The notes under the pieces were generated by a model. It saw nothing but the letters and a program-made list of their open reading frames with translations, was not told the DNA's origin and did not search any database. The translations under genes were made by a program, and so were the position numbers. From positions 12,975,727 through 13,039,726 of the forward strand of contig OY811973.1 of NCBI GenBank assembly GCA_963681505.1: a stretch of DNA of 64,000 bases, read 5' to 3'. The DNA is from Eunapius fragilis. Its lineage: Eukaryota; Porifera; Demospongiae; Spongillida; Spongillidae. Of the stretch, positions 1 to 64,000 are shown in pieces. Every line of letters begins with the position of its first letter. Position 1 is the first letter of the stretch.

Positions 1-270
1 GTAGTGTGTTAGCACCTTTGGTTGTGTGGAAGCACCTTTGGTTGTGTGGTAGCACCTTTGGTTGTGTGGTAACACCTTTGATTGTGAGGTAGCACCATTG
101 GGGGTGTGGTAACACCTTTGGTTGTGTATTAGCACCTTTGTTTGTATGGTAGTACCTTTGGTTATGTAGTAGCACCTTTGGTGTATCATAGCACTAATAG
201 TACCTCTGGTTGTGTGGAGGAACCTGTGGTTGTGTGGTAGCATTGGAGTGGGGTAGCACCTTTGGTTGTG
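1..270. repeat. 20-bp minisatellite, type A (array 1)
   Basis: Tandem copies of a 20-bp unit, gtagcacctttggttgtgtg, with scattered substitutions and short indels that decay toward the right end. The left edge is cut by the window start. The same unit recurs at 3831-3995 and 4910-5365, so this is a dispersed minisatellite family within the introns or flanks of the FN3/Ig array. Confidence 0.9.
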
Positions 271-365
271 TGGGTTAACTCTTCTTCAGCTGCTTTTTAG
301 CATTCTCATTAGCTATACACTGTTAGATATCATCTTGGTGAATGATGGAGGTACGACACTTGTAC

Positions 366-520
366 AACTAGTCAGTTATCACCATGGGGATTGTACAACT
401 AGTTATCACCATGGGGACTCTGATATGGACCACATTATGTGATTAGTCCCCATGCTGATGACTAGTTGTACAGTCCCCATGGTGATGACTAGTTGTACAA
501 TCCCCATGGTGATGAGGTAC
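366..520. repeat. 27-bp minisatellite type B, copies in inverted orientation
   Basis: About two direct copies (366-416) and two to three inverted copies (455-520) of a 27-bp unit built around catcaccatgggga and tgtacaactagt. They flank a short spacer, so the segment can fold back on itself. The long direct array of the same unit is at 5775-6075. Confidence 0.8.
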
Positions 521-524
521 TAGC

Positions 525-1379
525 GCATCAATGGCTTTGTCAACAGTGGCAATTTTGTCTTTTTTGCTGTATACCAGCTGATGGATGACTACTATGACAC
601 TTCCCACCAAATGGGGATGTGGGTTACAACATCATAGAGGAATGGCATCTCAGCTTTGTACACCTCCATATCTAGGCATTGTACATCATAGCTATTGAAA
701 TATTCCAATAGTTATGTTAATAGATTCAAAGTTTTAATGAATGAGGAAAAGTTCATTTATCATATAGTTGCGTAATGTGTTGCTGAACTGTTGGTTGTTA
801 TTCTTCATGTGACCTGAATGGAGTTTGGAATATAGTGTGTATCAGGGAGGATATCCAGTACTTGAAGAATGGGGTCCATACAAATGTTTTAAACCACACC
901 CATTGCCTGTAAATCATACCCACCATATAATAACTACAACCTTGCCTGAAATCATACGACCACACCCACCCATCTATAGCTAACAACCACACCCACAATG
1001 TATAATCCAGCAACCACACCACCCTGAGTGATAAGCAATGGAACAAAGGCCAAAATGGCATATGGTTTAGGTTATGGCTTATCAGAGATAATGACAGCTT
1101 GCCTTGTGTACCTGCTTTAATAGTGTCCTAACACAAACCGACCTACTCAATCTGGTTTAGTGATCTGCCACATGGTGCCAGATACCATTAATGCATGTGG
1201 ATTTGCTGTACTCAGTCATAGCTCATTGTTAGAGAGTCCATTGTCAGGTGGCTTTAGGCAATGTACATGTACATAAACCAGCGTATAGCATATGTGATGA
1301 TATCCAAGGGCTGTACTTAATGTGTTTTGAAGACTTAAACTTATAAAATATTTAAATATGTATTATGTATCTCCTTCAG
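525..1379. other. intron or upstream flank, no coding signal
   Basis: No convincing coding exon. A stretch near 880-1020 is rich in CCACACCC-type words, inverted relative to similar intronic stretches at 2200, 7860 and 13010. A block at 1155-1240 (with gatctgccacatggt) recurs at 2670-2780 and 14230-14310, which suggests the introns were duplicated together with their exons. Confidence 0.5.
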
Positions 1380-1631
1380 CTCCACTCAGTGCTCCAACCA
1401 TTACATCACTGCGCATCTATTTAGACCAGCTAAAACTGACCTGGAGTTCTGTTTCAATAGCTACCAGCTACAGTGTTAGCATCAATGATAGCACTCCTAT
1501 CTCCCTACCTGCCAATATTACCACACACTCATTCACTGAACTAACCAATAATACAGCCTACACAGTCTCAGTGGTGGCCATCAACTGTGCTGGGAACAGC
1601 AGTCCCCCTGCAGTAATGGCTGGAAGAACAG
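1380..1631 (+). CDS. FN3 domain exon 1 of the FN3/Ig array
   Basis: An internal exon of 84 codons encoding one fibronectin type III domain, an extracellular beta-sandwich used in adhesion and receptor ectodomains. It opens after ctccttcag and closes at acag|gtatta, phase 1 at both ends. Visible FN3 landmarks are the N-terminal SAPTITSL strand, the early Trp (LTWSS), NNTAYTVSVVAINCAG with the conserved Tyr in strand F, and a C-terminal Arg-Thr-Gly. It is followed 98 bases later by an Ig exon, repeating the FN3-Ig pairing seen along the array. No signal peptide exon is visible upstream, so the gene probably begins outside the window. Confidence 0.85.
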
Positions 1632-1729
1632 GTATTAAGGGGAAATATTAAGTAGCATACACCCCTTCTCCCTGTGTTCATCCCATTCCATCCAGCTCAT
1701 TCATCAATTATTCCATCTTTTGCCCACAG

Positions 1730-2017
1730 CCTCTGTTAAATACGCTCAGATAGGGGACCTGGTGTACCTCTCCTGTGGAATCAACAGAAGGTTCCCTATG
1801 TGGACCAAGGATGATGAAAACATTACATCATCCAAACCTGTTGAGAATCCCTGCAATTGCATTTCGACAATTGACTATGCCGGGCGTCTTTTAATAACCG
1901 AACAGCTTCTGTTAATCAATGTTACAAGTGTCAGGGACTATGGTGTCTACACCTGCATTGAAAGAACATTAGAGGGAGGGAAACAAGTCACAAGCACAAT
2001 TATTGCATGTCTGCAAA
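1730..2017 (+). CDS. Ig-like domain exon 1 of the array
   Basis: A 96-codon exon bounded by tgcccacag and caaa|gtgagt, phase 1-1. It encodes an Ig-like fold: B-strand Cys in VYLSCG, core Trp in PMWTKDDENIT, and F-strand DYGVYTC, the classic D-x-G-x-Y-x-C Ig signature. An NPCNC motif between the sheets adds two cysteines and is conserved in every Ig exon of this array, which hints at an extra disulfide. Extracellular, probably glycosylated (ENIT, LINVTS sequons). The intron before it is under 100 bases, so FN3 and Ig travel as a pair. Confidence 0.85.
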
Positions 2018-2199
2018 GTGAGTTTTAGAATTGTGCATGTGTAATACATGTAGATTGATCAACTATATTGAGAAAGCCTTGAATATTGCATGAGTTTACA
2101 ATTGTCCTCATATTGTGCAGCAGGTGGTATATTCAGGAATTGAAGAACTGGTTCCTTCAAAATCATGCACAAATATGTTTGCAATGACATGCTCACCTA

Positions 2200-2308
2200 C
2201 AACCCCACCCACAAATATATTGCCTACAACCTCACCCACTCATCTATTGCCTACAACCCCACCCACTCATCTATTGCCTACAACCCCACCCACTCATCTA
2301 TTGCCTAC
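2200..2308. repeat. 27-bp intronic tandem repeat
   Basis: About four copies of a unit containing ccacccactcatctattgcc. Single diverged copies occur in the introns before the other FN3 exons (7860-7980, 13010-13085), marking homologous intron sequence. Confidence 0.75.
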
Positions 2309-2938
2309 AACTGCATCATCCCATGCCATCAGTTATGGTTCCAACCACACCCTCTATTTCGGTTACATAAAGTACATGGGTTGCATCTGCCTGGGCCCAC
2401 CCACCCCTAACACCACACACCCTCCTAATTTGTGCATTCTAATGCACACAAACCAAACTGTCATTACCTCTGATAAGCCGCATAGCCTAAACCATATGCC
2501 ATCGTGGCCTTTGTTTGTTCCATTGCTTCAGTGCATGTATGCCTTTGGTCACCACCTGATAGTCCATGGTGTGTACAGTACCCATTTTAGGTAAAAAGCC
2601 TTGCATGATGCACACACTATGATTTCCAAGAATATGTCATAATCACAAACATAACTACTCTAAAAATGTTTAGTGATCTGCCATATTGTACCAGATAGCA
2701 GACTTGCTGCACTGAGTCATAGGTCATTATTATAAGGTTGATGATCAGTCTGTTGTCATGTGGCTGTAGGCAATGCACATACATTTGTGGGGTGATATCA
2801 GAACATACTAGACAAGGTTCCATATAGGAATCCTGCGGTACTATGAAATCATCCTAAAAATCCCGAGTGGACATGACTAAATGAGTTTTGGACACTTTAA
2901 AGGCTTTAAAAAACTATTAGCTGTTATTACTTTTTCAG
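2309..2938. other. intron between Ig exon 1 and FN3 exon 2
   Basis: No exon seen. It contains the gatctgccatat block shared with the introns near 1155 and 14230, immediately upstream of FN3 exon 2. Confidence 0.5.
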
Positions 2939-3187
2939 CTCAGCTCAGTGCTCCAACCATTACATCACTGGAAAGCATTTATTTAGACCAGCTAACAGCA
3001 ACCTGGGTATCTGTTCCCACGGCTACCAGCTACAATGTCAATATCAATGGCGGCACTCCTATCTCCCTACCTGCTAATGTTAACACATACACATTTACCG
3101 GACTGAATAATCGGTACTACACTGTCTCAGTGGTGGCCATCAACTGTGCTGGGGTCAGTAGTCCTGCTACAGGGTATGGAAAAACAT
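2939..3187 (+). CDS. FN3 domain exon 2 of the array
   Basis: An 83-codon FN3 exon between tttttcag and acat|gtgagt, phase 1-1. It has the same SAPTITSL, Trp (TATWVSVPTATSYNV), TPISLPANV and YTVSVVAINCAG landmarks as its paralogues, with one small deletion in the loop before strand F (NNRYYTVS instead of NNTVYTVS). Its partner Ig exon lies 1.1 kb downstream because two minisatellite-rich insertions lengthened the intron. Confidence 0.85.
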
Positions 3188-3830
3188 GTGAGTAATGAGG
3201 AGTATGTGTCATTTGTTGATTATCATTATATGTGACTAGTAAGTGGGATACATGTATATGTATAAAAGCAATGCATACACGTAGGTATTAGTATCTAACC
3301 AATTTAGACAATAGCAATACGTACGCAGCAACAGATAAGTTTATCGCACATAATGGAAATAATATGCATGCATAGCAACCATTTAACTCAAGCAATGTTT
3401 ATGTACACTGGGATCAAAAACCTAAGACCAACTTACAATTTTCAACTTTGGCTCCTATGATATATTTAACTATTAAACATTGTAGTGTAAATAACATGGA
3501 CAAATGAACCAACAGCAATGCGCAAGTGCCATCAGTAGCATTTGTAATTAGGTAGCTGAGGCATAGCTGTTGGTGAATCTCCCCTCGTGGTAAATCTTTA
3601 TTTACTGGTTCAATACTACTAACCAAAGGCTATTGGGGGAGTAGAAAAACCAAGTTGGCTTGAAATGTCTAGTCAAAATGTTTGGTCTGACATAATATAA
3701 GCAGAAACATGCCCTGTGTAACAATCACCACATACCTTAAAAAAAACCTCTTTGCCAAACTTTTGGTTTGAAGTGTAACATTTGCAACTTGCATAACGTG
3801 AGTCATGTAGCACAACTTCAAGAGTGAATA
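3188..3830. other. intron, no coding signal
   Basis: AT-rich intronic sequence between FN3 exon 2 and the type A minisatellite. Nothing recognisable. Confidence 0.5.
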
Positions 3831-3995
3831 TGTGGTTGCACCTTTGGTTTTATAGTAGCTCCTTTGGTTGTGTGGTAGCACCTTTGGTTGTATGGTAGCA
3901 CCTTTGGTTGTGTGGTAACACCTTTGGTAGTGTGGTAGCACCTTTGGTAGTGTGGTAACACTTTGGTTGTGTGGTAGTACCTTTGGTTGTATGGT
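3831..3995. repeat. 20-bp minisatellite, type A (array 2)
   Basis: About eight diverged copies of the gtagcacctttggttgtgtg unit, inside the intron between FN3 exon 2 and Ig exon 2. Confidence 0.9.
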
Positions 3996-4322
3996 CTGCA
4001 TGTACAGACTTCAGTTGGTAACTGTCTGAATATGGCTATTGAGGTGCTGGGTGTGTGCAATTCCATAAATTCACAAATTTGACCCATGCAACAACATTCC
4101 TAACTGATCAAAACGTTTGATTCTTTGTCAACGAGCTTTAGTTCATGGTATGGAATAAAAATGCCACTAACTGATAGAGAAGGTTTAAAACTATTAGGCA
4201 ACATTGGAATTACTCTTACTCAGTGCTTCCATGACATAAGCTGCTAGAATAAAAAAGGAAAACAAATGCAACTAGTACCAAAGGTCCCTCAATTCATCAC
4301 TGACTGTCTCTTGTGCCTACAG

Positions 4323-4604
4323 CCTCCATAATATATGCTCAAATCGGACAACAGGTGTGGCTCTCCTGTGGATTAAACTACAGATTCCTCTCAAGATGGG
4401 AGAAAGACAAGGAAAACATTACATCGTCCGATCCAGCCCATAACCCCTGCAACTGTGTTACACAAATGATTTATAGCCGTAGTATATTTAGAGAACTGGT
4501 TATCACAGTTACAAGTGACAGAGACTATGGTGTCTATACCTGTACTGAATCATACTATGTGGGAACAGAGTATATCATAAACACAATTGTTACATGTCCA
4601 CCAA
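4323..4604 (+). CDS. Ig-like domain exon 2 of the array
   Basis: A 94-codon exon after ttgtgcctacag, ending at ccaa|gtaagt, phase 1-1. Ig landmarks are WLSCG (B-strand Cys), SRWEKDKENIT (core Trp), HNPCNC, and DYGVYTC (F-strand). The final VTCPPS again places a Cys just before the splice site. The domain is the most diverged of the array in its loops, which would be expected of a ligand-facing module but is not proof of one. Confidence 0.83.
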
Positions 4605-4909
4605 GTAAGTTCTAGAATTCTACATGCGTACGTATTAAATTTTTGTGAATCCTTGTATTTTATTGTACATTGCCCTGCTGATTTGTGCATGTATGTGTGT
4701 GCATATGTGCACACATGTATTCATATGTGTAAATTCCTGCACACATTAACTCAATGTATTGTTGGCTTGTAATTACTTTGCAAAGAAAGCCTCCTGACAG
4801 CTACTAGCAAGTCTGTGACCAAACCTTGGTATCGTCACCGCATTATGTAACCATTATGATGTAAACCATCTCACAAAATCACATCACTGGATAAAAGCCT
4901 AGCTGAGCT

Positions 4910-5365
4910 TTGGATGTGTGGTAGCACCTTTGGTTGTATGATAGCACCTTTGGTTGTGTGGTAGCACCGTTGGTTGTGTGGTAACACCTTTGGTTGTGTG
5001 GTAGCACCTTTGGTTGTGTGGTAGCACCTTTGGTTGTGTGGTAGCACCTTTGGTTGTGTGATAACACCTTTGGTAGTGTGGTAGCACCTTTGGTTGTGTG
5101 ATAGCACCTTTGGTTGTGTGGTAGCACCTTTGGTTGTGTGGTAGCTTCTTTGGTTGTGTGGTAGCACCTTTGGTTGTGTGGTAGCACCTTTGGTTGTGTG
5201 GTAGCACTTTTGGTTGTATGATAGCACCTTTGGTTGTGTGGTAGCACCTTTGGTTGTGTGATAGCACCTTTGGTTGTGTGGTAGCACCTTTGGTTGTGTG
5301 ATAGCACCTTTGGTTGTGTGGTAGCACTTTTGGTTGTATGGTAGCACCTTTGGTTGTGTGGAAGA
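4910..5365. repeat. 20-bp minisatellite, type A (main array, about 22 copies)
   Basis: The longest and cleanest array of the gtagcacctttggttgtgtg unit. Because 20 is not a multiple of three and the unit has no stop in any minus frame, all three minus frames stay open across it. Those peptides (YHTTKGATTQPK-like) are artefacts of the repeat, not genes. Confidence 0.95.
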
Positions 5366-5774
5366 AAACCAAGTATTGACTAGGTGCTCTTGGATTTACT
5401 ATTTGGCATTTTATGAGTAGTTTTTTGCACCAAATGTACTTATATCCACACCTCCACATTAATTATGCAAGGTTTCCAATGTCCATTCATTTTATCTCAT
5501 TTCGTTATTCAGTTATCAACAGTTTCCCAACCAAATGATATTTTCCTTAGGTGCTCATGGATTATATGAGAGTAGTCAGTGTACTTATTTAGCATCATTT
5601 ATCAGAGCTTAGGGCCTTCAAATCACACTTTCGTTGAATGGTTAATGAGATACACCCACTTAGAAAACAATCATCACGTGCCTCTATCGTCAGTCAGCCA
5701 TGCCCAGACCTAGCTGTTTTTGATTTAAGAATTCAATTTGAAATAAAATGCAAGATGACCGCCGATGTATGGGA
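5366..5774. other. intron, no coding signal
   Basis: No exon seen. A block at about 5727-5770 (around aaaatgcaagatgaccg) has a reverse-complement relative near 39510-39560, so a short dispersed repeat lies here. Confidence 0.5.
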
Positions 5775-6075
5775 CATTGGGGACTGTACAATTAGTCATC
5801 AGCATGGGGACCGTACAACTAGTCATCAGCATAGGGACTGTGCAACTAGTCATCACCATGGGGACTGTACAACTAATCATCACCATGGCGACTGTATAAC
5901 TAGTCATAAGCATGGGGACTGTACAACTAGTCATCAGCATGGGGACTGTGCAACTAGTCATCACCATGGGGACTGTACAACTAATCATCACCATGGGGAC
6001 TGTACAACTAGTCATCACCATGAGGACCGTACAACTAGTCATCACCATGGGAACTGTACAACTAGTCATCAGCAT
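5775..6075. repeat. 27-bp minisatellite, type B (about 11 copies)
   Basis: Tandem 27-bp units built from catcaccatgggga plus tgtacaactagt. A unit of exactly nine codons with no stops keeps frames open on both strands, giving repetitive His/Thr-rich or Met/Thr/Val-rich peptides. No splice or domain evidence supports translation. Confidence 0.93.
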
Positions 6076-6088
6076 GCGCACTATGGTT

Positions 6089-6132
6089 AACTTTAGTATA
6101 AACGCACATAAATGTGCGTTTATACTAAAGTT
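6089..6132. repeat. perfect 21-bp inverted repeat (hairpin)
   Basis: Arms of 21 bases (aactttagtataaacgcac and its reverse complement) separated by 2 bases. It sits between the type B minisatellite and a retrotransposon relic, and could be a minimal foldback element or an extruded hairpin. Confidence 0.85.
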
Positions 6133-6263
6133 ATGCGTTAATTATATCAGCAATTATAGTTTGGAGTCAGGCATAAATGAGGTGAACCTCATTAATAAAC
6201 ACAACACAGCACACCATTTATTACATAAACATAATCAACAAAACAAACAGAACAAAAGAATGA

Positions 6264-6804
6264 AATAAAAATCCAATTTTGGCAATTCTGCCGGTAGCCC
6301 AGCACCATCATCCATTCCAACACCACTTCTCCACTTGATGCGAGAACCACGCAAGCAAAGATTTGTTGCTCGAAGTATTGCAAAACTCAGCTTTGCACGC
6401 AGCCATCCTGTAGTTTGCCCCAGTGGTTTCTCCCATTTAATGCTAATGCTTTGGGCTAACCTTTTAAGTAAGAAATTCGCCTCTCTACCCAGCATTCCAT
6501 CAGTAGATACAACAAAAGGGGTAAAAGATGCTCGACGTGCTTCAGCTGCACTGTTGTACTTCCGTTTCTTCTCTTCTTCTGCTGAGGAAAGTACTGCAAC
6601 TGTGTTCCGATGTATGTGCGATGGTGCATCGGTGTCTACTACTCGCACATCTAGCAAGGCTACTGCCTGAGGTTCCCAAAGACCTCTAATACTGATGTCC
6701 GCAATCAAGGCAGGGGTACCGTCTCTGATGTTAGCCTCCTTCACAACTGGCTCCTTTATCGTTTGGATAACCATAGTCTGCCCGCAGGGATGAGGATTGT
6801 ACAA
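6264..6804 (-). pseudogene. non-LTR retrotransposon C-terminal relic (copy 1)
   Basis: A minus-strand open frame matches, from memory, the C-terminal region of a reverse-transcriptase protein widespread in cnidarian and sponge genomes. It contains EANIRDGTPALIADISIRG, WEPQAVALLDVRVVDTDA, AEEEKKRKY, SFTPFVVSTDG and GWLRAKLSFAILRATNLC, ending near MDDGAG. The RT catalytic core is absent. No terminal repeats are seen, consistent with a 5'-truncated LINE copy. Partner fragments of the same family lie at 11890, 15895, 23400 and 39960. Confidence 0.75.
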
Positions 6805-8103
6805 CTATGTAGTATCCAAACCAATATCACAATCGAGCTCAATTTAACAATAATATCACACGTACACGTACACGTGCTTATAGTAAACAGGATGAGACCG
6901 GAGAGATTGCATCTTTAACTCGCGTTTTCTTCGCTTGAGGAGAAAATAGCATTCCAAGCTAAGGTGGAGGCCGCAAAGAGGATAGCTTTCCACACGTTCA
7001 GCGAAAACACGAAAACAAGACCTTTATGCCTAGGCTGTCGTGACTGAGTCACAAGGAGAGCAGTTAGGCACGCAGCAAACCGGTTAAAACCGTGCAACCG
7101 GACCGGCGGCGACGGCCCTGGTAACATGTATAGGTGTTGCGAGCGTGTTTCTAATTAGCGGCGTCGAACTCAGCCACAGGGAAAGAATCATTTAGAAATC
7201 ATTGTGTGATTGAACACATAAATCATACGCTCGCGTGTGATTTGTATGTCGAATGACAAAATGGATTCCACTCATTATTTCCCCCTGTGAGCGGATGAAG
7301 TAAAAATTAACCAACAGGACAAATCAATCGCGACTGAACCTTCTACGTATATGTACCGAATTTGCATTGAAATGAGGCTATTTGGTACTTAATCCTTGTA
7401 ACGTCGGTACCCCGCATGGGTAAGACACCAAATGCGGTGTTTTCAAATATAGCAGTAGTGTAGTATGTACATGTATATGTAGTGTCACAAATAGGAAACA
7501 AGTAGCGTTCATTTATCGGTAGATCTATCGATTTGATTTGAATGCTATGAATATAAATCCATAAGGCCCATTTCTCGTAGAACGATCCATATAGAACACA
7601 GCTGTACTCTTGCATTTTAGAATCGTGCTGTATAATGTTATACTGCTCAGTGTACATGTACGAATGATTTAAGTTGGGAGGCATGCAGTTCCGAAAATCA
7701 TCGGCGTGAATTCTTAAGTACATGTCAATGTAGCAATAGAACATAATGAGTTTAGAAATTGTCCTCATTTGAAAAGGTTGCATTAGGAGCGGATCCAGGA
7801 CTGGAAGGGCTGGGTCCCTACTCAATCAAGCACAGTTTTTTTATAGCCATATCCAAACACACCCACTTACCTTCCTTACCACCATGTCCACTCATCTACT
7901 ACCTAAAACTGTTCTATTGTCTTCAACAACACCCACCCATCTATTGACCTGCAACCACACCCACCATCTACTGCCTTAAACCACATGGACCCATCATGGC
8001 CTCTATATTGGCTCTCACGCCTACCACAAACACCCCCTCCTAATTTGTACATTTTAATCCAAGCATTTTCACAACAGCCAAACAGTCACTCTTTCACTTT
8101 CAG
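6805..8103. other. intron, no coding signal
   Basis: No supported exon. Near 7185-7245 is a diverged relative (aatcatttagaaatcattgt) of the inverted repeat at 11378-11520. At 7860-7980 are CCACACCCACC-type words also found before the other FN3 exons. Confidence 0.5.
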
Positions 8104-8340
8104 CTCCTCCCAGTGCTCCAACCATTACATCACTGAGAAGCATCTATTCAAACCAGCTAACAGTGACTTGGTTTCCCACGGCTACCAGCTACAGAGTCAG
8201 CATCAATGGCAACACTCCTATCTCCCTACCTGCTAGTGCTAACACATACACATTCACTGGACTGACCAATAACACAGTCTACACTGTCTCAGTGGTGGCC
8301 ATCAACTGTGCTGGGGACAGTAGTGCCGCTGTAATGACAG
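8104..8340 (+). CDS. FN3 domain exon 3 of the array
   Basis: A 79-codon exon from ctttcag to gacag|gtacat, phase 1-1. It encodes SAPTITSL, VTWFPTATSYRVSI, TPISLPASANTYTFTG and NNTVYTVSVVAINCAG, a near-consensus FN3 domain for this family. It lacks about four residues before the Trp-distal loop and at the C-terminus compared with exon 1. It pairs with the Ig exon that starts 83 bases downstream. Confidence 0.87.
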
Positions 8341-8422
8341 GTACATAGTTTGACTTTAAAAGACACCCCTCCTCCCCATGTCATTCCTTTCTGTCCAGCT
8401 CATTCACTTCTTGTGCCCACAG

Positions 8423-8707
8423 CCTCCGTACGATCTGCGCAGATAGGAGACCTGGTACACCTCTCATGTAGAGATCGCGTTTCCACTACGTGGACCAAGG
8501 ACGAAATAAGCATTACGTCATCCAACCCTGATGATAACCCCTGCAACTGTATTTTGTTCAATGACTACAACCTACGAACCGGGAGAGTGACAGCAGCGCA
8601 TCTGGTTATCAATGTAACAAGTGACGGGGACTATGGTGTCTACACCTGCATTAAAAAAATAATAACTGAGGAGGTTGTCTCAACTACAATTGTTACATGT
8701 CTACAAA
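8423..8707 (+). CDS. Ig-like domain exon 3 of the array
   Basis: A 95-codon exon from tgcccacag to caaa|gtgagt, phase 1-1. Ig landmarks are VHLSC, TTWTKDEISIT, NPCNC and DYGVYTC, with VTCLQS at the end. The loop after NPCNC is expanded with charged residues (NLRTGRVTAAH) relative to its neighbours. Confidence 0.87.
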
Positions 8708-10298
8708 GTGAGTTTTTTTACAATCGTACATGTGTAATATTATATATGACATTGTGTATACATCCTATTGCTCCGTGTATATAATAATGTGCCGATGATT
8801 TAATACCGCATCCGTGAGTCATAATTTGGGGAAAATAATAAACCAAAAGGTCCGTTAGCAATACACAGTGGTTTAGGACCAGGACATTTGGTAGGAAAGG
8901 ATTTTTCATTTCAAGTGGGAAAACTGTTGTGTAATACCCTACAGTATCACAATATTAGATAAATCTGTAAGGATTCATAAAGTGTAAAGAGCCGTGAGAA
9001 GGGAAAGCATTAATCATGCCATTTTCCACCCTAGCTTAAAAACATGAGCTAGTTATGTATCCGACAGTACAAACTCAATTATAAAGGAATGATTAGATAG
9101 AACCTTTTATTAGCATTTCAATGATACTTGATTTATGACATTCTCATGAATTGTGCTAAAGATATTTGTTTATTTGCGGTCCAAAATGACGCCATTTTTA
9201 CCCAAACCTACTTTAGATTCATTGCTCAACGAAGCTAGAGCGCTATATACTGTGTTGTGTGTTTAAATACTTTCATCTATCGTTGGCCCTTAGTATAATG
9301 CTCGCCGAATCCTGCCGATTCTTAAACCGACGCGACAAAACACTTCGTAACAGATCAATACTATAACGATAATTTGTTAATAACGGGTAGAAATAGCCAC
9401 AAATAAGAGACTGGGGACTATTAAAGCCACTACGCTACGATGCAAGCGAAGTTGTTCTCGGGCCTTAGTGCTATCCGATTGATAGCATTTGTATTCTTAA
9501 TGATGCGCCGTCTATGCTGTTTTGTTAGTAACGAGAGTGCTTCGTGCGCGCGCACTTTTGTCTTTTGTTGTCTGTACGTGTACATATTTATACTAGGGGA
9601 GTCCAATGAGCTGAAGGAATCCCTTCGGTACGTTTATAAGCGATCTACCGAACGATTAAGTTATATTAAGATCAAAATATCATTGGGTTGATTTTAATAA
9701 ATTATTCTGAAATGACTATTAACATAAAATGCTATGATATGGTAGTAAATGTTTAGTATTATTAATATGTTTTGTTAAAACGTTTCAATTCATTACAGTT
9801 GGATATATAGTTAATCTTGATTGTTTTGATTAGATTTTTATTAATTAATATCATGATTTACTTAGCACCACCTCATTATAAGCAACAATACAAACAATTT
9901 AGGTTTATTGGTTCACAACAATTTGAAAATGTCCTGGTCACCAATGGTTTTAAACCACTGTGCAATATTAAGTTGTTGATTTAGTACAGCTACCTATTAT
10001 AAATCACACAGTTTTGTTTTTAAAATAAAAGGTACCCTTTGCAGGGCGAGCTGAGCTTGCTTTTAATATATCGGTTCGGTACTTTCGGTACTTTTAATTA
10101 AGGCATCAGAAAATTGCATTTTAAGAGGCAAACTGGTTAGAAAACAATACCCTCCTATTAAATTACTTCTTTAGAAGCTAAAAAAAAAAACTTGTACCAT
10201 CATTCAACTCACCGCCTTTTCGCTATAGACTATACAAGGAGGACGCTGAAGTTAATTAATCGCCATCAATAATTGCAATATAACCTCGTCATTCGAAA
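8708..10298. other. long non-coding stretch
   Basis: No exon, tRNA or clear repeat recognised. Short open frames here have no splice, domain or codon-usage support. Confidence 0.5.
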
Positions 10299-10577
10299 AT
10301 GAATCCAGAAGCTAATGAACAATCGAAATGCAAATGCAGCAAAGCCAGATCGTGTTTATTGTGCGGAATTAGATGCAAGATATGTGGATGCGCGTGTGAT
10401 GGCACAGTGGCGCTTGCTCGGATGACTGGACAAAGGGGTCCGCTTAAGCGATCAGCAACCAAAAGCTCGGCATTTAGAAAGAGACGCAGCGAAAATGGCC
10501 AAATCAAAATATCCGAAGCAAGCCCTGAAGCCGTTATGTTTCTCCTGTATAAGAATAATTTATACCCTGGACAATAA
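10299..10577 (+). CDS. small Cys-rich basic protein or first exon, unknown
   Basis: A 92-codon open frame starting with ATG in an A-rich context. Its N-terminal half has a tight cysteine cluster, CKCSKARSCLLCGIRC followed by KICGCAC, reminiscent of zinc-binding CXC-type motifs. The rest is Arg/Lys/Ser-rich (FRKRRSENG). I do not recognise the family. It may be a complete small protein, a first exon, or a relic of a mobile element's DNA-binding protein. The cysteine spacing is the only argument that it is real. Confidence 0.35.
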   Translation: MNPEANEQSKCKCSKARSCLLCGIRCKICGCACDGTVALARMTGQRGPLKRSATKSSAFRKRRSENGQIKISEASPEAVMFLLYKNNLYPGQ

Positions 10578-11377
10578 GGCTAATGCGCATGCGCGATTCA
10601 TTCGTAGTTAAAAATCATGGAGCTTCATGTATTGATACTGAAAAGTGCACGCTGCAAATAATATACTTCCTAGCAAACAGCCTAAAGTTAAAGGTTCAAG
10701 CTAAAGGGTTTCTCTATTTTCATCTTCTTGGACCTCCTGCACGCCAGCTTATCTGCAGTCTCATGCCAACCATTGCTGAAAGCATCATTTGTTGTCTTAA
10801 TGGTTGTAGTAATAAACTCCGGTGTCAAAAAATAAAAATAATCATCAGCTAGCGGACCCGCTTTGACATTGTACGTTCCCCCACATTACTCACGGAGAAG
10901 GTACTTGGCAGTGTTGGCACGAATCCTTGTGCATGGGCGCCCCCAAAGGGGGAGGGGGAGGCCAGAGGTGAGGGGGGAGGGGGGGGGCATGTGCGTAGAA
11001 ATACTGGGACAGGGTTAAATAATTTACCAGGCATTTATAAGAAGAAGCCGGGGGTCGGGGAGGCACCATTGACTCTCAAAGGCAGAGGGGGGAGGGGGGG
11101 GGGGGGGGTCGCCCATGTTGCGTGCATGTGTAACCCCGTTCAGGGAAATATGGTATGGATTAAAGTAAGTGTATGCCACCATCAAGAAAGTAAATTAAAG
11201 GGGTCTTTGGGGTCCGAATATGGATACGATGTATTATTTTGAGTGCCCCAATCCGTTTAATAAAAAAAGTCCAGTGAGTTGAATCTGAACCTACGGGATA
11301 GGAATGATGCGGTATGATGGAATGTCAAAAAATGTCACTCGCGTTGAGCAAGACAGCCAAGAGTCAGGTCACGCGAC
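10578..11377. other. intergenic or intronic, G-rich runs
   Basis: A weak open frame follows at 10583-10852 with no recognisable domain. Between 10935 and 11110 are several poly-G tracts (up to about 14 G) embedded in gggagg-rich sequence. Otherwise nothing identified. Confidence 0.45.
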
Positions 11378-11520
11378 ACAGAGGGAAAAAAGAAAAAGCG
11401 TCGAATCATTTAGAATCATTTAGAAATCTTTGTGTAATTGAACAGAGAATCACACAAAAATCATACCACACAAAGATTTCTAAATGATTCTAAATGATTC
11501 GACGCTTTTTTTTCTCTGTG
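11378..11520. mobile_element. 143-bp foldback/MITE-like inverted repeat
   Basis: Near-perfect arms read from cacagaggga inward through gcgtcgaatcatttagaatc, and are mirrored from acacaaagatttctaaatga out to ctctgtg. The central 38 bases of each arm are identical. A diverged half-copy lies at about 7185. No coding capacity. Probably a small non-autonomous DNA element. Confidence 0.75.
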
Positions 11521-11889
11521 TGAGCAATATCAAAAGGAGAACAGTTCTGCGTTGTTTCCGATTCATAATACTGTGCGCTTTTAGAGAACAACACCAGAGA
11601 TAATATATATTATCTCTGTCAACACTGAATACTCGTCTGTACCCTAAAATTTCTCCTCCTCCGTCGTCTTCCTTTGGGATAGCATAACTCACGACAGGAA
11701 AACGCCAAGTGTACCAATCACTTCATGCAGGATGTATCCGCATGTTATCTTGAGGGGTCTGTTAGATGCCTAACAATTGTGCTATTTAGCCTCAGCCGTC
11801 AGTTCAGGCTTATTGTTGTTACTTGCAACACTCTGTAGACATTTATAACTACCTTGTTGATCCACCTGACTCACTCCTGATTCTGTTGA

Positions 11890-12736
11890 CAACAGCTGTT
11901 TCTCACTCACTCAGCAGTTCCTCTCAAACAGAATTGAGGATTGTCAGTTCAGGAAACTATTTGATAACTCCACTCCAATGGACAGGGCTCGTCTATTATT
12001 CATTTCATCCCCTCATGCCTCAGCTTGGCTATCAGTTACTCCATCCCCTAGCATAGGCCTTCACTTGGAGCCCTCTGAATTTCAGGTGGCGATAGAGTGG
12101 TGGCTTGGTATCCCAGTTGCTCAAGGTCAAAGTTGCTCTCAATATAATGCTGCCTTGGATGTTTACGGCCATCATGCACTGTGTTGCAAGTTGGGGGGTG
12201 ATGTTGTCTCACGTCACAACAGGTTGAGAGACACCTTTAATAATTTTTGTCATCGTGCATGTCTTGCTCCACAACTAGAGATGGGTGGGTGGTCTAGGGA
12301 ACATACTCATCCAGCTGATGTTCTTGTTCCAAACTGGATCCTGGGTAAGCCAGCAGCATTTGACCTGTCTGTCACATCACCGCTAAATGAACATAAATTT
12401 TCAAGAAGCGTGTGTGAGACAGCAGATTCAGCTGCCTTGGCTGCCCAGATCCACAAGCATAGAGTAAATGATGGAAGGTGCTTGGAACTAGGCTGCGTTT
12501 GTATCCCCCTTGTGGTAGAGATATATGGATGTTGGGGTACTGAGGCCATTCAAGCACTACCACCGACATGAACAGTTTACAGAGAGCGGGATAGGATGGC
12601 TCAGGAATTAGCTCTCACAAGGGCCAAACTGAGTCTTCCAAATATTTCACTACACACGAGTGACTTTGGATGTCCCTGCCTAGTGGACAAATGGGTGGCA
12701 AGTCTTGACAGTAATACTGAGGATGATCTATGTTGA
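11890..12736 (+). pseudogene. non-LTR retrotransposon C-terminal relic (copy 2)
   Basis: A plus-strand frame carries the region just N-terminal to copy 1: DRARLLFISSPHASAWLSV, LHLEPSEFQVAIEWWLG, YGHHALCCKLGGDVVSRHN (the His/Cys plus RHNRLRD signature of this RT family), PADVLVPNW and AAFDLSVTSPLNEHKFS. It continues past a stop or frame change to about 12736. It encodes no catalytic RT motif and is interrupted at both ends, so it is a dead fragment in the intron between Ig exon 3 and FN3 exon 4. Confidence 0.78.
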
Positions 12737-13255
12737 TTCGAATAATTATAATCCTGTACTTGCATTTATTCCCATTTGTGTATTCTCCTATTCAATTATG
12801 ACATGATTTAAATCATGATTTAAATCATTACAAAGCCATTAAAGTTTACTTCCAATGCTGTCTTGGACTTTTTAATAATGATTATCGAGAATGTAGTTGA
12901 ATTATGCATAATGAGTTCAGAATTGTCCTCATTTGAATAACCAAATATTGTGCATATGATTAACAGGGTTCCTACTCAATCATGCAGAAACCACATCCCT
13001 GTATGTCTCAACCACACCCACTCATCTATTTCCTGTAACCACACCCATCAATTGCCTGAAACCACACCCACCATCTACTGCCTTAAACCGCATGGTCCAT
13101 CTGTTGTGGCCTTCCACCAAACTCATGGTTTGAGTCCTCTCACTCATACCACTCAAACACCCTCCTAATCATTTTACTTCAAATATTTTCACACCAGCCA
13201 AGCAGTTATTACTGATGAACCATAGCTTAAACCTTATTCATTCTTTCACTTTCAG
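12737..13255. other. intron before FN3 exon 4
   Basis: No exon. Positions 12900-13200 resemble the sequence before FN3 exon 3 (gttcagaattgtcctcattt, CCACACCC words), i.e. duplicated intron sequence. Confidence 0.55.
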
Positions 13256-13495
13256 CCCTGCCCAGTGCTCCAACCATTACATCACTGACAAAGATCTATT
13301 CAGACCAGCTAACAATGACCTGGACATATGTTCCCACGGCTACCAGCTACAATGTCAGTATCAATGGCAGCACTCCTATCTCCCTACCTGCTAATGCTAA
13401 CACATACACATTCACTGGACTGACCAATAACACAGTCTACACTGTCTCAGTGGTGGCCATCAACTGTGCTGGGACCAGCAGACCTGCAGTAACAG
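13256..13495 (+). CDS. FN3 domain exon 4 of the array
   Basis: An 80-codon FN3 exon from ctttcag to aacag|gtacta, phase 1-1. It encodes SAPTITSLTKIYSDQLT, MTWTYVPTATSYNVSI, TPISLPANANTYTFTG and NNTVYTVSVVAINCAG. With exon 5 (14471) and the FN3 exons of receptors A and C it is nearly identical over most of its length, indicating recent duplication or gene conversion. Confidence 0.88.
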
Positions 13496-13577
13496 GTACT
13501 AGGGTAGTTAACTTATAACAGATACCTCTACTCTCCATGCATGTGTTCTTTTCACTGGTTCCCTCTTGTGCCCACAG

Positions 13578-13859
13578 CCTCCATACAATATGCTCAGATA
13601 GGAGATCTGGTACATCTCTCATGTGGATACAGCATACTGCCCACTATGTGGACCAAGGATGAAGAAAGCATTACATCATCCAACCCTGATGATAACCCCT
13701 GCAACTGCATATTTATAATTCATTACTACAGTAATGCCACTAAAAGTGAACTGGTTATCAATGTTACAAGTGTCAGGGACTACGGTGTCTACACCTGCAT
13801 TAAAACAACTGATCAAAGGGAGGAGGTTGTCACAACCACAATTGTTACATGTCTACAAA
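13578..13859 (+). CDS. Ig-like domain exon 4 of the array
   Basis: A 94-codon exon from tgcccacag to caaa|gtgagt, phase 1-1. VHLSCG, TMWTKDEESIT, NPCNC and DYGVYTC are present, with several Asn-linked sequons (ESIT, YSNATK, INVTS). Eighty-two bases separate it from its FN3 partner. Confidence 0.88.
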
Positions 13860-14470
13860 GTGAGTTTTTTTTAATTCTGCATTTGTAAGTAATTCATGTT
13901 ACTGCGTTTTTATTTGTGCATATAAGAGTGTATGCACATTTGTATGTGTGTAAGGGATAATTATGTCCACATGGAACATAGGGCAATGTAATATCATACA
14001 ATCTACTGCTTCCATTGTGACGTTTGGGCATGTGTGTGTGTGTGTGTATGTGTGTGTGTGTGTGCATGATCCACATTTATGTGTGTATATAACTTGCACA
14101 TTTAATCAAGGTTTGACTATATTGTTGGTCTGTAATAACTCTGTGATGAATAGTGTGATGTGTTAATAGTGGTGTTTACAGTAACAGTCCTCACATTAGT
14201 TAAAAGCCTACATTATCCAACCCTAACAGGTTTAGTGATCTGCCATATGTACCAGATACTATTAATGCATTTGGTAGACTCATTGCACTCAGTCACAGGT
14301 CATTATTACTATCACTGAAATGTTAAAATGCTCATTGGTTATGTACATGACCATGTTTGGTATTTGAGCATTATATATATCTGTCTCATAGGCCAACTTG
14401 ATTATAACCAAGTAATTGTAGCCAGATAAGTTTTTGACCATTTAAATAACTATAGTAAAGCTGTTTTCAG
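13860..14470. other. intron with (GT)n at 14030-14065
   Basis: Intronic. A short interrupted GT microsatellite, then the gatctgccatatgtaccag block (14230-14310) that also precedes FN3 exons 1 and 2. Confidence 0.6.
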
Positions 14471-14722
14471 CCCCTCCCAGTGCTCCAACCATTACATCAC
14501 TGACAAAGATCTATTCAGACCAGTTAACAGTGACCTGGACATCTGTTCGCATGGCTACCAGCTACAATGTCAGTATCAATTGCAGCACTCCTATCTCCCT
14601 ACCTGCTAATGCTAACACATACACATTCACTGGACTGGCCAATGACACAGTCTACACTGTCTCATTGGTGGCCATCAACTGTGCTGGGACCAGCAGACCT
14701 GCCGTAACGACTGAAAGAACAG
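14471..14722 (+). CDS. FN3 domain exon 5 of the array
   Basis: An 84-codon FN3 exon from gttttcag to acag|gtatgt, phase 1-1. Landmarks as in exon 4, with VTWTSVRMATSYNVSI and a Gly-to-Cys change (SINCSTPISL) that leaves an unpaired cysteine in the domain. It is followed 112 bases later by an Ig exon. Confidence 0.88.
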
Positions 14723-14834
14723 GTATGTAGGGCAACTTATAATTTAAATAACAGACCCCCCCTCCCACTCCCCCTCCCCTCCCTGCTCCTCACATTTCAC
14801 CCAGCTCATCACTCATTCCCTCTTGTACCCACAG

Positions 14835-15107
14835 CCTCCATAACATACGCTAAAATAGGAGACCTTGTGCACCTCTCTTGCTGGTACCGCACATTGTCCA
14901 CTGTGTGGGAGAAGGACAAAGAAAGCATTACAATGCCCAATCCTGCCAATAAACCATGCAACTGCAGTACGAACATCAAATATAACAACAGTGCGGTTAA
15001 CATAGAACTGGTTATCAATGTTACAAGTGACAGGGACTATGGTGTCTATACCTGCACTGCAAGAACCTATATGGGAGAGAAGCGTGTCATAACTGCATAT
15101 CTACAAA
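14835..15107 (+). CDS. Ig-like domain exon 5 of the array
   Basis: A 91-codon exon from acccacag to caaa|gtgagt, phase 1-1. VHLSCW, TVWEKDKESIT, KPCNC and DYGVYTC are present. The C-terminal strand reads VITAYLQS, so the cysteine found there in exons 1-4 (VTCLQS) is lost. Confidence 0.86.
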
Positions 15108-15894
15108 GTGAGTCTTTATGATCATGCATGTGTAATATTTGTATGTGACCTGTATGTGTATTTGTATGGGTGTGAGCAGGTATGTGTATGGGAAGGAGGG
15201 GGTTAATCACATCCAAGGAATAATTACCATATCTACTGCTTGATTTAAACCTGGATGCATTGGCCTGGTATTGCACTTATCAGCCAATCGGACAGCATTG
15301 GTGTCTTTCCTAAAACTCCTTTCAGATGTCTGTTGAATTTTTCTCTCGTAATTTTATAGTATAGATTTCTTGAACAGTTCTTCCCAACACGCTCGTCAAA
15401 ATCGCCATTGGTGATAGAAACGCATCTTCGCATTTGCGTTTCGATAATTAGTATGAATTTTATCATTTACACATTATTATCCATTATAATTGAGTGCACG
15501 TGTACATTGCGGCTCTTTTACTGAACCTCATACAAGTATTATAATATATATATACAACATGTGGTGAAATACATCTATGGTGGCGGAGCTATCAGAGGAC
15601 AGCAGTTGAGATTCAACCTGCCATGTGGAAGTGGCAAATCTGGAGGTAATGGGGGAAATTTAAATAAAATACTGGGGGGGGGGGGGGGGGGGGGGGGTTT
15701 ACAAATTTGTACAATAGCAGATGCCGCATACACAATTACAATACCTACATCATAGATAATATCTATGCCTACATTTAGCAACTACACTAACATGAGATAG
15801 TGGTAAGATAAAATACATACACTACAATACATAATTAAAAAATAAAAAGATAAACATACAACAATAATAATTTAAAACTGAAGTTCAAGAATTA
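15108..15894. other. intron or intergenic with poly-G tract
   Basis: No exon. A run of about 24 G lies at 15674-15697, in a segment that otherwise resembles nothing recognised. Confidence 0.5.
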
Positions 15895-16640
15895 AGATAG
15901 ACTGGGCAACCTTGCTCCATCGTCCATTCCTATTTCACTTTTCCATTTGGCGCAAAAGTGCCTCAAACAGATGTTTGTCACTCTGAGAATTGCAAATGAA
16001 AGTCGTGCTCATATTCATCCCAATACCTCACTGTTAGATTTATCCCACTTATGAACAATTTTTGAGCAAGGTATTTGATGAAAAAATCTCCGTCAACTGA
16101 CACAACAAGAGGTGTGAAGAAGGCTTAGTGAAGAGCTACTACTTCTGAGTATTTTCTTTTCTTTTCTTCCTGAGCAGAAGGGAGAATGGATGTAACAACT
16201 GAGTTCAATATATGTGTCACAGACACTGACACCCCATGTGTCTGTGACACGTATATCGAACAATGCCACAGTCTGGGGCTGCCATACACCTCTGATACTT
16301 AGGTCAGAAATTAGGAAGGGTACACCTTTATCATCATTTGCCTCTTCAATTACTGGTTCTTTAAAGACTTTCTTGTAAACTATTGAAGCTAGGTCGCCAA
16401 TAACATCCTAACTTCGTTCTGACGTTGGATTACCAGACCTCCCTCTTTGCAGTCAAGGGCATGCTCCAAACTAGATGCAGCTCCACATCCATCGCAATTG
16501 GCTGGCATCTTCAGTATTGCTAGGGATAATGCAACATAATAATAATTATCAGGAACTACGTTAGTACCTATATAGGAATTGACCCAGGTCGTGAAATCAT
16601 TAAAAACGCTACCCGTGAATAACTCGCGTACCAAGAAACG
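15895..16640 (-). pseudogene. non-LTR retrotransposon C-terminal relic (copy 3)
   Basis: The minus strand reads CDGCGAASSLEHALDCKEGG and LVIQRQNEVR, then in shifted frames EEANDDKGVPFLISDLSIRG, VWQPQTVALFDIRVTDT and FTPLVVSVDGDFF, with stops and frameshifts. It is colinear with copies 1 and 2. Its upstream edge runs into the dispersed repeat shared with 34395. Confidence 0.7.
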
Positions 16641-17250
16641 GATAGTTTAGCTCTTTGTTGCTATCGAACCAGAAGGCAAAGACGGTCATTTTAATGTTTT
16701 GTTCCTGTACTATAACTGCTTGCTTTTTAAGAGAACAAAACAACTCGTGTTTTCCATCGTCCCCTAGCCAATTCTCCTCCGTCGTCGTCGTCGACTCGCA
16801 CGAGTACAACTCGGTATAGGAATGGTTTTAAATAGCGCAAGTTATACCAATCGCTTTAGAATATCCTGGAAAGACATCTTCAGGCATATGAATAAAGCAT
16901 GAAACTGACATACGTAATCATTTCATATGAGGAGTGCTAAATTGAAGCGTTCCCATGGCAATGTTCACGTATAATTAGAATTGTGCAACGAGAAAGTTGG
17001 TGGGATATAGGAATTGAAGGCAAAGGTGGTGTAGAAAGGAAGGGAACAAGGTTTTGAGAAAAGGGTAATGAGACAAAAATCCTATATTTATTACTTCTTT
17101 TGTTCTGTTACATTTACATGTGCTAAATATACGATTTTTGTCTAATTTTTCTTTTCCCAAAACCTTGTTCTCTTCCTTTTTACACCACCTTTGCCTTCAA
17201 TTCCTATATCCCACCAACTTTCTCGTTAAAGAATGTTCTTCTTTACTTGT
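16540..17250. mobile_element. dispersed repeat with foldback core (copy 1)
   Basis: Positions 16540-16870 match 34395-34740 closely (ctcgcgtaccaagaaacgga, gaaccagaaggcaaagacgg). The core at 16987-17229 is an inverted repeat with arms of about 100 bp starting acgagaaagttggtgggata. The second copy is at 34395-35323. Probably a non-autonomous DNA element inserted in, or hitch-hiking with, a larger repeat. Confidence 0.75.
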
Positions 17251-17734
17251 ATATACATGCATGTTGAATCTACACTAAACGAATGTCTACCTCGCTTGAT
17301 GTGCTTCTGATGTGCGGATCAGCGTAAAATTCAAGCAGCAGTATATTGAGGTTAAAACCTCAGGCCAAAAGCGACTTGTCTTGATGACTAGATTATGTAA
17401 GTAAAGTAATTTTGTGCAATGAATTCCCTCACTAAATTGGCAGAATGCTTACCAGTAGCGGTTCCAGGATTTTGGAGGAGGCCACATGGTGTGGGAGGGT
17501 CCCCCCCAAGCACTGCAGTTAGGGGGTATGGGGGAGCATGCACTGTAAGCTCCCCCAGTGGGGTCTGGAAGCGTTGCAATTTTGATATTTCACCATTCAA
17601 AATCTAATAGCAAACTTCAAGGGGAGGAGATGGGTTTGTTGTGACCCCCCCCCCCCCCCCCCAAGGATCGGCAACTGAAAATGCACCCAGGTATTCAAAA
17701 TGTATTGGTTATAAAACTTCATCAATTCATGTAG

Positions 17735-17806
17735 CACCACCACCATCAAGTCCAACACCATCAGGTCCTACACCATCAAGCCCAGCACCATCATTTCAAT
17801 CATCAG
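17735..17806 (+). CDS. candidate Pro/Ser/Thr stalk exon
   Basis: A 24-codon exon candidate between tcatgtag and catcag|gtcagc, phase 1-1. It encodes APPPSSPTPSGPTPSSPAP followed by SFQSS. Composition, length and phase match the stalk exons of receptors A, B and C (24 to 44 codons), which sit just before the transmembrane exon. Here no transmembrane exon is visible downstream before the next Ig exon. It may be a stranded stalk, or its transmembrane exon may have been lost. Confidence 0.5.
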
Positions 17807-18254
17807 GTCAGCCATTTTTAGTTATCATTAGCAGCATTGGAATTAGATTTTGCATTGTGTAAGTCTAGCTTGTGCAGCATATGAAATCATTTTTCCTTTC
17901 TTCCAGTTTACTATGATGGAAAATTGCCTGCCTAGCAATTATCAAATTAAAATGGCCTGAATTTCTAATTATGCATAGATTTCAAATGCTACTTCTGGCA
18001 AAATGTTATTAAAGCACAATCGGTCCAATTACATACATGTAATAGCACTATGTAACCACCATATGAAGTTAGCAAATGTGTACCCCACATACATTACGTA
18101 TGGCTGTAAATAGAAATAACAATGGGGATGCAATGTTCCAATTAACAGGCGTATTATAATCATGGTGAAGCTGCCATTTGCATATTTTAAAGATGTGGCT
18201 GATTGCCCCATTTCAGCTGGCGTGCTCATTGCTGATTCCCTCTTGTGCCCACAG

Positions 18255-18543
18255 ACTCCATATATGCTCAGATAGGTGACTTGGTGCGCCTTTCCTGTGG
18301 GTACCGTTCATGGCCCACAACATGGAGGAAGGATGAAGAAAACATTACGTCATCATCCAATCCGGCCAACAACCCCTGCAACTGCATTACCACACTCAGC
18401 TATAACCGTGTTGCAATTAACAGGGAGCTGGTTATCAATGTTACAAGTGACAGGGACTATGGTGTCTATACCTGCACTGCAAGAACCTATATGCATGGGA
18501 GAGAAGCTTATCAGAACTGCAATGGTTATGTGTCTACGATCAA
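18255..18543 (+). pseudogene. Ig-like exon 6 with frameshifting 4-base insertion
   Basis: Bounded by tgcccacag and tcaa|gtgagt like its paralogues, with VRLSCG, TTWRKDEENIT, NPCNC and DYGVYTC intact. Compared with Ig exon 5, an extra catg follows ACCTATATG near 18490, so the exon is 289 bases rather than a multiple of three. It would leave in phase 2 instead of phase 1, and the last strand is out of frame. Unless the insertion is an assembly error this exon cannot splice in frame with the usual phase 1 partners. Confidence 0.7.
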
Positions 18544-19633
18544 GTGAGTTTTATGTTGGTGCATTTTTGTGTGCATAGGTTTTCAAGTCTTTCTGAACAC
18601 TCATGAAGTACTGGAATACCCGCGCTCGTGACCCAATGGCAGCCTGTTATGAATCAATATCAGCTTAGAGCAGCGATAAGAATCACACAGCAATAGGCAC
18701 ACAAATAACATCAGTTCGCGCCTCCGTTCGTCCGTCGGTATGCCAGCCTCCAATGATCAGATCTTCCTCTGCTGAGCGGTAGCTTAAGTACCTGCGATGA
18801 ATCTTCTAGATTGTTCTCAAGGGTTAAATTAGGCAATTACAATTACACAATAAATGACAATACTACAGTTATTCAGTGCACATGTTGGTATACAGTACCA
18901 TAGATACTAGTATCTATGTGTATACATAATATCACATCACCAAACTGCTTTAATTAGACATGCATTCTGTTAAATTGAATTCTGTTCGTTTCTATAACTA
19001 CTAACCCTCCGACAGCTGACATGTCTATTGAGGGAATACACTATAGAGTGTGTATTACTGCATTGCATAGTGTGATGTCATCATTCAGCACGAGAATAAC
19101 GTCATAGAGCATGTGCGGAACTTGGCAACTGACAAACACTAGATCTACAAAATTATACTTCTGCAGGAGAATCAAAATCTTTCCGCGTAGCTGTGGTGTA
19201 CATCCACAGCTAGGGGTTCAAAACTATATATAGGGAGAATCCAAATTTGTATATGGGGTCGAGGCAGCGAAAAAGGACCTAGCACATATTGTAAAATTTT
19301 CCAGGATGAAGTATCAAAGTTGATTCGTGCAATTAAAATGTACGCGTAATTAAAAATTCACACTTCTTTGTTGCGAAGCTCTGGTAAGTGTATTCGAGGT
19401 GCACACTCTCACCTTGGCCATTATATGTCCATTACACAACCTCCATTTGACGTTGCGTTGTGTCACAGCAAATCAGGGCTTTGATTCTGGGCCCGTAACA
19501 GCACGCAATATCACCCGGAAGAGCGTGCTTCCGAAATTTGCGCGCCATGTGCTCTCGAAATCGTGAGTGGACCGATTTCATACGAATGATTTCTCGGTCC
19601 CGGAGGATAATTTGTATGCGTACGGGGTAATTC
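18544..19633. other. no gene recognised
   Basis: No exon with domain support. A block near 19300-19360 (aaaatgtacgcgtaattaaa) is shared with about 26120-26180, a short dispersed repeat. Confidence 0.45.
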
Positions 19634-19664
19634 GTACGGTGGCCCGGTAGGTCGCGGGTACGAG

Positions 19665-19855
19665 CAGCGGTTTGAGAGCAAAAATGAGTACGAGCAACGG
19701 TCTGAGAGCAAAATTGCGTACGGTCCGAGAGCAAAATTGCGTACGGTCCAAGAGCAAAATTGCGTACGGTCTGAGAGCAAAATTGCGTATGGTCCGAGAG
19801 CAAAAACGCGCAGGAGCTGAGAGCAAAAATGCGTACGAGCTGAGAGCAGTTGTTT
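19665..19855. repeat. 20- to 21-bp subterminal repeats, left arm
   Basis: About eight copies of gagcaaaattgcgtacggtc with variants. The mirrored set is at 24840-25065. Arrays of short subterminal repeats are typical binding platforms for transposases in some DNA elements; here that role is inference. Confidence 0.85.
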
Positions 19856-20033
19856 ACATTGGATTTAGGCATTACGCCATTTATTTTTTTTCTTAAAAAA
19901 AATGGCTTCCAGATGTATCGCTAGCGCGTCATCCGTTTGTAACTTTTCCAAGGGCTGTTAACATCCTGAGGCAGCGCAAGGCAGCTATTCTTGATCCCTG
20001 ATTGCGCACCGTGTGTGGGCATGAGTGTCTTGT

Positions 20034-20037
<4 letters not shown>

Positions 20038-20064
<27 letters not shown>

Positions 20065-20077
20065 CGTGTGCGGGCGT

Positions 20078-20132
<55 letters not shown>
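20038..20132. repeat. (GT)n microsatellite
   Basis: About 95 bases of GT with minor interruptions, mirrored by (CA)n at 24500-24640 in the opposite arm. Confidence 0.95.
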
Positions 20133-20135
<3 letters not shown>

Positions 20136-20275
20136 TTCCTTTTTATACATCGTGATGTGTATATCTTTATTTGTCATACACTGGTACAGTTAAGAGCAGT
20201 CTCGAGAGATTTACCAAAAGCACGGTGCGTTATGTTTTCTAAATTTAGTTTTCAATTTATCTTCAGAGCTTATTA

Positions 20276-23129
20276 CACGGCTGTTTGCGGCCCATTCAAT
20301 GTTGGACAATAAGACCTACGCCCCGAAATATTGAAACGATGACATCATGCATCATGACCTAACCAAGCACTTTGTATTTTCGAGCTATATAAGGACTGTA
20401 CTTGTTGCACCGACATGTAACAGCCATTTTAGTATAGACATACCATTTATCTATCCATCGTATAAATTTTGTGCCACAACTCTGTAGCGCCCGCTAGCTA
20501 TAGCGCTCGCAAGCCGAGTACCTCAGTTGGATATCCTCCACAAAGAAGTGAACAGTGGACCACTGCCAATTTTCCTAGAAAAAAAGCTAAGCGTGATTAG
20601 GTAGCGGAGGGTTAAGACTACTTAGATAGCGTATAGACTAAGTGCGGCCGGCTGAAATGATGGCGCTACAGATCGTCAAATATCGCTGATTTTACAAGAG
20701 TTTTAATGGCGAGTCAAGCACAACGACAGGTATAGTCCTGAAAGTTCAATCTTCGTTGATTGTGGTATTGCTGCCACATCTTGTGACACGATCTTGATAA
20801 GGTGCTCCATCACACACTGCATTGTAGCTCTGCAACTGCATCTCTTATACGTAGGCATATGTTATTCTGTGCATGCAATTGTGCATGGATGCATACGTGG
20901 ATTTGACTCCTTATTCTGCAAGCCAGAAGGAGACTGACTGAATCCTGCCACGATTATACAAGCCTAGTGCATGTAATGAAGATGATGTTAACTAGGTGAA
21001 TGGCATTAAGAGCTAAAGGTTATAAAGTCATGCAGCATTTATACTGGTATTCATTGTTCAGCAAGACTGAATCAGATGTATTAATCAATAACTAACTTTT
21101 ACAGTGAGTGCATAAACGTTTCAAGGTGTCAGGTGTGAAACCTGGTAGGTCGTTGACAACTATAGTGATGGAAATGGAAATTCATGGTGTTTTGATATTC
21201 CAATGCTGTGGGGTACATAGTGCCTGATTCACCTGATAAAGATCAAGCTAGTAGAAACCTTTACACCTGCAATGTATAGTACACATTATTGTGCCTCTCC
21301 ATCCTTGCAGAGGTCCTGATCCATACCATACTTCATCACTGGGGATTTAGTTGTCATGCAGGGTGAGCCTAACTATGTATTGTATAAAAATCATCTTATT
21401 TAAGCTATCCATGCACCCAGTAGCTTTTCCATCATTGTGGAACATGTATAGGTGTCTTCTTGTATCTTCTTTCTGCCAGAAGAATGGCAGTAAAAATGGA
21501 GAGCTATCTCAACCCCCTTTGAGATTTCTTGCCTCTGACCTCTTCCTGGAGATATAGTTTTTGTAGTAGAAGCCTTATGCGCCATTTACATGCATGTATG
21601 TATAAGCAAAGTTGTTTTAGATTTTTTTGTAGTTGATTTTTATGGTTGTTGTGCAGCTAATGCCATTTAAATGATTGCTAGGCCGGCTGTGATTCTTGTT
21701 CTGCACTCACTGTAATCCCTGACTCCACCAATGAATGCTTCCTATTTTGATCACTGATCACTTAATAGATTTTAATTCTCAGGTAGTTAGTACTTCACTA
21801 AGTTATGCACAAGGTTCACTCTGGAGACCTTCATTACAGTGTTGTCATGCTGACTGATATGGTTGCTAAGGCTGGTGGATATTTCCTAACAGACATGCAT
21901 GTAATGAAGAGTCAAGCTATTCTTTGACTAGGTTTGTGCCATTGTCAATATTGCAAAAAATCTAGGGTCTCAGATGTCATATACATATCAGAACATCCAG
22001 CTATAGCTGATTTTTGACTTAAGCCCTGATGTCCCTGGAACATTCACTCTGCTACGATGTTTAATACCAAGCTAGGTAATAGTGCTGTGTCATAACAATG
22101 GGGATATATAATACAACTGCAAGTACATTTGCTTCATGCAGCTCCAGAGGCTGCCTATACCTTTCTATAAACATAAGCAAAGAGAGGGCACAAAAAATAC
22201 TGTAGAATTGACATGAAAGTTTGTCACCTGCACGATGTATGTGAATGCATTGTGCAGATTGAGCATTAAATGGTGGGGGTGTGAAATATTGCTATTGTAC
22301 TTTTAAGGCTTAATAGCACACCCTTAATTAATTAGCTGGCCTGGTGAACCACTCCTTTCCACTGGCATGCTTCAATTGAGGGCATGAAGTGTTACAATAC
22401 CAGTGTATAAGCATAGCATCATATTTACTGGTCAATATACATTAACATCTTACTCTTATGTTTTATGTATTAACAACTATTTGATACTAGCATTTGAAGT
22501 CATTGCTTGCAGGAGCTACATTATTAGCTGGGCTTTGGGGATACATGGCTGCATCCTCCTCAGAATGAAATGCCACACCATGCAAGGCCTGAATACTTGC
22601 ATATGATGTCCTTTTTGCTTGCTCTCTTAGAAGACATGCGTTTTTCACACTCTGCAATGCAGCTGAACGTGTTGGCAATGGTACTCCATTGTACGAGTCA
22701 TGATTATTCATAGAAAACAGGCAGCCCTTTCAGGCCGAAAACAGCCGGCCGCGCTTAGTGGATGACATAAACCAACTACTTGAAGCTTTCACATTGCCTG
22801 TATGTCTAACTTATATGTGGGAAAATTGGCAGCTACGTGCAATTCGCGCATCTTTCATACCTATTCGATCGTGCCGTACCTCATATGCCTATGAAAACGT
22901 GGCGCGTGTGTTAATTGGAAAGCGTGATTTATCGTTTCAGGTGTGTGTCTTGAAGCCAGATGATTGCTGGTACTACTGCATATATTTATAATAACACCAG
23001 ATGTAAGCATCTTGCAAGGCACATCGTTGAACATATGGTGTCGATAATGAGGCTAACCGCCATGATTTCTACACCATATACCGTAACGTTCTAATTATCA
23101 AACTAAATGTCCAGCCGCAAACAGCCGTG
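20276..23129. mobile_element. 2.85-kb insertion with 16-bp terminal inverted repeats
   Basis: The left end begins cacggctgtttgcggc and the right end finishes with its exact reverse complement, gccgcaaacagccgtg (23114-23129). Both are flanked by ATTA (20272-20275 and 23130-23133), a candidate target-site duplication. The insertion interrupts an otherwise mirrored palindrome arm, which independently supports these boundaries. No transposase-like open frame is visible inside, so it appears non-autonomous. Internal sequence is otherwise unrecognised. Confidence 0.6.
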
Positions 23130-23189
23130 ATTACGCATATAGAAAGCTGTGATCTCATCTTATTTACTTTGCAATAAGTCGGTTGTCTG

Positions 23190-23240
<51 letters not shown>

Positions 23241-23242
23241 TG
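23190..23242. repeat. (GT)n microsatellite
   Basis: GT repeat, mirrored by (CA)n at 24290-24355. Confidence 0.95.
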
Positions 23243-23399
23243 TGGTTTTGTCTGCATCATGCATGTGTATGTTCTAGGCGTTAAAGAAGGGAAATTTTAC
23301 TTTTAAATCATGCATACTGATTTGTCCCACTATTGATTGAGCCGAGGATCTTGTAACACTCAAGATTGAGATAATCAGCTTCAACCCAGAACTCTCTAA

Positions 23400-24140
23400 G
23401 TTGCTGACATGTTGTCCCTCTCTCTCTCATTGCGTTGTTGCAGCTTTGATTGCCTCCCTGTCATTCTCAGACTTGGACAGTGCTGTTAACAGTAGGCGAC
23501 GGCAGTGTTCAACACCAAGGTCTCCCTCTCCAATGCCATCTCTGCTCTGGACTCTCCCATTCCCCAGAGGGTCTTGTCAGGAATGATAATGATATAAGCT
23601 CAACATTTCCACATCTTGTTGGAGTCTTCCTCCCCAGCCAACAGAGCTTACCTTCTGTCAGTAGCAGTTAGCTCCTCATGCTTCCTCTTGGCTACCGGTG
23701 GTCACTTCCCCTAGTATGGGTTTGTACCTGGATTCCAATGAGTACCAGATGGCCATTGGTGGTGGCTTGAGTTGGATACTTCCGATTAGTCTATGTGCCC
23801 ATTCTACCCCAATACTGCTCTCAACCCTTTTGGTCACCAAAAGGGGAAGTGACCACCGGTAGCCAAGAGGACGCATGAGGGGCTAACTGCTACTGACAGA
23901 AGGTAAGCTCTGTTGGAGACTCCAACGAGATGTGGAAATGTTGAGCTTATATCATTATCATTCCTGACAAGACCCTCTGGGGAATGGGAGGGTCCAGAGC
24001 AGAGATGGCATTGGAGAGGGAGACCTTGGTGTTGAACACTGCCGTCGCCTACTGTTAACAGCACTGCCCAAACCTGAGAATGACAGGGAGGCAATCCAAG
24101 CTGCAACAACGCAATGAGAGAGAGAGGGACAACATGTCAG
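23400..24140. pseudogene. non-LTR retrotransposon fragment in palindrome centre (copies 4a and 4b)
   Basis: The plus strand (23400-23830) and, mirrored, the minus strand (24140-23845) encode broken frames with NTKVSLSNAISAL, PQRVLSGMI, SPTELTFCQ and HASSWLPVVTSP. They correspond to the part of the RT protein just upstream of relic copy 2 (PQRVLS, SPHASAWLSV). Stops and frame changes abound. The two copies share changes, so the fragment was present before the palindrome formed. Confidence 0.6.
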
Positions 24141-24289
24141 CAACCTAATTCTCTAGAGAGTTCTGGGTTGAAGCTGATTATCTCAATCTTGAGTGTTACA
24201 AGATCCTCGGCCCAATTAATAGTGGGGCAAAACAAAGTAAATTCCCCTTCTTTAACGCCTAGAACATAGACATGCATGATGCAGACAAA

Positions 24290-24356
<67 letters not shown>
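24290..24356. repeat. (CA)n microsatellite
   Basis: CA repeat in the right palindrome arm. Confidence 0.95.
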
Positions 24357-24357
<1 letters not shown>

Positions 24358-24499
24358 CAGCCAACCGACTTAGTGCACAGTAAATAAGATAAGACCAAGC
24401 TGTCCGTGCTTTTGGTAAATCTCTCAAGACTGCTCTTAACTGTACCAGTGTATAACAAATAAAGAGATACACATCACGATGTAAAAGGAATTGCACACA

Positions 24500-24640
<141 letters not shown>

Positions 24641-24839
24641 ACTCATGCCCACACACAGTTACACAACACACCGGTGCGCAATCAGGGATCGAGAATAGCT
24701 GCCTTGCGCTGCCTCAGGATGTTAACAGCCCTTGGAAAAGTTACAAACGGATGACGCAGTCGCTAGCGATGCATCTGGAAGCCATCATTTTTTTAAGAAA
24801 AAATAACAAATGGCGTAATGCCTAAACCCAATGTAAACA

Positions 24840-25065
24840 ACTGCTCTCAGCTCGTACGCATTTTTGCTCTCAGCTCCTGCGCGTTTTTGCTCTCGGACCA
24901 TACGCAATTTTGCTCTCGGACCGTACGCAATTTTGCTCTTGGACCGTACGCAATTTTGCTCTCGGACCGTACGCAATTTTGCTCTCAGACCGTACGCAAT
25001 TTTGCTCTCGGACCGTACGCAATTTTGCTCTCAGACTGTTGCTCGTACTCATTTTTGCTCTCAAA
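24840..25065. repeat. 20- to 21-bp subterminal repeats, right arm
   Basis: Reverse-complement counterpart of 19665-19855, with about ten copies of the caattttgctctcggaccgt-type unit. One or two more copies than the left arm. Confidence 0.85.
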
Positions 25066-25101
25066 CCGCTGCTCGTACCCGCGACCTACCGGGCCACCGT
25101 A

Positions 25102-28100
25102 AATTCGAGATCTACATCGGGCGCGAACGTGCAATTTTGTACGAGACCGAGCAACACACCCGTGTACCGACAATTATTGTATGACGTAACGGGTTAAGTA
25201 AACTTATTTTATGCTGTGCAAGGTTATTGGTAATAGTTAAATTATATTTTGCAGAGGTTATTTAAAAATTTTAATTTGTTGACTCAAGTTTACAAAATAC
25301 ATATACAGTACATGTATGAAACACTATGCTTAGAAAGTTGACGATAACTGGGACAAAACCTGTTTATAAAATGAAAAGCATACTGAGACATCATGCACTG
25401 ATCGATACATGGCTTTACCTCCGCGGTACGTGGTAACATCTGATTTCTAAACCGTTCTTCACTGCTGTCAAAGCGATACCCCAAAGGACACCATCTGTGG
25501 AAGGAAAAGGATAACAACTATAGCCAGCGACTTACCGTTACCTTCTAGCGCTCTTGTTCAGACGAATGTAGCAAAATTAAAAGAACACACCAGGAAACCA
25601 ACTTTTCCGCCTACAGTACAAATTAAAACACTATTATTTGGTTCCTGAAGTTACGTTGACCAACAGCCGTAAAGTTCAGTCTAAGAAGGTTATGAACAAA
25701 CATGGTACCGCACACTTACTTGACGTAGTTAAAAAAGCTTACCGGGTGATGAAGTGTAGCGGTTCGTACTAGCCAAAAAACGCCACTAGAATGACTTCCC
25801 AATAATCTTTTTCAGATTTCCTGACAAGCAAAGCTTACAGTAACTCACCTGGCGCTGGCTTTGGGTCCACAACGTTTTCCTATAAGCTGCATGGCTCCTA
25901 CTTGACTAGCGGTGGAAGGTGTAGTGGTGTTCCACAGTACAGTGGTCATCAGATCCTGAAAATCGCACAGATTAACATTTTGTGAGGTACTGAGTCTGTA
26001 CTTACCGACTCGCGACGATAAATGGTCATCACGTGGCGTGTGAATGCAGTCAGACGCGCATGCGTTGTAAACCTCACAACTTGATTCACATTTTTAAAGA
26101 ATATTATTTAAAAATTTTCCTGGAAAGTGCATCAGAGTTGACCTTTGCAATCAAAATGTACGTAATTAAAAATTCAGGCCACTACGATGACAGGCTAATA
26201 TCCAATGCGTAAGAAAGAAGTTGTAGAGGACAAAATTAAAGTGCCTCTTATAAGAATTATGAAAATAAAAAATGCGCTATGTCCTTTCGCTGCCACGATC
26301 CCATATACGTATATATATCATATGTATATATGGGTAAACTTATTAGGCACTGAAGTTATAATTAGCCATACACGCGAGCTAACGTTATATAGTTTTATTT
26401 TGCTTGTCTGGAACATTTGATAATTTGCTGGGCACTGTTCCATTTGGTTGTATGTTACAAACCCAACATACAACTGACTATAATAATATGCCTTTTATCA
26501 GCAGGCTCAGGTACACACAACGAGATAGAGGTGTCAGTTATCATTCAAGAAAGACAGAACGTTTTTTTCTCAGCGTCATTGATAGGCGATTTAAACAAGC
26601 GACGTTATACTGCAACTATTATACTGATGCGGGAAATTACGTGCATGCTCGGTATAGAGTAGATATGCTTGGACATTAGGTTTTGCATATAACCTCTAAA
26701 TCACATAGTCATCTTGAATCTGATTATACGAAGCCTCTTAAACGACAAATATTGATGTTTACTCATGCAAAGTAGAATGTACTTAAGAAGGGGCGGGGCA
26801 CGTAAACATCTGAATATGTGCAGACAAACGGGATGTCTCGGCCGAAAAGCAGCTGTGGGTGCTAACATAGCCATGCCCAGACTATGGAACTGAAGTACAT
26901 GTCTTCCTGCCATATAGATGCCTCTCGCGCTCTACCGGCAAGGTATATAAATCAGTGCATATCCGTGAGTACTAGTTGGAGTATAGAATATCTATGGTAG
27001 AAGCAAGCATTACCCAGCGGAGAATTAACTGCAAAACCTGATGACAATGAGTGGTAGGATATGCACGCATATATATTCAATACACAATACAATCTGTACA
27101 TGTCGTTACAGGCTACACCTGTTTCGCTGTCATCCCCGCTGCGGTAAAGCTAGCTAGCTTTTTTCACTACTACGGTAGCATTGCGGATAGCATTGAATAC
27201 CTTAGCGCGAGAAGCATCTGTACGACTGGGCTCATAACATGTACATCAGTTCCATAGTCTGCACTTGGCACAGCCGAGGAGCTACCGAGATAGCACGAGA
27301 TATACGTACTCGGTGTTTATGTGCCCCGCCCCTCTGTACGATACACGAACTGTAAACATGTATAAATAAAGTATCACGGCGAGTGTTCCCATCGTATGCG
27401 GTTCGGCATAATGCACACGTGTATGGTCTGCGCCCTACAGACTTTTAATCGCGTCGTCGTATGCTGACTCTGCATAACACAATTGACGATACGAATGATA
27501 TGAGAATATTCTGCACACCAGCCGATACCCGGCCCATCCGCTAAGTCTTATATATCCATCCGCATTCGAAAGAGGCCCGTCTCCACCGGTCCCCATCCCA
27601 TTATATAAGAATCAAATATTTTATTGCCGGGTTACACAAATCAACGCAAACAAGCAAAGGGTTATTATACACTTAATCGCAGTCCTCTGGATTGAAATCC
27701 GAGCTTTCCATATCTGAAAAGTACGTATACAAAATGACACGTTATACAAAATTCTGTTTAAAGCTCACCTAATATAGACACGCCCACAAACGTCACATGA
27801 CCCCGTGCAAAAGAGTTGCCGTGACGAGGACTTCAACTAGAACGCTTGGAAGATATGAGTTGCCATGGATACTCTGAAAAGTGCGACAATATTACAGTTT
27901 GTAGCTCACCTGATGTGGACATGCCCACAAATATCACATGACCCCCGTGCATAAGAGTTTCTAGTATTAACATGACCTTATATTATCATTAGGGTGTGAC
28001 CTCTGACCAGTTTAACCAAACGTGTGTCACATAACTAAAAAGTACATGCGACATGTAAGTGCATGTGCATAGCATTAGCAAACCACTCACCCAAGATAGC

Positions 28101-28526
28101 CACCCCTCAGTCACATGACCCCTATATGCTCATTAGGATCCAGCCTCTGACCAATGTGAAGCAGCATGTTTGACAAACCTTGTGCCACATCATACTACAC
28201 CTTCCCCCTCCTCCAGATCAGCTATGGGGGTTCTGCTCATGCCAGCCAATAGGCTTGTCTGTCGCCGTGACAACGTTGATATGATATCGGATGGCAAGGC
28301 AGTAAACCGACGTCACTGCATATGAGAGAGAAGACAGAAGTGGATCAATGTTATAGCGAACTGGATCCAAAGTATATGCATGTGTGATGGCATAGATGCA
28401 CTGTAGCACGCTCTAACCAACTGTCTCTATGTTCATGTACATTAGGTGTGCATATTAATATGTGTGTGTGTGTATGTGTGTGTGCGTGTGTACACGGGAG
28501 GTGTGGTCAGCACTCACTATGGTTAC
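25102..28526. other. long region without a supported gene
   Basis: No exon with domain evidence. Positions 26120-26330 and 31220-31390 are diverged copies of one dispersed repeat. Short related blocks at 27760-27850, 27900-27970 and 28080-28180 (tcacctgatgtggacatgcc type, each with tcacatgaccc) look like degenerate tandem or SINE-like copies, with another relative at 30420-30530. At 28262-28330 the minus strand reads VTSVYCLAIRYHINVVTATD, faintly WD40-like and next to the kinesin-like exons, but too short to call. Confidence 0.45.
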
Positions 28527-28609
28527 CTTGGTGTCCCCTCTGTCCACTCTCCCTGCTTGGCTGGTTGGTTCATGAGCCCTGTGTTGCTGGGTGCCTTGGT
28601 GACAACATT
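28527..28609 (-). CDS. candidate downstream exon of the kinesin-like gene
   Basis: An exon-like segment between ctataag and ccaag|gtaacc on the minus strand, entering in phase 0 as the preceding exon requires. It reads NVVTKAPSNTGLMNQPAKQG then EWTEGTP. It has no recognised domain; linker regions of kinesins are poorly conserved. Support is position, phase and splice sites only. Confidence 0.3.
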
Positions 28610-28921
28610 CTTATAGATGATGATGGCTTACACATACAGTGAACCTGTAAATGAAGCACAGACATGTAACTCCTCCCACTTCCCTATTACTGACACACTC
28701 CCTCAGCATTGGTATACATGTATGGTATATCTAATCCTAGTTCCATACTACATACATATTAGCAGTGTAGCTGTCACATTTGCGTTTCTTTTGACACACA
28801 TCCATATTTAAGCTACATGCCCACACCTTTCTCTTCAGTGATACGTGGGCATGCACTGTGGTGCTAAACGCCTTGGATGGTGATGTGTCTTGTAAAGAAA
28901 CATATCCAAAGGTGTTGTAGC

Positions 28922-29128
28922 ATACAGAGGCAACTCCTCTCCCTTCATCTCCCCTCACCCACCATTGTTCCCTCCTCCCACCTCCTCCTCCATTATTCTC
29001 TCCCTTCCACCTCCCCCTCAACCACCATTATTCCCTCCCTCCCACCCACCACTTCCACCTCCTCCCCATCATTATTCCCTCCCTCCCACCTCCACCCCCA
29101 CCCACCATTATTCCCTCCCTATAGATGT
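28922..29128. repeat. pyrimidine-rich low-complexity tract
   Basis: CCTCC/CCACC/ATTATT-type imperfect repeats within the intron of the kinesin-like gene. The strand asymmetry makes long C/T-only stretches. Confidence 0.8.
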
Positions 29129-29176
29129 TTTTCCAACATCAGACACCATTGCTAGTGTTAGAACACTCCTCCTTAC

Positions 29177-29452
29177 CTTCCAAACTATGAAGACCTTGGT
29201 CTGGGCTACACACACCTCACTGCTTGAGTCGCTATGCTTGCCCTCCTCGGAGCTTGTGAACTCAGCAAGAAGGGAGGGGGAGGACCCACCATAGCAACAT
29301 GGTGTGTTGCTTTGGTGACAATCCTGCTGGCGGAGAGGGGAGGCTGTAGTGGGTGTGCTCATGGAGGTCATCACCTCCACACTCTGCTCCGAGGCCTTGA
29401 GCCGCACTTCCAGAGCCTTCACATTTGCTTCCTTCTGCTGTGCCGTGACACC
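29177..29452 (-). CDS. KIF21-like kinesin exon (coiled-coil end)
   Basis: A 92-codon phase 0 exon from tttcacag to tggaag|gtaagg. It begins GVTAQQKEANVKALEVRLKA and continues SEQS, matching the KIF21-type pattern G-x-x-A-Q-K-E-A-x-x-K-x-L-E-x-R-L-K that ends the regulatory coiled coil. A Ser/Thr-rich variable linker follows (STPTTASPL, SSEEGKHSDSSSE). KIF21 proteins are microtubule plus-end-directed kinesin-4 motors that restrain microtubule growth. An earlier donor at SSSE|gtgtgt is possible. Motor domain exons are not in the window. Confidence 0.55.
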
Positions 29453-29461
29453 CTGTGAAAC

Positions 29462-29480
29462 GGGGGGGGGGGGGGGGCGG
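29462..29480. repeat. poly-G tract
   Basis: A G run broken by one C beside the splice acceptor of the exon above. Confidence 0.85.
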
Positions 29481-29915
29481 GGGAGACAGGTGCTCTGGTG
29501 ACACTTGTATGATGACCATGGTTAGTACATAGCCAAAAACTTGTACATGCTTATGCAAAACACATACATGTAGGGATAATACATTGTAGTTGCACCAATA
29601 AACACGTAATAGTTTATTGTGGCAGTGGTGCAGTGGATAGCAATTTAAAATACTCTTGTGAAATGCATAGAGCACAAGTATACAGATGGCAGTTGGGGAG
29701 GAGGGCAGTGTGTCATCAAATAGGTGCCAAATGCTGCATCAGCATTGGGCCATCTGTCATCACCAGTCACACAATGCACTCCCCCCCTACAGAAACCACT
29801 TCCTTATAATAATCAAAAGTTTGATAACTGTTAAACCAGAAATGGGAATGTGACATGTGTGCATCCAGGAATTATAAAGGGGGAGGGGGTGTGGATTGTT
29901 TAAAGTACCCAACGT

Positions 29916-29917
<2 letters not shown>

Positions 29918-29948
<31 letters not shown>

Positions 29949-30038
29949 CTATAGGGCGTTGCCATGATATGGTGCTCTAGATGCCAATAAATGTATTTTA
30001 TTCCCGCCCTGCCCCCCGCCCCCCCCCCCCCCCCCCCC
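29918..30038. repeat. two poly-C tracts
   Basis: About 29 C at 29919-29947 and about 25 C at 30014-30038, in an intron of the kinesin-like gene. Confidence 0.9.
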
Positions 30039-30076
30039 TCCCCATGCCTTATGTTTGCTGGGCACATATAACCTAC

Positions 30077-30154
30077 AAGATGAAGGACAAGGTCCAGGAG
30101 ATGCTCCATGATGTTACTTGCACTCCCATGGATTGCAGGAGCTATGAGCCTCCA
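30077..30154 (-). CDS. KIF21-like kinesin exon (coiled-coil middle)
   Basis: A 26-codon phase 0-0 exon between gacacag and catctt|gtaggt. It encodes WRLIAPAIHGSASNIMEHLL then DLVLHL. It joins directly to GVTAQQKEA of the next exon, reproducing the KIF21 arrangement in which a short Leu-rich helix precedes the AQKEA segment. Small, but phase and order agree on both sides. Confidence 0.5.
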
Positions 30155-30244
30155 CTGTGTCACTCTCACAGGTCTGAGGGAAGGGGGAGAGTGGGGGGAG
30201 ATAATGGATCATGATGCTGTTCCAACTCACTCATCATTACCCAC

Positions 30245-30349
30245 CCTTGCGTCTTCAACGGCTATCAGCTCATTTTGCAAATCAAGAATGTTCTGTAGTA
30301 CATACTCAATGTTTGCTGTCACTGAGTCCAAGTACTCCTCATGACCTCC
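30245..30349 (-). CDS. KIF21-like kinesin exon (YLDSVTANIEY segment)
   Basis: Encodes GGHEEYLDSVTANIEYVLQN then ILDLQNELIAVEDAR, ending in phase 0 at gcaagg|gtgggt. The HEEYLDxxxANIxYxxxxIxxxQxxIxxxEE pattern is typical of the KIF21 regulatory coiled coil. The acceptor is uncertain, because an in-frame stop lies just upstream and only a weak AG at about 30350 is available. This leaves open whether the gene is intact or decaying. Confidence 0.5.
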
Positions 30350-31814
30350 TCAGAATCCTGTTGGGAGGGGAGAGAAGGGCATGACAAGGTACACATAGAG
30401 ACATGTAAGTGTGCATAGCATTAAGCACACCACTAACGCGAGATAGACACACCCGTCAGAGTGACAAGACCCATAGATTAGAACACCATAAAGGTGGGGC
30501 CTCTGAACAACTAGCCTTGCGTCACCCCTTTGTAGCAGCAGCGACAGGTCAGCGATGCTTTTTACGCATGTGTTATCTGAGCACATTGCTTTCAATTTTA
30601 GGCATTAGAAAAACTAGCCGATTGTGTACGCACATACCTTCATTGAATACATCATGTGTGCAGTGCCTTTGTCGCGGTGACTGCAGTTGCAGACTCAGTG
30701 TGCGTAGAGGAGGTGACATTCGAATTCAAATATAATAAATGCTTGGAGAGGGTTAAATGTGCGTTTAATTAAATTCCAGACGGGTTGGACATTGAAGTTT
30801 AACCGATTAAGGCTTAAATATGATTTGTTATGTAGAGGGTATTTGATCTTAAATGTGGTCACAAAAATGCTTTGTGGCAGGAAGGGGTAATCCAACGATA
30901 CCCGCTGAAGCCGTGTTCATGAAAGATTTCAAATTGGTGTAATCTTTCTGTGGTTTGTGGTCATGTCCCCCAAATAACCTTGGTAGCTGTAAACAACTAT
31001 TTGACGCGAATTTGCGGCTACAGGACTTAATCGGTTAAAAAATATCACGACTACGTTAATCGTGAGTGCACGCTTTGTGATATGCACGGATGCATGTCTG
31101 AATGCGTAATTTGTAATCACCCGCGTGCGGACGGCCGAATTGCTGTGTGTCAAGTGCCCTTCTACATGTACACGTATTATATTTCCTTTAATTTCTATGT
31201 GAATTTATCGTTGTTTTTTTATTAAAACGTTGAGTTAAAAATAACTTTAAAAAAAAAAAACTCCATGAGAGACTGACTAATTTCCAATGTGTAAGACAAT
31301 TTGTAGAGAACAAAGGTGTCGGTTAGAGTTTAAAACTGGAAAAATTCGTTTGCTCTAGGTCCCTTTTCGTTGCCTTGATCCCACTATGCGAAAATTAATG
31401 AACATGCAGGACAATTGAATAGTGGCATGACTGTTCTACAATTATGAAAAAAATTTGAACCTTCTGCTGATGGATTTTTAAGTTTTGTACCACTAGCAGT
31501 AACACACTATGCATATTCCCTTGGGGAGGGAACAAATTAAATGGTGCATCCTGATATATAGATGTAGAAATTAGTGAGTCGATACCCCAATGCATTAGGA
31601 AGATACAGCCCTTTATAAGTTTAAGTGAACTGTTTAATAATCACCCTGGCTTTACGTAAGGGCTCATAATTATAATTATTATGGTTAAATATATCTGTCC
31701 CTTGTGTTGACATCTTATAGCCTTAGCAAACTGGCATTCTAGTCCCTAAATTAGTTTTGAACATTAAATGCCGTCACTTAAGAGACCTATTGCAATTCAT
31801 TCTGTCACTTTTAG
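30350..31814. other. no gene recognised
   Basis: Contains the second copy of the dispersed repeat described at 26120 (31220-31390) and a relative of the 28080 block at 30420-30530. No exon supported. Confidence 0.45.
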
Positions 31815-32060
31815 CTCCTCCCAGTGCTCCAAACATTACTACATCACTGAAAAGCATCAATTCTGACCAGTTAATGGTGACCTGGGCATCAGTGCCCATG
31901 GCTACCCGATACAGCATCAGCATGACTCCTATCTCCCTACCTACTGATGCTAACACAGAGCTGACCAGCAACACTGCATACACTGTTTCAGTGGTGGCCA
32001 TCAACTGTGCTGGGAGCAGCAGTCCTGCCATATGGAAACCAAATGGGCATGTGAGTATAT
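31815..32060 (+). pseudogene. degenerate FN3 exon, split
   Basis: Begins normally after cacttttag (SAPNITTSLKSINSDQLMVT, WASVPMATRYSISM) and keeps YTVSVVAINCAG, but has lost the GSTP and TYTFTG segments and about ten residues in total. The expected end of the exon reappears 480 bases later, at about 32535 (taatgacaggaagaacac after ttgcag). The first part can leave at gcat|gtgagt, but this is phase 0, incompatible with the phase 1 partners. Probably a dying exon interrupted by an insertion. Confidence 0.65.
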
Positions 32061-33275
32061 GAATTATAAAATCAATGTATACATATGTATGAATGCTGTG
32101 CATGGGTCTGAACCAGCTATGTGATGTATCCACCCTAGGAGACACAACATATGACAACTAATAAAACCTTGGACATGTAATCAAAAGAAAGGCGTTTAGA
32201 TCTGTAAATATTGCTGCATGTGCAATCAAAAACAAATGACCTTGCTTGCGCTCAATATTTATTGAGGCTGCTATAACGTACTCTTGAACATAAATTATTC
32301 TTTATGCCATGAACCTATGACTTAAAATTGAAAATCAAACTTTTATCTGGGACCAATTGGGCCCTCCTCCCCATACCCCCTAACTGGGTGCACGGGGCAC
32401 CCCTCTCACACCCACACAATCACTTTGCCACACCTCTCGCTCCAAAATCCTGGATTCACATCTGAATGGGTAGCCACAGGTGGCCGGGGTGCAGCATACG
32501 TTTTAACTCCAGGCATGTAATCTTTCTCTTGCAGTAATGACAGGAAGAACACGCAGCCAAGTGAACTTATCAGCCTCAGCTAGCTGTAGTTTAGACCTTT
32601 TTAGGTGTGATGCATTCATGTTGTATATGTAGTATAGTTGAACTTTATTGTGCATCCTTAGGTTAGTGTATGCTTTGATTGCGGAGTCAATATATTACCA
32701 CAAATATTTCGAACCGAGTTAAAATGATCGGCACGCATGCATAAACAAAAGTTACGTTTCCTTGCTTTTAATTCACACCACATGCATCAAATTGCACATT
32801 TAATTTACAGTAGTAACATCAATACAATTCCTCGTTACGCACACACGACGCGGTACGTGAACCCTCGCGTGCCGACTAAGGACGAAAAAATTTGCGGAGA
32901 TCAGATATTTGGCACTTGGGCGCTGTTAGGAAGACTATTACTAAAACGGTGTTCACTGATACTGCTTTTGCTTGGCATGTAGCAAGGCCGTAGACAAGCG
33001 GGGTTACAAATTTGTCTATGAGAAAAATTATTTTTTAAAAGTGTTGATGATAACAGGTGTGATTATTGAAAGCGGCGATCGTAGTACTAGTCACGTCACA
33101 TGCATGTTACTATGTCTATCTAAGCAATGTAGCACATCGAGAAACTATCTACAAATTGATTTCACCCAAGATATCTATAGTGTGGTGTATGGAGGGGCCA
33201 GTTGTACAGGAAAGCTATAGGATACAAAGGTCATCTCCTACTGTATATCTATCATCATGGCCACCTTTCCATCAG
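32061..33275. other. insertion in FN3 relic, then unassigned sequence
   Basis: 32051-32534 separates the two parts of the FN3 relic. Nothing else recognised up to the EGF exon. Confidence 0.45.
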
Positions 33276-33356
33276 CCGCTTGTCTGTGTCAAAATGGCGG
33301 CACCTGCAGTGGATCAGTGTGCACGTGTCCACCAGGTTACACAGGAACACAGTGTG
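33276..33356 (+). CDS. EGF-like domain exon
   Basis: A 27-codon exon between tccatcag and gtgtg|gtaaca, phase 1-1. It encodes ACLCQNGGTCSGSVCTCPPG then YTGTQCG: six cysteines in the EGF order with the NGGTC and CxCPPGYTGxxC signatures. Extracellular; no calcium-binding Asp-x-Asp/Asn-Glu start. The phase matches the receptor modules, so it could splice into the same kind of gene, but no flanking partner exon is certain. The nearest phase-compatible plus-strand exon is the Cys-rich one at 41585. Confidence 0.75.
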
Positions 33357-34018
33357 GTAACAAGGTTCCTCTCTGCCTATCATTTTGTGCATCTGACCAG
33401 TACCTAAGCTCTTGTCACTGTGGTAAATTGCATCACATATACTGTTTGTATCTCACAAAAAGTGACCATGTCTGACAAAACCGCCCACACCAGTTCTTGA
33501 TCTCTGCCAGGTTTATACACTATTTAATTAACTATTTGTTTGTTATTTAACACACTGGCAATACGTAACAAACAGCATTTTTTTAAACAGTCATGGACAC
33601 ATTTCAGATACAATCTTCATCCTCAGATGGCATCTTTAAATCTACATCTGCATGCATGTGTATACGCATGTATAAGTAATATGCATCTCATATTCACTAG
33701 GTGTGGTCTAGAGTTGTTTTGTGGCTGTTATATATTTATGGAGCATATGGTATGATGGTCTTAAGGTGACGTACACCACAAATAGAGACACCTTTACATG
33801 AAAGGATACCCCACAAGGCTGGAATTAGTCTGCACCTTGCATAGGTCTCCTCCCCATGCCTATATGTTATAACTTTGTCATCACCATAGCAAATATCTTC
33901 CTCCCTGCTGTAGTGTCCTTTTTAATGTATCGAAAAATTATATATATCTATTTATTTTGCACTTGCATTTAAAAGCCAAAATATGTCTTGCATCATTTAA
34001 AATCACCTCAGTACTCAC
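33357..34018. other. no gene recognised
   Basis: Sequence after the EGF exon with no further supported exon. Confidence 0.4.
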
Positions 34019-34101
34019 CAATGCAATGAGAACGCTTCTCTGTCCTGGGAACACCATCACCTACACCTGTGCCTTCAGTTCAGTTGGCACTACAGTGACA
34101 A
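34019..34101 (+). pseudogene. truncated relic of receptor-type Ig exon
   Basis: An 80-base stretch (caatgagaacgcttctctgt, accatcacctacacctgtgc) matches the start of the Ig exons of receptors A and B (MRTLLCPG, TITYTCAFSS), then stops within the domain. No splice acceptor of the usual form precedes it. A clear dead fragment, on the strand opposite to receptor A. Confidence 0.8.
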
Positions 34102-34394
34102 GATGACATCACACTGAATATTGTTTCCTTGGCTGCGGAGCATAGCTTATTTTACTAGCCTTTCAAACCCAACTTCTTTGCCATGCATGTACACCTTCAT
34201 TAGAATTTGCAACTCCTGTTTTGTCACCCATGCAGTTTGAAGAAAGATATGTTAGTGAATCAAAATACCCTAGGGTATATTTTATCCTCCAGGCATGCAA
34301 ACATGCATGCTGGGCTTCATTTTCTAAATTATGAGCAGAAACTACAGTTCTTGAACTTGAATCTCTTTATCTTCTTCAACAAGTGTATGATTTT

Positions 34395-35323
34395 TAAAGA
34401 TCTACTATCAGGAACTACGATAGTAGTTCCTATATAGGAATTGACCCGGGTCGTGAAATCATTTAAAAAACGCGACCAGCGTACAACTCGCGTACCAAGA
34501 AACGGATAGTTTAGCTCTTTGTTCGATCCTATCGAACCAGAAGGCAAAGACGGTCATCTAAATGTTTTGTTCCAGTCTTCAAACTGTTTGTTTCAAGAGA
34601 ACAAAAAAGCTCGTGTTTACCTCGTCCCCAGGCCAATTCTTCTCCGTCGCCGTCGTCGACTAATTCTTCTCGCGCGAGTATAACTCGGGATAGGAATGGT
34701 TTTAAAGAGCGCAAGTTATACCAATCGCATTAGAATCTCCTGGAAGGACATCTTCAGGTATGAATAAAGCATAAAACTGATATACGCAATCATTACGTAA
34801 TATGGAGTGCTATGTTTAACCGTTCCCACGGCGACATTTAAGTATAGAATTGTGCAAACAAAAGGAGAGCTAAACAACGAGAGGAATACCTCCAAAGTCG
34901 AGACGACGAGTTAGAATTCTCCCGCGTTCCGTACAGTGATCCCATGCAAACAAAAGCGGGCGTCTGCTCGTGACGGTAATTGAAGGGGAGGGGGGGCACT
35001 TGCCAGTATTAATAATGATAATAAAAAAATAGAGGAAACAAGTAAGGAAAAACATTCTCTGACGAGAAAGTTGGTGGGATATAGGAATTGCAGGCAAAGG
35101 TGGTGTTAAAAGAAGGGGAACAAGGTTTTGAGAAAAGGGTAATGAGACAAAAATCCTATATTTAGCAACGTGTAAATGTAACAGAACCAAAAGAAGTGCT
35201 AAATATAGGATTTTTGTCTCATTACCCTTTTCTCAAAACCTTGTTCCCCTTCTTTTCACACCACATTTGCCCCCAATTCCTATATCCCACCAACTTTCTC
35301 GTCAGAAAATGTTTTTCTTTACT
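34395..35323. mobile_element. dispersed repeat with foldback core (copy 2)
   Basis: Second copy of the repeat at 16540-17250. Its inverted-repeat core, 35039-35323, has longer arms than copy 1, from acaagtaaggaaaaacattc through gacgagaaagttggtgggat and mirrored to the right. The arms flank a short unique centre. No coding potential. Confidence 0.75.
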
Positions 35324-35604
35324 TGTGACCTGATTGACTTTACAGCAGAAAAAATTATTCAAAACAAACGTACATCTAAATACAGCCTCTGTCACACTTC
35401 TTGCCAAATAAAGTGTTCTGGGAATGTACATAAGTATGTCAAACTTACTTCCTTCTTTGAACTGTACTGTCCCTGTCTGGAATTGCACTGCCCAATGACA
35501 CAGTTACTGTATAATGCTTAAACATAAAGGATGTATATTACAGTACTAGGTATACTTTCATTTAACAACCTTGCATGTCCTTATCCTGAAATGTAGATCT
35601 AGAT

Positions 35605-35703
35605 CTATTCCCATGGCTATACCAGCTACAATGTCAGTATCAATGGCAGCACTCCTATCTCCCTAACTGCTAATGCTAACACACTCACTGGACTGACCAA
35701 TAA
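35605..35703 (+). pseudogene. FN3 exon fragment
   Basis: About 100 bases match the middle of the FN3 exons (ccagctacaatgtcagtatc, ggcagcactcctatctccct, actggactgaccaataa) but lack the start, the end and internal bases. One-base changes shift the frame. A relic on the plus strand just beyond the 3' end of receptor A. Confidence 0.8.
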
Positions 35704-35888
35704 GTGCATCATTTATCTGTGGATTCTTTGGCTGCCATACAAAAAGGTGTCTGTAAGGCAAAAAAAGCAAAAATTGATGTTCAAATAATTTTTACACAGT
35801 ACTATCTATCATTGAGTTCTAAATATCAATATCATCAATAGCTAATTAACTGAAACAACGCTATAAGCAAAGCATACTGACTGTATAA

Positions 35889-36193
35889 TCACTCAGTGTT
35901 TTTATATCCATATAGGACATTGCTATACACATTTATGACATCTCCTTTCATCTTCTTATTAGTGCCCACCTCATCATACACAGTGGCAGGATCAGTATGT
36001 GAACTTGGTTTGTATGATGTCCCTGTAGACCTTCTTGAAATGTAGCAGAGGACAGAAGCCACCAACACTCCAAGAGAGAAGGACACCACAAAGGTGACAG
36101 AGACAGATACACCAACTGCTGTACCAATGGCTGAACCTGCAATGGCTGAACCAACTGAGGCCATGTGTGTTTCCATTGCCAGAATCAATGGAC
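35889..36193 (-). CDS. receptor A, exon 5: transmembrane segment and cytoplasmic tail
   Basis: Enters in phase 1 after actcttcag and runs to a stop. After a short juxtamembrane part (NSSGP across the splice, then LILAMETHMASVG) comes a hydrophobic helix (VSVSVTFVVSFSLGVLVASV), then CYISRR as a stop-transfer signal, i.e. a type I membrane protein. The roughly 50-residue tail holds five tyrosines. TVYDEV exactly fits the ITSM consensus TxYxx[VI], bound by SH2 adaptors or phosphatases in vertebrate receptors. YSNV and YKNT fit the Grb2-type YxNx pattern. The exon is a close paralogue of the one in receptor C up to GTNKK, after which the two diverge. Signalling function is inferred from motifs only. 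Confidence 0.82.
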
Positions 36194-36268
36194 CTGAAGA
36201 GTTGGGCTTAGGTAAAACTGAGGGTTTAGGCATTACAGATTCTATCCTGCCCACCTTGCATAACTTAC

Positions 36269-36400
36269 TTGACCATGATGTGAAGGTGGTAGGAGATATA
36301 GTGGGTGATGTAGGGGGAGTGGCATGTTGGACTGCATAAGGTGTGGCTTGATGAGATGTAAAGGATGCAGCTGATATTGATGTTGTTACAAGCACTCCAC
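36269..36400 (-). CDS. receptor A, exon 4: Ser/Thr/Pro stalk
   Basis: A 44-codon exon from cctctag to gtcaa|gtaagt, phase 1-1. It encodes GVLVTTSISAASFTSHQATP then mucin-like sequence ending PTSPTISPTTFTSWS. Such stalks are usually O-glycosylated and hold the ectodomain off the membrane. The following 75-base intron has no stop in this frame, so an unspliced read-through would also be open. The intron call rests on the consensus gtaagt and on the receptor C homologue, whose intron is longer and interrupted by a tandem repeat. Confidence 0.72.
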
Positions 36401-36971
36401 CTAGAGGAATTCAGTGGCTAAGTGCTGAAATTCCCACTTGGCTCATCCTTTCCGTCACAACAAGTATATCTTAATCTACAATTGCAGGGCATTAGGTAAA
36501 CTATACATTTGTCAGGTAAACCAAACGACATTTGGGCAGATCCCACACCCTAGCTACTACTTTGTATGTTAGCTGTCTCATAATACAGCTTCCTGATGTG
36601 TTCACAGGCCGTAAATACCACCAAGAAACTAGGTAAACCTAATAGTGTGTGTTAGGGTATACCCACACAAGTATTAGGTAGCCCGGCTTTTGAACTTGTT
36701 GATTAATGGATGATATTGTACCTTCACAGGCTGAACTATTATATTGCAACTAGTGTCACTTAGGGAGGGAGATGGAAAGTGACCTTAGGAACATCTCCTA
36801 TGTTGCACTGACATAAACTGCGTGATACAATATGCTAATTTCTAAGTATTTTATAACACCAACTTATGTCCATTTAGGTAGATAAAGTTATTTCAACTGT
36901 TTAGTTGTCCACCCTTATATACTTGTTTGATTTACTCCTCCCTAGCCTTAATTGAGAACACATCAATACAC

Positions 36972-37226
36972 ACTGCATGGTTTTGTTGGTAGCCATAGCA
37001 GCACTGCTGTTCCCAGCACAGTTGATGGCCACCACTGAGACAGTGTAGACTGTGTTATTGGTCAGTCCAGTGAATGTGTATGTGTTAGCATTAGCAAGTA
37101 GGGAGATAGGAGTGCTGCCATTGATACTGACATTGTAGCTGGTAGCCATGGGAACAGATGTCCAGGTCACTGTTAGCTGGTCTGAATTGTTTGTCAATGA
37201 TGTAATGGTTGGAGCACTGGGAGGGG
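36972..37226 (-). CDS. receptor A, exon 3: FN3 domain
   Basis: Starts after ttatacag in phase 1. It encodes SAPTITSLTNNSDQLTVTWT, SVPMATSYNVSI, TPISLLANANTYTFTG and NNTVYTVSVVAINCAG, almost identical to the FN3 exon of receptor C. The 3' end is uncertain. Receptor C ends AAAACCA|gtgagt, but here the same place reads aaaaccatgcagtgtgtatt, so the normal donor is lost and a weak phase 1 alternative (gcagt|gtgtat) is the best remaining choice. Either a substitute donor is used or the gene is damaged here. Confidence 0.72.
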
Positions 37227-37696
37227 CTGTATAAATACATTGGTTGAATACATGAGTTTTATCCAATTATAGCTTTCATGAGCAATAGAAAATATCATGC
37301 TAAGTTAGCCTAAGGACCTCAGTACAATCTGACGTGGTGTATTGATTCAGAAGTTTAGGATTAACTGTGCACCAACATGCTAACACCCGAGGTCAGCATC
37401 CTAATGCTTCAATGACATGGATATGCAGTTGTTTATAGGGATACGTATGCAATAAACCCCACTCCCAAGCATGTTTACATTGGCATATATATATATATAT
37501 CTTTAGTGGGACTCCAACCACCAATAGATTCACTTTGAGTCCATTCTTTACATAGAATCTAATTAGAGAGAGTACATGGACTATACCTGTTGATTTACAA
37601 AAGTAAATGTAGAAAAGAAAATAACCATGTGGATAGCATTTATCTTGTAGCTATGGAAATGCGTTTAATGCAGGTGTCGCCTCACATCTAACTTAC

Positions 37697-38077
37697 ATGC
37701 CAGTTGTATGTTCAGTGCATGGTTGCCAACAGGAGCTAAAACATAGCCATCTCTGCACAAGACTGTGGTCCCATTGAAATATTGAGGTGTGGGTATGGTG
37801 AGGACAGAGGTATAGCATGTTCCAGTGACATTGGTCATCACAGCAGAGAGGTTACCACAGGATACTACTGATGGATTGGGTGAAACGTTTGATCCTTGTG
37901 TGAGTGTGATTGCATTAACAGTAAGACCAGGAGGGGTACACTGGAAGCCAGATCCTGTCCACAATGTGCTTACTGTACCAGCATCTGAACTGAAGGCACA
38001 GGTGTAGGTGATGGTGTCCCCAGGACAAAGGAGTGTTCTCATTGGTGGGTAGTTAATGTTAAATGATGGACAGTCAG
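37697..38077 (-). CDS. receptor A, exon 2: Ig-like domain (LCPG type)
   Basis: A 127-codon exon from ttatacag to ggcat|gtaagt, phase 1-1. It encodes DCPSF, MRTLLCPGDTITYTCAF (B-strand Cys), STLWTGSGFQC (core Trp), SVVSCGNLSAVMTNVTGTCY, and an LCRD F-strand Cys after TPQYFNGTTV. It has eight cysteines and several sequons. This Ig subtype differs from the DYGVYTC type in the 1-18 kb array, and is shared with receptor B (nearly identical) and receptor C (diverged). It is the membrane-distal, probably ligand-binding domain. Confidence 0.83.
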
Positions 38078-38739
38078 CTGTATAAAAGTGTCCAGGTGTA
38101 CAATACATTTTATGAATCATCTACAGTGCGATATAAATTCAATATACACATACAATAGTGCAATTCAAAACCTATACTACAAACTCTTCGCGTGACATAC
38201 TGTTGGTCTGCTGCTGTCATTGAAATGATGTAGAGAATCAGTCCTTAACCCTTGTGGCACTTTAATCTTCCAGGAAATGCAACGCTCGCATTTTGAAATG
38301 TATTGTTCATTTTCAGTGTACGCGTTGTATATACAATATGATGTCCAATTCTTTATGAACTTCGCAGTATGTGCACTGAAAAATGTGCTCTAGTCTAATC
38401 ACGAGCCATTTTCCCGCGATCAACGGTAGCGCTGAAGTCGGTTTAAAACGCGAACGTTTGATCGGAGTTGGGTGCAAAATTATGCAATTAGGCTCCGTCG
38501 CGGTGCATAGTTAAACAATGTCTCGTTCAATATGACAGGTTTAACCTGTCATGATCAGATCGACGGATCAATCTATCGAATTTCGTCGATTTATTTTTTT
38601 ATATTGGATCAATGCAATTAAATTCTGTCCTAGAATCTAATTAGAGTAGTTATATGAAAACTGCACTGTACTATATAGGTAACTTGTTTCTACTTTTTAA
38701 TGTAATTCAACAGATCCCATGCAACATTTAGGTACTTAC

Positions 38740-38797
38740 CGATGGCTTTGTTATGCTGCACGAACGAGAGGATGAAATAGAACAGCATAGTTTGCAT
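38740..38797 (-). CDS. receptor A, exon 1: signal peptide
   Basis: ATG at 38797 opens a 58-base exon encoding MQTMLFYFILSFVQHNKAI, a short hydrophobic leader. It ends in phase 1 at gccatcg|gtaagt, exactly the phase needed by exon 2. Receptor B's first exon has the same length and phase. With exons 2-5 this gives a protein of roughly 375 residues: leader, Ig, FN3, stalk, transmembrane helix, tail. Confidence 0.7.
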
Positions 38798-39000
38798 TTA
38801 GTACCTATTGACTCGATCGATGTGAGAAAAATACAATTATCAGTAGTACAATTATAATATATTATAAGCACTGCATCTATACGTTACGCTACCCAGCCGG
38901 ATATTCGATCAACAACATGATCGATGGAAGAAGAAATGCACTGATAGTACCAGCAATGGCAGCGAACGGTGGAGTAATATAAATCATGTTGATGATTTGA

Positions 39001-39297
39001 TTGGTTTCCATGCAATGCATGACATGCAAACGAGATGGGGCATTCATTGGAAATCATGTCATATCCTTACGTACCATCCCGGACCATGTACAACTGCAAA
39101 TTGTTTCGTACATCAGTAGCCCAACTGACAGTGATTATCTCTCCATTTGCAATACATGTTCATATTACTTACATGCATGGCGGAATAAAATATCTGCTGC
39201 GCTTCATGAACAATTCGAGCAGCTTGAACTAGCTCGGTTGTTTCCTTTTAATAGGTTTCCAGAAGGAGTTGAGGACCAATTTCCTCTAGACGTATAG
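39001..39297 (+). pseudogene. open frame with two CxxC motifs, possible mobile-element relic
   Basis: About 98 codons without stop. CMTCKRDG early and SICNTCSYYLHAWRNK in the middle resemble the paired CxxC region found N-terminally in large Helitron-associated proteins of marine invertebrates (DUF6570-like). The match is from memory and partial. No downstream helicase or nuclease sequence is present, so if the reading is right this is a fragment. Confidence 0.3.
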
Positions 39298-39959
39298 ACA
39301 AAATAGTTGAACAGATGTATCAATATGCTGTTGAAGTGAATGTGGTGTACCGAACGTATTGAAAACGGCCCAACCAAACGCTCAACGGACGGACGGACGG
39401 TGCATAGGATTAAATGGAGACACACGTAACGAATTGAAGATGAGCGATATATATACCGAGTGTGTGGCCATTTCTTGGGAAATGCTAGAGACAAGAAGCA
39501 TATGGAGAAATGGCCCATACATCTGCGGTCATCTTGCATTTTATCTCAAGTTGAATTCTAAATGAACTCTAAAAATACTAAAAATTGGTCTGAATTCGAA
39601 TAGTTTTTCCACTGCGTTATAATTAAGCAATGTTATACTAAAATCAAGATAAAAACATAATTACTATGGCAGTAATTATAATTTCAACACTGCCGTTAGC
39701 TTTCAATAACTATAATAAGCAGCTTTCGTTAATAAACTCCTATCTATTTGTCACTACCATGTCTTCACCTATAGCTAGCCTCAGCCCCACCCCATCCGAC
39801 GTGGGATGGATGCGCATCAATTAGTACATAGGCCACCAACCACATTTTTGTTATGATAATGTACAATTTAATGCACAATTGCAGATTATTGTTATTGCCA
39901 AGTTTAGATTGAATACATGTACATGGATGTATGAACAAAACACCATACACAAGCATAAA
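39298..39959. other. no gene recognised
   Basis: Contains at 39505-39560 the reverse-complement relative of the short repeat at 5727-5770. A ggacggacggacgg run lies at about 39387-39400. Confidence 0.45.
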
Positions 39960-40600
39960 AAGAAAGGAGGGTAAGAGCTCTCTTGCCAGGAAGGCTCTGG
40001 CAATGGACCGGATCAGGGCAGTATTCAATCGCCCATAGATCTCAGCCACCTCTGATGACTTGGGGGAAGACTGGTGAATGGCCAGGTGAGATGCCAGCCT
40101 TGAAATGGTAACATGGCCTCTTTGCCCCAATTTCCATATGTCTCGACTGCCAATGGAATGCAGGACCAACCTAACTCCTGGCATTTGGGTCCATTGGAGT
40201 GTAGCTTATGGGCCTCTGCTGCAAGGGCTGCTGCCCCGACATGACCTCACCTAAGATGGTTGAGCAGAGGGGTGATGTGATGGTGATGTCCAGTGTGGCA
40301 GGTTTGTCTCTGGTATGATCAAGGTCTCTAGTGAGGCCATGGCCTCTCTCTACACTAACGCTCAGGTAGGCACGACAACAGAGGTCAAAGATCTCATCCC
40401 GCAAGCGATTGTGGCATATGACAACATCTCCCCCATGCCTGCAGGTCACCAAGAGGATCAAGGGTAGTATCGGGGCAGAATGGGCACATGGATCGACCTG
40501 TAGTGTCCAGTCCCAGCCACCACTTTATGGCCATCCAGTACTCATTGGACTTGAGGTGTCAGTTGAAGGGACCACTGATTGCCAAGTTGCTCAGTGCAGA
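39960..40600 (-). pseudogene. non-LTR retrotransposon C-terminal relic (copy 5)
   Basis: The minus strand shows, with frame changes, CAHSAPILPLILLVTCRHGG, DVVICHNRLRDEIFDLCCRA, KPATLDITITSPL, ELGWSCIPLAVETYGNWG and YGRLNTALIRSIARAFLARE. This is the same domain order as copy 2 followed by the C-terminal helix region. It ends shortly after FLARELL. Several indels and stops. Confidence 0.78.
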
Positions 40601-41584
40601 ATGGCATATTGTTACTGTAGTGGCGGATGTGCATCAGTACTGCTTACATATACAGTGACACGTCACGTTCACCATAATACTAGTAGACTAGATTCTGGGG
40701 TGAAACTTAACGCGCTGACACTGATGGAGACCGAGGGACTGCGATCAATCCCCTCCATCCACTTAATTAGCCCCCCCCCCCCCCCCCCCCATGCAATTCA
40801 GGATTGCCACAATCATGACCTCATCCTTTGATCAACCCGTTCATACTGTCTGAAAGTACTGCACACATAGTCGTATAGTTACGAGTGCATATTTTCTGAC
40901 ATATAGGCCTAATAGGATGATCCGTGCTTATACGCAAAATTTATAATGCCTTTTTTTGCTTCTGTCTTGTCAGTTTGACACAGCTTCTTGGGGTGTATAA
41001 TTTTTTATTTATGCATGTATGCTATGTTCTTTCCATCTACCATTGTATGGTGCTTGTGCTTTAGCTTAATAGCTTCATCTCACCTAGGAAACATCAGCTA
41101 GCATGAAACAAACCTCCGGCAACATGACCACCATGTGATCAAGCTTATAGGTGATTTAATGTTGTCCTGCATGGTATTCATTACAGCATACACACCCTCC
41201 ACAGATACTAACTAGTATTCGCTCCAAATTCACAAAACATACAGTCATACTCACAATTCAATATTACTCACCCCAACATTTCAAGTGTACACTCCCAGCA
41301 TACACAACTATATGACCCCCCCCCCCCCCCATCAGCATACACACCCAACTCATACTCTTCACCCACATTCCCAATGACCCTACACACCAGCAGAGTTTCA
41401 TTGATTGAGAGAGGGGGTTGCCCCCTCCCATATTATTTGCCCCCTAGCTCTTTGGCAAGTAAGGGATAACAAGTGAACCAAAACATGCACAGAATTGTCA
41501 CGCTTGGTATAAATTGCTCCTAACAGTTTCAACTTATTATTCGTGGGTGCTTATTAAACCTTTTCCCTTTCTCTTTATAAACAG
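40601..41584. other. no gene recognised, poly-C tracts
   Basis: Poly-C runs at about 40771-40790 and 41316-41330. No exon until the Cys-rich one below. Confidence 0.5.
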
Positions 41585-41719
41585 AACCTGTTGGTAATAT
41601 AGTGTCAAGTTCCTGTGTGCTGTGTAGCAATACAGATGCCTGTACAAGTAATAATATAACATCCATGCAGCCATTTGGTTATTTTTTTGCCACTACATCT
41701 AAATGTGTGAGGTGTACTG
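41585..41719 (+). CDS. Cys-rich extracellular module exon
   Basis: A 45-codon exon candidate between tataaacag and gtactg|gtatgt, phase 1-1. It encodes PVGNIVSSSCVLCSNTDACT then SNNITSMQPFGYFFATTSKC and VRCTG. The CxxC...C...CxxC arrangement resembles cysteine-rich repeats of secreted or surface proteins, but I do not recognise the family. Immediately downstream a different frame reads CPGDGLCTCDG, EGF-like in flavour and probably relic. No flanking gene model could be completed. Confidence 0.45.
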
Positions 41720-42734
41720 GTATGTGATAGTGTCCAGGTGATGGTCTGTGTACATGTGATGGTGTGCATGAAGTATGAGCTTTGAGCAGTTGTGTTGTGC
41801 TCAAGACACTACAGTACCTTTTTTTTGCTCACAGTAATGACACAATTAGTGTTTTGACCATAAGCAAGAAGAGTATATACACTATGAAGGATGATGAGTA
41901 CTGGTCAGAGAGAATTAAAACTCTGCAAAAAGCAACACTGTCAAGATGTCACCCATGCACTAGTACTAGATATGTGTTGGCACATTACTAGTACTGTACA
42001 ACGACGATGGGAAAACATCATGCTGTTAAAATGTTGGTAAGCATAAATGGATGCTAACACAATAAGCATGCCGTTATAGTACAACAAAATAAAAAACTTG
42101 GTAAAATTAATTGGGACAAGTGTTTAATTTCTTATGCTTAGCTTTATTTGTACTGCATGCACAAAGCCATTGTTACGCACCTTCTATTGCCACACAACAA
42201 ACCACTGATGCATAAATGCTGGACGCTTAATTGTCCCATGTAAAGTATTCAGGATACAAGAGAGAAGTTGCCATGCAATCCGATCATCAGAAGTCTCGGG
42301 TACAGGATGTGTGGTTTAGACATTCGTGTCAATGTCTTCCGATGCTGTACTAGAGTGACCTATAAATGCATTTGGGATAATTGGAACTGTTTTTATTAGA
42401 GTGTCTTCGAGTGCGGCTGCTCATGCATCTGAGATCAGAAAGCACAACAGCAATGATGCCAAATGTGGGGAATTAGGATGGGCCATTGGATGTTGAGACT
42501 GAACACTTGCCTCATAAGCTCAATTTCTTCGGCCATCCTTAGTAGGATGGTGTCCACATGAATTTTGCGTTTGTGTGTTATTTATGTATCAGTGTATTGT
42601 ATTTGAATAATTAATGTGCTAACGCAAATAAAACACATACAGACAACTAAAACATTAATAGTTATACACGAGTGTTATACACATATTTATTTTCTGAGGA
42701 ATAATATATTACACGCCCTCCTCTTCCACTCGTC
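41720..42734. other. no gene recognised
   Basis: Nothing supported. Confidence 0.4.
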
Positions 42735-42939
42735 CTCTTACATTTTCTCACTGCCTCTTCCTCTTCCGTTTTGGCTACCTCAACCTCTTTCGTCTCTCCC
42801 ACCTCCTCGTCCTCGTCCTCTTCCACTTCGGCCTCTGGCCCGCCTCGTTCTTCTTCCCTACCACCACGTCCAGCACCATCTTCGCCACCTTCTAGCTCCC
42901 TTTGCCATCTCCACGTCCAGCACCACCTTTTCCACATAC

Positions 42940-43350
42940 TGCTCACTCCACCATTCCCACGTCCTAGCTCCACTGCTCCTTCCACTCCGCCATCCCCACG
43001 TCCTAGCTCCACTGCTCCTTCCACTCCACCATCCCCACGTCCTAGCTCCACTGCTCCTTCCACTCCGCCATCCCCACGTCCTAGCTCCACTGCTCCTTCC
43101 ACTCCACCATCCCCACGTCCTAGCTCCACTGCTCCTTCCACTCCACCATCCCCACGTCCTAGCTCCACTGCTCCTTCCACTCCACCATCCCCACGTCCTA
43201 GCTCCACTGCTCCTTCCACTCCACCATCCCCACGTCCTAGCTCCACTGCTCCTTCCACTCCACCATCCCCACGTCCTAGCTCCACTGCTCCTTCCACTCC
43301 ACCATCCCCACGTCCTAGCTCCACTGCTTTTTCCACTCCGCCATCCCCAC
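42940..43350. repeat. 39-bp tandem repeat (about 10 copies)
   Basis: Highly homogeneous units containing tccactgctccttccactcc and atccccacgtcctagc. Because the unit is 13 codons with no stops in several frames, long repetitive Pro/Ser- or Gly/Glu-rich open frames exist on both strands. No splice or domain evidence supports them. The upstream 42720-42930 is a related CCTC/CGTCCTC low-complexity tract. Confidence 0.92.
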
Positions 43351-43601
43351 ATCACCAACTCCACCCATATAGCCAAGTCCTCAGATCTGACAACCATCAT
43401 CACTAACTCCAAAGGCATTACCAACTAACTTCCACGTCACTACTCCACCTCATTGAATATCCTCCACATCATCACTACTGAAGAACCTCCACACTTGATA
43501 CACATTATTAACTCCACGTACCAAATCCATCACCAAGCCAGATCTCTGACAAGTACCATGCACCCTAAATCCACTCACTCCATCCACTGAACAACCATCT
43601 G

Positions 43602-43694
43602 CAGGCCAGTACATGCCTCATTAATCATTGCATTGCCAACCTAACCATCTTTAATTTCAGGACCAGCAACATGCCCTGTTATTCACTTTTGCAG

Positions 43695-43766
<72 letters not shown>

Positions 43767-45950
43767 CACACACACATCACACAACATTATACTTGTGTTT
43801 CTTGTATTGACCCAATCGAGATGCATAAAGCGTCTGCAAATCCTTTTCAATTGTTCTGGAATAAAGTCTGTAACCTGAGAATACCAACAATATTCCTAAA
43901 TTTCGCATAAATGATTAACTGGTTGCCTCAATCTTCCTATTCAACATCATTGGTCAGAGTCAATGAGAGGAGTAACTGATGCATTACATATCTTAGCAGA
44001 TAGGTCACTGCACAACAGGAGCACAGGAAAAAGTTTCGTGTTCCCATTCTTGGATTTTGATCATGTTCCCAGGTTTGCAGTTTTCTTTGCTAACCACATC
44101 TAAGGTACTATGCTGACATAACTGGGAAATCCGAGGCTACCTCTAAACTCGAAACGCTGTTTTAGAATCAGTACGGGCATGCTACAAAGCGGAGCCTGAA
44201 AAGAAGCGGACCACTGAACGCGAAAGATATCAAGCAAAGCCAGAAAAGAAACGGTTCGCTGAACATAATAGGTATCAGGCAGAGTACTTATAAATCACGT
44301 ATTTTATACTTGTAAGAATAGAAAATGGTGTATGTGTGTGTGTGTGTTTGTGTGTGTGCATGTGTGCGTGTGTGTTTGCATGTGTGAGTGTGTCTGTGTG
44401 TGCATATGTGTGTTTTTGTGAGCTGCTTTTAGGTATCATCTTTCTTTTGATCTTAAGCCACTCTCCAAAGCTTGCTGTGTTTGTACTTTTGTATGGCTTT
44501 TGTTTACTCTCAACCTAAAGTACTTCTGAATTACAATTGAACACATGCAAGTACATGTGTGTGTGTGTGTGCATGTGTGTGTGCATGTGTGTGCAATTTT
44601 GTTTTCATCTTTAGCAACTGTCTGTAGCCCTCCACAGGAAAAGGTTTCGTGTTCCCATCATACTCAGGTATTCCGCACGTCGAGAAAAACAACTTCACTG
44701 ACAAAAATTTACACCAAACGAAGACGAAGAATTATACGTTTTACACTGACCATATAGTTGATTGTAAATCATTTGCTATTGCTCTTGTAGTTTTCTGGTT
44801 TGGTATCGACGATTCTAAACTGACTTGTCAAGAATCTGCCTTGTAATGATACGAGTAGTGTTTAGGGCGGCCCAAGGCCGATTCTTGACAAGTCAGTTTA
44901 GAATCGTCGATACCAAACCAGAAAACTACAAGAGCAATAGCAAATGATTTACAATCAACTATATGGTCAGTGTAAAACGTATAATTCTTCGTCTTCGTTT
45001 GGTGTAAATTTTTGTCAGTGAAGTTGTTTTTCTCGACGTGCGGAATACCTGAGTATGATGGGAACACGAAACCTTTTCCTGTGGAGGGCTACAGACAGTT
45101 GCTAAAGATGAAAACAAAATTGCACACACATGCACACACACATGCACACACACACATGTACTTGCATGTGTACTGTTCAATTGTAATTCAGAAGTACTTT
45201 AGGTTGAGAGTAAACAAAAGCCATACAAAAGTACAAACACAGCAAGCTTTGGAGAGTGGCTTAAGATCAAAAGAAAGATGATACCTAAAAGCAGCTCACA
45301 AAAACACACATATGCACACACAGACACACTCACACATGCAAACACACACGCACACATGCACACACACAAACACACACACACACATACACCATTTTCTATT
45401 CTTACAAGTATAAAATACGTGATTTATAAGTACTCTGCCTGATACCTATTATGTTCAGCGAACCGTTTCTTTTCTGGCTTTGCTTGATATCTTTCGCGTT
45501 CAGTGGTCCGCTTCTTTTCAGGCTCCGCTTTGTAGCATGCCCGTACTGATTCTAAAACAGCGTTTCGAGTTTAGAGGTAGCCTCGGATTTCCCAGTTATG
45601 TCAGCATAGTACCTTAGATGTGGTTAGCAAAGAAAACTGCAAACCTGGGAACATGATCAAAATCCAAGAATGGGAACACGAAACTTTTTCCTGTGCTCCT
45701 GTTGTGCAGTGACCTATCTGCTAAGATATGTAATGCATCAGTTACTCCACTCATTGACTCTGACCAATGATGTTGAATAGGAAGATTGAGGCAACCAGTT
45801 AATCATTTATGCGAAATTTAGGAATATTGTTGGTATTCCCAGGTTACAGACTTTATTCCAGAACAATTGAAAAGGATTTGCAGACCCTTTATGCATCTCG
45901 ATTGGGTCAATACAAAAAACACAAGTATAATGTTGTGTGATGTGTGTGTG

Positions 45951-45991
<41 letters not shown>

Positions 45992-46087
45992 TGGCTGCAA
46001 AAGTGAATAACAGGGCATGTTGCTGGTCCTGAAATTAAAGATGGTTAGGTTGGCAATGCAATTATTAATGAGGCATGTACTGGCCTG
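43602..46087. mobile_element. 2.5-kb near-perfect palindrome
   Basis: Left arm 43602-44843 and right arm 44873-46087 are reverse complements with only a few differences, mainly microsatellite length. The 29-base spacer is 44844-44872. The arms include a (CA)n tract at the outer part, a TG-rich block, and around 44165-44293 a relic coding stretch with two PEKKR repeats (YKAEPEKKRTTERERYQAKP). The structure could be a foldback transposon, a recent inverted duplication or an assembly chimera. Confidence 0.85.
43692..43766. repeat. (CA)n microsatellite
   Basis: About 37 CA units in the left palindrome arm. The mirrored tract at 45942-45993 is shorter, the largest difference between arms. Confidence 0.95.
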
Positions 46088-46930
46088 AAGCTATTGGTGG
46101 AATTTCCATTCTTGTGTTCCTATGCGTGGTCATTCCGAGACTGGGTACGAGGACGGGCAGTTCTCTACACAGCCAAATTTATACAATCTGTACCAGATAT
46201 TATCTTGCCACCATACTCTGATCAGACACAATGATCAGTCTGAACCAGGTATGATTGCAAGTAATATTGTGGTCCAGAATGATACGACGACCGCAAACAG
46301 AATAATGGCACATCCTGGTACATAAAAGCAACAATATGTCCCAGACTGGCGATCATATCAGTACCAGACTGATTACATCATATACCAGAGGCAGAGTGTA
46401 CGTACAAATAGGTATTATTTCAAACATTACACGTGTCAGTTATAATTCCAATTCGTGCTCGCCTGTATACATGTACCGGCCATGTCTAAGCGTAAGTTAA
46501 GTCTTAGTGTACGTGTGTGCTTGCTGGGTAAATCGACGTTCAGGGTGTACTTTACTTTACACGCCTCCATAATTTCCGATTCACTTTTTAATACATCCAG
46601 GAGTCTTTTAACACATATACACTCTGAATAGACAAAGCTGCGGCTTGCAGCTAGGTATGTAAATAAATATTGTCGTTGTAAGGGAGCTATGTAATCTCAA
46701 AAACATGTGACCCAGCAAGCTTGATTCACCCACTACCGTGATTCATTAGCGTGCATACACGCGCACGTAAGCACACATATTACAAACACACACACACACA
46801 CACATACACACATACACATACACACAAACAAACGTGCACACAGCACAGCCAATATTCCCTCCTTCCTTCGCTGTGACTGCAATCGTGTGCTTTTCTTTCC
46901 CGTGATGTCCCATGCGTAACAGTTGATGTG
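46088..46930. other. no gene recognised
   Basis: A CA-type microsatellite lies at 46783-46825, shortly before the terminal inverted repeat of the next element. Confidence 0.5.
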
Positions 46931-46944
46931 CCCAGCAAAAAGTT

Positions 46945-47165
46945 CTTGCGCAAGACTTGCCCAAGATCTTGGACAAGATCTTGGGCAAGACTTGCCTAAG
47001 ACTTGCCCAAGATCTTGTCCAAGACTTGCCTAAGACTTGCCCAAGATGCCAAGATTATGGCTGCCAAAATCTTGCGGACCCAGCAAAGGATCTTGTGTAA
47101 GACTTGCCCAAGATCTTGTGCAAGAGCTGGAGCAAGACTTGCCCAAGATTTTGTCCAAGAGTATT
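46945..47165. repeat. subterminal repeats with caagatcttg palindromes
   Basis: Repeats of aagacttgcccaagatcttg in variable spacing, many centred on self-complementary agatct. A second partial terminus-like copy (cccagcaaaggatcttgtgt) lies at about 47081. Confidence 0.85.
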
Positions 47166-47294
47166 AATGCCCATTCCCATTGACTCAACACAAATACCTT
47201 TTTCAAATCATCATGATATTGTAGCTTTCAATGCACATTGCAATGTTGTGTGTTCACACATCATGCACTTTCCTCAGCGAAAGCCTACTCACAT

Positions 47295-47416
47295 TCACAA
47301 CTTTTCTTTTTTCAGTTCCTCTTTCCGCTTGTCCCTACACTTTTGATTGAGGGATTTCCAGATCTCCAAATCATGTGCTGTCACTGATCCATTCCCAAAC
47401 TTTTTGTCAATACATT
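47295..47416 (-). CDS. BEN-like gene, exon 7 (C-terminus)
   Basis: Enters in phase 1 after atttatag. It encodes ECIDKKFGNGSVTAHDLEIW then KSLNQKCRDKRKEELKKEKL and stop. The W-x-x-x-x-x-x-KCRDxR ending matches the last helix of BEN domains (typically W...IN.KCRD.RR), which bind DNA or mediate chromatin contacts. The phase fits exon 6 exactly. Confidence 0.6.
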
Positions 47417-47484
47417 CTATAAATGGATAAGTATAACCATTTCATAATGCTGAGTTCAAATATTGTACCTTCAATTTGCTTCAC

Positions 47485-47653
47485 CCTTGTAGACGACAAA
47501 GGAGGTTTTGTGGACAAACTGCATGTTGCTTGTGGTGGAGTTTTCGTAACAGCATTCTGCTTGTTCATCTTCACTGAAGATACAATCCAGCAACGCAAGA
47601 CCATACTTAACAGGATCTGGTACATTTAGCATTAGCAGATTGACCCCATCCTT
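47485..47653 (-). CDS. BEN-like gene, exon 6
   Basis: A phase 0 entry after ttcacag, leaving in phase 1 at caagg|gtgaag. It encodes KDGVNLLMLNVPDPVKYGLA, LLDCIFSEDEQAECCYENST and TSNMQFVHKTSFVVYK. The LALLDxIFSxxE segment resembles the first helix of BEN domains, where L..LF+.EEL is usual. Together with exon 7 it forms one domain of about 95 residues. Confidence 0.58.
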
Positions 47654-47790
47654 CTGTGAAAGAAATATATATTTAAAAATGTGCTACCTAACCCTAACCC
47701 TACTCTCTTAGTAAAATTTATATTCAATGCAGTTAGTGTGCTTTATGCTATGGAAGTTTACAAATGCTATACCTTTTCATGTGAAATAAC

Positions 47791-47826
47791 CATATGCTTA
47801 GCTTTCTGTTTTCCTTTCGCATAGTC
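47791..47826 (-). CDS. BEN-like gene, micro-exon 5
   Basis: A 12-codon exon, DYAKGKQKAKHM, between taaccag and catatg|gttatt, phase 0-0. It resembles the start of exons 3 and 4 (HARQKQKTK, HAKQKQKTK), so it is a third, shortened copy of a duplicated exon. Confidence 0.45.
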
Positions 47827-47881
47827 CTGGTTAAAAAAATTGATATTTAATTAATGTTCTAACATTTTAAATTACACATAC

Positions 47882-47960
47882 CTGTGTTTCTTCATCACTG
47901 TAGCTCTGTGAAACGGATGAGGACTTAGTTTTCTGTTTCTGCTTTGCATGTTGAGTTGTA
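47882..47960 (-). CDS. BEN-like gene, exon 4
   Basis: Reads TTQHAKQKQKTKSSSVSQSY then SDEETQ between attacag and acacag|gtatgt, entering in phase 2 and leaving in phase 0. Lys/Ser-rich, followed by an acidic SDEE patch; probably disordered, with a nuclear-localisation-like basic stretch. Confidence 0.45.
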
Positions 47961-47996
47961 CTGTAATAATATTTACCTTTCCTGATTATAATATAC

Positions 47997-48074
47997 CTGC
48001 ATTTCTGTTTCTTCATCACTGGGGCTCTATGAAATGGGTGAGGACTTGGTTTTCTGTTTCTGCCTTGCATGGTC
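47997..48074 (-). CDS. BEN-like gene, exon 3 (duplicated exon, frame ambiguous)
   Basis: A DNA-level duplicate of exon 4. In the frame homologous to exon 4 it reads DHARQKQKTKSSPIS, then a TAG, then SPSDEETEMQ. In the next frame it is fully open (TMQGRNRKPSPHPFHRAPVM) and phase 2-2, so skipping it keeps the frame. One C-to-T change explains the stop. Either the exon is used in the shifted frame, or it is dead and skipped. Confidence 0.35.
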
Positions 48075-48136
48075 CTGGTAAAAATGATGTCAGTTCAATT
48101 ATACTGTAATAACATACCACTTTGTTATCACTACTG

Positions 48137-48186
48137 AACATTTCCCTCAGATGCAGAGTCTTTTGGAAATAGGGGGCTTGCATCCG
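48137..48186 (-). CDS. BEN-like gene, exon 2
   Basis: Phase 1 entry after catacag. It reads PDASPLFPKDSASEGNV and must leave before the TAG that follows, the best choice being ttca|gtagtg, phase 2. The donor is weak, so the end is uncertain. Confidence 0.35.
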
Positions 48187-48788
48187 CTGTATGAAAATGA
48201 ACAAGTACTTTCTTATTCTAACTGGATGGATACGGAGTACCCTTAAAACGCTTGAAATGACAGAAGTATAACTTGTTCCTTTATAGACCCTTTAAGTCAT
48301 CCTGGGTGACATATTCCCTTTATCCGTTGAGAGTGATGATGTCTTGCAAGTGTATTCTCTACTGTTCTCTAAACATACAACTGTACATGTAGACGCGCGT
48401 GATGACGTAGACATAAGGTCTATTGAAATATAATAGCGTGGGCGTTTTTTATTTCACGCGTACGAGAGTTGATGAAAGGCTAGCTAAACGCCGCCACTAT
48501 CCAACTCTGCCTCGCTCAGAGGCGTACCATGCACTGTAACAAGCGGTATGTTGTGATATATAATGAAGCCCTTTCGTGCGCGCTGTGATCATAAACAACT
48601 TTCCATCTACGTTGCTATAATTATATATATTGAAACGGCCAATAGCCAGCCTTGTCAAACGGCGAAATGCACATGTGTGTATGACATGTACGTACTACTA
48701 CCATATGCGCGCGTTATAACGTTAACACTTTTAAGTGCACATTATTAGGCTCTGTACACGTACGCGGTGCCATAAGATGAAAACTTAC

Positions 48789-48882
48789 GATCATCAGCTC
48801 GTTTGTCATCGACAGCAATTTCAATGTTCTCATGTAGGTATCTTGGTGGAGGTTTCACTGTACGCTTTACTTTTGGCGGCAT
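48789..48882 (-). CDS. BEN-like gene, exon 1
   Basis: ATG at 48882 opens MPPKVKRTVKPPPRYLHENI then EIAVDDKRADD, leaving in phase 1 at gatc|gtaagt. Basic Pro-rich start, then acidic. A good donor and the in-phase acceptor of exon 2 support it. About 80 bases upstream, divergent, another ATG starts a short open frame on the plus strand. Confidence 0.5.
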
Positions 48883-48960
48883 GATTACAAGCTAGCACGT
48901 GGAACGAAATTTTTACGCGTAAAAAATTGTTTTCGCAAAATTTGAGCTTGCCGGTTATAT

Positions 48961-49089
48961 TATGAGTGATCACACTGGTGGAAACCGAAAACGGTACAAA
49001 GAGTACCTAAGGAACCCCGCTCTTTCTGTACCAGAAAGGATGGCAGCACGATACAAGCAACGTGGCTCGCGTGAAATGAATTCGAATTA
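48961..49089 (+). CDS. short open frame, divergent to the BEN-like gene
   Basis: Encodes MSDHTGGNRKRYKEYLRNPA then LSVPERMAARYKQRGSREMN and stop, 42 residues. The RKRYKEYLRNP and ERMAARYKQ pattern resembles the Arg/Lys/Tyr repeats at the N-terminus of proteins in some mobile elements, and the PEKKR stretch inside the palindrome at 44.2 kb. Could be a remnant start of a lost long frame. Confidence 0.3.
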
Positions 49090-49493
49090 GTACTATTATA
49101 TGTGCATATTGGCTAGCGTTAATTACATGTTAATTGTATGCAGGTGGGGTTCATGTTCACTCATGATCGATATAATAGTTTATCTGCCAAATGACGTTTA
49201 TGAAAAGCACTAGACAACTTGATTTATTGACAAGTTGTACTTTGATATGTTATATGCTGTTTTGACATTATGAATGTAATTTGCATCAGTGTAATCTATA
49301 CATGAAGAAACTTGACTAAAATGGGCAGCAAATTAATGAGTACCCTCTAGCCCTATGCTCTCATGCAGAAATCAAAGTATCTTGTAATTACACATTTCTT
49401 GCCCAAGAAGGCAAGATCTTGAGTAATCTTGGGCAAGACTTGCCCAAGAAGGCAAGATCTTGGGCAAGTCTTGCGCAAGAACTTTTTGCTGGG

Positions 49494-51516
49494 GTGGCCG
49501 GGGGCTCAGGGAGAAGGAGTTATTTCTACTGAAGTGAAAAGGGTAAGGGGTTGTTCACACTATCTGATGGTTACTGGTGTATTTTATTTCATTTCAGAAT
49601 TACGTTGTGCCTTGTGGAGAGAGCTTCAAGTTACAGCGTTTTTATAAGCGCCATCTTGAGAGCCTTTCTTACAGGGTTTTTGATTTTGTTGAAGAGGCGC
49701 GTTTGTGGGAACAGTACCACAGTGCAGAGGTTGGCTAGTGCATTATAAATGTGGTGCATAAATGTACAAACGTACAGGCAGACAATCAGACAATCCGTGC
49801 ATTAATGAGTGGTGTGGTGAATGTGAACCTATAATGTCAGATTGTAAGTTGCTATTCAAGCATAATAATTTTAATTTTTTATTTTTTCCCTTATATTCAA
49901 AGGGAGAGAAGATCCTATCGTTTTTTTGGTTCATTCTCAAGCAGATGGGAATTTCAGTGGACCCCTAGTCTTGCCAGTGTCAAACAAGTTACCTAATATT
50001 GTAACACCTGTTAAAGTAGGTTGCATTGTACACACTTTGCAATTAATGTCTGTCTAAAAATACTTCAGCATTTAGCTCCGATGGATTGCCTTTCTATTCC
50101 ATTCCATTGAAATCAATAATTACACAGTGCCTCGGCTGAACTGACATTATCTCATTTGAAGGGCAAAACACATACACGTAAGTATGCACATGCATGGTCA
50201 CTAAACATATCATAATGTTATATTTCAGAGAGATTTACCATGGAAGTGTCTGGAACACTGACTCTCGCTTTCTTGCACCCAGGGTTAAAGTCTCTGATGG
50301 CAAGTCAATTGCATAGAGGGATTGTGTTTATCTTGCTGAGTTGGGAACAGTTGTAGGGGTGGTGGTGAAGTATTTCCATGCAAGAACTCCTTGTGCTGGA
50401 AGAGCTATTTACCAACCTGGAACACCAAGAAAGGTATGCACACAATGACACATGTACATATATAACATGTACTCATTTGCCTAGGCATCAAAGTGCTCAT
50501 GCAATCTGTCAGAGTTGCCGCTTGTTTCTACTGGAAGACATGCAACTACCCTCAACAAGTTGTTGCAGTGCAGACCAAGTGATAGAGCACCATGCTATCA
50601 TGTCACAGCACAAGTGTTTGGTAAATTCAGAGGACTACATAGGGCAACACCATAGTGCAATGTTAAGATCTATGCATAGTGTTGGGGCGGTTTCTATTAC
50701 CTTTAGATGCTGTATGGAATCTTGCTTTAAGTTGCAAGATGGAGGTGTGGTGTGTGCGTTCAGAAACTGCGGTCACAGGATGGTGCAAAGCCCTTTGTGA
50801 ATGAGTATGACTGTCCCCTGCTGGAGCTGACCAGAACCATTTTCTCCACATCTGGGAGAAACGTACTCCGAGCAGTCTCAGTTGTCCCATGAATGTGGTG
50901 TTAGCTGTCGCTCTGAGGAAGCACTGACAATTGAATGGCAAGAAATTACTCGGACAAAACTTACTTTTGAACATGACTTGAGCAACACTATGTATTCCTA
51001 CAATGTTTATTGTGTACTATGATACGTCAAGAGTGGTAAAAATAACCTCTTCCGTACAAGGAAAACCGCCATATGAATTAAGTAACTGTAAACACTTCCA
51101 TACATGGAAGATAAATTTATGTTAGCGTATGTTATCATTCTGATCCAAAGCCGTTGTACAATCTGATTTATGCTGTTACGACAGTCTCGGACAGTCGACT
51201 TGTCTACATACCTTGTACCAGATTGTTCACAACCTTGTATACCATATATGTTATCATATATGGTGCGTGTATGGGTACAGTCTGGGTCAATAAATAGAAT
51301 TTGGCTGTGTAATACAACCGCGCGCGGTTTATGACGTGAAACAAACGATGAAATTACTCTTCTCGTTCGAATAAAACAACTAGCCAAACGATCCGATCGT
51401 CAGAAGTCTCGGTCGCGTGTTTTTAATGATTTCATAGTCTGGGTTTCTAGCGAAACTTCCGGTAGTAAAACCACAATTGTACTAGTGTTCTCAGCTAAAC
51501 AAAAGACCGTTGAAAA
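49494..51516. other. no gene recognised
   Basis: Scattered short open frames, none with domain or splice support. This stretch is immediately upstream of receptor B and should contain its promoter; no TATA-like element stands out near the ATG. Confidence 0.4.
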
Positions 51517-51574
51517 ATGGCCGTGAGCCTGATTGTCGTCCTCTTTTTGTTCATTTTTGTCCATCGAGCTAGTG
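51517..51574 (+). CDS. receptor B, exon 1: signal peptide
   Basis: ATG in the context aaaaATGG opens a 58-base exon encoding MAVSLIVVLFLFIFVHRAS, a strong hydrophobic leader. It leaves in phase 1 at gctagtg|gtacgt, the phase required by the Ig exon 4.6 kb downstream. Length and phase equal receptor A's first exon, though the sequence differs. Confidence 0.72.
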
Positions 51575-51718
51575 GTACGTATGCATGACTCAGCATGAGG
51601 TTACGCGGTGTACGTATATATAGCTTACTCTGTAATTACATTCAGAGATCATCACCATCATCATATATAAATCTGTACTTGCTTTTGTAGCCAAGGCCGT
51701 AGGCCCAGGTATCGATTG

Positions 51719-51748
<30 letters not shown>
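51719..51748. repeat. poly-G tract (about 29 G)
   Basis: Homopolymer in the first intron of receptor B, 95 bases before the assembly gap. Confidence 0.95.
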
Positions 51749-51749
<1 letters not shown>

Positions 51750-51841
51750 GATAGGTAATTGTCCGATAATCGGCGATATCGACAAAAATAAATATCGGTT
51801 TTGGTCACAGCCCTTTGTGGCTGGACAAAAGTCCATAATTA

Positions 51842-52041
51842 NNNNNNNNNNNNNNNNNNNNNNNNNNNNNNNNNNNNNNNNNNNNNNNNNNNNNNNNNNN
51901 NNNNNNNNNNNNNNNNNNNNNNNNNNNNNNNNNNNNNNNNNNNNNNNNNNNNNNNNNNNNNNNNNNNNNNNNNNNNNNNNNNNNNNNNNNNNNNNNNNNN
52001 NNNNNNNNNNNNNNNNNNNNNNNNNNNNNNNNNNNNNNNNN
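51842..52041. other. assembly gap (200 N)
   Basis: A run of exactly 200 N. The same 16 bases, caaaagtccataatta, end the left contig (51826-51841) and begin the right one (52042-52057), so the true gap may be zero or a tandem duplication. Confidence 0.98.
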
Positions 52042-52201
52042 CAAAAGTCCATAATTAGACAATACCGTAAACCACCATTGCGCCATGGCCTCATTAAAAT
52101 GGCGTTTTTTGAGAGAGCTGTATCTTGCTCATTTAACCATCAAATACCTGTTGATCCCTCCCATTTAACTGGTGTATCGTCGTAGTAGAGACTATACCAT
52201 A

Positions 52202-52202
<1 letters not shown>

Positions 52203-52234
<32 letters not shown>
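52203..52234. repeat. poly-C tract (about 29 C)
   Basis: Long homopolymer just outside the inverted-repeat element below. Confidence 0.95.
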
Positions 52235-52237
<3 letters not shown>

Positions 52238-52310
52238 CATAAAATTGGGTATGGCATGGTACGACTACTGATTATTTTGGGATTGTGTGGCGGCCGTAAT
52301 GCGCCTAGGC

Positions 52311-53758
52311 ATCATTGTTACGTGAGACCCCCCCCTCCCCTGGGGCATTGGGAGAGATTGGACCTTTATTAAAGCAAACTGCCCCTGGTTGGGGGTTAAT
52401 AACCGGTCAAATGTCTATACTACCATAGATTATTTAGACAGGGATTGGAAACGGGTCACGTGAGCCATACATTTTACGGTAGAAGGCTAGCTATGCGCCG
52501 TCAATATTATAATGGTAGCACCCTTTTGAGTTTGGCGGGAAAATGTCTTATAGCTGGTTTTGGTGAAATCCGTATCATGTAGAGTCTCGAGTGTGTTCCA
52601 CCCAATTCATGAAAGGTAAGGTTTGTCTAGAAACGTGTTTGAAGTTCTAGTGAACGAATCTTCGGGAGCTTTTAATAAAAACTGAGAAATGAAGCTATGT
52701 GAATCCTTTCTGGCGTGCAAAAACTGTTCTGTACGTTTTTTGACCTTGATTTTTTTGTATATAAGCTCTTCGTAGCAATCTGAATAGAACTGGATAGTTT
52801 TGCCCTTTCCCCTAGCTTTGAAAACATAACGTGGCACGAAACAGCGTTTTAGACATACAGGCAGTTCTGGGCGTATAACTACTTTTGTAAATAGTGTAAA
52901 CGTGGTTTGAAGGTTTCATCTCTAGTGCACTCATTTTGCGATAGAACTGGGCTATGGACTAAGCCAGGGAGTGTTGGTATGACGTTATAAAAAAGTTCGC
53001 TTTACATCGACTATCGCGTCAAATCATTAGGGACACGGCACGAATAGACTAGGCCGTACTGGCAGTTCTGGGCGTATAGCTACTTTGGTATATAGTATTA
53101 GCAGGGTTTGAAGGTTTTTTCCTCTAGTGCAATCATTTTGCGATAGAACTGAGCTATGGGCTATGCCAGGGAGTGTTGGTATGAGGTTATAAAGAGGTGG
53201 CTTTACATCGACTCTCGGGTCAATCATTAGGGATACGGCGCGAATACTGTCAGTTCTGGGCGTATAGCTTCTTTTAAAAATAGTATTAACGGGGGTTGAA
53301 GGTTTCAACCTCTAGTGCACTCATTTTGCGATAGAACTGGGCTATGCACTAAGCCAGGGAGTGTTGGTATGAGGTTTTAAAAAGTTGGCTTTACATCGCG
53401 TCAATCATTTGGGACACGGCACGAATAGAGTAAGACTGCTGTCCTTTCTGGGCCTGTGGCTACTTTTGTAAATAGTATTAACGGGGTTTGAAGGTTGGTT
53501 TCTTGCTACTCATTCAGACTTAATAACTACTACAATAACCTATCTTCTGCTATAAGCCTATAACACAGACGGAGCTGTTAATTGGCGTTCACGTGATCCG
53601 TTTCCAATCCCTGTCTAAATAATCTATGATACTACGTGGTCTGATAAAAGGTCAAACGTATGGTCAGATGCATATGTGTGGCCAGTTATGATATTCACTC
53701 GTCAAATCCCCTAATCCCGACTTCGCCCCGGGGGGGGGGGGGTCCACGTAACAATGAT
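52311..53758. mobile_element. 1.45-kb element with long inverted ends and a satellite core
   Basis: The outer ends match in inverted orientation (atcattgttacgtg at 52311 and its complement ending 53758, each followed inward by a C or G run). A second, stronger inverted block (tagattatttagacagggat, ttggaaacgg, tcacgtga) lies at 52426-52470 and 53590-53627. Between them, 52858-53520 holds about 3.5 tandem copies of a unit near 190-200 bp beginning cagttctgggcgtatag. No coding capacity. Lies in receptor B intron 1. Confidence 0.75.
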
Positions 53759-55288
53759 AGGTGCTAGCTACAATTAATGCCATGGAAACAAGCTACTGCG
53801 CATGCTTGCTTGCTATCATACCGCCACTACCACAATCGAGCGACTATATGTTTTTTTTTTTTTGAATTTTAACCATGCGGCTTGCCGACAGTTGCCGTAC
53901 CGTACAGTACCATGCTGGCACGGAAAGATTGTGTCGTGTATTAGTGTTAACATATAAATCCACGCGTCGGTTAATCTTGTAGCCCTCTTGATCGGAAAAT
54001 GTTCTTTCAGAACAACCTGACTTTCCCGAAGCGTGTAATTTATAAACAATTATGTGCGACCGTGAGGTTACATAAGCCAACTACTGTACCTTTTCAAAAG
54101 CAAGAGGGGCCACATCTCTGGCCCCTTCCGCCCCCCCCCCCCCCCCCCCCCCCCCCCGTATTTGTCTACGTGGTCGAAAAATACGTTGAAGTTGATGCAT
54201 TCGTCAAAAATGGCTGCTTGTAGGAAGCAGTGGAGAGGAGAAAACTAGGCCGTGTGACATTGGCTTCTAATAGAACAAAGGTACTTCACCCCATGTATGG
54301 CCTTTAAATGGTGACAAGTTAAAAATGTCAACACGTAGTCAGTGGCGGCGGAAGGGGGGGGGGGGGGGCTGGAGGGTCTCGAGCCCCCCCAATAATGACA
54401 TAGGGGGGGCTCAGCCCCTCCTAAACAATAACTGGTATAGTACAATTGTTATTCCTTGCCCGCGAGATCGCTCGCGTATACCGTTACCGTTCGCCTGTGC
54501 CCGCACATTAATATAGTGACATCCAGAAAAGTCACCGTAGGCGACCGCTCGATGGGGAAAAGGGGGGCCCCCTCTCAACATACAGCTAGTTTTCTTGAAT
54601 CGTATGAGTTTTTTCGTGCATAAATATAATTAGGGCATCGAAAGCTTCCACAATTCGCGCGGGAGGGCACCCCCCGCTTGACAATATGAAGCGAAGGCTG
54701 TCCCGATTGATTGTTAGCTGTATGCCAAATGCTAACAGTACAGATAGATTGTAATGGATTGGGGAGTTCTTACTCCTCCCGCCCCCGGCAGACAAAAGGA
54801 ATACTGTACTGTGAACAAAATAATGCTCTCTTTGAATTCATGAATTCAATTATCCTCGCTTTTAGAGCCCCCCCCCCCCCCCCCAATCTTATATACAATA
54901 TACCTTCCGCCGCCGCTGGTACTAGTGCAAAGTTTGTAAGGTTATCGGTTGTCAAGGGTGGTTGCTAATATAAGGCATTACGCCAGTTTTTCAATATTTC
55001 AATAGGTATGGCAGTCCACAAATTGTACGGCCGCATAGGGCTGTGCCTGTGTGGTCACGTTGACGTTGCCTACTTGCCTCACGTGATTCGGTTGTTCGGG
55101 GGTTCTTGCTAGTTGCTAATCTTGTTATTTTTAATGAGTGATTGTGCCGATCGCTGTAAGGTTGGAACTGTAGTGCTGTGTAGATGGGAGGAAAATTTGA
55201 AGGTTTCGTTGTTCGACCTGCTGCTGCTGCTGCTGCTGCTGATGGTAACAGCAGAGGTCAAAGTCTGTGGCTCTGACCCTACAGGTAC
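53759..55288. other. intron 1 of receptor B, homopolymer-rich
   Basis: Poly-C at about 54130-54157 and 54867-54884, poly-G at about 54354-54368, and a (CTG)n tract of about eight units at 55217-55241. No exon on the plus strand. Confidence 0.6.
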
Positions 55289-55432
55289 GATGTCCACTTT
55301 GTTCCCCCAGAGGACAGGCAATACATTGTAGCTGTACTTTCTGGCGTCGACGATCCAGTCCTTGAGCGCGTGCAGAGAGAGCTCCTCCTCAAGGTCATAC
55401 ACCAGGATGATGGCATGGCAGTTACGGTATAG
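55289..55432 (-). CDS. Rab-like small GTPase exon (G4 region)
   Basis: A 48-codon exon, phase 0-0, between ggccag and gacatc|gtacct on the minus strand. It encodes LYRNCHAIILVYDLEEELSL, HALKDWIVDARKYSYNVLPV and LWGNKVDI. YRxxHAIILVYD followed by a W-containing helix and the GNKxD guanine-specificity loop is the Rab/Ras fold from strand 4 to strand 5. The G1-G3 and G5 exons are not seen nearby, so this may be one exon of a gene nested antisense in receptor B's intron, or a single duplicated exon. The acceptor lacks a clear pyrimidine tract. Confidence 0.6.
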
Positions 55433-56205
55433 CTGGCCATGAAGTCACTGCTTTTCTACTTCTCACAACCTAGATTAGCTCTTTCTAACCTGGCATACCT
55501 ATTTTTTCACACTCCATCATTTCGTTCTCACTAAAACTAGTATAGGCCTGGGAACTATTAGCATAGGCCTGGGCTACAGAGAACAAGGAATGCACACGAT
55601 CTCTTGATTAATATCTATGACTCAGCCCCCCTCAGAAGCTTCGGGTCATGTTCGATAATGAGCTTATGTCATTAGGTCTACCTTATTGCCGGATATTCAC
55701 AGTTATGATCGATAATAAATCACACCCCGTACCCCTCCAACGGTAATGCAGTAATACATATCTTTATAAGGACACAACATTTTATCACTAAACCTAAGCC
55801 CTGTTAGCCTGTGTTCTTAGAGGAGGTTGCACTTGCTATCTGGGCTTAGGTTAGAGCTTTAGGAAGGCTGGAGGGAATATCTTTCCTAACCCATATGCAT
55901 AACCTTAAGCTGAACACGCACTCCATTCATTCAATACTTGCATAATCTCATAATAAAAATTTATTGCCTTCAGTTATTAGTTGTCTTAGTTGCACAAGTT
56001 GGGTGCAGCTGCATTAAATGTTGCATAGCACTTGGGATATGGTTGTTGAGTTATGTTTTATTTGGAAAATGCTCTGGGGTGCTTAAATTGAAACTGAATC
56101 AACTTACATGCATGTGATTTGCATGAAACGTTTATTATAAATATTAATATTTCTATCGTTGTTAACTTGTTTACTTTTTTTCCACTTTCCCCCTTTAATC
56201 AACAG
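55433..56205. other. rest of receptor B intron 1
   Basis: No exon recognised. It ends in a pyrimidine-rich acceptor (ccactttcccccttt...caacag) before the Ig exon. Confidence 0.5.
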
Positions 56206-56586
56206 CCTGTCCATCATTTAGCATCACCTACCCACCAATGAGAACACTCCTCTGTCCTGGGGACACCATCACCTACACCTGTGCCCTTGTTAGTTCCAGT
56301 CCTGGTACTGTGAACACACTTTGGACAGGATCTGGCTTCCAGTGTACCCCTCCTGGTCTTACTGCTAATGCCATCACACTCACACAAGGATCAAACGTTG
56401 CACCCAACCCATCAGTAGTATCATGTGGTAACCTCTCTGCAGTAATGACCAACGTCAGTGGAACATGCTACACCTCTGTCCTCACCATACCCACACCTCA
56501 ATATTTCAATGGAACCACAGTCCTGTGCAGAGATGATTATAATTCATCTGTTATTGGCAATGACACACTGAACATTCAACTGGCGT
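56206..56586 (+). CDS. receptor B, exon 2: Ig-like domain (LCPG type)
   Basis: A 127-codon exon from atcaacag to ggcgt|gtaagt, phase 1-1. Nearly identical to exon 2 of receptor A: CPSF, MRTLLCPGDTITYTCALV, NTLWTGSGFQCTPPG, SVVSCGNLSAVMTNVSGTCY and TVLCRDD. Differences cluster in AFSSDAGTVS versus ALVSSSPGTVN and in the final loop (DDYNSSVIGNDTLN versus DGYVLAPVGNHALN). It lies on the opposite strand to receptor A, so the locus has been inverted or duplicated in inverse orientation. Confidence 0.85.
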
Positions 56587-56659
56587 GTAAGTTTTTTTTT
56601 TAACTAGTCTTCCATATATAATTGTATCACAATTTGTGTGCCATGGTTGAAAACAACAG

Positions 56660-56800
56660 TGATGGTCTTACATGTGGTAGCCACCACTGAGACAGTGTAG
56701 ACTGTACATGTGTTATTGGTCAGTCCAGTGAATGTGTATGTGTTAGCATTAGCAGGTATGGAGATAGGACCGGAGTGCTGCCATTGATACTGGCATTTCA
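56660..56800 (-). pseudogene. antisense FN3 relic in receptor B intron 2
   Basis: The minus strand reads PISIPANANTYTFTGLTNN and TVYTVSVVATTC, with an inserted Cys-Thr, a deleted start and a missing end. Recognisable as the FN3 module of receptors A and C but broken at both splice sites. Receptor B otherwise has no FN3 exon; this relic suggests it was lost by local inversion and decay. Confidence 0.75.
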
Positions 56801-56936
56801 ATGAGAACAGATGTCACGGTTACAGAATAGATGCTTAGTGATGTAATGTTTAGATTACTAGACTTTACATATAGGATAATGGTATAGATACCTAATTATA
56901 CACTTGTATTGATTGAGAAAAAATTTTTCTTTTATA

Positions 56937-57907
56937 ATGTTTAATCTCCAAAGAAAAATCCTTATTTAAGGATGTCATTATCCTTAAATAAGGATCATCT
57001 TTTACATTGCATATTTTTGCTAACCAAGTGTAAGTAAGATAAAACAAATGGTATTTGTCAATTGTATACTGATTAGCCTCCATAACAAACGTTAAATGAT
57101 TTCAATATGATCAATGTCCATGTGGTAAAACAGGGAGGAAGTGGTACATCCTTATTTAAGGATTGACACCATCCTTAAATTAGGATCACAACAGTAGAGA
57201 TTATTGACCATAAAAACCATAATGGTTTTTAAAATCTTTTCTCTGATAGCCAGTTGATTCAGCTATACTCACAGCCAGATTCATCGAAGAAATAACTTGT
57301 GGTTAATAAGTTATGCTTATTTACACCATAACCACTTCAAAATTAATAATATCAAGCATTTGTATAATGACGTGTACTGATGTAGATGCTCCCTTACACC
57401 TGGGCCTACATGTATATCATCCATCCGTACTGAGGAACTACATCCGTCGCTTTCTGTGGCTCCCCTCGGCATCTAAGCAGGGTTGCTTAGCTTGACGCTT
57501 TCGAGTGTATGCAATCGCTTCGATCTTTGGAAGTACTGGCCGGTAAGTGAGCGTAGATTGTCGAGGCCGTAGATATTGTTCCCCAGATCCATCTGACAGT
57601 GTACATTCTACTCCTAGAGCTACCAGAAACCTGTCCTTCCTTGCCATACGTCGCTTTGAGTTAATTTGCTCACTACTATATCGCCAGCGGCAAATGGCGG
57701 TTTCGCCGTATTTACACTGTAATACCGGTTTTTGAGCAAGCCAAACCTGTTTTAATTGCGGCAGTATTGCTGATCTGCATGATCTTGAATCTAGTGAATC
57801 ACTAATATAAAACAAAGCACCAAGTTTACATCATTCTTTAAGAAAATGGTCATCATCCTTATTTAAGGATGGCCATCCTTAAATAAGGATTGCGGGAGAT
57901 TAAACAT
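56937..57907. mobile_element. 971-bp MITE with TA target duplication
   Basis: Ends are atgtttaatctcc (56937) and its reverse complement (to 57907), flanked by TA on both sides. Just inside each end, and at 57150-57185, are palindromic atccttatttaaggat motifs in pairs. TA duplication and inverted ends fit a Tc1/mariner-type non-autonomous element. No transposase frame. Confidence 0.75.
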
Positions 57908-58227
57908 TAAACAGTTTATCGCAGAGTCACTTACATCATAAGCAAGGGTGATGTCAAGTGTATCTAGGAAGCAACTAGACTAGATTTTAGGGAATGACCT
58001 CCAGTTTGCTTGTTGCCTTCCTGAAGGATTTCATGGAGGGGCACCAGTGGCTTGCCAAGCCTTTTACTACCTCTATGGAGACTGTGGATATGTCATTCAA
58101 AACCTAATGCACACATACACACATATAGATTGTAAACGCATTATAAGTATGTACATTAATACAAAGGGTTTATAACTAGTATAAGTAATGTGACTTTTCT
58201 GTAGTGTAATTTGTTTGCATTCTCCAG
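57908..58227. other. intron 2 of receptor B, right part
   Basis: Unremarkable intronic sequence. Confidence 0.5.
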
Positions 58228-58302
58228 GTGATGCAATGTCATCACAAGCACCACCATCACTACATCCAGCATCAACATCAACATCAACACCACCTTCAGC
58301 AG
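58228..58302 (+). CDS. receptor B, exon 3: Ser/Thr/Pro stalk
   Basis: A 25-codon exon from ttctccag to cagcag|gtgggc, phase 1-1. It encodes DAMSSQAPPSLHPASTST then STPPSA. It joins the Ig domain directly to the membrane helix, so receptor B has a single-domain ectodomain unless an unseen exon exists. Confidence 0.7.
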
Positions 58303-58313
58303 GTGGGCATTGA

Positions 58314-58556
<243 letters not shown>

Positions 58557-58614
58557 TTATGATTTCTGAGTTTATATTATTGCTTTATGTTGTGATGTGC
58601 AAAATTGTTTTCAG

Positions 58615-58967
58615 GTGTTACCCTATCAGGGAGCTTTGGGATAGCTCTTACATTATTATGTGTGGTAGTCACTGTGCTACTCTGTGGCTCTGGAGATATT
58701 GATGAGGTGGTCTCCCACTGCTGCAGATTCAGAGGTGTTCTTAGAATCTTTCCAAAGGGCATGTCTGGGTCCCCAAGTAGAAGCAGGAAGTGGTCTGGGG
58801 CCTGGTGGACTATGCACATGACCAGCAGGCATCCTATCCCTCACTGTGATATGGACAAGCCAGTGGCTGATGAGAACGTCACATCTACGCTACACTATCA
58901 AGTACTAGTGGTGCCAGTGATGCCTAATGCTTGGAAATTGGCCAGCCCTGCAGCAATGGAGACTTAA
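58615..58967 (+). CDS. receptor B, exon 4: transmembrane segment and tail
   Basis: Enters in phase 1 after ttttcag. A hydrophobic helix (SFGIALTLLCVVVTVLLCG) lies at the start, then GDIDEVVSHCCRFRG and a basic stretch (FPKGMSGSPSRSRKW), then a tail of about 100 residues to a stop at 58967. The tail has one Tyr, in LHYQVL, which fits the ITIM consensus [ILVS]xYxx[ILV]. The tail is unlike that of receptors A and C. An additional intron inside the tail cannot be excluded (possible donor tcagag|gtgttc at about 58731). Confidence 0.68.
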
Positions 58968-60185
58968 GGGCGGGGAATTAGTTCACAAAGTCCCAAACCA
59001 CATGTCCATTGTGCAGCAGGCTTAGGTTGACCCCTTGATGCTGGCCAGCTGTGTGTACAATTTGTATTGCATTATTACAATCATAACTATAATGTACACA
59101 TTCATGTACTGATGTTATCTTGTAATAAAACTTTATGTTCCTAAAGCTGATGCACCATTGCCGTTGGTTGTCACTGAATGGTGCTGGAGCAGAAGATGAT
59201 GACCAATGTCCTTTGCAAATAAAACTGTTTCAGGACCAAACACTCCAAGAGTGCGTATCCGGGACAAAGTCAAAAAGAGCAATGGTTACCATGCCGAAAG
59301 ACCACACCATCACTCATGACATCACTACCATTACCTAAGGCACCACCACCATCACTCATGACATCACCACCATCACTCATGACATCACCACCATTACCTA
59401 AGGCACCACCACCATCACTAATGACACCAGACTTCAAGTACCTCACTTACAGACAATGGGCTGGCTGTTGATAGTGTGTTTACCTTACATAAGTCTGTGG
59501 TGGCTGTGGGGAGAATGCTACCACATTGTATAGACCTGCCCATACTTTGCTATCATAATTAAATGTGTGTGCTTCAGTGAACAATAAGCATGTTCACATT
59601 CAAAGCACAGGGACTGCTTTTTATCCATCCTTAGAAAGGGGCTGTTCCAGTAAAAACTGCACATGGGGGGGGGGGGGGGGGGGGGGTGGATGAACAGACC
59701 CCCTGTAACCCCCCCCCCCCCCCCCCCTGACAAAAGATTAATAATTATAGCCATACATGTGGTAGACGGCTCACAGTAGCCATAATTCAATAACAACCTT
59801 AGTCAATACCCTGATCATTTTTATGAAGGTATATCCTTAAGTCCGCATATCCCTTCTTATCTAATGCAATCTACTTCACTTAACCTTCACTTAACCTCAC
59901 CCACACACACCCTCCCTCCCTCCCTCCCCCCCCCCCCGAACATCCATATTAAACCCTCCCTGGACAGCCTCTCGTTTTCACCCCCCCCCCCCCCCCCCCC
60001 CCCCTGTGCACTTATTTACTGGAACAGCCCAATGGATCAGAACATCTTCAAACAAAATGTCAATCATAACACTAGCTACAGAATGTTTATACTGCACATA
60101 TAGGCATTGGGCAATGCACTAGCCTCGTCCCCAGGCCTTCTTATTAACAACACGAGGGGCCGAGGCAAGCAGTATTATATGGTAT
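58968..60185. other. 3' flank of receptor B, simple repeats
   Basis: Imperfect caccaccatcactcatgaca repeats at 59330-59425, poly-G at 59667-59686, and poly-C at 59709-59727, 59926-59937 and 59982-60004. No gene. Confidence 0.6.
59124..59129 (+). promoter_or_regulatory. poly(A) signal for receptor B
   Basis: AATAAA 157 bases after the receptor B stop codon, within tgtaataaaactttatg. Confidence 0.6.
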
Positions 60186-60800
60186 GGCCTTACGTAAGCC
60201 CTACCTACATTAGTCCCTTTCGTAAGCCCTACCTACATTAGTCCCTTACATAAGCCCTACCTACATTAGTCCCTTACGTAAGCCCTACCTACATTAGTCC
60301 CTTACGTAAGCTCTACCTACATTAGTCCCTTACGTAAGCCCTGCCTACATTAGTCCCTTACGTAAGCCCTACCTACATTAGTCCCTTACGTAAGCCCTAC
60401 CTACATTAGTCCCTTACGTAAGCTCTACCTACATTAGTCCCTTACGTAAGCCCTACCTACATTAGTCCCTTACGTAAGCCCTACCTACATTAGTCCCTTA
60501 CGTAAGCCCTACCTACATTAGTCCCTTACGTAAGCCCTACCTACATTAGTCCCTTACGTAAGCCCTACCTACATTAGTCCCTTACGTAAGCCCTACCTAC
60601 ATTAGTCCCTTACGTAAGCCCTACCTACATTAGCCCCTTACGTAAGCCCTACCTACATTAGTCCCTTACGTAAGCCCTACCTACATTAGTTCCTTACGTA
60701 AGCCCTACCTACATTAGTCCCTTACGTAAGCCCTACCTACATTAGTCCCTTACGTAAGCCCTACCTACATTAGTCCCTTACGTAAGCCCTACCTACATTT
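60186..60800. repeat. 28-bp satellite (about 22 copies)
   Basis: A very homogeneous tandem array of a unit with ccctacctacattagtccc and the 10-bp palindrome cttacgtaag. A handful of point variants (agctctacc, tagcccctt, agtttcctt). Homogeneity implies recent expansion. Confidence 0.96.
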
Positions 60801-61206
60801 CCTATGGTGCAATATCACTCTTGTATGGCTAGATTGCAGCAAGTGACAGCAGCTTGCTGACAGGACAGAGAAAAATTGCTCAACACAAAACTGCTAGTTC
60901 ATTTTTATCAATAATGATGGAGAGCTACAGATACCATCAATTGGGGTTCATATATAGTGTTCGGTGCCAATGCTATCAGCACTGAGTAAAAAAACGGGTT
61001 TATGCAGGGGTAAACACGATGTAAACATGAGGTAAAGTACAGGTTGACACATGCATATTTACTTATGCTTACAATGAAGTATTCGGTGCCAATGCTATCA
61101 GACTCCACAGAGGCCTTTGCTTTCATTGCTATTTTGATGGGAGAAGGAAGGTCGGATGTGTGTTGTGTTGTGTCATTGTTGTGTGTGTGTGTGTGTGTGT
61201 GTATGT

Positions 61207-61247
<41 letters not shown>

Positions 61248-61570
61248 CGTGTTGTATCTCCTAGCCCACCATCATGGCCACCACTTGGCCATGCATTAGG
61301 AGATACAACTGACAACAGATGTATTATGGTATCCTTGGAGAGCTGTGGTTGAAGAGGCAGGTGGACTGATTGTATTTTAGCTTATCATGTGCTGTTGTGG
61401 TGTGGCACCAGCAGTCCTTACATAGCCCTTGTTCAATGGCTCCCTGCCCACATCTGCATGAGTAGATGGAACCAACATACTAGCCACATGCTGGGGTATA
61501 TCAAACATCAAGGTCTAATTAAGACCCCAGCTATGTGGGATTTCATGTGGTGTTTCAAAACTTACTATGA
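60801..61570. other. no gene recognised, (GT)n at 61181-61238
   Basis: Contains an interrupted GT microsatellite. Two copies of tattcggtgccaatgctatc-like sequence (60957, 61079) hint at a small local duplication. Confidence 0.5.
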
Positions 61571-61985
61571 CAATATGGGACAGCTAGTCTAGATCCATGA
61601 GGAAATGAAGCTTGCATAACTTTAATAAGGTGCGGTCTTAGCAGTGTGACAAATTATAAAACTTAATTGCATCTATAGTGTGTGCAATAATATTAATATG
61701 AGTATGGCACACCATTATACGTATGCTAATAAACCATCAATATTTTATTTTATATGTACAGACATTTTAAGTGTTACAACCCTTTTTCATGTGACGTTTG
61801 ACATATTACTAGACAATATGGGACAGCCATGAGGAAATGAAACTTGCATAACTTTAATAAGGTGAGATCTTAACAGTGGGACCAGTTATAAATATTAATA
61901 GCACCTATAGTGTGCGCATTAATATGAGTGTGGCACATCATTATATCATTATGTGTATGCTAATAAACCATTTTATTTCACATAC
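61571..61985. repeat. direct duplication at the 3' end of receptor C
   Basis: 61571-61745 and 61813-61985 are diverged direct copies (ggaaatgaarcttgcataac, actttaataaggtg, tatgctaataaaccat). The right copy overlaps the receptor C poly(A) signal. Confidence 0.75.
61972..61977 (-). promoter_or_regulatory. poly(A) signal for receptor C
   Basis: AATAAA on the minus strand about 50 bases after the receptor C stop codon. Confidence 0.55.
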
Positions 61986-62026
61986 ATCTTGTGTACAGCT
62001 CTTCTAACCCTGTAACTAAATTAGTT

Positions 62027-62325
62027 CTATGAACTACGTGATCCATATGCAGCATTTGTATCCATCTCCATGACATCAGCTCTTGTCTTCTTATTAGTGC
62101 CCACCTCATCATACACAGTGGCAGGATCAGCATGTGAACTTGGTTTGTATGATGTCCCTGTGGACCTTCTTGAAATGTAGCAGAGGACAGAAGCCACCAA
62201 CACTCCAAGAGAGAAGGACACCACAAAGGTGACAGAGACAGACACACCAACTGCTGTACCAATGGCTGTACCAACTGATGTACCAACTACAGCTGTGCAC
62301 ATGTCATTTGTCAGCACAGATGGAC
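62027..62325 (-). CDS. receptor C, exon 4: transmembrane segment and tail
   Basis: Enters in phase 1 after actcttcag. A Gly/Val-rich lead (VVGTSVGTAIGTAVG) is followed by the same helix as receptor A (VSVSVTFVVSFSLGVLVASV), CYISRR, and a tail with STGTSYKPSSHADPATVYDE then VGTNKK. The ITSM-consensus TVYDEV is conserved with receptor A. The terminal 20 residues differ (TRADVMEMDTNAAYGSRSS) and lack the YxNx motifs of receptor A, so the two receptors may share one docking site and differ in the others. Confidence 0.82.
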
Positions 62326-62491
62326 CTGAAGAGTTGGGTGGAGTAGTAGTGGTCTTGGGGTTATACAGCCAGCACTAAAATTATAGTACCACAATGTTAT
62401 ACCCATCACATGCACTCATACTCCTAAACGTGACTACTTGGTGAGTATTCATTGATGCTTCTCTTGGAACTTATTTAACAATTGTAACACA

Positions 62492-62666
62492 CTAGCAATG
62501 GTACAGACTGCATCATGCCCCGCCTTCTAGCAATGGTACAGACTGCATCATGCCCCGCCTTCTAGCAATGGTACAGACTGCATCATGCCCCGCCTTCTAG
62601 CAATGGTACAGACTGCATCATGCCCCGCCTTCTAGCAATGGTACAGACTGCATCATGCCCCGCCTT
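62492..62666. repeat. 35-bp tandem repeat (5 copies)
   Basis: Identical units containing tagcaatggtacagactgca and tcatgccccgcctt, inside the receptor C intron between stalk and transmembrane exons. The matching receptor A intron is only about 75 bases, so the expansion is specific to this copy. Confidence 0.95.
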
Positions 62667-62676
62667 CATGACTTAC

Positions 62677-62787
62677 ATGATCCTGATATGGTGGTGGTGG
62701 TAGGTATTGTAGAGGGTGTGGCCTGTTGGGATGTAGAGGGCGTGGTCCTTACAGCTGATGATGAAGTTGGTATAAGCACTCCACTAC
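62677..62787 (-). CDS. receptor C, exon 3: Ser/Thr/Pro stalk
   Basis: A 37-codon exon from acatctag to tcat|gtaagt, phase 1-1. It encodes SGVLIPTSSSAVRTTPSTSQ then QATPSTIPTTTTISGS. Aligned with receptor A's stalk (GVLVTTS...QATP), it keeps the start but has its own mucin-like repeats. Confidence 0.75.
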
Positions 62788-63147
62788 CTAGATGTAACAA
62801 TATGCTGGATTGATCACATTATCTTCTTCTTCGACTAACATTTTTTGTCTGTACCTCCCAACACCAATCATAATAAGGCTGTGGGCTATTGAGGCAATGT
62901 TTGGGTGGAACACTTTTCCTATACCTGGTGTATTCCCACAGAGAGGTACATTGAAAGTAGCCATATCACTTATCATGTAGTCCAGACCTCATGTACATGG
63001 GATGTTTACCTTTTGAATACAACAGGAAGGTGGTATCTTATATGGTCATTCATCCTACCCATATATGGAGATACCACCATGTGTATTAGTGTAGGTGTAC
63101 CAATAACACAAACGATCGCTTTTTATTTAGCACACTTCAGTACTCAC
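62788..63147. other. intron of receptor C
   Basis: No repeat or exon recognised. Confidence 0.5.
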
Positions 63148-63399
63148 TGGTTTTGCTAGTTGTCATAGCAGCACTGCTAGTCCCAGCACAGTTGATGGCC
63201 ACCACTGAGACAGTGTAGACTGTGTTATTGGTCAGTCCAGTGAATGTGTATGTGGTAGCATTAGCAGGTAGGGAGATAGGAGTGCTGCCATTGATACTGA
63301 CATTGTAGCTGGTAGCCATGGGAACAGATGTCCAAGTCACTGTTAGCTGGTCTGAATAGATGTTTGTCAGTGATGTAATGGTTGGAGCACTGGGAGGGG
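63148..63399 (-). CDS. receptor C, exon 2: FN3 domain
   Basis: An 84-codon exon from actttcag to aacca|gtgagt, phase 1-1. A consensus FN3 module: SAPTITSLTNIYSDQLTVTW, TSVPMATSYNVSI, TPISLPANATTYTFTG and NNTVYTVSVVAINCAG. Unlike receptor A, its donor is intact. Confidence 0.88.
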
Positions 63400-63523
63400 C
63401 TGAAAGTGAAAGGTAGACTATTTAGATGGCTTCAACATGGCATGTTTACCCTATAAACTAGATATTTTAGTATGACACCTCACTAGAACACTAACAACTT
63501 TAACACCATTGAAACCAACTTAC

Positions 63524-63898
63524 CAACTATGGTTATGTTTCCAGTACCAGACAAAGTCCCTGGTAGTCCAATGCTTAGGTCTCTACACTCTATCACCAGC
63601 CCATTCAAGCTTGGGTTAGCTGTAATGGTGAGTGTGGACGTGGGACAAGATGTCTGACCACTGACATAGTTGCTAGCAGCACTGAGGTAGGCACCACATG
63701 ATGATGATGGGCTAGGGGCACATGGAGCTAGCTGTGATAAGGTAATGGCATTTGAGCTGCCTGGACACTGGTTCTGTGTAGTGAAGAGCCATCGTGTGTA
63801 GGAGAGTGTACCAGTGACAGTACAGGTACATTTAGTAACAGTCCCAGGACAGAGAGGTTGGGAGATGTTGGAGTCACATGACAGGGTCTGGGCACTAC
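63524..63898 (-). CDS. receptor C, Ig-like domain exon (LCPG type)
   Basis: A 125-codon exon from taccatag to gttg|gtaagt, phase 1-1. It encodes SAQTLSCDS, SQPLCPGTVTKCTCTVTG, YTRWLFTTQNQC, SSSCGAYLSA and NGLVIECRD. Same Ig subtype as receptors A and B (LCPG, core Trp, IECRD) but strongly diverged, with extra cysteines. The signal peptide exon must lie beyond 64000. The exon is marked 5' partial at gene level only; the domain itself is complete. Confidence 0.83.
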
Positions 63899-64000
63899 CT
63901 ATGGTACAACAAGACAATAGTTTTGTACACTCCATAAAGGAGCACATTGACTATTCAAACATTTTGTTTCATCCTGTGTTACAGGATGTGCTTCCATGCA

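Follow-up and report, generated by a model that had tools for sequence, protein, structure and literature searches.

Proteins with a BEN domain form a class of DNA-binding proteins that has been found chiefly in viruses and among the chromatin factors of animals. A second group to which our locus can be compared is that of the maize En/Spm and plant CACTA transposons. As outlined in PMC2613891, Spm/En transposition needs a TNP2-type transposase (TNPD) together with TNPA, which binds subterminal repeats, and deletion derivatives of the element are movable when both proteins come in trans. In the same account, TNPA and TNPD are made from alternatively spliced transcripts, and plant CACTA elements need a second DNA-binding protein, the described examples of which share little mutual similarity (PMC2613891).

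Here we analysed a window of 64,000 nucleotides from Eunapius fragilis, located on contig C3 of the genome searched (218.9 Mb in 24 contigs), which holds an element of this general kind (Table 1). Together with its longer relatives it resembles maize En/Spm and plant CACTA elements, as far as these are portrayed in PMC2613891, in the TNP2-type transposase (found here in the relatives), in target duplications of 3 bp (for the window family), in subterminal arrays of short repeats in direct and inverted orientation, in having a second protein from a spliced gene, and in the occurrence of internal-deletion derivatives. It differs from plant CACTA elements in that its ends read CCCAG...CTGGG instead of CACTA, and in that a BEN domain is present in its second protein, the gene for which is divergent from the transposase gene. 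Like dSpm-type deletion derivatives, the window element has kept both ends and lost the interior of the transposase, with helpers presumably acting in trans; unlike them, it retains the partner gene, yet in a form that is broken in 17/17 copies read. The similarity to described BEN proteins (BANP, BEND3, BEND6, NACC1, Insensitive) consists of PF10523 scores above the cut-off in three families, PDB matches to BEND6 and BANP, and palindromic candidate sites, whereas here the protein is transposon-encoded and its gene adjoins a transposase. Overall, the kind of transposon is already known and the BEN partner appears to be new: the portion of the literature available to us on BEN domains with CACTA, EnSpm or transposable elements yielded no report of a BEN-carrying transposon, and a Repbase entry could exist.

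Ends, target duplications and copies of the element

An earlier sequence-only reading of the window had pointed to perfect 41-bp inverted ends and a gtg repeat on each flank, and had proposed looking for other copies with the same ends and for empty sites. All of these were recovered. Within the 64-kb window, the 18-bp end motif (up to three mismatches) occurs just at the element's two ends (shuffle mean 0.06), and in the genome it has a total of 389 matches at up to one mismatch versus 0 for the reversed control, so that the ends are not unique to this locus. Among the 100 end-motif places listed, several pairs face each other ~170–300 bp apart, which indicates that short elements sharing the ends of the window element also exist. 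A search with the whole element returned at least 104 match rows (best 40 of 241 candidates scored; the rows include the window itself and end-to-end repeat matches), with near-complete copies of 93–98% identity on several contigs. Since the genome searches scored the best candidates, all locus counts given here are lower bounds.

Identical 3-bp flanks were found in 13 of 18 two-ended loci and differing ones in five; as two of these 13 represent a single segmental duplicate, the ratio reduces to 12/17. With the flanks of the window element joined over a single GTG, at least 21 places match across the junction (best 40 of 327 candidates scored). All 11 paralogous empty sites fetched from these 21 are uninterrupted and carry the target triplet once; it reads ATG there, as against the GTG on each side of the window element. 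The GTG flanks are a target-site duplication, and the window element has transposed. Its insertion point lies in another dispersed repeat (~46781–46930 and 49497–49596), at least 21 copies of which span that point. The ends start with CCCAG in the window family and with CCCAGGC/CCCAGCC or CCCAAGG in the L044 and L045 families, and a terminal CACTA motif is absent from the window element and the families compared, for which reason we class the element by its transposase rather than with the CACTA elements proper. The short direct and inverted subterminal repeats that characterise the superfamily are present.

Table 1 Features of the element within the 64,000-nucleotide window.
Feature	Position in window	Strand	Basis
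Target-site duplication GTG, left copy	46928..46930		Flanks compared with paralogous empty sites
Terminal inverted repeat, left, 41 bp, begins CCCAGCAAAAAG	46931..46971	+	End motif repeated genome-wide
Left subterminal array, CAAG/CTTG repeats and palindromes (CAAGATCTTG among others)	46944..47160		Repeat count
BEN gene remnant, last exon (CIDKKFG...NQKCRDKR)	47295..47416	-	Inferred boundaries (GT-AG, homology); intron located as in four other families read
BEN gene remnant, first BEN exon	47469..47653	-	Frame lost ahead of the domain's second half; boundaries inferred
BEN gene remnant, exon 2 (CTVVCLENSREY...), approximate, with premature stop	48240..48390	-	Stop in 13/13 copies with exon 2 covered
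BEN gene exon 1 (MPPKVKRTVKPPPRYLHENIEIAVDDKRADD)	48789..48882	-	
79-bp interval separating divergent start codons; possible shared promoter (inferred)	48883..48961		84 bp in the 7,555-bp relative
Transposase exon 1 remnant (MSDHTGGNRKRYKEYLRNPALSVPERMAARYKQRGS)	48962..49090	+	Collinearity with the 7,555-bp element
Transposase C-terminal remnant (IDIIVYLPNDVYEKH and stop)	49166..49213	+	Compared with the 7,555-bp element, ~3.4 kb are lacking ahead of it
Right subterminal array	49391..49480		Repeat count
Terminal inverted repeat, right, 41 bp	49453..49493	-	Perfect inverted match to left end
Target-site duplication GTG, right copy	49494..49496		Flanks compared with paralogous empty sites

A broken BEN gene, transposase remnants and longer relatives

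Inside these ends the sequence-only reading had seen a seven-exon minus-strand gene with a BEN-like terminus and no transposase. A spliced minus-strand gene with BEN-like pieces is indeed there, but it is not intact: the LALLDCIFS half and the KCRDKR half of the domain lie in different frames, and in the copies among which the reading had suggested looking for the gene, the BEN exon reads through in 0 of the 17 read (window included; L015 and L016 among them are duplicates). An intact BEN gene in the window was rejected on this count. Exon 2 contains a stop in every one of the 13 copies where it is covered, the other four having no coverage of this exon. A whole transposase gene is absent, as had been stated, but its exon 1 and its last residues persist on the plus strand. 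Pfam gave no match for the window BEN pieces, and a composite read across the frame break scored 18.2 bits, below the PF10523 cut-off of 23.2. Rfam gave 0 matches in the window.

The origin of these remnants is illustrated by a related family that shares the first 18 bases of its ends with the window element. A 7,555-bp relative (adjoining stretches L041 and L029; target duplication CGA) has a TNP2 transposase (PF02992, 36 bits versus a cut-off of 28.6, E 5e-9) and, on the opposite strand, a spliced gene, the final two exons of which form a BEN domain covering PF10523 positions 1–76, the whole profile (31.0 bits versus a cut-off of 23.2, E 2.9e-7). Four collinear blocks, 67–80% identical between the window and the 7,555-bp element, cover the BEN gene and transposase exon 1, and the interval between the start codons is 79 bp in the former versus 84 bp in the latter. 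After transposase exon 1, the window sequence jumps ~3.4 kb to the transposase C-terminus, an internal deletion that leaves the window copy without a whole transposase. The genome searched yielded no full-length element that could be the direct parent of the window subfamily; L046, tried as a possible parent, matches the window element by its end alone. The window subfamily thus seems to have multiplied while carrying a broken BEN gene, in keeping with supply in trans. L033 is a further deletion derivative of the 7,555-bp type whose internal gap differs.

The transposase frame of the 7,555-bp copy is split by a stop, so this copy may be inactive, which counts against the reading favoured below. 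Open frames of 581–632 aa surround the transposase match in four of the six members of this family. In the stretches read, BEN exon matches are present in five of the six copies, stop-free in four of those and with stops in one; the sixth (L032) has none in its stretch, and stop-free BEN exons lie ~10 kb from its transposase.

Among the relatives, spliced BEN regions pass the PF10523 cut-off of 23.2 in three of four families (31.0, 32.4 and 24.1 bits), so that the profile check proposed by the earlier reading, which failed for the window pieces, succeeded for their relatives. The spliced BEN region of L046 had no match to PF10523, and the L044 frame left unspliced scored 21.3 bits, below the cut-off. 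Compared with the BEN region of the 7,555-bp element, those of L044, L046 and L045 are 55%, 50% and 37% identical, respectively. The intron within the BEN domain is alike in position and phase in all four families read, as placed by GT-AG borders and homology rather than by cDNA. For the transposase, L045 scored 54.9 bits against PF02992 (above the cut-off of 28.6) and the 597-aa protein of L044 scored 16.2 bits (below it). A PDB search with a profile of the four relatives placed BEND6 (E 0.001) and three BANP matches (0.0025–0.0032) first, and the fifth match at E up to 1 was an unrelated Cascade subunit (0.79); with a single sequence, the PDB search gave just two weak matches, to sugar-binding or regulator proteins. 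In viral contigs, the BEN profile gave 80 pattern matches, of which 0 were confirmed. It is strongly supported by these comparisons that the relatives encode BEN-domain proteins, with a putative BEN fold and putative DNA binding.

Subterminal palindromes and the putative role of the BEN protein

The agatct-centred subterminal repeats of the earlier reading proved to be part of a palindrome pattern. GATC-centred CAAG-NN-CTTG palindromes number four in the left 240 bp and two in the right 160 bp of the window element, with 0 in the intervening 2163 bp (shuffle means of 0.03, 0.01 and 0.04 for left, right and middle). In the 7,555-bp relative there are four on the left, three on the right and 0 between (shuffle means ≤0.14). 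The other two families examined have ends rich in motifs of their own, AAGATCTT in L044 (11 in the ends and 0 in the middle) and CATGCATG in L045 (13 in the ends and five in the middle), both being counts without a shuffle control. Comparison with a second copy of each (C19 and C13 copies; L058–L061) served to locate the ends of L044 and L045. These families fit 2-bp target duplications (TA, TC; AA, AC), unlike the 3 bp of the window family, as read from two copies per family with a chance of 1 in 16 for each match. Subterminal palindromes are family-specific and fill the element ends.

The two-gene layout and the palindromes at the ends fit the Spm/En scheme, and on this basis we place the BEN protein in the second role of that scheme. 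We consider it quite probable, as one joint reading, that positions 46931–49493 hold a non-autonomous copy, shortened by internal deletion, of a TNP2-transposase (EnSpm-like) DNA transposon, and that the longer relatives carry a TNP2 transposase gene and a divergent multi-exon BEN gene whose product would play the part of TNPA as a candidate palindrome binder. The sequences directly bear out the structure of the element and its target duplication, the relatives with both domains encoded by divergent genes whose start codons are near each other, the deletion, and the loss of the BEN frame in this subfamily. The BEN protein would bind the family-specific palindromes inside the ends, as TNPA/TNP1 do in plants, and the palindrome-bound protein would let the transposase act on the termini; perhaps it also regulates the element. 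The window copy would have been moved by proteins supplied in trans. Against this reading stand the loci of either gene that lack a partner within 8 kb, the L044 transposase score below the cut-off, the L046 BEN region without a Pfam match, the 2-bp duplications of two families and the discordant ranking of BEN and transposase identities between families.

What is described of BEN domains on DNA is compatible with such a role. The BEN domain of NAC1 is reported to select the palindrome ACATGT (PMC7764960), and that of NACC1 to bind CATG and to have been crystallised on a CATG site (PMC11472053). The CATG-rich ends of L045 match this type of site, which is suggestive. In the data presented in PMC11472053, the NACC1 BEN domain bound DNA at ~1:1 and the BANP BEN domain alone was a monomer, so palindromes need not imply dimers.

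An alternative is that the BEN protein is the element's own but acts on host chromatin or silencing, as a repressor, insulator or anti-silencing factor, and not on the ends. The sources available to us present most known BEN proteins as factors of chromatin and transcription, and the divergent start codons 79–84 bp apart could mark a self-regulated promoter. However, palindromes are found at the ends and not inside in both elements counted (window and 7,555-bp), and in the L044 and L045 families the ends are densely set with palindromes particular to each. Given this distribution we regard a host-directed role as unlikely and favour binding to the element ends.

The second proteins described for plant CACTA elements resemble one another little, as noted above; here, a known domain, BEN, can be recognised in the second protein of one clade, and DNA complexes of this domain have been solved (among those presented in PMC11472053). 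The matching of end repeats and end-binding proteins is directly testable on several diverged families in one genome, and the findings bring up the possibility that BEN domains were spread by way of transposons. A bolder extension, to which we give little credence at present, would be that the whole TNP2 clade uses BEN end-binding partners matched to family palindromes and that certain BEN chromatin factors of the cell may descend, through domestication, from such transposon proteins.

Association of BEN-like genes and transposases across the genome

We collected 147 BEN-like loci with two query proteins at loose thresholds (136 rows at E up to 0.1 and 85 rows at E up to 0.05) and 87 transposase loci of the clade from 134 rows, all of which were used in the pairing count. 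A clade transposase lies within 8 kb of 50 of the 147 BEN-like loci (97 are without one), and, counted by transposase loci, 49 of the 87 have a BEN-like exon in that range and 38 have none. The shift control for pairing gave a mean of 1.0 and a maximum of 5 in 1000 trials; it is approximate, with one offset applied to all BEN loci per trial and contigs wrapped at 14 or 5.5 Mb. Of the 50 paired BEN loci, 48 are divergent from the transposase, one is convergent and one is on the same strand. By comparison, PF02992 loci outside the clade (126, from the best 150 scored) have a BEN-like match within 8 kb at one locus, in convergent orientation. Among the BEN loci without a partner is the window subfamily, which has lost its transposase by deletion.

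The BEN gene is thus a recurrent companion of one transposase clade, not a one-off capture. The sequence-only reading had left two options, a transposon that captured a host chromatin gene or an element class with a BEN-like DNA-binding protein; the second is strongly supported as far as the gene of the relatives goes (by Pfam, the PDB profile and the pairing at 49/87 loci), the window's own gene being a broken copy. Relative to the 7,555-bp element, one family is 54% identical in BEN and 42% in the transposase versus 43% and 58% in another. With these rankings in disagreement, exchange of partners between families is possible.

Under the capture option, known as transduplication, a host BEN gene would have been taken up and would have no part in transposition. 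The window gene is broken in all copies read, as a useless passenger would be, and a host donor is conceivable, as the genome has BEN matches at other places, including three single-exon matches in open frames of 167–177 aa (C1:23923413, C11:7578973 and C1:13449352) that are absent from the BEN-like lists and are possibly host BEN genes. These points are outweighed by BEN-like exons beside the transposase in many diverged families in one layout, by the single intron position in the four families read, and by the 7,555-bp family, where most copies keep stop-free BEN exons in or near the element. We therefore reject a single capture of a host gene in view of the genome-wide divergent pairing, hold the capture option in general to be very improbable, and retain the BEN gene as a component of the transposon. 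A still weaker notion, that the element arose as an artefact of foldback or inversion and has never transposed, could draw on the many overlapping inverted repeats in the ends, but it is virtually eliminated by the numerous copies over many contigs, the target duplications and, above all for an artefactual inversion, the paralogous empty sites.

The PF10523 profile run over the genome gave just four matches, which we attribute to the domain being split by an intron in the families read. Around one of these matches (L042, L043), the nearby BEN-like exon of the transposase sits elsewhere. Outside the above counts, four more divergent pairs ~19–24 kb apart were noted by eye (C1:10824021/10843031, C1:17131596/17155902, C10:8716350/8740244 and C18:2575213/2595139), which are possibly much larger members of the clade. 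Elsewhere in the window there is a run of N (~51645–52182), either a gap or withheld sequence, and two minus-strand open frames (37668–38120 and 63486–63950), reminiscent of sponge genes, encode what we take to resemble immunoglobulin-like domains.
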